DNA from: a virus
Reading direction: 5' to 3' (one strand)
Length of the DNA: 20,517 nucleotides
Virus record (IMG/VR): IMGVR_UViG_3300042923_000867
Location: 1 to 20,517 of that record
Program-made: the position numbers and the translations under genes
Notes under the pieces: generated by a model
The model's database searches: none
The model's input: only the letters and a program-made list of their open reading frames with translations
Told to the model about the DNA's origin: nothing
Part shown: positions 1 through 20,517 of the stretch, one piece after another
Position numbering within the stretch: position 1 is the stretch's first letter
How the letters are laid out: the number at the start of each line of letters is the position of its first letter

Positions 1-1502
1 CGGTAGATGCCCCAGCCTGATGCGGGGGTCGGTGCCGTTGCGGGCGCGTGGCGGGCCACGTTGATCCAGTTGGTCCACGCCGTGCCGGTCCACACGCGCC
101 GGTAGTTCTTGACCATGTTGGCGTTCGTGGTCGTCGGGTCGTGGACCGTCTGCACGATGCGGCCGTCGGTGCGCTCGACCTGGATGACGAGCGTCGCCGC
201 GAGCGGGATGTTGGCCGCGGAGGCGTTGGCCCAGTACATGCCCGCCTCGGTGGCGTCGTTGAGGTTGGTGACTTGTCGCCCCGTCGCCCCGAGCCGGTCA
301 GGGAGGCCCTCAGCGGTGCGCTCCAGCGAGCTCACCCGGGACTCGACCGACGAGAGGCGCGAGCCGGTCACGCGGTCGGCGGAGAAGCCGACCGGGTCGC
401 CCACGGTCGCGCCGACGTGGATGCCCTCAGGGGTGACCTCGATGCGGAGCGCGGTGACGGTGGCCTTGGCGGGCACCCCGGCCACGTTGACCGTGACCTT
501 GTCGCCGAGCCACCACGCCGTGCCCACCTCACGGGCGTTGACCGCGGAAGGCGTCACACTGACGGAGGTGATGGGTGTGGCGTTGTCGGCGAGGAGCTCG
601 TCGGCCGAGGCGTTGAGCTCGGCGAGCGTCTCAGCCCCGCGGGCGTCGCTCACGACCTCGATACGGCGGCCCCACTCGGTCGCCAGGGAGGCGGCGGAGG
701 AGGTCGTGCGGGTCGTGATGAGCCGGTCGACGCCCTCGCCCTGCCCGAGGGTGATGACCTCGGAAGCGCGCGGACCGCTGAACGCGTAGGCCGCCTGGGT
801 GAGCGAGTCGGTGTGTACGTCCATGCGCACCGAGGCCGTGAGGTCGTTGGCGACGCTGGTGCGAAACTCCAGCTTGCTCCCCACCTGCACGACGTCGAAG
901 ATGAGGCCGTCGGTGACCGCGAGCTCCTGGCAGAGCTCAAGGAGGTTCACGAAGCGCGCCGACTTGGTGCGGGTTGCGCCGCGAGCGCCGGAGGTGCCCA
1001 TGATGATGCGCGAGTCTCGCCGTGTGTTGGCCTGCCCGGGGCCGATGTTGACGTTGACGAAGGTGTGCATGAGCGTCTCGGCGGGAGCCGTGCGGGTGTC
1101 GTAGGCCGACGCCTTGCTCGACGCCTGCGCGTCTGCGGTGGCCGGGGCGGGGAAGGCCAGCCGGTCGGCGAGGACGACCCCGTCGGAGACGCCCGTGAAC
1201 GCCCACGAGCCGCGCGTGTTGCCCGTCGACTCCTCGAAGCTCGCCGAGAGGACAGGCCCCGAGAAGCGGCGGCCTCCCGGGAGCTCGACGACGATGCCCG
1301 CGCCAGGGGTAGCGAGCTCGGCGGCCATGGCGTGGCGTACCCACTGCCCGAAGGCCCCCCGCACCTCGTGGGGGAGCTTGAGCTCCCACGTGCCGACATC
1401 GTTGAGCGCCGGGAAGAGCTTGAGGCCGACGAGGTCGTCGTCGGTGAGGATGCCGACGCGGGCGAGGGCGCGGTTGCGGACCTGAGCGACGATGGGGAGC
1501 AC
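1..1502 (-). CDS. Minor tail protein, Gp37-like, with C-terminal knob-like region (3' end cut by window)
   Basis: The open frame runs from a GTG whose G is the last base of the preceding gene's TAG stop, leftward past the window edge, giving at least 500 residues. The start gives VLPIVAQVRN and then NDVGTWELKLP at residues 34-44, which resembles the N-terminus of ReqiPepy6 Gp37-like siphovirus tail proteins. GDKVTVNV at about residue 333, followed by an IEVTPEG segment, fits the same family. A short coiled-coil-like stretch (about residues 382-398) is followed by GMYWANAS (from 421) and WTGTAWTNW (from 471), a pattern seen in pyocin-knob or tail-fibre tip repeats. It follows the distal tail protein, where tail-tip proteins usually lie. 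By inference it is a baseplate or tail-tip protein and possibly the receptor binder. The family call is from motif memory, not a search. Confidence 0.8.
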   Translation of the reverse strand, partial: MLPIVAQVRNRALARVGILTDDDLVGLKLFPALNDVGTWELKLPHEVRGAFGQWVRHAMAAELATPGAGIVVELPGGRRFSGPVLSASFEESTGNTRGSWAFTGVSDGVVLADRLAFPAPATADAQASSKASAYDTRTAPAETLMHTFVNVNIGPGQANTRRDSRIIMGTSGARGATRTKSARFVNLLELCQELAVTDGLIFDVVQVGSKLEFRTSVANDLTASVRMDVHTDSLTQAAYAFSGPRASEVITLGQGEGVDRLITTRTTSSAASLATEWGRRIEVVSDARGAETLAELNASADELLADNATPITSVSVTPSAVNAREVGTAWWLGDKVTVNVAGVPAKATVTALRIEVTPEGIHVGATVGDPVGFSADRVTGSRLSSVESRVSSLERTAEGLPDRLGATGRQVTNLNDATEAGMYWANASAANIPLAATLVIQVERTDGRIVQTVHDPTTTNANMVKNYRRVWTGTAWTNWINVARHAPATAPTPASGWGIY

Positions 1503-2380
1503 TAGAACACCTGCCGATAGCGGGGCTTGAAGCGGCCAGTCACGCGCGAGGCGGGAGTGGTGCCCGCGACCTCGATAGAGAGGGTCGACGAGCCGGGCGG
1601 GAGGGTGAAGAAACGGGGTACGTCGTTGAGGGCGGTGTAGCGGCTCGCGCCGGTCGCGTCCTTGACGCTGATGCCCTCGGGCGTCTTGGTGATCGTGATG
1701 ACCTCACCCGCGGCGACCGTCTCCTCGAAGGCCCAGCCCTCGCCGTTGAACGAAGCTTCGACCCGTGTAAACGGTCCGCGGAGCTCCCACTCGACCCACG
1801 CGGGCACCTTGCCGACGTTCTGCACGGTGACCTCGCCGAAGGTGCCCGAGGGCTGGAGGTAGGCGCGGGGGAGGGACTCAAGGAATGGTGTGCCGTCGTC
1901 GACCTGCGCGATGGTGAAGTCGCGGTACTGGGTGTCGGTCCAGTAGGCCGTCTCGGTGTCGAGCGTGAGGAGCGGGCGAGCCGTCCGCTCGCCCAGGGCG
2001 GTCAGGCCCTCGGCCCCGCCCGCGGTGAGGGTGACCTCGACCTCGCGGGCTGAGCCGTCGCTGTAGGACGCGCGGAGCTTGGGGAGCGGCTTGCCGTCCA
2101 CGTAGAAGAGGTGGTCGGCGAGCACGTCGAGCGCCTCCGCCGTCTCGTCGCGCGACGCCGTGAAGATGCCGAGCGCGAGGGTCAGGGTGCGGCCCGACGT
2201 GCGGACGCTTGCCAGTCGGCGACCCTCGCCCGCGGACTCTGTGAAGCTCGCGTACTGCGCGGGGAAGCCGAGGCCCGCCGTGCCGTCCATGACACGGTAG
2301 ACCCCGGCATCCCACGGGGACGACGCGAGCGTGAGCTCAGAGCCCGACGGGCCGATGATCGAGAGGTTGACATCGGCCAT
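1502..2380 (-). CDS. Distal tail / minor tail protein (siphovirus tail component)
   Basis: The gene encodes 292 residues. I chose the ATG at 2380 because GGAGGT lies just upstream and the frame before it is arginine-rich shadow sequence. The start MADVNLSIIGPSG, a beta-rich first half that includes a DGKPLPKLRASY segment, and a second half ending in PRFFTLPPGSSTLSIEV resemble the Dit-type (siphovirus tail component) proteins that sit directly after the tape measure gene. Its role would be to form the hub between tail tube and tip. It starts five bases beyond the tape measure stop, and its own stop overlaps the next gene's GTG by one base, so the three genes are cotranscribed. One copy of the 9-mer GTGTAAACG lies inside it (1765-1773), encoding Pro-Phe-Thr-Arg with an unusual TTT. 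Confidence 0.85.
   Translation of the reverse strand: MADVNLSIIGPSGSELTLASSPWDAGVYRVMDGTAGLGFPAQYASFTESAGEGRRLASVRTSGRTLTLALGIFTASRDETAEALDVLADHLFYVDGKPLPKLRASYSDGSAREVEVTLTAGGAEGLTALGERTARPLLTLDTETAYWTDTQYRDFTIAQVDDGTPFLESLPRAYLQPSGTFGEVTVQNVGKVPAWVEWELRGPFTRVEASFNGEGWAFEETVAAGEVITITKTPEGISVKDATGASRYTALNDVPRFFTLPPGSSTLSIEVAGTTPASRVTGRFKPRYRQVF
1765..1773 (+). promoter_or_regulatory. Dispersed GTGTAAACG motif inside the distal tail gene
   Basis: An exact copy of the 9-mer found in the accessory promoters, here with flanks CCC and GTCC on the plus strand. On the coding strand it uses TTT for Phe, whereas other Phe codons I checked in this gene are TTC. By inference it is a regulator-binding site rather than a coding necessity. 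Confidence 0.5.
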
Positions 2381-2385
2381 AGGGG

Positions 2386-4671
2386 TTACCTCCAGATGCC
2401 AGCGGCGACCGACGCCTTGAGGTTGTCCTGAGCGCGGTCGAGCTTGGCGGCCTTGTCCTCCGAAGAGGTCGAGTGGTCGTTGTAGGTGGTCGAGAAGGTC
2501 GCGCCGTTCGCCGACGCCGTGAGAGCGTCCGCGGTGCGCGCCTGCTGACCGATGAGCCCGCCGTCGACCGTCGCCTCGACGCCCTGGAGCGGCTTGGCGG
2601 CGGCGTCCGCGAGCCCGAGGGCCTCGGCGGTCACGTCGCTCTGCATGCTCTTGATGCCGTTGGCGAGGCCCTGCCCGAGGTTCTGGCCGTAGCCCATGAA
2701 GAGCCGCGACGGCGAGTGGATGCCGAGGAAGGCGAGGAAGCCGTCGACCGCGTCGCCCATGATGCTGAGGAGCGCGTCGTAGACCGCGCCCGCCGCGTCC
2801 CACAGTCCCGAGACGAGGCCGCCGATGAGGTCGACGCCCGCCGCGAGGAGGTCGGGGATGAGGCCGAGGAGCGTGCCGACCATTTCCGGCCCGAGCTCGA
2901 CGAGGGTGCGCACGAGCTCGGGGACGATGACCGGGATGGCCTTCACGAGCCCGGTGAAGAGCTCGACCGCGCCCTTGAGGAGCACGGGGATGAGCCCGAT
3001 GAGCGTTCGCACGAGCACCGGCAGGAGGTCGATGACCGCCCGTAGGAGGATGGGCAGGATGATCGGAATAGCGCTGATGAGAGCGGTAAAAAGCTGTACC
3101 GCACCCTGGACGAGCGCCGGGATCAGCGAGACGAGCGTCGTGAGGAGCACCGGCAGGAGGTCCACGACCGCCTGGATGAGCGGGGGGATCACGAGCGGGA
3201 GTGCCTCGACGAGCGCCATGAAGAGCGCGACGGCCCCCTCGATCAGAGCCGGGATCAGCGTGAGGAGCGACTCGACGAGAAGCGGCACGACCGCGACGAC
3301 GGCCGCGACGACCTCAGGAATGGCGGTCGTGATGGCCTCGACGACGAGCGGGAGTGCCGCGGCGACCGCCTGCACGAGGCCGGTGAAAAGCTGGAGCCCC
3401 GCGGTCAGGAGCATCGGGACCATCGAGAGGAGGGTCGACGTGATCGAGGGCAGGAGGCCGAGGAGTGCCGCCAGGAGCGTCGGGACGACCGAGACGAGCG
3501 CGGTGACGAGCGACGTGAACGCGCCGACGGCGGCGGTCAGGATGACCGGGGCCATCGAGAGGATGCCCTCCAGAATGCCCGGGAGCGCCTCGGCGACGTT
3601 GGTGATGAGCGAGTCGCGGAGAGCCGCGCCCTCGCCGATGAGCTCGGAGAAGATGCCGCCCGCGGTGCTCCAGTCGCCCGCGAAGATGGCCTCGACGGCC
3701 TCGCGGATGTCGAAGAGGAAGTCGACGAGCTCGCTATCCTCCTGGATGCCGTCGAGGGCCGCGAAGAGGCCGCCGTCGTAGTTGCCGAAGAAGAGAATCT
3801 CGGTCACGCCCTGGATGACCGGGGCGAAGGCGGCGAACTTGTCGGCGACGCCCTGCACGATGGGCATGAAGCCGAGGAGGATCGAGCCTGCGGCCGTGGC
3901 GATGGGCAGGAAGCCCGTGCCGATGGCGGCGACGACGTTGTCCCACGAGGCGCTGAGCCTCTGCATGACGCCCTCGTAGGTGTTGGACTCCTTGGCGAAG
4001 TTGCCCTGAGCGTCGGCCGTCTCGCGCATGATGATGGCGAGCGTGGCGGCGGCCTTGGCCTGGTCCTCGGAGGCGAAGGTGAGGCCGTTGGCCGCCTGCG
4101 CCGCGAGCTCCGCCTGAATCTTGGCCTCGTTGAGGGAGACGCCGTAGCGCTCGATGGGGTCGCGCTCGCCCTTGAGGGCCGAGCTAATCGCCTCGACGGC
4201 CTCCTTGGTGGTGCCGCCGAACATCGAGGCCATGTCAGCGCCCGCGACGACGAGGTTGTTGGTCTTGCCCGCGAGCTCGTCGAGGGGGGTGCCCGCGTTC
4301 TTGAGTTGTGAGCCGAGGAGGACGGCGAGGTTGTTGTACTGGTCCTGAGCGAGGCCGACGGCGGTGGCCGCCCCCTTGCCCCAGTCGTGCATCTGCCCCG
4401 CGGAGCCCTTGAAGACCGTGTCGACGGCCCCCATGCTCTGCTCCAGCCCGCCCGCGGCCTTGATGGCGGAGCCGATGAAGGCCCCCATGGCGACAGTCCC
4501 GGCGACGGCCATGAGCGGCCCGATGGCGCTCTTGAAGCCGCCGCCGACCTTGTCGCCGAGGCCCCTGCCAGCGGTCGCACCGAGCGGGTCGAGGTCGCCC
4601 TTGAGGGCGGAGCCGAAGCCCTTGGTCGAGGGCACGACGTTGATAGTCGCGTGACCGATGACGTTGGACAC
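2386..4671 (-). CDS. Tape measure protein
   Basis: At 761 residues this is the longest gene in the window, and it lies directly after the tail assembly chaperones, the standard position. The start is GTG at 4671 with AGGAG about six bases upstream. Residues 1-260 carry the usual small-residue-rich tape measure N-terminus, including GLEQSMGAVDTVFKGSAG at 75-92. Residues 370-620 are a long hydrophobic segment built from a 44-residue repeat. GIHSPSRLFMGYG at 650-662 is the conserved C-terminal tape measure motif, followed by GQGLANGI. It sets tail length and is thought to be ejected with the DNA. At about 0.15 nm per residue, the usual rule for long-tailed phages, it predicts a tail near 114 nm. 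No lysozyme or peptidase domain is visible in it. Confidence 0.96.
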   Translation of the reverse strand: MSNVIGHATINVVPSTKGFGSALKGDLDPLGATAGRGLGDKVGGGFKSAIGPLMAVAGTVAMGAFIGSAIKAAGGLEQSMGAVDTVFKGSAGQMHDWGKGAATAVGLAQDQYNNLAVLLGSQLKNAGTPLDELAGKTNNLVVAGADMASMFGGTTKEAVEAISSALKGERDPIERYGVSLNEAKIQAELAAQAANGLTFASEDQAKAAATLAIIMRETADAQGNFAKESNTYEGVMQRLSASWDNVVAAIGTGFLPIATAAGSILLGFMPIVQGVADKFAAFAPVIQGVTEILFFGNYDGGLFAALDGIQEDSELVDFLFDIREAVEAIFAGDWSTAGGIFSELIGEGAALRDSLITNVAEALPGILEGILSMAPVILTAAVGAFTSLVTALVSVVPTLLAALLGLLPSITSTLLSMVPMLLTAGLQLFTGLVQAVAAALPLVVEAITTAIPEVVAAVVAVVPLLVESLLTLIPALIEGAVALFMALVEALPLVIPPLIQAVVDLLPVLLTTLVSLIPALVQGAVQLFTALISAIPIILPILLRAVIDLLPVLVRTLIGLIPVLLKGAVELFTGLVKAIPVIVPELVRTLVELGPEMVGTLLGLIPDLLAAGVDLIGGLVSGLWDAAGAVYDALLSIMGDAVDGFLAFLGIHSPSRLFMGYGQNLGQGLANGIKSMQSDVTAEALGLADAAAKPLQGVEATVDGGLIGQQARTADALTASANGATFSTTYNDHSTSSEDKAAKLDRAQDNLKASVAAGIWR
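2811..3555 (-). repeat. 44-residue (4 x 11) repeats in the tape measure protein
   Basis: Related segments begin at residues 373 (MAPVILTAAV), 417 (MVPMLLTAGL), 472 (LIPALIEGAV), 516 (LIPALVQGAV), 560 (LIPVLLKGAV) and 604 (LIPDLLAAGV). Spacing is 44 residues except for one interval of 55, which is 44 plus exactly one 11-residue unit. This implies a hendecad helical repeat that grows or shrinks in 11-residue steps. Confidence 0.75.
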
Positions 4672-4680
4672 GGGCGGCTC

Positions 4681-5285
4681 CTAGGAGGTTGAGAGGCGTT
4701 CGCGCTGAGCGCGGAGACGGTCGGCGAGGCTGGCATGCCGGGCCTTGCCGCTGAGCTTGGGAAGCCAGGGGTGAGGCTTGCCCGTGAAGGCCGTGTAAAC
4801 GTGGCTGAGGAGGTACTCCTCGCGCGTCCATGGGGCGTCGCCGTGCACGATGCGCGTGGTCGCGGCGTCGGGCGGGAGGTGGCGGATGAGGACGGAGACG
4901 CGCCGGAGCGAGAGCTCGCCGCGGTACAGCCCCGCGAGGTCGACGCCGTAGAAGCGCTGGAGGTCGGCTTCTACGGCGTCGGGGTTCTCGCGGAGGAGCG
5001 CGACGAGCGCCGCTAGTTTCCCTGGATGCCCAGGGCCTTCTGGATGTCGGTGACGAGCTCGGCGAGGTCGCCGACCTCGGGCTTGAGGGCCTTGAGGCGC
5101 GCCCAGCCGTCGGCCGCGATGATGAGCTTGAGGAAGGCGACGATCTTGCCCTCCTCGTATGCCTCCAGCGCGTCGAGGGGCCACTTGGCCGTGACGAGGA
5201 TGTCGAGGGACTCGCCGCCGAAGGTGACGGCGACGGTGCCGTCGGTGGCCTCGGAAGCGATGGGGGTCTTGCGTGCGGTTGCCAT
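4681..5285 (-). CDS. Tail assembly chaperone, -1 frameshift fusion product (gpGT-like)
   Basis: This is the long form of the tail assembly chaperone: 90 residues in frame 0 to Asn at 5018-5016, then a shift of -1 at GGGAAAC and 111 more residues to the TAG-type stop at 4681. The extension begins LAALVALLREN and contains LIRHLPPD, WTREEYLLSHV and HPWLPKL, resembling the C-terminal extension of gpGT proteins in other actinophages. The extension has no ribosome site or convincing start codon of its own, which supports expression only by frameshift. In known systems this pair chaperones the tape measure protein during tail assembly. The tape measure gene starts ten bases after this stop. The frameshift is inferred from the slippery site, gene order and frame. 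Confidence 0.88.
4793..4801 (+). promoter_or_regulatory. Dispersed GTGTAAACG motif in the chaperone extension
   Basis: An exact 9-mer copy with flanks CC and TGGC. The coding strand reads Val-Tyr-Thr as GTT TAC ACG; GTT is rare in these genes, which mostly use GTC and GTG. Confidence 0.5.
5013..5285 (-). CDS. Tail assembly chaperone, short form (gpG-like)
   Basis: The gene encodes 90 residues from ATG at 5285 to TAG at 5013, reading MATARKTPIASEA at the start and LGIQGN at the end. The body, with AKWPLDALEAYEEGKIVAFLKLI, fits the small acidic first chaperone found between the tail tube and tape measure genes of siphoviruses. Its last codons overlap the slippery heptamer GGGAAAC, so ordinary termination gives this short form and slippage gives the fusion. 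It starts after a strong hairpin that follows the tail tube gene, so its transcription is probably lower than that of the tube protein. Confidence 0.9.
   Translation of the reverse strand: MATARKTPIASEATDGTVAVTFGGESLDILVTAKWPLDALEAYEEGKIVAFLKLIIAADGWARLKALKPEVGDLAELVTDIQKALGIQGN
5016..5022 (-). promoter_or_regulatory. Programmed -1 ribosomal frameshift site GGGAAAC
   Basis: The coding strand reads CAG GGA AAC TAG. The heptamer G GGA AAC fits the X XXY YYZ rule, and the frame 0 stop follows it immediately. Slipping back one base gives CTA GCG GCG and opens 111 codons. The position between the two chaperone frames matches lambda G/GT-type frameshifting. Confidence 0.9.
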
Positions 5286-5337
5286 GGGTTCTCCTAGCGC
5301 GGGTTAGGGGTGAAGGGGGTGCGCGGGCAGGGTGAAG

Positions 5338-5370
5338 CCCCGAGGGTCGCCCGCGCGACGACCCTCGGGG
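5338..5370 (-). terminator. Perfect 12-bp hairpin after the tail tube gene
   Basis: CCCCGAGGGTCG pairs exactly with CGACCCTCGGGG across a nine-base loop. On the coding strand it is followed by CTTCACCC, not a run of T, so it may act as a partial terminator or as an mRNA 3' stabiliser. It lies between the major tail protein stop and the chaperone start. Confidence 0.65.
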
Positions 5371-5379
5371 TGGTGGGTG

Positions 5380-5934
5380 TTAGACCCCGGCGTCAGGGTC
5401 CGTCTCGACCGTGTGGTAGAGCGTCCCGTCGGACTCGGGGAAGATGACGACCGTGATGTCGTAGACGGTCGGCTCCTCCTCGGACTCCTTGACCTCGGCG
5501 ACCTCGGTCACCTCGGCGCTCTTGGCGAAGCGACGCTTGACCTTGTCGCCCTCCTTGAGCTCGAAGCCGATGGCGAAGCGCGCGCCGGGCTCGGGGGCCT
5601 TGATGGCCGCCGTGCGGATGCCACCCGCCGCGGTGCGCGTCGACCCGGGGTTCACGAGCGCGAAGACGGTCGCGTTGTCCTCCAGCGCCACGAAGCGGAA
5701 GGTGCGCTTGTGCTTGCCCGTGGTGCGCTTGATGAGCACGCCGCCCCACGCGTAATGCTCGGAGCTCTCGGACTCGCGGCCCTCGGTGAAGCCCTCAGCG
5801 CCGTCGAGGAGGCCCACGGCGCTCCACTCCGCGCCCCATGCGGCGACGAGGTCGGTCGGTCCTGCGGTGGTCTCGGTGGCGATGTAGACATCGGCACCCG
5901 CCCACAGCGAGGTGTTCTTTGCGTCTCCAGTCAT
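5380..5934 (-). CDS. Major tail (tube) protein
   Basis: The gene encodes 184 residues from ATG at 5934 with AAAGGA about nine bases upstream. The sequence MTGDAKNTSLWAGADVYIA, a central GKHKRTFRFVALEDN segment, FALVNPGSTRT and a FELKEGDKVKRRF strand are typical of actinophage tail tube subunits, and the gene sits between the tail terminator and the chaperones. It would polymerise around the tape measure to form the tail tube. The hairpin just downstream fits a gene expressed at high level. There is no Ig-like C-terminal extension; the protein ends in an acidic DPDAGV tail. Confidence 0.88.
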   Translation of the reverse strand: MTGDAKNTSLWAGADVYIATETTAGPTDLVAAWGAEWSAVGLLDGAEGFTEGRESESSEHYAWGGVLIKRTTGKHKRTFRFVALEDNATVFALVNPGSTRTAAGGIRTAAIKAPEPGARFAIGFELKEGDKVKRRFAKSAEVTEVAEVKESEEEPTVYDITVVIFPESDGTLYHTVETDPDAGV

Positions 5935-5948
5935 AGGAGTGCGTCCTT

Positions 5949-6365
5949 TCAGAGGTGACGCGGCGCGGGTGCCGCGGTGACCCCGAAGGCGACGAGGTAG
6001 TCGCCCGTGTCGGGGTCAGGGGTGGGTGAGGTTGGCCGGGTGCGCGCGGTAATCGACCGGATGCCGCTCGGCCACGGCCCGGCGAGGATGAGGCCCTCGA
6101 CGAGCGCGGCGAGCTCAGCGCACTTGCCCTCGTCGGAGTGCCAGACGTTTACACGGAGGTCGTCGAGGGCGAGGAGGTTGGAGCCCCGCGTGCCGCCGTC
6201 CGACGAGACGCGCACGTAGGGGAGTGGGCGGGCCTCGTCGGCCCCGGGGAGGGGCTTGGTGCCGACGGTCACGCCCTCGCCGAGCTCGACGAGCGGGAGG
6301 TGCTGGCGGAGGTGGTCACGCGCCAGGACGGGCGTGTAGGGGTAGAGGATGGGGGCGTTGGTCAC
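5949..6365 (-). CDS. Tail terminator protein (probable)
   Basis: The gene encodes 138 residues from a GTG at 6365 whose G is shared with the TAG stop of the gene before it, a TAGTG overlap that suggests coupled translation. The sequence has YPYTPVLARDHLRQHLP near the start, PLPYVRVSSDGGT, and LRVNVWHSDEGKCAELAALVEGLIL, a beta-strand then helix pattern seen in lambda gpU-like tail terminators. The gene directly before the tail tube gene is normally the terminator, which caps the tube and stops its growth. The assignment rests on position, size and pattern. Confidence 0.72.
   Translation of the reverse strand: MTNAPILYPYTPVLARDHLRQHLPLVELGEGVTVGTKPLPGADEARPLPYVRVSSDGGTRGSNLLALDDLRVNVWHSDEGKCAELAALVEGLILAGPWPSGIRSITARTRPTSPTPDPDTGDYLVAFGVTAAPAPRHL
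6146..6154 (-). promoter_or_regulatory. Dispersed GTGTAAACG motif in the tail terminator gene
   Basis: The motif reads CGTTTACAC on the plus strand, so its orientation is opposite to the other intragenic copies. In frame it codes Arg-Val-Asn-Val with GTA, a rare Val codon here. Confidence 0.5.
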
Positions 6366-6643
6366 TACCGGCCTTTCACCTTGTAGCCCGCGGCTCGCGC
6401 GGCCTTGGCGAGGTAGCCGTGCTTGGCCTCCATGGCGAAGCCCGCGGGGTGGTCGAGGGTCACAGAGGCGGCGGCGGTGAGCTTGGCCTCGTGGCTCTGC
6501 ACGTCGACCTCGACGGGGCCGTCGTGCGAGTAGGGGTTACCGAGCGCCGCGGCGATGCCGTCAGCGGCCTCCAGTACGGCCCCCTGCGCGGCCTTGCCCT
6601 TGAGGATCGGCGTGAGCGCACCGCCGTAGAGCTTGATGGTCAC
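6365..6643 (-). CDS. Small head-tail connector / neck protein
   Basis: The gene encodes 92 residues from GTG at 6643 in a GTGA overlap with the stop of the preceding gene. The sequence starts MTIKLYGGALTPILKG and ends KAARAAGYKVKGR. Its size and its position as the second gene before the tail tube fit an HK97 gp10-like neck or tail-completion protein, although no diagnostic motif is visible. An acidic segment, GPVEVDVQSHEAK, is followed by an alanine-rich helix. I infer a role at the head-tail joint and cannot say more from sequence. Confidence 0.65.
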   Translation of the reverse strand: MTIKLYGGALTPILKGKAAQGAVLEAADGIAAALGNPYSHDGPVEVDVQSHEAKLTAAASVTLDHPAGFAMEAKHGYLAKAARAAGYKVKGR

Positions 6644-6975
6644 TGCCCGGCCTCGAAGCGGGTGAGGGCGGCGTGCGTGAGGTCACCCGAGGCGAGCGAG
6701 CGGAGCGTGACGGGGCGGCCACTGATGCGCCACACCTCGCCGCGGTACTCGACCCGGTCGGCGCTCGTGAGGTCGAAGCGGCCGACGATGTGGAGGTCGG
6801 CGGTGCCCGCGATGCGCGGGTAGCCTCCCGAGCTCGGGCCGTCGTCGAAGGTCGAGCGAGGGATGACCGAGCGCGTCGGCGCGTCCCACGAGGTGACCGT
6901 GTCGCCGACGGAGTCGACGCGCGAGCCAGGGCGGAGGCGGTAGATGGGAGAGGGGGAGGCGATGGCGGTCAGCAC
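6640..6975 (-). CDS. Head-tail stopper / connector protein (probable)
   Basis: The gene encodes 111 residues from GTG at 6975, two bases after the stop of the upstream adaptor gene, with a GGGGG ribosome site inside that gene's end. The sequence has IYRLRPGSRVDSVGDTVTSWD, DLHIVGRFDLTSADRVEYRGE and WRISGRPVTL, a beta-barrel-like pattern with RVEYRGEVWRI close to head-closure (SPP1 gp16-like) proteins. Such proteins gate DNA exit after packaging. The call is from pattern and order. Confidence 0.68.
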   Translation of the reverse strand: MLTAIASPSPIYRLRPGSRVDSVGDTVTSWDAPTRSVIPRSTFDDGPSSGGYPRIAGTADLHIVGRFDLTSADRVEYRGEVWRISGRPVTLRSLASGDLTHAALTRFEAGQ

Positions 6976-6976
6976 G

Positions 6977-7462
6977 TCAGCCCCCGAAGTTGACGAGGTC
7001 GGCGATGCTCAGCACAGGCACGGGAGCCTGCCCGGCGACGCCGAGGCTGACCGTGTCGTCGATGACGATGTCGGACTCGTAGGCCGACGGCGTGCGGATG
7101 GTGCCGACGAAGCCCTTACGCCCGAGGGTGGCGGCGCGTCGGACCTGCTGGAGCTCGCGGGCGGTGAGGTAGACGCCGGTCGACTCGGAGAGGCCGACCG
7201 TGTGCGCGCCCAGCGTCTCCTGCTGGATGCCGCGGGGGTTCTCGAAGCCTCGACGCGCGGCGGTCAGCACGACGAGCTCGACGATCTTGGGGGCGTCGGC
7301 GGCCCACGCCTCAGCCTTGGCCGGGGCCTCCGCCATGACGAGCGTCGTGGCCTTGTCGAGGGCGCGCTCGGCGCGGGTCTTGTCGGGGTCGGTGAGGTCG
7401 CCCGCGGCGAAGCCGAGGTCGGCCTCTAGCTCGGCGAGAGCGGGGGGAAGCGGACGAGGCAT
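6977..7462 (-). CDS. Head-tail adaptor (gp6/gp15-like connector)
   Basis: The gene encodes 161 residues from ATG at 7462, with AGGAG seven bases upstream. It is the first gene after the capsid hairpin. The sequence is mostly helical: ELEADLGFAAGDLTD, KIVELVVLTAARRGFENP, then QETLGAHTVGLSE and YLTARELQQVRRAA. The ARRGFENPRG motif followed by a short beta segment is common in actinophage head-to-tail adaptors that bind the portal. No enzymatic motif is visible. Confidence 0.78.
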   Translation of the reverse strand: MPRPLPPALAELEADLGFAAGDLTDPDKTRAERALDKATTLVMAEAPAKAEAWAADAPKIVELVVLTAARRGFENPRGIQQETLGAHTVGLSESTGVYLTARELQQVRRAATLGRKGFVGTIRTPSAYESDIVIDDTVSLGVAGQAPVPVLSIADLVNFGG

Positions 7463-7487
7463 GCGGGGGCTCCTAGGTACGGGGAAG

Positions 7488-7526
7488 CCCCGAGGAGGGC
7501 CGCGTGTAAACGGCCCTCACTCGGGG
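7488..7526 (-). terminator. Hairpin after the capsid gene, with the 9-mer motif in its loop
   Basis: CCCCGAGGAGGGCCG pairs with CGGCCCTCACTCGGGG with one bulged base, and the eight-base loop is CGTGTAAA. It follows the capsid stop by about 12 bases and is followed on the coding strand by CTTCCCC. It resembles the hairpin after the tail tube gene. It probably limits read-through from the capsid into the connector genes. Confidence 0.65.
7504..7512 (+). promoter_or_regulatory. GTGTAAACG motif in the capsid hairpin loop
   Basis: An exact 9-mer copy that fills the loop and the first two paired bases of the hairpin at 7488-7526. A protein bound here would sit at the end of the capsid transcript. 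Confidence 0.55.
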
Positions 7527-7538
7527 CTAGGGGGTGCC

Positions 7539-8504
7539 TTACGGCAGGGTCACATCCGCGATGTGGATGATGCCGCCGTTCTCGATGGGCGTGATGGTCG
7601 CCACGCGCGTCGCGCGGTTCCGCACGACCTTGAAGGTCGGCAGGATGGCGATACCCACGAAGGTCGCCAGGATCGAGCGGTCGACCGTCTTCATCGCGTC
7701 GTAGTCGCGGATGTAGCGGAGGTTGTAGCCGCCCTCGGACACCGACGCGCCGAAGCTCGCGCCCGACGGGATGGCCGGGGCACGGGTCGCCAGGGTGACC
7801 GTGTCCTTGTGGAAGGCGATGAGCTCGTTGTCGTCCAGTCGGGTCGACTCGACGATGGTGAAGCCCGACACCTTGCCGACCTGGCCGTCGCGGAGGGCGG
7901 CCGTGGAGCCGCTCTGCGAGACATCCGTGATCGCCTTGGCGTTGAGGAAGTCGGCGTAGATGCCGGTTCCGACGACGAGCTGGATGCCGCCCTGAGGGAT
8001 GCCGTTGTCGCGGAGGTGCTTGCGGAGCGCGACGAGGTACTTGACCGGGTCGGCCGCGTCGTAGACCGCCGTGAAGCCCGTGGGCTCCGGGACCGCGAGG
8101 AGCGCCTCGGCGAGGCGGTTCTCGATGTCGTCGGCGATGGCCGCCGCCTGCGGACGGATGACCTGTGCGGACACGTCCTTGAGGTTGAGGTTGAGGTCGG
8201 CCTCGCTCAGCGGAATCGCCGAGTAGACCATCGTCTTCGAGAGGTTGAGCGTGGTGCCCGTCTCGGCGATGGCGTCGAGCTCGATGTTCGTGGTGACATC
8301 GTCGATGGCCCGCGCACGCGCGAAGAGGATGGTCGGGTACTTGATCTTGATGGGGCGGCCCGCGGTGCCCGGCGCGAGGAACTCGTCCACGTAGTCGTGA
8401 CCGACGAGGGCAGACAGGTAGCTGTCCTCCTGGACGATCTTGGCGGCGACCGTGGCGACCTGAGGCGCGTCGTAGTCGAGGGTGTGGCCGGTCGTGGTCG
8501 GCAT
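7539..8504 (-). CDS. Major capsid protein (P22/HK97-fold type)
   Basis: The gene encodes 321 residues from ATG at 8504 with AAGGAG five bases upstream. It begins MPTTTGHTLDYDAPQVATVAA and has VGHDYVDEFLAPGTA, a long middle with IPLSEADLNLNLKDVSAQV and a helix AAAIADDIENRLAEALLA, then GIQLVVGTGIYADFL and AVYDAADPVKYLVALRKHLRD. These segments are close to the P22 coat-like capsid proteins of many actinophages. It is preceded by the scaffold gene and followed by a strong hairpin, as expected for the most abundant virion protein. There is no visible N-terminal prohead protease or delta domain. Confidence 0.9.
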   Translation of the reverse strand: MPTTTGHTLDYDAPQVATVAAKIVQEDSYLSALVGHDYVDEFLAPGTAGRPIKIKYPTILFARARAIDDVTTNIELDAIAETGTTLNLSKTMVYSAIPLSEADLNLNLKDVSAQVIRPQAAAIADDIENRLAEALLAVPEPTGFTAVYDAADPVKYLVALRKHLRDNGIPQGGIQLVVGTGIYADFLNAKAITDVSQSGSTAALRDGQVGKVSGFTIVESTRLDDNELIAFHKDTVTLATRAPAIPSGASFGASVSEGGYNLRYIRDYDAMKTVDRSILATFVGIAILPTFKVVRNRATRVATITPIENGGIIHIADVTLP

Positions 8505-8532
8505 GGTGTCTCCTTAGGAGGTTGAGGGTGGG

Positions 8533-9048
8533 TTACAGCACCGAGGCGACGATGTCGTCGAGGTTGACGGGGTCCGTCTCCTCGCCGCCGTGGCCCGGCG
8601 TGAGCCCCGAGGCGGGGCGGGTGGACGGCGGGGGCGTCGGATCGCCGCCCTTGTCGTCCGGGTCGGGGGTGCTGGCAGACTTGAGGCCCGCGAGCTTCTC
8701 GGCCTTGGCGAGGATGGCCTCCTCGTCGTCGCCCGTCAGGAACTCGATGAGCTCCTCGGGCACGCCGTGCTTGCGGAGAGCGCGCTCGGTCCAGAGCTCG
8801 CGCTGTGCGGCCTTGAGGGCGTCGGCGTCAGCCTGTGCCTTGGTCGCGGCGAGCTCCTCGGCGGTCTTGCCGTTGTTCTCGAACTCGGTGACCTTGGCCT
8901 CGAAGGCGTCGCGCTCGGTCTTGAGCGCCACCTTGTCGGTCTTGAGGCCCTTGACCTCGCCGCGGAGGTTCTGCACGAGCGTCCACGCCGTCTCGGCGTC
9001 GAAGTCGTCGCCCCACGGGGGAGTTTGAGTGGTCTTGTCGTCTGCCAT
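8533..9048 (-). CDS. Capsid scaffold protein
   Basis: The gene encodes 171 residues from ATG at 9048 with AGGAG about ten bases upstream. A longer in-frame start exists at 9123, but it would translate the hairpin downstream of the previous gene, so I reject it. The sequence is highly charged and helical: VQNLRGEVKGLKTDKVALKTE, then FEAKVTEFENNGKTAEELAATK. It then runs through a Pro/Gly-rich linker (about residues 128-155) to a C-terminal NLDDIVASVL. This is the usual form of siphovirus scaffolds placed directly before the capsid gene: a coiled coil for assembly and a C-terminal capsid-binding helix. Confidence 0.88.
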   Translation of the reverse strand: MADDKTTQTPPWGDDFDAETAWTLVQNLRGEVKGLKTDKVALKTERDAFEAKVTEFENNGKTAEELAATKAQADADALKAAQRELWTERALRKHGVPEELIEFLTGDDEEAILAKAEKLAGLKSASTPDPDDKGGDPTPPPSTRPASGLTPGHGGEETDPVNLDDIVASVL

Positions 9049-9122
9049 TGGTGTCGTTCTCCTGGAACGGGCACCCTCGGACCTCCCGAGGTGTGCGATG
9101 TGCGCGGTTTGGGCGCACGACA

Positions 9123-9152
9123 AAGGCCCCCGGCGTAGGTGCCGAGGGCCTT
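9123..9152 (-). terminator. Terminator-like hairpin before the scaffold gene
   Basis: AAGGCCCCCGGC and GCCGAGGGCCTT pair with one mismatch across a six-base loop. The coding strand then reads TTTGTCGTGC, the same tail seen after the hairpin near 15722. It separates the small gene at 9166 from the scaffold and capsid pair. A second inverted repeat, GTGCGC and GCGCAC (9100-9118), follows immediately. Confidence 0.72.
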
Positions 9153-9165
9153 GAGTCAGTGAGGG

Positions 9166-9435
9166 TTAGAAGTGAGCGTCTGGAGGCGCGCCGAAGGTGA
9201 GGTCGGGCGCTTGCCCGGTCACCACGACCGCTCTCCCGTAGAGCTCGAAGAGCACGCCGAGGATGGCGAGCTCGTCGGCCACGTCACGGGCGACGAAGGG
9301 GCCTGTAGGGGTCACGGCGACGCTGTCGTCGTGACTGTCGAGGGCGTAGCGCACACGGTTGACTGCGGCGGGGTCACCTTCTAGGCCCCCGTCCCACTCG
9401 ATGACGCCGTCGGGCGTCTCAGCGGTCCATGTCAT
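9166..9435 (-). CDS. Small conserved-type phage protein of unknown function
   Basis: The gene encodes 89 residues from ATG at 9435 with AAGGAG about nine bases upstream. It is acidic, with MTWTAETPDGVIEWDGG at the start and DVADELAILGVLFELYGRAVVV in the middle, suggesting a small alpha/beta domain. I recognise no family. It lies between the MuF-protease gene and the scaffold and ends at a terminator, so it belongs to the packaging and head operon. It could be an immunity or chaperone partner of the MuF protein next to it, but nothing in the sequence proves this. Confidence 0.72.
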   Translation of the reverse strand: MTWTAETPDGVIEWDGGLEGDPAAVNRVRYALDSHDDSVAVTPTGPFVARDVADELAILGVLFELYGRAVVVTGQAPDLTFGAPPDAHF

Positions 9436-9462
9436 AGCGCGAGTCTCCTTACGTGGGGCATC

Positions 9463-11613
9463 CTACACGAGGGCGAGGGTGCCGAGGATGAAGGCGCGGA
9501 AGTCCGCGTCGTCCCCGAGGTCGCCCTTGCGCTCGTACCACGGCGAGGAGTCGAAGAGCGACTCCGCGCCCATCGTGAAGACCTCCCACGAGCTATCTGC
9601 GCCGACGCCGCCGCGCTGGCGGTACGTCTTGCCGATGTAGTTGTCGGCCCACTTGTCGGGGTGCGCGAGCTCGGAGCCCATGCCGATGTTCGCGCCGTAG
9701 ATGTCGAAGACAGGAGCGAGCTCGGTCTTGCCGTTGGCGTTCGTGACCTTGTCAGAGCGGCTGTAGTGGTAGGCCCACTCCAGCCCGCGCACGCCCGGAA
9801 CCTTCTCCATGGAGTGCCCGAGCTCGTGCGTGGCGATGCGGCCCATGGGGCCAGTACGCGCCCATGTGCCGGTGTCCTCGCTGAGCGCGATGACCTTGCC
9901 GCCCTGGTTGTAGCCGCGCTTGACCTTCTTGAGCTCCACGTCGGGGAAGAGCTCAGCGACGGTGTCATTCCACGCCGTCGGGTAGTTGCGGAACGCCTCG
10001 TTGACCGCGTCGACTAGCTGGCCGCGCGTCTTGTCGTACTTGGGACGCTTGCCGCCGCCCATCGGGCGCACCTCGTCGAGGAGCTTGCGCGTCTCGGCGC
10101 GCTTCTCCTTGTAGAGGGCGAGGCGCTTGTCGGGCACGGTGTCTCGGAGCTCGCGGAGGCGGCGCTCGGCGGCCTCGTAGAGCTCCTCGGCGGCCTCGCT
10201 GTAGTTCTCGATCATGGCCGTCGCCGTCGCCTCGACGGTGCGGCGTGCGTCCGCGACCTCGTCGTCGAGCGCGGCGATGCGCGCCTCGATGGGGCGGATG
10301 CGGCGCGTGAGCTCCTCGTCGAGGGCCTTGCCCGCCGCGAGGACGCCGTCTAGGGCCTTCTGCGTGTCGCTCCCGAGCTCGCCGCGGTCGTCGAGGTCGT
10401 CGGCGCGGCGCGCGAAGAGCTCAGGGCGAGTGTCGCGGAGCTCCTTGGCGAGGTTGTCGATCTTGGCGATGTGCGCGTTGTGCTCGTCGACCATCTTTCG
10501 GATCGCGTCGCTACGGACGACGAGGCTGGCGCGCACCATTTCCGGGGTCCACGTGTTGAAGACGATGTGCCCCTCGCGGCGGAGCTCGGCCACGATGGCG
10601 GGCGGGACATCGTCCCACTCGACGGCCCCGTCGAGCGACTCGATCCACCCGTCATTCTGGCGGAGGCCGTCCTCGTAGATCATGCGCCGAGACACGATGC
10701 TCGTGCGGTCGCCGATGCGTAGCTGAGCCTCAGCCTCTTTGAGGGAGACGATGAAGCGGTCGGCCTCGTTGGTCAGGGTGGCCGTCTTGACGCCGATGGT
10801 GGCACGGTCCTCAGGGAGGGCCTTGGCGGCCTCCTGTACCGTCCTGAGCCACGCGGGCACGGCGGGGATGGCCGGGTCGGTGAGCGGGCTCTCGTAGAGC
10901 TTGCGGAGGGCCTCGGCGAACGTCTCGCCGCTCGTGCCGTCCTTGGTCGAGTCCCACGCCTTGCGGAAGACCCGAGCCTCAGGGCTCCACCCGCCGTCAG
11001 CGTCGCCGGGGAGCACGAGCCGGGCGTTGCATCCACAGCGGTCGTGCGCGTTGAAGTCGACGCCCGCGTCGGTGTAAACGGGGCCGCGGCTGACGAGCAT
11101 GGCACAGAAGGCGCACGGCTTACCGTCGCTCACGCGTGCCCACCTCTCGACGGCCCGCGAGCTCGTCACGCGCTTACGCGAGGCGTTGATGATCTGACGC
11201 TTGGACGAGCCGAGCATGTTGGACTTGGCCGTTGCGAGTGCGATGGCCGGGTCGCCGCCTCGCTTGGCGATGTACTCGGCGCGGGCGAGGCTCTTGGCGG
11301 TCGACGCCGAGAGTGACGCCTTGATCGCGCCGTCGGCGAGCCGCGTGTTGGCCGTCTGAGGGACGGTCACGGCGGGCTTGCCTGCGTGACGGAGCACGGT
11401 GTTGATGTAGGCGTCGGCGGTGCGCTCGCCCTTGACGCGGCCAGCGTTCACGTAGGGCACGGCGGCCTCGCGGAAGCGGGCGAAGCTACGCGTGAGGTCG
11501 GCCGGGTCGATGGTGTCGTCCCACAGCCGGGAGAGGGCCGCCTGCACGGCGGCGGCATCCTTGACTTGCGTCGCCATGTGTGCGCGTGCAAGTGCGAGGC
11601 TGGCGTCGGCCAT
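9463..11613 (-). CDS. MuF-type head protein fused to a HELGH metalloprotease-like domain
   Basis: The gene encodes 716 residues from ATG at 11613, AGGAG seven bases upstream, 21 bases after the portal stop. Residues 1-210 form a MuF-like head domain with a probable zinc site: CAFC at 167-170, H190, and CGC at 193-195. Residues about 380-520 are coiled coil rich. From about 540 a separate domain follows, with THELGHSMEKV holding HExxH at 596-600 and a SSWEVFTMGAE segment whose Glu677 or Glu684 could be the third zinc ligand. Plain MuF proteins are much shorter, so this is a fusion. MuF proteins are packaged in small numbers, and C-terminal effector domains on them are known as MuF toxins. The metalloprotease could act during head maturation or inside the infected cell. 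Confidence 0.85.
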   Translation of the reverse strand: MADASLALARAHMATQVKDAAAVQAALSRLWDDTIDPADLTRSFARFREAAVPYVNAGRVKGERTADAYINTVLRHAGKPAVTVPQTANTRLADGAIKASLSASTAKSLARAEYIAKRGGDPAIALATAKSNMLGSSKRQIINASRKRVTSSRAVERWARVSDGKPCAFCAMLVSRGPVYTDAGVDFNAHDRCGCNARLVLPGDADGGWSPEARVFRKAWDSTKDGTSGETFAEALRKLYESPLTDPAIPAVPAWLRTVQEAAKALPEDRATIGVKTATLTNEADRFIVSLKEAEAQLRIGDRTSIVSRRMIYEDGLRQNDGWIESLDGAVEWDDVPPAIVAELRREGHIVFNTWTPEMVRASLVVRSDAIRKMVDEHNAHIAKIDNLAKELRDTRPELFARRADDLDDRGELGSDTQKALDGVLAAGKALDEELTRRIRPIEARIAALDDEVADARRTVEATATAMIENYSEAAEELYEAAERRLRELRDTVPDKRLALYKEKRAETRKLLDEVRPMGGGKRPKYDKTRGQLVDAVNEAFRNYPTAWNDTVAELFPDVELKKVKRGYNQGGKVIALSEDTGTWARTGPMGRIATHELGHSMEKVPGVRGLEWAYHYSRSDKVTNANGKTELAPVFDIYGANIGMGSELAHPDKWADNYIGKTYRQRGGVGADSSWEVFTMGAESLFDSSPWYERKGDLGDDADFRAFILGTLALV
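11072..11080 (+). promoter_or_regulatory. Dispersed GTGTAAACG motif in the MuF gene
   Basis: An exact 9-mer copy with flanks TCG and GGGC. The coding strand reads Val-Tyr-Thr (residues 179-181) with GTT and ACC. Confidence 0.5.
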
Positions 11614-11634
11614 GGGGCGGCTCCTCTCAGGGGC

Positions 11635-13002
11635 TTAGACGGCGACGGGCGGCGGCGTAGCGGGGGCTACGGGTGCGACCGGGGCCGTCTGTCGCTGGAG
11701 CTCCGCGGTGAGCGCCTCCAGCGGGTCGGCCTTGGCGAGCTCGCGCCAACGCTGGAGCTTCGAGTCGGTGATGCCGGGCACGTCCTCCCACAGCGCCTCA
11801 GCGGGCACCTCAAGGAGGGTGGCGAGCTTGCCGAGCGCGTCGACCTTGGCGAGCATGTCCTCGCCCGACGTGTCGCGCCAACGCACCTCAGCCTCAGCCT
11901 CGGGCTCGGGCTGGCCCGCGGCGCGGGCGGCGAGCTTGAAGACGAGCTCCCACGACTCGCCGAAGAGGAGCTTGAAGGCGTCCGTCTTGCGGTTCGTCTT
12001 GTGGCGACGCGCGAGGAGGGCCTCGCCCGTGACGTTCGTCATGTTGCCCGCGAAGAGGTCGGCGTCGATCTGCGCGGCGGCGGCCAGGGTGGCGACGGCG
12101 CTCTTGTACTCGACCTGATGACCGTTGATGTCGGTCTGCGAGAAGTCGCCGAAGCGCGCCTCGCCGTCCTCGCTGACCCACAGCCGGTCGACCGCCGCGT
12201 CGAAGGGCTCGACGGGGTTACCCTCGTCGTCCTCGGGGATGGCGAGGCCGGTAGCCCAGCGCTGGCGGAAGCTCGCGTACTGGATCGCCATGGCGATAGC
12301 GAAGGCGATGTCGTTGATGCGGTCCTGATGCGACTTGAAGGGGCGCACGAGGCCGATGGCCTCGCCGTCTAGGCGGTCGCGGAAGCGGACGAAGGGCACG
12401 ACGCCGAGGCCGTGCGACTCGGCCTTCTCGAAGCGCATGTCGCCGCCCTCAGCGGGGCGGGAGAAGAGCGTGCGCTCGGTATCCGTGTAAACGGCCACGC
12501 GCTGGCGCTTCTGGTCGCCCTCCTTGAACGTCCCGAGGAGCTCGAAGCCGAGCTCGGGGAAGTCGTCGTCGGGGTCGGCGTACCATGCCGCCGAGCGGAG
12601 CGGTGAGAGGGGCTTGATGACCGGGCGGGCCTTCTCCTTGCCGGGCAGGACGAGCACGTATGACGCGCCGTACTCCAGCGCCCCACGGTGCGCGATGTCC
12701 TGGCGAGCGTCGAGGCCGTTGTCCTGCCAGTAGCGCCACGCGGCGACGTTGTCGTCGGCCTTGGGGCGACGGTAGCCGTCGACCGTGAGGCCCTTGGCGA
12801 ACTCGTCGACCACGAGGGGGAGCCAGTTGGGGCGGCTCTTCTCGGCCAGGGCCTTGTACTCGGCCTTGGCCTGCCGGGGCATGTAGGGAAGGTCGTGGTC
12901 GCCGCGGAGGTAGCGGCGGGGGAGGCCGAGGCGCTCGTCGTCCTTGAGGTCGTGCCGGAGCTTGTCGTCGAGCTCGGAGGCGAGCTTGGTGGAGACTGCC
13001 AT
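11635..13002 (-). CDS. Portal protein (SPP1 gp6-like)
   Basis: The gene encodes 455 residues from ATG at 13002 with AAAGG six bases upstream. It lies between the large terminase and the MuF gene, the standard portal position. The N-terminus has YLRGDHDLPYMP and SRPNWLPLVVDEFAKGLTVDGYR, a segment shared by many actinophage portals. The middle has GALEYGASYVLVLPG and VPFVRFRDRL, and a helix with HQDRINDIAFAIAMAIQYASF and QRWATGLA fits the portal stem. The C-terminus is a proline/alanine tail. Twelve copies would form the DNA channel at the head vertex and bind the terminase. Confidence 0.92.
   Translation of the reverse strand: MAVSTKLASELDDKLRHDLKDDERLGLPRRYLRGDHDLPYMPRQAKAEYKALAEKSRPNWLPLVVDEFAKGLTVDGYRRPKADDNVAAWRYWQDNGLDARQDIAHRGALEYGASYVLVLPGKEKARPVIKPLSPLRSAAWYADPDDDFPELGFELLGTFKEGDQKRQRVAVYTDTERTLFSRPAEGGDMRFEKAESHGLGVVPFVRFRDRLDGEAIGLVRPFKSHQDRINDIAFAIAMAIQYASFRQRWATGLAIPEDDEGNPVEPFDAAVDRLWVSEDGEARFGDFSQTDINGHQVEYKSAVATLAAAAQIDADLFAGNMTNVTGEALLARRHKTNRKTDAFKLLFGESWELVFKLAARAAGQPEPEAEAEVRWRDTSGEDMLAKVDALGKLATLLEVPAEALWEDVPGITDSKLQRWRELAKADPLEALTAELQRQTAPVAPVAPATPPPVAV
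12485..12493 (+). promoter_or_regulatory. Dispersed GTGTAAACG motif in the portal gene
   Basis: An exact 9-mer copy with flanks TCC and GCCA. The coding strand reads Val-Tyr-Thr as GTT TAC ACG inside VAVYTDTERT. Confidence 0.5.
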
Positions 13003-13028
13003 AGGAGCCTTTCGAGGAGAGGGTGAAG

Positions 13029-14741
13029 TCAGAAGCCCATGGCGCGGCCGGGGCGCTTACGGCGCTTGGCGAAGCCAGGGTCGGCGAGGACGCGGGTACG
13101 GGCCATGCGGGCGAGCATGAGCGCCGCGAGGGCGTCGATCTTCTTGGGGGACTCGCGCGTCTCCTTGCCGAAGCTCACGCCCCAGCGGTTGATGCGGCGG
13201 CGGCCGTTGAGCACGTGCCGGGTGAGAATCTCGTGCCCCTGTAGGCCCGCGCTCTCGCCCGCGTAGAGCTCGTGGGCGCGCCATGGCACCTCGGCGTCTA
13301 GGAAAGCTCGGTTGAGGGCCTCAGCGGCGCGCGTGGTGTCCATCTGATGGCCGCGCATGTCCCAGCCGATGGCGTGGCGCGTGGTGGCCTTCACGAGGAG
13401 CCGCTCGCCGTACTCGTCGCGCCATGCGTCGATGTCGGTTTCCCAGTAGGCGACATCCGAGAAGTGAGCGACCACGTCGAGGTGTGTGTAGGCCCACGCG
13501 ACGGCGTCGCGCACGTCGGCCTTGGGCACGGTCCAGCCGACGCCCGCTGGGCCTTCTGGCTTCTCCCAAATGGCGATGAGGAAGGGCGCGCCGTCGTCGA
13601 TGCGGACGGCGACGAGGGCCGTGGAGTCGTCAGTGAGCGAGCCGTCGAAGCCGAGCGCGACAGTGTCGCCGGTCGAGCGCCCGCGCCGGTCGACCTCGCC
13701 GAGCTTGAGCTCGGGGATGTCGTCGTCGCGGTTGGCGTGCCACGCCGTCGGCGCGACCCATGAGTCGGCCGCGGCGACGATCTGGTTGAGGTAGAAGCGC
13801 CGGGCCTCTTCCGGGGGTGTGTCGGGGTCGTAGACCTCGGCGAGGATGCGGTCTAGGTCGATCCACGTGGCATCGCCGTAGGCGAGGCGGAGGCCCTCGC
13901 GCACGTCGGCGGGGTCGGCGAGGTCCACGTCGCCGGGAGCCTCGCGGGAGTCGTAGAGGATGCCCGTGTCGTCGGGCGAGAGGGCGCGGCCCTCCTTGAT
14001 GGCGAGGTAGGCGAGGTAGGAGCGCTCGGCTACGGAGTCCTGCCCCGGCGCGTGGGCGTTGGTCGTCTCGATGCCGCGCCCGCTGACCTTGGCGAGGTTG
14101 CGGCGGAGGACGCGAGCGAGCTTGACGCCGCCGTTGGACTCGGTCCAGTGGTGCGTCTCGTCCATGATCGTGAACGAAGGCCGCGCGCCCTCCTGGGTGG
14201 CCGCGTTGGCGGTCACGGGGACGATCTTCCCGCCGTCGGGCAGGATGATGCGGGTCTTGCCGATGCTGTTCGCGTCGAAGCCGAGGAGCTCCGCGAGCTC
14301 GACGCCCTCGGCCATGGCGCGGATCGCCGCCATGGTGTTCTCGGTCTGCGTCTCGGAGACGCCCGCGATGACAACCCACGGCATCGGGTGAGGGACGCCG
14401 ACGACGCCGCCGAGGGCAGATGCGTCGAGCGAGTGGAAGCGCACGGGGCCGCCGAGCTCGGCGAGGGAGATAGCGGCCAGGAAGGGCGACTTGCCCCAGC
14501 CCTTGGAGCGGCGGAGGACGGCGCGGCGGAAGCGGAAGCGCCCGCGGGCGTCGACCGCGTAGAACCATAGGAGGAAGTTGAGTTGCTCGGGCGTCAGCAC
14601 GAAGGGCTCGCCCGCGTGGTCGCCGTCAGGCTGGATGAGGTAGCCCTCGATCCACTCGGCGACGGCGAAGCCGAGCGTCAGGACGCTCCCGTCGAGGGGG
14701 AAGTCCTCGACCGTGAGGACGGCGCGGCGCTTACGTGCCAT
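13029..14741 (-). CDS. terL: Terminase large subunit
   Basis: The gene encodes 570 residues from ATG at 14741, with AGGAGG six bases upstream. The ATPase half has a Walker A-like SKGWGKS at 79-85 and a Walker B TIMDE ending at D194-E195, followed by HHW. The nuclease half has GFDGS with D366, SDVAYW with D429, and KKIDALAALMLA with D536, the three acidic residues expected for an RNase H-type terminase nuclease. It would pump DNA through the portal and cut it at packaging ends. The small subunit gene ends 19 bases upstream and the portal gene follows within 30 bases. All catalytic motifs appear intact. Confidence 0.97.
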   Translation of the reverse strand: MARKRRAVLTVEDFPLDGSVLTLGFAVAEWIEGYLIQPDGDHAGEPFVLTPEQLNFLLWFYAVDARGRFRFRRAVLRRSKGWGKSPFLAAISLAELGGPVRFHSLDASALGGVVGVPHPMPWVVIAGVSETQTENTMAAIRAMAEGVELAELLGFDANSIGKTRIILPDGGKIVPVTANAATQEGARPSFTIMDETHHWTESNGGVKLARVLRRNLAKVSGRGIETTNAHAPGQDSVAERSYLAYLAIKEGRALSPDDTGILYDSREAPGDVDLADPADVREGLRLAYGDATWIDLDRILAEVYDPDTPPEEARRFYLNQIVAAADSWVAPTAWHANRDDDIPELKLGEVDRRGRSTGDTVALGFDGSLTDDSTALVAVRIDDGAPFLIAIWEKPEGPAGVGWTVPKADVRDAVAWAYTHLDVVAHFSDVAYWETDIDAWRDEYGERLLVKATTRHAIGWDMRGHQMDTTRAAEALNRAFLDAEVPWRAHELYAGESAGLQGHEILTRHVLNGRRRINRWGVSFGKETRESPKKIDALAALMLARMARTRVLADPGFAKRRKRPGRAMGF

Positions 14742-14760
14742 GTGGCACCTCCTGAGGGCC

Positions 14761-15240
14761 TCAGAAGGGCGCGGGCTCGGGGCCGTCAGCCTCCTCGGGC
14801 TCGTTGTGCTTGGCGCGCGCGGCTTCGAGCCGTGCGGCGATGTCGTTGGGCTTGAGCTCGGTCACGAGCGCGAGCTTGGGGGCCTCGTCGGGCCGCTCGA
14901 TCTTGATTCGAGCGCGGAGACGGTCGGCGTAGGTCGCGCCGAGGCGCTCCTCGTTCATCCGAATCTCGGACATGGCCGCCGCGGATGGCGATTCCATGTG
15001 CCGCTCGACCATCGGGGCCAGGAGCGACAGGCGGAGCCAGTCAGTGGCCTCGAAGAGGGCCGCCTGAGGCGAGCGACGCCATACGTCGTACCATGCGAGC
15101 GTGGCGGGGCTGTACTCGCCGACGAGCTCGGGGCCGCGGAGCTCGCCGTCGTCCTCGACGGTCGTGAACTCGGACGCGCGGCGGCGTGTGTCGCGCTCGC
15201 GCTGGCGGTGCGTGCTGGGTAGGGGGCCGGTTCCGGCCAT
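14761..15240 (-). CDS. terS: Terminase small subunit
   Basis: The gene encodes 159 residues from ATG at 15240, chosen because GAGGAGG lies eight bases upstream. The frame stays open further upstream, but that extension is low-complexity and crosses the HNH gene. The start MAGTGPLPSTHRQRERDTRR, then SPATLAWYDVWRRSPQAALFEATDW and MSEIRMNEERLGATYADRLRARI, match the general pattern of actinophage small terminases: a basic Pro/Arg N-terminus, a 'WY..W..S.Q...F...DW' core and a helical second half. It would recognise the packaging site and load the large subunit encoded next. The assignment rests on pattern and position. Confidence 0.85.
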   Translation of the reverse strand: MAGTGPLPSTHRQRERDTRRRASEFTTVEDDGELRGPELVGEYSPATLAWYDVWRRSPQAALFEATDWLRLSLLAPMVERHMESPSAAAMSEIRMNEERLGATYADRLRARIKIERPDEAPKLALVTELKPNDIAARLEAARAKHNEPEEADGPEPAPF

Positions 15241-15379
15241 AGCTGGCCTCCTCGGCCTCTCTGTAGGGGGTGTGGGGGTGTCCCTCCCGCGACCCCCAGA
15301 CTCGCGCGCACAGGGAGACGCTATGCCGCTCCGGGAGGGAAGAGGGGGGCCGCCAGTTGAAGCCGACCTCGCCGCGGAG
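15241..15379 (-). other. Intergenic gap between HNH and small terminase genes, possible cos/pac region
   Basis: The gap is 139 bases and has no ORF. It contains a nine-base inverted repeat (TCCCTCCCG at 15281-15289, CGGGAGGGA at 15332-15340) and several G-runs. Phages with an HNH gene beside the terminase genes often cut cohesive ends nearby, so this is a candidate packaging region, but nothing in it is diagnostic. Confidence 0.3.
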
Positions 15380-15685
15380 TCAGCGCCGGATGAAGGCCGG
15401 ATGAGGCTCGGCAGGGGCGGCCATGGTGGGCCGGGGCTTGCGAGCGGCGGCCCCCTCTTGCGAGCTCTTGCGCGCGTGGTGCCATTGGCATAGGGCCTGG
15501 AGGTTGTCGAGGTCGTGGTCATCACCCGCGACGACGTGGTCGCATTGGTTGGCCCACTCACCACAGAGGCGGCCCTCAGAGTCCCGTGCCTGGCATCGGT
15601 AGGCGTCCCGCCGTAGGACACGCATGCGGCGGATGCTCCAGTCGTCGGGTAGGCGACTCTTACGGTCACTCGTATCCCATGGCAT
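15380..15685 (-). CDS. HNH endonuclease
   Basis: The gene encodes 101 residues from ATG at 15685, with AGGAGG five bases upstream; the longer frame above it is rejected because it lacks such a site. The fold signature is clear: CQARDSEGRLCG with Cys31 and Cys41, then QCDHVV (Cys48, Asp49, His50), DNLQALC (Asn61, Cys66) and QWHHARK (His69, His70, Lys73). This is the treble-clef HNH motif with four structural cysteines. Small HNH proteins beside terminase genes are required for cos cleavage and packaging in several phages. By position this is likely a packaging partner rather than a homing enzyme. Confidence 0.93.
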   Translation of the reverse strand: MPWDTSDRKSRLPDDWSIRRMRVLRRDAYRCQARDSEGRLCGEWANQCDHVVAGDDHDLDNLQALCQWHHARKSSQEGAAARKPRPTMAAPAEPHPAFIRR

Positions 15686-15721
15686 AGGCCCTCCTGGGGG
15701 CGGGTGTGGGTGCACGACAAA

Positions 15722-15761
15722 GCCCCCGTACACGGCCCCTCATGGGGGCTGTGCCGGGGGC
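15722..15761 (-). terminator. Terminator-like hairpin between tRNA-Asn and HNH gene
   Basis: The arms GCCCCCGTACACGGCCCC and GGGGGCTGTGCCGGGGGC pair with a few mismatches across a four-base TCAT loop. On the coding strand a TTTGTCGTGC tail follows. It probably ends the tRNA transcript. Confidence 0.7.
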
Positions 15762-15870
15762 GGCCTAGGGGCTCTTGTGAAGGGCCTCACCTAGGGGGTG
15801 CACTCTGCTGTGAGCGCGGATGGTGCGCCCGCTTGCCGGGGAGGACACTCCCGGGGCGGGCGGTATGGGG

Positions 15871-15946
15871 TGGCTGGCACGGCAGGGGTCGAACCTGCGC
15901 GCTTCCGAGTAACAGTCGGGTGCTCTGCCTACTGAGCTACATGCCA
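15871..15946 (-). tRNA. tRNA-Asn (anticodon GTT)
   Basis: The 76 bases fold as a full cloverleaf. The acceptor stem TGGCATG pairs with CGTGCCA with one G-T wobble, followed by discriminator G and an encoded CCA. The D stem is GCTC/GAGC. The anticodon loop is CTGTTAC with anticodon GTT, and its stem has one C-A mismatch at the outer pair (27-43). The T arm is GCAGG-TTCGACC-CCTGC. A phage-encoded tRNA in an accessory region can replace host tRNA cleaved by defence nucleases or help codon supply. Asn codons in these genes are mostly AAC, which GTT reads. Confidence 0.95.
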
Positions 15947-16012
15947 AGGGACATCCCCGCGCCGGGCCACTCAAAGCGCGCCCGGTCGGCGGGGATGTAG
16001 AGGGGGTAGACC

Positions 16013-16132
16013 TTATAGACCGCCAGCCTGCTCACGGTGGTCGGCGAGGAGGGGAGGGAGCCACGCTAGGACGCTGGCGAGGGTGACCTCCCGCGCGACC
16101 CCCTCGGAGTCGACGACGAAACCGAGCCTCAC
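16013..16132 (-). CDS. Small hypothetical protein (39 aa), translationally coupled
   Basis: A 39-codon frame starts at GTG 16132 in a GTGA overlap with the stop of the gene before it and ends at TAA 16013. It reads VRLGFVVDSEGVAREVTL at the start, then SVLAWLPPLLADHREQ. Its support is the exact four-base overlap, normal-looking codons and a hydrophobic strand-helix pattern. There is no ribosome site beyond what the upstream gene's end supplies. I recognise no family, and it could be a chance frame. Confidence 0.5.
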   Translation of the reverse strand: MRLGFVVDSEGVAREVTLASVLAWLPPLLADHREQAGGL

Positions 16133-16437
16133 GCGGCCTCATCCCCGTTGTCAGGGAGGGCCAGAAGGGCCTGTACGGCGGCCTCGATGGGCTCGGGGCT
16201 CCCGGGCTTGGGGAGCTCGGCGAAGACCTCGGAGAGGGCCGCGTAGGCCGCCCCGTAGGCGATTCCCTGCGCGCGGCGAACGTCGATGAAGTCAGCGATG
16301 CCCACGCGGAGGAAGTGGAGCTCAGCGGGCACGGGTGCCTTCTCGGGGGCGCGCCTCCAGTCGCGGAGGATCACGTCGAGGGGAGCGGTCGGGAAGTCTC
16401 CCGGGCGAGGGGCCTCGGGTGCGTCAGTGGTTGTCAT
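16129..16437 (-). CDS. Hypothetical protein
   Basis: The gene encodes 102 residues from ATG at 16437. It begins MTTTDAPEAPRPGDFPTAP, then an alpha-helical body with LDVILRDWRRAPEKAPVP and FIDVRRAQGIAYGAAYAAL, and ends in an acidic tail. No family is recognised. It starts downstream of the hairpin at 16488-16514, and no TANNNT element lies 6-7 bases from the ATG, so unlike the five cassettes it may depend on read-through or on an unrecognised promoter. It is followed by the coupled 39-aa frame and then the tRNA. Confidence 0.75.
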   Translation of the reverse strand: MTTTDAPEAPRPGDFPTAPLDVILRDWRRAPEKAPVPAELHFLRVGIADFIDVRRAQGIAYGAAYAALSEVFAELPKPGSPEPIEAAVQALLALPDNGDEAA

Positions 16438-16487
16438 GACAGGGAAGACCGCCAGGGCTCGCCGAGGTGCTCACGCTGGCACGAAAA

Positions 16488-16514
16488 GGCCCCCGGGCGG
16501 GATGCTCGGGGGCC
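16488..16514 (-). terminator. Terminator of cassette gene 16528-16719
   Basis: GGCCCCCGGGC and GCTCGGGGGCC form an 11-bp stem with one G-T wobble and a five-base GGGAT loop. The coding strand continues TTTTCGTGCC, a good intrinsic terminator. Confidence 0.85.
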
Positions 16515-16527
16515 TGTAGGGCGGGGC

Positions 16528-16719
16528 TCAGCCCGCGATGATGTTGATGCCCGAGGTGCGGATGTACGCGCCGCCGAAGTGGGCGATGACCTCGTCAGTC
16601 TCGGCGAGCGTCAGGATGGCGGCGGGGAAGCTGTAGGTCTTGGCGAAGGGGTCGCGGGTGATGCTGACCTCAAGGCCGTCGGCGAAGGTGTAGGACTCGG
16701 GGGCGGTGGTGTTCGTCAT
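16528..16719 (-). CDS. Hypothetical protein of leaderless cassette 1
   Basis: The gene encodes 63 residues, starting MTNTTAPESYTFADGLEV and ending YIRTSGINIIAG. It is acidic, looks beta-rich, and belongs to no family I recognise. I chose the ATG at 16719 because the -10 box TACGCT ends six bases upstream, which would place transcription start at the ATG itself. A longer in-frame GTG start reads through the promoter and is rejected. It is a single-gene unit between the hairpins at 16775-16801 and 16488-16514. Confidence 0.82.
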   Translation of the reverse strand: MTNTTAPESYTFADGLEVSITRDPFAKTYSFPAAILTLAETDEVIAHFGGAYIRTSGINIIAG

Positions 16720-16754
16720 GGTTACAGCGTACACGCGTTTACACACTCACGCAA
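16719..16754 (-). promoter_or_regulatory. Leaderless cassette promoter 1
   Basis: The -35 TTGCGT (16749-16754), a 17-base spacer and the -10 TACGCT (16726-16731) are followed by six bases and the ATG. The spacer contains GTGTAAACG (16736-16744) continuing into CGTGTAC, so a regulator bound there would cover the core promoter. Confidence 0.85.
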
Positions 16755-16774
16755 GTCGGCGAGCGCAAAGCGAA

Positions 16775-16801
16775 GGCCCCCTAGCGCGATGCCAGGGGGC
16801 C
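16775..16801 (-). terminator. Terminator of cassette gene 16817-17071
   Basis: GGCCCCCTAGC pairs with GCCAGGGGGCC with one mismatch. The coding strand continues CTTCGCTTTGCG, so the T tail is weak compared with its relatives. Confidence 0.7.
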
Positions 16802-16816
16802 GGGTGGGCGAGGGGC

Positions 16817-17071
16817 TTACCAGCCGCGGACGAGCTCCTCGACGCGGCGGCGGGATGCCTTGAGGCCCTGGACGAAGACCCCGCCGAGGGAGACGTGCGC
16901 GATGCGGGAGCCGAGGTAGGCCCACTCGACGAGGCCGTCGGGGAAGCCGAGGATGATGACATCCGAGCGGGTCGCGCCGACGTAGTAGGTGACCGTCTCG
17001 CCGACGGTGAAAGTGCGCTCGGAGCCGTCGGTGAGGTAGAGGGCCTTGGTGGCGGGGGTGGTGTTCGTCAT
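16817..17071 (-). CDS. Hypothetical protein of leaderless cassette 2
   Basis: The gene encodes 84 residues beginning MTNTTPATKALYLTDGSE and continuing FTVGETVTYYVGATRSDVIIL, a beta-barrel-like pattern, with a basic helical end KASRRRVEELVRGW. No family is recognised. The ATG at 17071 lies seven bases after the -10 TACTGT, so the mRNA is probably leaderless. The N-terminus shares MTNTT with its two neighbours, although the rest of the proteins differ, so the shared part reflects the reused start region rather than homology of the products. Confidence 0.82.
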   Translation of the reverse strand: MTNTTPATKALYLTDGSERTFTVGETVTYYVGATRSDVIILGFPDGLVEWAYLGSRIAHVSLGGVFVQGLKASRRRVEELVRGW

Positions 17072-17107
17072 GTGTCCCACAGTACACGCGTTTACACACT
17101 CGCGCAA
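17071..17107 (-). promoter_or_regulatory. Leaderless cassette promoter 2
   Basis: -35 TTGCGC (17102-17107), a 17-base spacer with GTGTAAACG at 17089-17097, and -10 TACTGT (17079-17084), then seven bases to the ATG. An ACACGGCGTGT palindrome lies just upstream, near 17118-17128. Confidence 0.85.
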
Positions 17108-17144
17108 GTCGACGCACACACGGCGTGTCGCGGGGCAAAGGGAA

Positions 17145-17175
17145 GGCCCCCGGGCTCGGGATGAGCTCGGGGGCC
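17145..17175 (-). terminator. Terminator of cassette gene 17188-17541
   Basis: A 13-bp stem GGCCCCCGGGCTC/GAGCTCGGGGGCC with one G-T wobble and a GGGAT loop. CCTTCCCTTTG follows on the coding strand. Confidence 0.82.
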
Positions 17176-17187
17176 AGGAGAGAGGGG

Positions 17188-17541
17188 TCAGAGCATGCGC
17201 GGGTTGACCGCCGTGGGGCCGTCGTAGTCGAGGGCCAGGAGGAGGCGCGAGAGCTCGAAGCAATCGACGTTAGCGGCCTCCCAGTGCGTCACGACGGAGT
17301 AGTCGCGGCCCGCGTAGGTCACGGCGATGTCGTAGAGGTCGAGCGCGTTGAGGGTCACCTCGACCTGCATGACGCGGGCGGCGGTGCCGCGCTTGCCGCT
17401 CTTGGTGAAGGGCAGGATGCGGGCGGCGAAGCGGAGGCCCGACTCGGTGGCGATGAGCTTGTGAGCGCCGAGGGCCATGAGGACGCCGGTCGTGATCTGG
17501 TCGCGGATGATGAGGGCCGGGGTTGCGGTGGTGTTCGTCAT
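17188..17541 (-). CDS. Hypothetical protein of leaderless cassette 3
   Basis: The gene encodes 117 residues: MTNTTATPALIIRDQITTG, then RFAARILPFTKSGKRGTAARV, VEVTLNALDLYDIAVTYAGRD and a C-terminal helix CFELSRLLLALDYDG. It looks like a small alpha/beta domain, but no family is recognised. ATG 17541 is six bases from the -10 TACTAT, the closest to consensus of the five promoters, so this may be the strongest unit. It is bounded by hairpins at 17614-17638 and 17145-17175. Confidence 0.84.
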   Translation of the reverse strand: MTNTTATPALIIRDQITTGVLMALGAHKLIATESGLRFAARILPFTKSGKRGTAARVMQVEVTLNALDLYDIAVTYAGRDYSVVTHWEAANVDCFELSRLLLALDYDGPTAVNPRML

Positions 17542-17576
17542 GCTTCGATAGTACACGCGTTTACACGCTCACACAA
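17541..17576 (-). promoter_or_regulatory. Leaderless cassette promoter 3
   Basis: -35 TTGTGT (17571-17576), a 17-base spacer with GTGTAAACG at 17558-17566, and -10 TACTAT (17548-17553), then six bases to the ATG. Confidence 0.86.
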
Positions 17577-17613
17577 CTCGGCTCACGCGTCGGCGTGTCG
17601 TGGGCACGAGAAA

Positions 17614-17638
17614 GCCCCCGGCCATCTGGACCGGGGGC
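17614..17638 (-). terminator. Terminator of the four-gene operon
   Basis: GCCCCCGG and CCGGGGGC pair across a nine-base loop. The coding strand continues TTTCTCGTGCCC. It ends the unit that starts at 19098. Confidence 0.82.
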
Positions 17639-17687
17639 GGTGCGCTCGCCGCGAGTGCGGCTTTGACGAAGTGAGCGCGGGTCTAGC

Positions 17688-18008
17688 TTACGTGAGGCGG
17701 TGGACGAGCTCCTCCACTAGGTCGCGGGCGAGGTGCTCAGCGGCGAAGCGGGCCGCGCTGGCGCGCTTAGGGTCGCCCATGGGGGCTACCTTGTCCACGA
17801 CCGGCGCGAGGAGCGGAGCGAGCTTCTGAGCCGTAGCGACGGAGAGCGCCGAGGGCCTGGCCTCACTCTCCGCCGCGATGGCGTCGTCGACCTCGGCGAG
17901 CTCGCGGAGGATGCCCGCCCGCGGCGCGCTACCCGGGAGGCCGACGTAGCCGTTGAGCTCGATGACGAGCTCGGAGCGGCGGCGCTTGAGTGCGTAGAGC
18001 TCAGTCAT
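17688..18008 (-). CDS. Hypothetical helical protein, last gene of the four-gene operon
   Basis: The gene encodes 106 residues from ATG at 18008, which overlaps the upstream stop in ATGACTGA; translation is probably coupled. MTELYALKRRRSELVIEL and ILRELAEVDDAIAAESEAR give a short coiled coil, and the C-terminal half, ARFAAEHLARDLVEELVHRL, is another amphipathic helix. It has no family I recognise. A longer in-frame start (18038) lies within the upstream gene and lacks support. Confidence 0.78.
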   Translation of the reverse strand: MTELYALKRRRSELVIELNGYVGLPGSAPRAGILRELAEVDDAIAAESEARPSALSVATAQKLAPLLAPVVDKVAPMGDPKRASAARFAAEHLARDLVEELVHRLT

Positions 18009-18432
18009 CGACGGCCTCCCACTCGCCCGCGGGGACACGGTAGGAGCCCGAGCGCATGAGCACCCGGTCGCCGAGGCTCCTGTCGGCGCGCTGGCGGGCG
18101 TGCACGAGGTCGCGGGCCTGGCGGATGAGCGGCCCCTCCTCGTCGGCCTCCTGGACGTACTCCGTCGCGTAGTCGAGCTCGGGGAGGTCGCCGTAGAGGA
18201 AGCGCGCGAGCGCGTCGAGGAGGTCGCGGGCCTCGCCGCGGTTCATGTCCAGCGTGGTCGAGGTCTGCGCGCCGAGGGCGAACTCGACGACGACGCCCGC
18301 GGAGTTGGGCGAGTCCTCAGGGCCGGGCGCGCGGACGGCCACGGGGCGGCGCTGAGTGGCGCGCTTGAGGCGGAGCGTCTCGGTGAGCGCGGCGATGTCG
18401 GCGGCGGCCTTGACGGGGTTGGGCTTGCTCAT
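18001..18432 (-). CDS. Hypothetical protein, third gene of the four-gene operon
   Basis: The gene encodes 143 residues from ATG at 18432 with AAAGGA about eight bases upstream, the same ribosome site as the gene before it. The start MSKPNPVKAAADIAALTETL is helical, the middle GVVVEFALGAQTSTTLDMN is beta, and GEARDLLDALARFLYGDLPELDY is a helix. The C-terminus has a second helix, QARDLVHARQRADRSLGDR. No enzymatic motif is visible and no family is recognised. Confidence 0.78.
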   Translation of the reverse strand: MSKPNPVKAAADIAALTETLRLKRATQRRPVAVRAPGPEDSPNSAGVVVEFALGAQTSTTLDMNRGEARDLLDALARFLYGDLPELDYATEYVQEADEEGPLIRQARDLVHARQRADRSLGDRVLMRSGSYRVPAGEWEAVDD

Positions 18433-18465
18433 GGTGTGATCCTTTCGAGGGGGAGGGGAGGGGGC

Positions 18466-18885
18466 TCAGGGGCGGCGGAAGTGGTCGGCGCTCTTCCACA
18501 CGGGGCTAGCGCCGTCGCCGAGGTTGGCGGCGTAGGAGTCGGGCTTGACGACGAAGTAGAAGGGGCTCCCGTCGGGGCTCACCTGGACGCCGATGACGGC
18601 GTACTCCTGGCCGCCGCGCTCGACGATGACGTCGCCGGGGATGCGCCCGTAGAGCTTGTCCTCGGCGCTGTTGGCGAGAATGTGCGCCACGCCGAAGCCG
18701 GTCTTGGCGAGCTCTACCTCGCGGCGGAGGTTCTGGAGCGCGAGCTCCTGGCGGTGGAGCTCGGCCTCGACCTCGTGGAGGTAAGCCTCGCGGGCGTCGG
18801 CGGCGGCGGCGCGTCCCTCGGGGTCGAGGCTGAGGAGGTGGCGGGGGCTCGCGTTGACGATGGCGGCGGGGGCGGTGCGGGTCAT
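18466..18885 (-). CDS. Hypothetical coiled-coil protein, second gene of the four-gene operon
   Basis: The gene encodes 139 residues from ATG at 18885 with AAAGGA upstream. Residues about 23-65 (GRAAAADAREAYLHEVEAEL, then LQNLRREVELAKTG) form a long charged helix or coiled coil. The second half, GRIPGDVIVERGGQEYAVIGV and SPFYFVVKPDSYAANLG, is beta-rich. It might be a small oligomeric DNA- or protein-binding factor, but no motif allows a firm call. A 9-bp hairpin (18905-18929) separates it from the first gene of the operon. Confidence 0.8.
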   Translation of the reverse strand: MTRTAPAAIVNASPRHLLSLDPEGRAAAADAREAYLHEVEAELHRQELALQNLRREVELAKTGFGVAHILANSAEDKLYGRIPGDVIVERGGQEYAVIGVQVSPDGSPFYFVVKPDSYAANLGDGASPVWKSADHFRRP

Positions 18886-18904
18886 GTCGTGATCCTTTCA
18901 GAGG

Positions 18905-18929
18905 GGGAGGGGCCGGTCGAGCCCCTCCC
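18905..18929 (-). other. Hairpin between first and second genes of the operon
   Basis: GGGAGGGGC and GCCCCTCCC pair perfectly across CGGTCGA. There is no T-rich tail, so it may be a weak attenuator or an mRNA-processing site. Confidence 0.5.
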
Positions 18930-18939
18930 GAGGGGGTTG

Positions 18940-19098
18940 TCAGCGGGTCAAGTTGTCCAGAGCGGCCTGCCACTCGGCGCGCGAGCGGCGCTGACGACGG
19001 ACCATGTCCTTGAGGCCGAGCTTCTCCGCCTTGGCGATGTTCTCGGTCGCCGAGGCGATGCAGTAGCGGAGGTTCTCGATGGCTTCTTCGTTCGTCAT
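18940..19098 (-). CDS. Small helical protein, leaderless first gene of the four-gene operon
   Basis: The gene encodes 52 residues: MTNEEAIENLRYCIASATEN, then KAEKLGLKDMVRRQRRSRAEW and a short helical end. It is nearly all helix, with a basic RRQRRSR patch. ATG 19098 is six bases from the -10 TACGCT. The other three genes of the unit have their own AAAGGA or overlapping starts, so only this first gene depends on a leaderless start. Function is unknown. Confidence 0.8.
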   Translation of the reverse strand: MTNEEAIENLRYCIASATENIAKAEKLGLKDMVRRQRRSRAEWQAALDNLTR

Positions 19099-19133
19099 AC
19101 CTACAGCGTACACGCGTTTACACACTCACACAA
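19098..19133 (-). promoter_or_regulatory. Leaderless cassette promoter 4 (operon)
   Basis: -35 TTGTGT (19128-19133), a 17-base spacer with GTGTAAACG at 19115-19123, and -10 TACGCT (19105-19110), then six bases to the ATG. An ACACGGCGTGT palindrome lies upstream, near 19145-19155. Confidence 0.86.
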
Positions 19134-19169
19134 CTCCACTCACACACGGCGTGTCGCCGGGACGAGAAA

Positions 19170-19199
19170 GGCCCCCACCCTCCGAAGAGGGCAGGGGCC
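19170..19199 (-). terminator. Terminator of cassette gene 19214-19846, UUCG loop
   Basis: GGCCCCCACCCTC and GAGGGCAGGGGCC pair with a two-base internal loop. On the transcript the loop is C-UUCG-G, the very stable tetraloop, and TTTCTCGTCC follows. Confidence 0.85.
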
Positions 19200-19213
19200 G
19201 AGGTGGGTGAGGG

Positions 19214-19846
19214 TCAGGGGCGCTTGTGCTTGCGCACCTTGCCCGAGAAGCGGGCGGTGAGGCCGACGTTCTGGCCGCACGTGGCGCACGTCCCGCGGGG
19301 GCTGTAGTGCGCCCGCTCGCGGCCCGTGAGGTGCTCCTTGTCGAACGCCTGGCCCGAGCCGGGGCAGATGTCATCCGCGACCTTGGCCGTGGTGAGCTCG
19401 ACGGGGGCAGTCGGGAAGCAGATGGTGCACAGGGTCGCGCCGTGCTCGGCGACGGCCTCGGCCTCGGTCAGGCCCGAGACATCCGGGAGCCAGCCCACGC
19501 GGGTCGTCGGGCGGAAGCTAGGGCAGTGCTGAGTGTTGTGGATGTGCTGGACGAGGTAGAAGCGGGTCCAGCCCTCGTAGAGCTCGGCGTCGAGGGCGAT
19601 GGCCGCCTCGCGGAGGGGCTTGGCCTCGGCGAAGATGAGCTCAGCCTCGGCGCGCTGGTGAGCGATGCGAGCCTCGATGCGGTCGCGCATGGCGGGGCTG
19701 TACTGGCGGAGGGCCTTCTCGCTCTTGGCGGCGGCCTTCACAAGGGCGAGGCCCTTGTCGTTGACCTCGTGGTAGGAGGTCCACGCGGCGGCGATGCGGG
19801 TGTCGGCGTTGCGGGCCTTGGCAATTTCAGCGGTGCGGTTCGTCAT
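19214..19846 (-). CDS. Zinc-ribbon-like protein of leaderless cassette 5
   Basis: The gene encodes 210 residues from ATG at 19846, seven bases after the -10 TACTGT. Residues 1-90 are helical and basic (MTNRTAEIAKARNADTRIAA, then RDRIEARIAHQRAEAEL). Residues 100-145 have HIHNTQHCPSF and LCTICFPTAPVEL, giving Cys108, Cys140 and Cys143 with nearby His101/103. A second set, CPGSGQ at 161-166 and CATCGQ at 187-191, looks like a zinc ribbon. The C-terminus is basic, SGKVRKHKRP. Proteins with a CTICFPTAPVE-like motif are common unknowns in actinophages. I infer a nucleic-acid- or protein-binding zinc protein; no catalytic site is visible. Confidence 0.82.
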   Translation of the reverse strand: MTNRTAEIAKARNADTRIAAAWTSYHEVNDKGLALVKAAAKSEKALRQYSPAMRDRIEARIAHQRAEAELIFAEAKPLREAAIALDAELYEGWTRFYLVQHIHNTQHCPSFRPTTRVGWLPDVSGLTEAEAVAEHGATLCTICFPTAPVELTTAKVADDICPGSGQAFDKEHLTGRERAHYSPRGTCATCGQNVGLTARFSGKVRKHKRP

Positions 19847-19882
19847 GTGTCCCACAGTACACGCGTTTACACGCTCGCGCAA
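19846..19882 (-). promoter_or_regulatory. Leaderless cassette promoter 5
   Basis: -35 TTGCGC (19877-19882), a 17-base spacer with GTGTAAACG at 19864-19872, and -10 TACTGT (19854-19859), then seven bases to the ATG. Confidence 0.86.
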
Positions 19883-19917
19883 ATCGCGTACACGCTCGGC
19901 GTGTCGCGCGTGTCGAC

Positions 19918-19946
19918 TTGCGCATGTCGGCCGAGGCGAGTAACGT
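19918..19946 (+). promoter_or_regulatory. Possible plus-strand promoter facing the Lsr2-like gene
   Basis: TTGCGC, 17 bases, TAACGT, then an ATG five bases on. It shares the CGACTTGCGC block of the cassette promoters but has no GTGTAAACG in the spacer. Transcription from it would run antisense into the Lsr2-like gene. Confidence 0.4.
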
Positions 19947-19988
19947 AAGTCATGGTGGAGAAGGCCCTCATTCTGGAGGCTCCCCGCC

Positions 19989-20192
19989 TCACTCCGAGCG
20001 CTTGCGCCGCTTGCGGACGACGCGACGGCCAGCGCTCACGAAGGGCGCGAGGGCCGCGTCGAGCGCCTCGCGGTTGGCCGCCGAGAGGTCGAGCTCGTAG
20101 GCGGTGCCGTTGAGCGAGAGGGTGACCTCCCGCACGTCGTCGCCCTCGGTGCCGTCAAGGTCGTCGACTAGAACGATGATGCTTTTCTTCAT
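19989..20192 (-). CDS. Lsr2-like protein with only the N-terminal dimerisation domain
   Basis: The gene encodes 67 residues from ATG at 20192 (MKKSIIVLVDDLDG). Residues 8-59, with VDDLDGTEGDDVREVTLSLN, TAYELDLSAANREALDAAL and PFVSAGRRV, match the N-terminal half of actinobacterial Lsr2, the H-NS-like xenogeneic silencer. The usual C-terminal DNA-binding domain with its RGR AT-hook is absent; the protein stops after a basic RRVVRKRRKRSE tail. Full Lsr2 is about 110 residues. Known biology: the N-terminal domain drives dimers and oligomers of Lsr2-family silencers. Inference: this protein could form mixed oligomers with host Lsr2 and weaken silencing. A TACGCT -10 lies six bases before the ATG, so the start is probably leaderless, but there is no good -35. 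Confidence 0.9.
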   Translation of the reverse strand: MKKSIIVLVDDLDGTEGDDVREVTLSLNGTAYELDLSAANREALDAALAPFVSAGRRVVRKRRKRSE

Positions 20193-20204
20193 GCATCGAG
20201 CGTA
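20192..20204 (-). promoter_or_regulatory. Leaderless -10 element of the Lsr2-like gene
   Basis: TACGCT at 20199-20204 is followed by six bases and the ATG, as in the cassettes. The -35 region falls inside the preceding hairpin and reads TCAGTG, a poor match, so the promoter may be weak or activator-dependent. Confidence 0.5.
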
Positions 20205-20206
20205 AC

Positions 20207-20240
20207 AAAGGCCCCCGAGCTCACTGAGTCGGGGGCCTTT
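20207..20240. terminator. Bidirectional terminator hairpin after rtcB
   Basis: AAAGGCCCCCGA and TCGGGGGCCTTT form a perfect 12-bp stem extended by CTC/GAG near the loop. The A and T runs on both sides make it an intrinsic terminator in either direction. Confidence 0.9.
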
Positions 20241-20242
20241 GG

Positions 20243-20251
20243 CGTTTACAC
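20243..20251 (-). promoter_or_regulatory. GTGTAAACG motif between rtcB and its terminator
   Basis: An exact 9-mer copy (CGTTTACAC on the plus strand) in the short gap after the rtcB stop. It is not part of a recognisable promoter, which fits a stoperator-like position at a transcript end. Confidence 0.55.
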
Positions 20252-20262
20252 GCGCGGGCGGG

Positions 20263-20517
20263 TCAGCCCTTCACGCAGAGGAGCGTGTCGAGCTTCTCGA
20301 CGACCTCGACGAGGTCGGCTTGCGCCGCGATGACATCGTCGAGGTTCTTGTAGGCGAGGCTGATTTCGTCGATGACGCCCTCGTCGGTGCGCGCCTCGAT
20401 GCCCGCCATGGTGCGCTTCACGTCCTCGACCGTGTAGAGGCGCTTGGCCGCCGAGCGGGAGAGCTTGCGCCCTGCCCCGTGGCTCGCCGACTGGAAGCTC
20501 AGGGGGTTGCCCTTGCC
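20263..20517 (-). CDS. rtcB: RtcB-type RNA ligase, C-terminal 84 residues (5' part outside window)
   Basis: The frame is open from the window edge to TGA at 20263. It begins GKGNPLSFQSASHGAGRKLSR, in which SHGAGR is the signature that carries the guanylated histidine of RtcB ligases, as I recall the family. It continues RTDEGVIDEISLAYKNLDDVI and DLVEVVEKLDTLLCVKG, both close to the end of bacterial RtcB. RtcB seals 2',3'-cyclic phosphate and 5'-OH RNA ends using GTP and Mn. In phages it is thought to repair tRNAs cut by host anticodon nucleases. The start and metal-binding sites lie outside the window. Confidence 0.93.
   Translation of the reverse strand, partial: GKGNPLSFQSASHGAGRKLSRSAAKRLYTVEDVKRTMAGIEARTDEGVIDEISLAYKNLDDVIAAQADLVEVVEKLDTLLCVKG

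Follow-up and report, generated by a model that had tools for sequence, protein, structure and literature searches.

The closest described counterparts of the elements reported here are the repressor-stoperator systems of cluster A mycobacteriophages, such as L5 and TipsytheTRex (PMC9283540, PMC6550527), and the stoperators of R4-like Streptomyces phages (PMC10276819). Like these, GTTTACAC is a short site present in tens of copies in temperate actinophages, both at promoters and dispersed at gene boundaries and within genes, with one orientation in excess in Zetavirus and AZ phages. GTTTACAC itself is asymmetric; unlike the cluster A sites, it is an 8-bp word with a palindromic form, GTTTAAAC, in relatives, it occupies promoters in either orientation, and it is paired with an SprT-like metalloprotease gene, also in phages without an integrase. 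Among the gene families compared, none for a repressor with an HTH plus a Stoperator domain tracks the site. Repeated conserved elements adjoining the starts of many small genes are likewise known as SAS/ESAS from cluster K and Microbacterium cluster EF phages (PMC3203893, PMC7302621); SAS lie at the ribosome site, whereas the present elements have none, their conserved part being a core promoter with a candidate operator. An ATG at the expected +1 without a Shine-Dalgarno sequence recalls the leaderless genes of Mycobacterium smegmatis (PMC7148126), from which the genes described here differ in their near-identical promoters, conserved codons 2-3 and embedded candidate operator. Lastly, ImmA/ImmR of ICEBs1 (cited in PMC9030533) also ties a metalloprotease to control of its own element; the phage system differs in its SprT-like fold with a zinc ribbon, its dispersed sites and the lack of a detected ImmR-like HTH partner.

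No repressor has been identified in cluster EH (PMC7302621), and Powerpuff, an AZ phage, gives immune lysogens with no repressor identified in it (PMC8758107). A repeat catalogue of Microbacterium phages gives none for EH, and a literature search returned nothing relevant on either word, GTTTACAC or GTTTAAAC, as a motif of phages or on SprT as a phage repressor. For EH and AZ phages, which integrate yet had no previously known repressor or binding site, probable cis sites are now supplied, together with a single-gene candidate, the SprT-like gene, for the trans factor.

The window (the whole 20,517-nucleotide stretch analysed, from IMG/VR record IMGVR_UViG_3300042923_000867) contains, as the first-pass annotation had described, five promoters of the form TTGYGY, 17-nucleotide spacer, TACNNT; all of them lie on the minus strand. 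The -35 hexamer is TTGCGC, TTGTGT or TTGCGT, the -10 is TACTGT, TACGCT or TACTAT, and the spacer is always 17. The cassettes, with promoters and genes predicted to be leaderless, are as follows.

16726..16754, minus: promoter P1 (-35 TTGCGT at 16754-16749, spacer 17, -10 TACGCT at 16731-16726)
16528..16719, minus: gene of P1, 63 aa, MTNTTAPES..., no Pfam or PHROG match
16775..16801, minus: intrinsic terminator separating P2's gene from P1
17079..17107, minus: promoter P2 (TTGCGC-17-TACTGT)
16817..17071, minus: gene of P2, 84 aa, no Pfam match above threshold
17548..17576, minus: promoter P3 (TTGTGT-17-TACTAT)
17188..17541, minus: gene of P3, 117 aa, phrog_28795, unknown function
17614..17638, minus: intrinsic terminator ending the P4 operon
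19105..19133, minus: promoter P4 (TTGTGT-17-TACGCT)
18940..19098, minus: gene of P4, 52 aa, first gene of a four-gene operon
18885-18466, 18432-18001 and 18017-17688, minus: downstream genes of the P4 operon
19170..19199, minus: intrinsic terminator after the P5 gene
19854..19882, minus: promoter P5 (TTGCGC-17-TACTGT)
19214..19846, minus: gene of P5, 210 aa, phrog_2433, unknown function

The ATGs (16719, 17071, 17541, 19098 and 19846) lie 6 (three promoters) or 7 (two) nucleotides past the -10, so that the A of each coincides with the usual +1 and the transcripts are probably leaderless; GTG and TTG starts within the promoters precede the point where transcription is expected to begin. As also proposed earlier, every cassette opens with ATG ACG AAC, and none of the five ATGs is preceded by a Shine-Dalgarno sequence, unlike the genes further downstream, at 18885 and 18432, which carry AAAGGATC. 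The picture of five cassettes stands with the amendment that the one beginning at 19098 is a four-gene operon rather than a single gene. A further amendment is that four of the five proteins begin MTN(T/R)T. A Pfam search found nothing above threshold for any of them. The 16-mer GTGTAAACGCGTGTAC is invariant across all five promoters; its 13-mer core has no further exact copy in the window, and with up to 3 mismatches 14 matches occur against 3.4 expected. The hexamers resemble the host primary-sigma type, and a consensus sigma70 scan of the window recovered none of the five promoters because they lie too far from the E. coli consensus.

The same platform occurs 38 times in total across the window, its sister contig and three phages of the genus Zetavirus, in Microbacterium cluster EH. 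In 37 of the 38 promoters the ATG falls 6-7 nucleotides after the -10, with no Shine-Dalgarno-like sequence and with the promoter as the conserved block; given these copies in five genomes, leaderless expression from the platform appears well supported. Codon 2 is ACG in 35 of 37 platform genes, ACG making up 44% of Thr codons (p ~1e-10). The suggestion that the first codons are conserved as an initiation signal thus holds in part, in that codon 2 is constrained at the DNA level; ACGAAC is restricted to Zetavirus, where it may reflect an initiation signal or cassette copying. In Cen1621 the same promoter precedes genes opening ATG CAG and ATG AAC, in Honk it precedes leadered genes with a ribosome site, and other EH phages and AZ phages retain GTTTACAC without ATGACGAAC. 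The constant element is the candidate operator GTTTACAC, which shifts among spacer, -10 and start site and is also found outside promoters, and a modular platform for host-takeover genes, the emphasis of the first-pass annotation, is accordingly not supported as the main point. Copies of GTTTACAC lie inside all five window promoters and elsewhere in the window, at the following positions.

16737..16744, plus: candidate operator in P1, opposite to transcription
17090..17097, plus: candidate operator in P2
17559..17566, plus: candidate operator in P3
19116..19123, plus: candidate operator in P4
19865..19872, plus: candidate operator in P5
12485..12492, minus: dispersed site in portal gene, conserved with Honk
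11072..11079, minus: dispersed site in MuF gene, conserved in Honk, Cen1621 and Zeta1847
7504..7511, minus: dispersed site in the short intergenic stretch before the head-tail genes
4793..4800, minus: dispersed site in tail assembly chaperone gene, conserved in Honk, Cen1621 and Zeta1847
1765..1772, minus: dispersed site in minor tail gene, conserved with Honk and Cen1621
6147..6154, plus: dispersed site, opposite to transcription
20244..20251, plus: dispersed site beside terminator, opposite to transcription (equivalent to Honk 44282)

Across Microbacterium EH and Arthrobacter AZ phages, GTTTACAC occurs in 14-33 copies per genome, where about 0.1 is expected, and is the top over-represented 8-mer in Honk, Cen1621, Zeta1847, Floof, Caron, Gretchen, Powerpuff, GardenState, SuMoo, Barnstormer, Elezi, DrManhattan, Emotion and Reedo; the reversed word, used as a control, has 0 copies in all 14. 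Its place within promoters varies: some copies fall in the spacer, in either orientation, others coincide with the -10, which reads TAAACT in Zeta1847 and Caron, and in Powerpuff it is found at the start site. This variable placement marks it as an independent element. Codon choice preserves the copies within genes, a constraint acting at the DNA level: Zetaviruses retain GTT TAC ACG where relatives have GTC TAC, and 5 of the 12 GTT codons in large Honk genes fall in GTTTACAC, GTT being 1.8% of Val codons. EH and AZ phages carry serine integrases, and integrated prophages carry the site, which in three Arthrobacter-group host chromosomes is concentrated in prophages over a background of few sites per Mb; one prophage (G032:C67) has 15 of 15 in one orientation. 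Outside promoters, orientation relative to transcription is biased 37:9 in Zetavirus, 5:2 in the window and 65:28 in AZ phages, and is mixed in other EH phages, so that a strict stoperator orientation is not general. The Curtobacterium phages examined lack the site.

The association of GTTTACAC with an SprT-like gene is nearly exclusive. Among 80 contigs picked by DNA polymerase, 25 have both, none has SprT alone, 2 have the site alone and 53 have neither (Fisher 1e-18, uncorrected for relatedness); a dCMP deaminase tried as an anchor for control contigs returned no relatives in the scan. In the EH/AZ comparison the gene is present in all 14 site-positive phages and in none of the 3 site-negative ones, the only such family among those tested, and in 20 of 29 diverse contigs the site lies within 120 bp upstream of it. 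The association is seen again in a Streptomyces phage and, as GTTTAAAC, in marine T7-like phages. Of 80 marine T7-like contigs selected through their primase (at least 92% identity), two encode SprT and carry 17 and 13 copies of GTTTAAAC, and 77 others carry 0-3. The two SprT-less, site-positive contigs (G002 and G003) have only 8-10 sites each, and those inspected are not in promoters; in Armstrong and Celaena SprT is present and GTTTACAC absent. The recurrence of the pairing in Streptomyces and marine T7-like phages hints at a regulatory or genome-maintenance module of wide distribution, and offers a clue to what phage SprT-like proteins, which belong to phrog_6361, of unknown function, may do. 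Other candidate binders (the Honk gp50 HTH, a DUF2637-HTH protein and Lsr2) are each missing from some site-positive phages.

The SprT-like protein is gp49 in Powerpuff, gp51 in Honk and gp54 in Caron. It has a C-terminal zinc ribbon and an HExxH motif with a further His (H90, E91, H94 and H103), invariant in 34 homologues, which suggests catalysis rather than DNA binding alone. Its Pfam SprT-like score lies near the cut-off, exceeded only by Cen1621, and its AF2 model has a pLDDT of 86. No HTH is evident in the protein, and PDB sequence and fold searches with it gave no informative match.

Because GTTTACAC occurs in the promoters, recurs genome-wide and is paired with SprT, the promoters look like part of a previously unrecognised silencing network. 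On balance, the promoter and dispersed copies are probably operators of a phage-encoded, stoperator-like silencing system, with the SprT-like protein as regulator or partner. A phage-encoded regulator would bind GTTTACAC; at promoters it would cover the spacer, -10 or start site and block initiation, and at dispersed copies it may hinder RNA polymerase, as at cluster A stoperators. In temperate EH and AZ phages the network would silence the prophage and confer homoimmunity. The regulator would most likely be the SprT-like protein with its metalloprotease and zinc-ribbon parts, either by itself or within a complex; its own gene usually has GTTTACAC. A bolder version, held only tentatively, makes this metalloprotease a sequence-specific DNA-binding master regulator that reads GTTTA(C/A)AC in unrelated phages (Microbacterium, Arthrobacter, Streptomyces and marine T7-like), shuts off promoters, leaderless ones among them, is switched by its own proteolysis and is the missing EH/AZ repressor; if true, such a regulator would form a class distinct from the phage repressors known so far. 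An integrase is present in only 7 of 27 SprT-positive records (mostly unrelated), and lysogeny therefore cannot be the universal role.

Several other explanations bear on the same evidence. The invariant active site (HExxH...GH), the position of the SprT gene itself under GTTTACAC and the two SprT-less contigs would also suit an anti-repressor, wherein a separate phage protein binds GTTTACAC and is degraded by the operator-controlled SprT protease, as in ImmA/ImmR; this is a somewhat doubtful alternative, given that no other tested gene family tracks the site in the EH/AZ comparison and that it would require binders that, between clades, are highly diverged or not homologous at all. It is rather unlikely that GTTTACAC is instead a DNA-maintenance motif (Chi-like, or serving replication, segregation or genome protection) that acts with the SprT-like protein and is tolerated by promoters: sites in terminator loops, at stop codons, in genes and in the stretch between Shine-Dalgarno and ATG, and the many SprT-positive phages without integrase, would fit, but the exactness with which most EH/AZ promoters carry the site on their core elements, and its position upstream of SprT, would not.

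Leaderless promoters that are simply strong and constitutive, free of any regulator and multiplied by copying of cassettes whose first codons act as a translation signal, would explain the near-identical promoters, ATG ACG AAC and the terminators separating several cassettes; nevertheless, GTTTACAC also occurs outside promoters, is kept in coding sequence and tracks one gene, which renders this reading improbable. More improbable still is recognition of the window promoters by a phage sigma-like protein of the Honk gp46 family, a Sigma70 region 4-like protein found in all EH, AZ and Curtobacterium relatives, since the hexamers look host-like and phiMiGM15, whose recognition helix FSRSKVQRIRSEG nearly matches FSRSKVQRIRTEG of Caron, has no GTTTACAC; on the latter ground the family is rejected as binder of the site. 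A host-encoded regulator, compatible with a site common to phages of two host genera, is very improbable in view of the sparse host background, the clustering in prophages, the absence from Curtobacterium phages and the appearance of the site with SprT in Streptomyces and marine phages.

Site positions elsewhere are varied, and include terminator loops (L097), the interval between Shine-Dalgarno and ATG (L121), genes and the stop codons of UNTPL, which has 39 site copies.

Five minus-strand promoters were located in the window, a linear IMG/VR virus record (IMGVR_UViG_3300042923_000867) of 20,517 bases, each with the arrangement TTGYGY-N17-TACNNT followed after 6 or 7 nt by ATG ACG AAC (ATGs at 16719, 17071, 17541, 19098, and 19846), as the first-pass annotation had described; one 16-mer, GTGTAAACGCGTGTAC, does not differ among them. 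The five starts indeed lack a ribosome site; ordinary AAAGGA sites precede other genes of the same cluster, those starting at 18885 and 18432. GC-rich intrinsic terminators separate several of the cassettes, and the 19098 cassette is a four-gene operon. Pfam returned nothing above threshold for the five proteins. An upstream element, CGACACGCCG(N)nGTGTG, is conserved about 20-35 bp 5' of the -35 in relatives and in four of the five window promoters:

about 17105-17135: upstream element
about 17575-17605: upstream element
about 19130-19160: upstream element
about 19880-19910: upstream element

Among described phages, the nearest to the window are Honk, Cen1621, and Zeta1847 (genus Zetavirus, Microbacterium cluster EH), plus other Microbacterium phages, and the promoter-ATGACGAAC unit recurs throughout the genomes of these relatives. 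Among 38 such promoters counted in the window, its sister contig (IMGVR 3300042923_000650), and the three Zetaviruses, the -10 lies 6-7 nt from the ATG in 37; ACGAAC is present in 32 units, and ACG is codon 2 in 35 of 37 genuine starts versus 44% of Honk Thr codons (p about 1e-10). GenBank GTG/TTG starts inside these promoters (e.g., Honk 78, Zeta1847 64 and 71) fall 5' of the expected transcript start. From this spacing, the proposed leaderless initiation looks real, although some promoters of the same type feed leaders: those at Honk 35620, 46879, and 48608 precede a conserved leader that includes a ribosome site, and a hairpin leader lies downstream of Honk 36036 and 40484 and Cen1621 36791. 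Because of these leadered copies, the first codons, once proposed as part of the initiation signal, are not obligatory to the promoter. The conserved hairpin leader, GTGAGGCCGGATGGTCCGGCCCAC, marks one promoter class, and a conserved leader of ~55 nt (ATCGCAAGGGCA...GTGACAACTACACAGAGA) with its ribosome site marks another, which also includes record L002.

When over-represented words were counted without bias in each genome, the top word was the 8-mer GTTTACAC (GTTTACACG on the other strand), with 33 copies in Honk, 28 in Cen1621, 22 in Zeta1847, 16 in Floof, 17 in Caron, and 14 in Gretchen; it also leads in the Arthrobacter cluster AZ phage Powerpuff (27 copies) and in further EH/AZ phages. 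Expected counts are about 0.01-0.17, and the reversed word, used as a control, had zero copies in 18/18 records searched. Each window promoter contains the site, oriented against transcription. Elsewhere, the site is found in the spacer in reversed orientation (two base differences), and it lies on the -10, as TAAACT, in Zeta1847 and Caron and at the start site in Powerpuff; given these varied positions, it is separable from the promoter itself. Another over-represented word, the palindrome CTTGCGCAAG, overlaps the -35 in EH/AZ promoters 5' of several genes (L017-L020), and TTGCG...CGCAAG inverted repeats lie in the same records 5' of the gene for gp46, a sigma70 region 4-like protein.

Copies outside promoters, seven of them in the window, occur within genes and at gene boundaries. 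In the portal, MuF, tail chaperone, minor tail, and gp53 genes, GTT TAC ACG (or that word shifted in frame) is kept among Zetaviruses, whereas relatives that encode the same Val-Tyr pair have GTC TAC there. As GTT makes up 1.8% of Val codons, and 5/12 GTT codons of large Honk genes fall inside the site, this retention of a rare codon indicates that the in-gene sites are under constraint at the DNA rather than the protein level. Prophages concentrate the sites in three Arthrobacter-group genomes, one prophage having 15/15 in the same orientation. In Streptomyces phage UNTPL the sites are similarly mixed in location, some at promoters or stop codons and others in SD-ATG gaps or within genes. The palindromic form of the site, GTTTAAAC, was seen in the loops of terminator hairpins in L097, and in L121 it separates SD from ATG in most of the small genes.

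The site tracks a phage gene for a SprT-like metalloprotease, whose own promoter has the site in almost all site-positive EH/AZ phages compared. Of the gene families tested, SprT-like alone was present in 14/14 site-positive and 0/3 site-negative phages. Curtobacterium phages Kalimba and Moss and phage phiMiGM15, syntenic relatives with an integrase and a gp46 protein, have no GTTTACAC site in their genomes. In an independent test, four phages were picked solely for encoding a SprT homologue: 39 sites are present in UNTPL and 13 in phage 4A, with no copies in Microbacterium phages Armstrong and Celaena. In Armstrong and Eden, which encode SprT and lack GTTTACAC, the leading repeated word is TCTATTGTA, possibly a shifted site. 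Among 80 viral contigs picked by SprT alignment (GC 32 to 73%), the word ranked first is in most cases GTTTACAC or GTTTAAAC; in a few contigs, close variants (CTTTACAG and ATTTAAAT, for example) take their place. Among 80 control contigs picked by DNA polymerase I, related contigs being counted without phylogeny correction, 24 had both SprT and site, 3 the site only, none SprT only, and 53 neither; a whole-record search found SprT for one of the three exceptions. The remaining two have few sites, those read lying outside promoters, as would follow from a loss of the system. In a second control of 80 marine T7-like contigs picked by primase (at least 92% identical), two SprT contigs have 17 and 13 copies of GTTTAAAC and 77 others 0-3; one short fragment has 11, with no SprT in view. 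The site lies within 120 bp 5' of the SprT gene in 20/29 diverse site-positive contigs. The window, a fragment, contains no SprT gene; its sister contig has one, and there the operator precedes the SprT start by 26 nt. SprT-less actinophage contigs (L256-L292) have other strongly repeated words, CACCTACT, TTCCTAGG, and CTACTAGT, perhaps representing other dispersed-operator systems. Cluster K mycobacteriophages, which carry Start-Associated Sequence repeats, are reported to encode SprT-related proteins as well (PMC3203893).

EH phages have serine integrases and no identified repressor (PMC7302621), and Powerpuff, for which no repressor is known, forms immune lysogens (PMC8758107). The sites coincide with core promoter elements, are spread over the genome, and go with a phage gene that has the same operator; on these grounds, the sites and SprT would most simply constitute a silencing network resembling the stoperators, or repressor sites, of cluster A (PMC9283540). 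Two findings limit this reading: site orientation is not strictly kept in all clades, and an integrase occurs in only 7/27 SprT-encoding records (mostly outside EH/AZ), so that elsewhere the module may act in lytic control or in maintaining the genome. Across 34 homologues, the SprT-like protein (about 200 aa, phrog_6361) shows an invariant HExxH with a further His downstream, together with a Cys-rich ribbon at the C terminus; its AlphaFold model, confident outside a linker (mean pLDDT 86), has no good match among solved structures, the weak ones being small metallopeptidases, and no HTH is obvious. Such features would suit a DNA-binding protease as well as a protease working with an unseen DNA binder.

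Two further features were noted in the window:

15871-15946, minus strand: tRNA-Asn gene; several relatives likewise have it at the right end of the genome
19989-20192, minus strand: small protein with an Lsr2 dimerization domain only (Pfam 9e-20)

Across 1-20517 the genes run from the rtcB end through the cassettes, the tRNA, and HNH to the packaging and structural genes, an order that joins both ends of a Honk-like genome, and the contig thus appears to have been read across joined cos ends. The Lsr2-domain protein may antagonize silencing by host Lsr2 in a dominant-negative manner.

Follow-up and report, generated by a model that had tools for sequence, protein, structure and literature searches.

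We identified lsr2-N, on the minus strand at 19989..20192, as a real gene that encodes the dimerisation domain of Lsr2 followed by an Arg/Lys-rich tail. We put the probability that its product co-assembles with host Lsr2 and weakens silencing or bridging, as a dominant-negative, at roughly one in two. The window is 20,517 bases long and makes up an entire IMG/VR record; the phage from which this fragment derives is related to Honk and Cen1621, Microbacterium phages of the genus Zetavirus, and from this relationship we infer Microbacterium as the host genus.

An Lsr2 dimerisation domain without the DNA-binding half

The gene is a complete open reading frame of 67 codons, with its ATG at 20192 and its TGA at 19991-19989, and the product is MKKSIIVLVDDLDGTEGDDVREVTLSLNGTAYELDLSAANREALDAALAPFVSAGRRVVRKRRKRSE. 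Residues 2-58 match the Lsr2 dimerization domain PF11774 (E=9e-20, 70.5 bits against a cut-off of 29.6 bits), and all 67 residues match phrog_6509 (E=7e-24), a phage family of 70 positions that is already annotated as 'Lsr2-like DNA bridging protein'. The crystal structure of the N-domain of M. tuberculosis Lsr2 (4e1p) is matched by the sequence (E=6e-8) and is also the top fold match of the predicted structure (prob 1.00, TM 0.60-0.70), in a model that is itself only moderate (pLDDT 72). The core dimer residues D11, D12, Y32, D35, L36, L44 and L48 are all kept, as is the chain-linking Lys4. Comparison with the Cen1621 homologue gives dN < dS, a weak indication in a GC-rich gene of 67 codons. 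The assignment to the N-terminal half of Lsr2 that had been made in the sequence-only reading is borne out by these matches, and its anatomy, an N-domain with a basic tail and no DNA-binding half, is as had been described.

The C-terminal AT-hook DNA-binding domain of Lsr2, PF23359, which full-length Lsr2 controls do match, was found neither in the lsr2-N protein nor anywhere in the 20.5-kb contig, which is a fragment; the complete genomes of Honk and of Cen1621, Biscayne and Ozzie, the last three of which carry N-only relatives, gave no match either. A second phage gene supplying the missing half, which had been named earlier as an argument against an antagonist, was accordingly not found in the contig fragment or in the three complete carrier genomes. 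A frameshifted or decayed full-length lsr2 was considered and rejected, since none of the three frames downstream of the lsr2-N stop holds a remnant of the C-terminal half; lsr2-N is not a damaged gene. It is highly improbable that a once full-length phage lsr2 is in decay here: the tail does stop where the full-length linker begins, and one viral protein consists of the N-domain and then an unrelated tail, but the lsr2-N reading frame is clean, relatives at 47-69% identity keep a similar length and tail, and the gene has a transcription-start-like element of its own. The viral protein with the unrelated tail is the second lsr2 product of a contig with two such genes (L018/L142, IMGVR_UViG_2939453919), the other being full-length (L011); it has 92 aa, its tail is Arg-rich, and it has no PF23359.

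The closest relative is Cen1621 gp69 (ON970568), annotated as 'Lsr2-like DNA bridging protein', an N-only protein of 69 aa that is 69% identical to the lsr2-N product. It has the same basic tail and lies at the same end of a related genome with the same rtcB; it differs in being four genes away from rtcB, which lsr2-N adjoins. Further N-only relatives are Biscayne gp20 (69 aa) and Ozzie gp47 (65 aa). A scan of IMG/VR with a single sequence returned nothing, and the viral loci came from alignment queries; a mixed query yielded 51 Lsr2 loci, of which ten code for N-only proteins (65-74 aa) and most others for full-length Lsr2, so that the N-only form is no isolated accident. An apparent N-only Lsr2 of 66 aa also occurs in a bacterial assembly, on an Amycolatopsis kentuckyensis contig (L042), where Asp28 and Arg45 are kept and the basic tail is weaker. 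Honk, the nearest complete phage, has no Lsr2 at all, and lsr2-N is therefore an accessory gene.

A tree built from the N-domain alone, with 57 columns and 104 rows, scatters the N-only proteins: lsr2-N and Cen1621 group together (99/92) near cluster EE-like proteins, the Streptomyces phage form is nested in a clade made up of full-length phage Lsr2 proteins (97/92, 98/89), and a further N-only protein (L016) is placed elsewhere again. The best tree needs five changes between full-length and N-only forms, and its well-supported branches force three; the AU test does not reject a tree that unites the N-only forms in one clade (p=0.165). Judged from these sequences, phage Lsr2 has likely been truncated repeatedly and independently.

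Neighbourhood and putative promoter of lsr2-N

Five exact copies of GTGTAAACGCGTGTAC stand ahead of genes at 16.7-19.9 kb (16729-16744, 17082-17097, 17551-17566, 19108-19123 and 19857-19872, all on the minus strand), where shuffling gives an expectation of 0. Each copy immediately precedes a small gene, in most cases one that opens with ATGACGAAC (MTN), and by eye the layout is a TTG-like hexamer, 17 bp, a TAC-like -10 and an ATG 6-7 bases on. The element appears to be a repeated leaderless promoter and perhaps, given the near-palindrome GTAAACG/CGTGTAC, an operator too. Outside the window, Honk has seven exact copies and Cen1621 has the variant GTTTACACGCGTGTAC. An exact 11-bp piece of the element, CGTGTAAACGC, is found at 20242..20252 on the minus strand, and the placement of lsr2-N beside this cassette array in the sequence-only reading was therefore right.

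Upstream of lsr2-N lies an rtcB-like RNA ligase gene (20263..20517, minus strand; PF01139, E=2.8e-24), of which the contig holds the 3' end before the gene runs off. Between the two genes is a strong G+C hairpin followed by TTTGTT (20206..20241, minus strand; fold z=-4.26, MFE -40.9 kcal/mol), probably the rtcB terminator. A -10-like element, TACGCT, stands 6 nt before the lsr2-N ATG (20199..20204, minus strand) at a spacing of the leaderless type. The cassette element is thus split here, with its first 11 bp before the hairpin and TACGCT after it, unlike in the other cassettes. In Streptomyces phage Ozzie, a terminator-like hairpin directly upstream of lsr2 (L005) can also be seen by eye.

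A leaderless start had been proposed for the gene. In its favour, the upstream region has no Shine-Dalgarno sequence, and the arrangement TACGCT-N6-ATG recurs identically upstream of two cassette genes with starts near 19098 and 16720; against it, the same region has no clear -35 element, and the strong hairpin lies ~13 nt ahead of the ATG. On these signals the gene may plausibly have a leaderless start, and the promoter-like spacing would fit the early expression proposed for it. Elsewhere in the window, at ~14700-15800, an HNH endonuclease-like gene adjoins the terminase genes; in Honk these lie at the two opposite ends of the genome, and the contig therefore probably spans the point where the ends of the phage genome are joined.

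A changed dimer contact at residues 28 and 45

A salt bridge between Asp28 and Arg45, across the two subunits, is implicated in the dimerisation of M. tuberculosis Lsr2 (Summers 2012, PMC3374832). By alignment column, the corresponding residues of lsr2-N are Asn28 (codon at 20109..20111, minus strand) and Asp45 (codon at 20058..20060, minus strand), so this salt bridge is not possible in an lsr2-N homodimer; Cen1621 gp69 has Asp28/Asp45. The Asp28/Arg45 pair is present in 100 of 126 full-length Lsr2 proteins. Arg45 is found in 103/126 full-length proteins versus 1/12 phage N-only proteins (lost in 23/126 versus 11/12), and in none of the nine N-only proteins of the Microbacterium-phage type. 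Asp45 is the residue in six of the 12 phage N-only proteins, lsr2-N and Cen1621 among them. Acidic residues at position 45 are also seen in six full-length Lsr2 proteins elsewhere; the change is therefore not confined to the N-only form, and it probably goes back for the most part to a single event within one clade.

A potential target is nearly always present in the presumed host group. An Lsr2 match was obtained in 77 of the 79 genomes searched from a Microbacterium genus group, mostly in 1-3 copies and in up to 5, and nearly all of these matches lie in open frames of more than 110 codons. At residue 45 the sampled Microbacterium Lsr2 proteins have nearly always Arg, or Tyr/Phe in a neighbouring paralogue, and never an acidic residue; some copies are Asn28/Arg45. 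In many Microbacterium genomes (L160, L161, L168-L177), two full-length lsr2 genes occur as neighbours separated by ~1.2 kb; one of them has Arg45, the other Tyr/Phe45 and mostly Glu28, and it is possible that such pairs are paralogues kept apart by a changed dimer contact.

With Asn28 and Asp45 in lsr2-N, it cannot simply be assumed that the protein dimerises with host Lsr2, a caution that the sequence-only reading did not include. A mixed dimer with an Asp28 or Glu28 host protein would lose one contact and would have acid facing acid, whereas the Microbacterium copies with Asn28/Arg45 would tolerate lsr2-N better.

Proposed action on host Lsr2, alternatives and precedents

In the reading that we favour, the lsr2-N product would be a small self-associating protein with the dimer/oligomer fold of Lsr2 and without the AT-hook domain. 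It would co-assemble with host Lsr2, in a mixed dimer or by way of the N-terminal beta-strand with which dimers are joined into chains, and the filament would gain links that have no specific DNA-binding half, so that silencing or bridging by Lsr2 would be weakened. The basic tail may hold such mixed complexes loosely on DNA, with no AT preference. Such an anatomy would suggest an interaction with host Lsr2, from which a loss of silencing and a benefit to the phage might follow. Wet-lab precedents within the family make the dominant-negative reading plausible: overexpression of an N-terminal fragment of CgpS led to derepression and to induction of prophage CGP3, as described in PMC7074111, and the DNA-binding-dead Lsr2 R82A disturbs DNA binding by the wild-type protein in vitro and is dominant-negative in Streptomyces (PMC6584129). 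Like lsr2-N, these are Lsr2-family proteins deficient in DNA binding; their self-association is intact and they act as dominant-negatives in vivo, but they are artificial constructs in which the dimer contact is unaltered.

Any benefit to the phage would more likely lie outside its own genes. The contig is 70% GC and contains no 100-bp stretch below 55% GC and no AT-rich island; a benefit through the host or through rival phages is therefore more likely, and the sequence-only proposal of anti-silencing, as far as the phage's own genes are concerned, is weakly motivated. AT-rich phage regions in need of de-silencing were sought in the same GC scan and were not borne out in the contig. Host Lsr2 helps many mycobacteriophages (PMC10066036), and disabling it therefore need not benefit a phage.

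The basic tail bears on another reading, in which the product would itself be an architectural protein that binds DNA, a dimer whose two Arg/Lys-rich tails bridge or coat phage or host DNA without AT preference and independently of host Lsr2. We consider this unlikely. The tail (residues 56-67, RRVVRKRRKRSE; codons at 19992..20027, minus strand) contains RVVRKRRKRSE, with six K/R within one six-residue stretch, and a density of at least four K/R per six residues just past the domain is found in 12/12 phage N-only proteins sampled versus 23/126 full-length proteins at the same place; the loss of Arg45 could, in addition, insulate such a protein from host Lsr2. However, the association between tail and truncation, with a raw p of ~3e-8, is not significant on independent tree pairs, in which relatedness is allowed for, and the idea of the tail as a trait selected with truncation was dropped on that ground. 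Full-length linkers are often basic too, such as the proximal linker RVGGRRRGRSG of M. tuberculosis Lsr2, making the tail an ordinary proximal linker in some full-length proteins, and lsr2-N has no AT-hook or other DNA-binding family.

The residue-45 counts invite two further readings. The contact may have been rewired in the Microbacterium-phage group, with Asp45 favouring a homodimer apart from host Lsr2 that would poison filaments only via the chain-linking N-terminal beta-strand, or that would serve as a stand-alone minimal DNA-binding dimer; we regard this as quite doubtful. If true, the protein would be a phage-made form with changed assembly specificity and not a plain truncation. It is very unlikely that the product is an insulated homo-oligomer, or the partner of another phage protein, that makes no contact with host Lsr2 through an interface rewired at Asn/Gln28 and Asp45: the frequency of Asp45 in phage N-only proteins, the absence of Arg from the Microbacterium type and the lack of acidic residues in the sampled host proteins are consistent with insulation, but acidic residues at this position in full-length proteins and the retention of the other core contacts argue against it. 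Finally, lsr2-N could act against other phages, a weakened host Lsr2 excluding superinfecting or co-infecting competitors. Many mycobacteriophages need host Lsr2 for productive infection, inter-phage competition has been suggested for phage lsr2 genes (both PMC10066036), and the accessory nature of the gene would fit; because the dependence of phages on Lsr2 is known from Mycobacterium only, this too appears a rather improbable explanation.

Relative to host Lsr2 (M. tuberculosis, Microbacterium), with which it shares the N-terminal dimerisation domain at ~45-50% identity and the 4e1p fold, lsr2-N differs in lacking PF23359 and in having Asp in place of Arg45. Its resemblance to H-NST, a shortened H-NS from pathogenic E. 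coli and an antagonist of the complete H-NS, extends to one feature, that of a silencer fragment without the DNA-binding domain, and is an analogy of working only: H-NST is not a family member, and the N-domains of H-NS and Lsr2 are unrelated folds (Summers 2012, PMC3374832). H-NST has been pointed to as a parallel before (Sharma et al. 2021, PMC8612146). Phage Lsr2 proteins of fewer than 80 residues without a DNA-binding domain were described in clusters BD, BK, EE and EH by Dulberger et al. 2023 (PMC10066036), who proposed a dominant-negative action. The known N-only group, phrog_6509, includes Cen1621 gp69 and proteins of cluster EE phages and Streptomyces cluster BD phages; like them, lsr2-N is phage-encoded, shorter than 80 aa, and made up of the oligomerisation domain alone with a short basic C-terminal tail. 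It differs from the truncated forms of those clusters only in being located in a Zetavirus-like contig, a phage type outside the clusters quoted as examples.

Both the phage half-Lsr2 and the dominant-negative idea are thus already published, and lsr2-N is largely known in kind; the present analysis contributes its occurrence in a Zetavirus-like phage, a search for a gene with the partner half and the finding at residue 45. The last of these makes the published dominant-negative proposal testable by two or three point mutants. If true, such a gene could switch on silent actinobacterial gene clusters in a single step. If half-proteins of this kind do disable host Lsr2, actinobacterial phages would have evolved, perhaps repeatedly, inhibitors directed at the principal protein by which foreign DNA is silenced.
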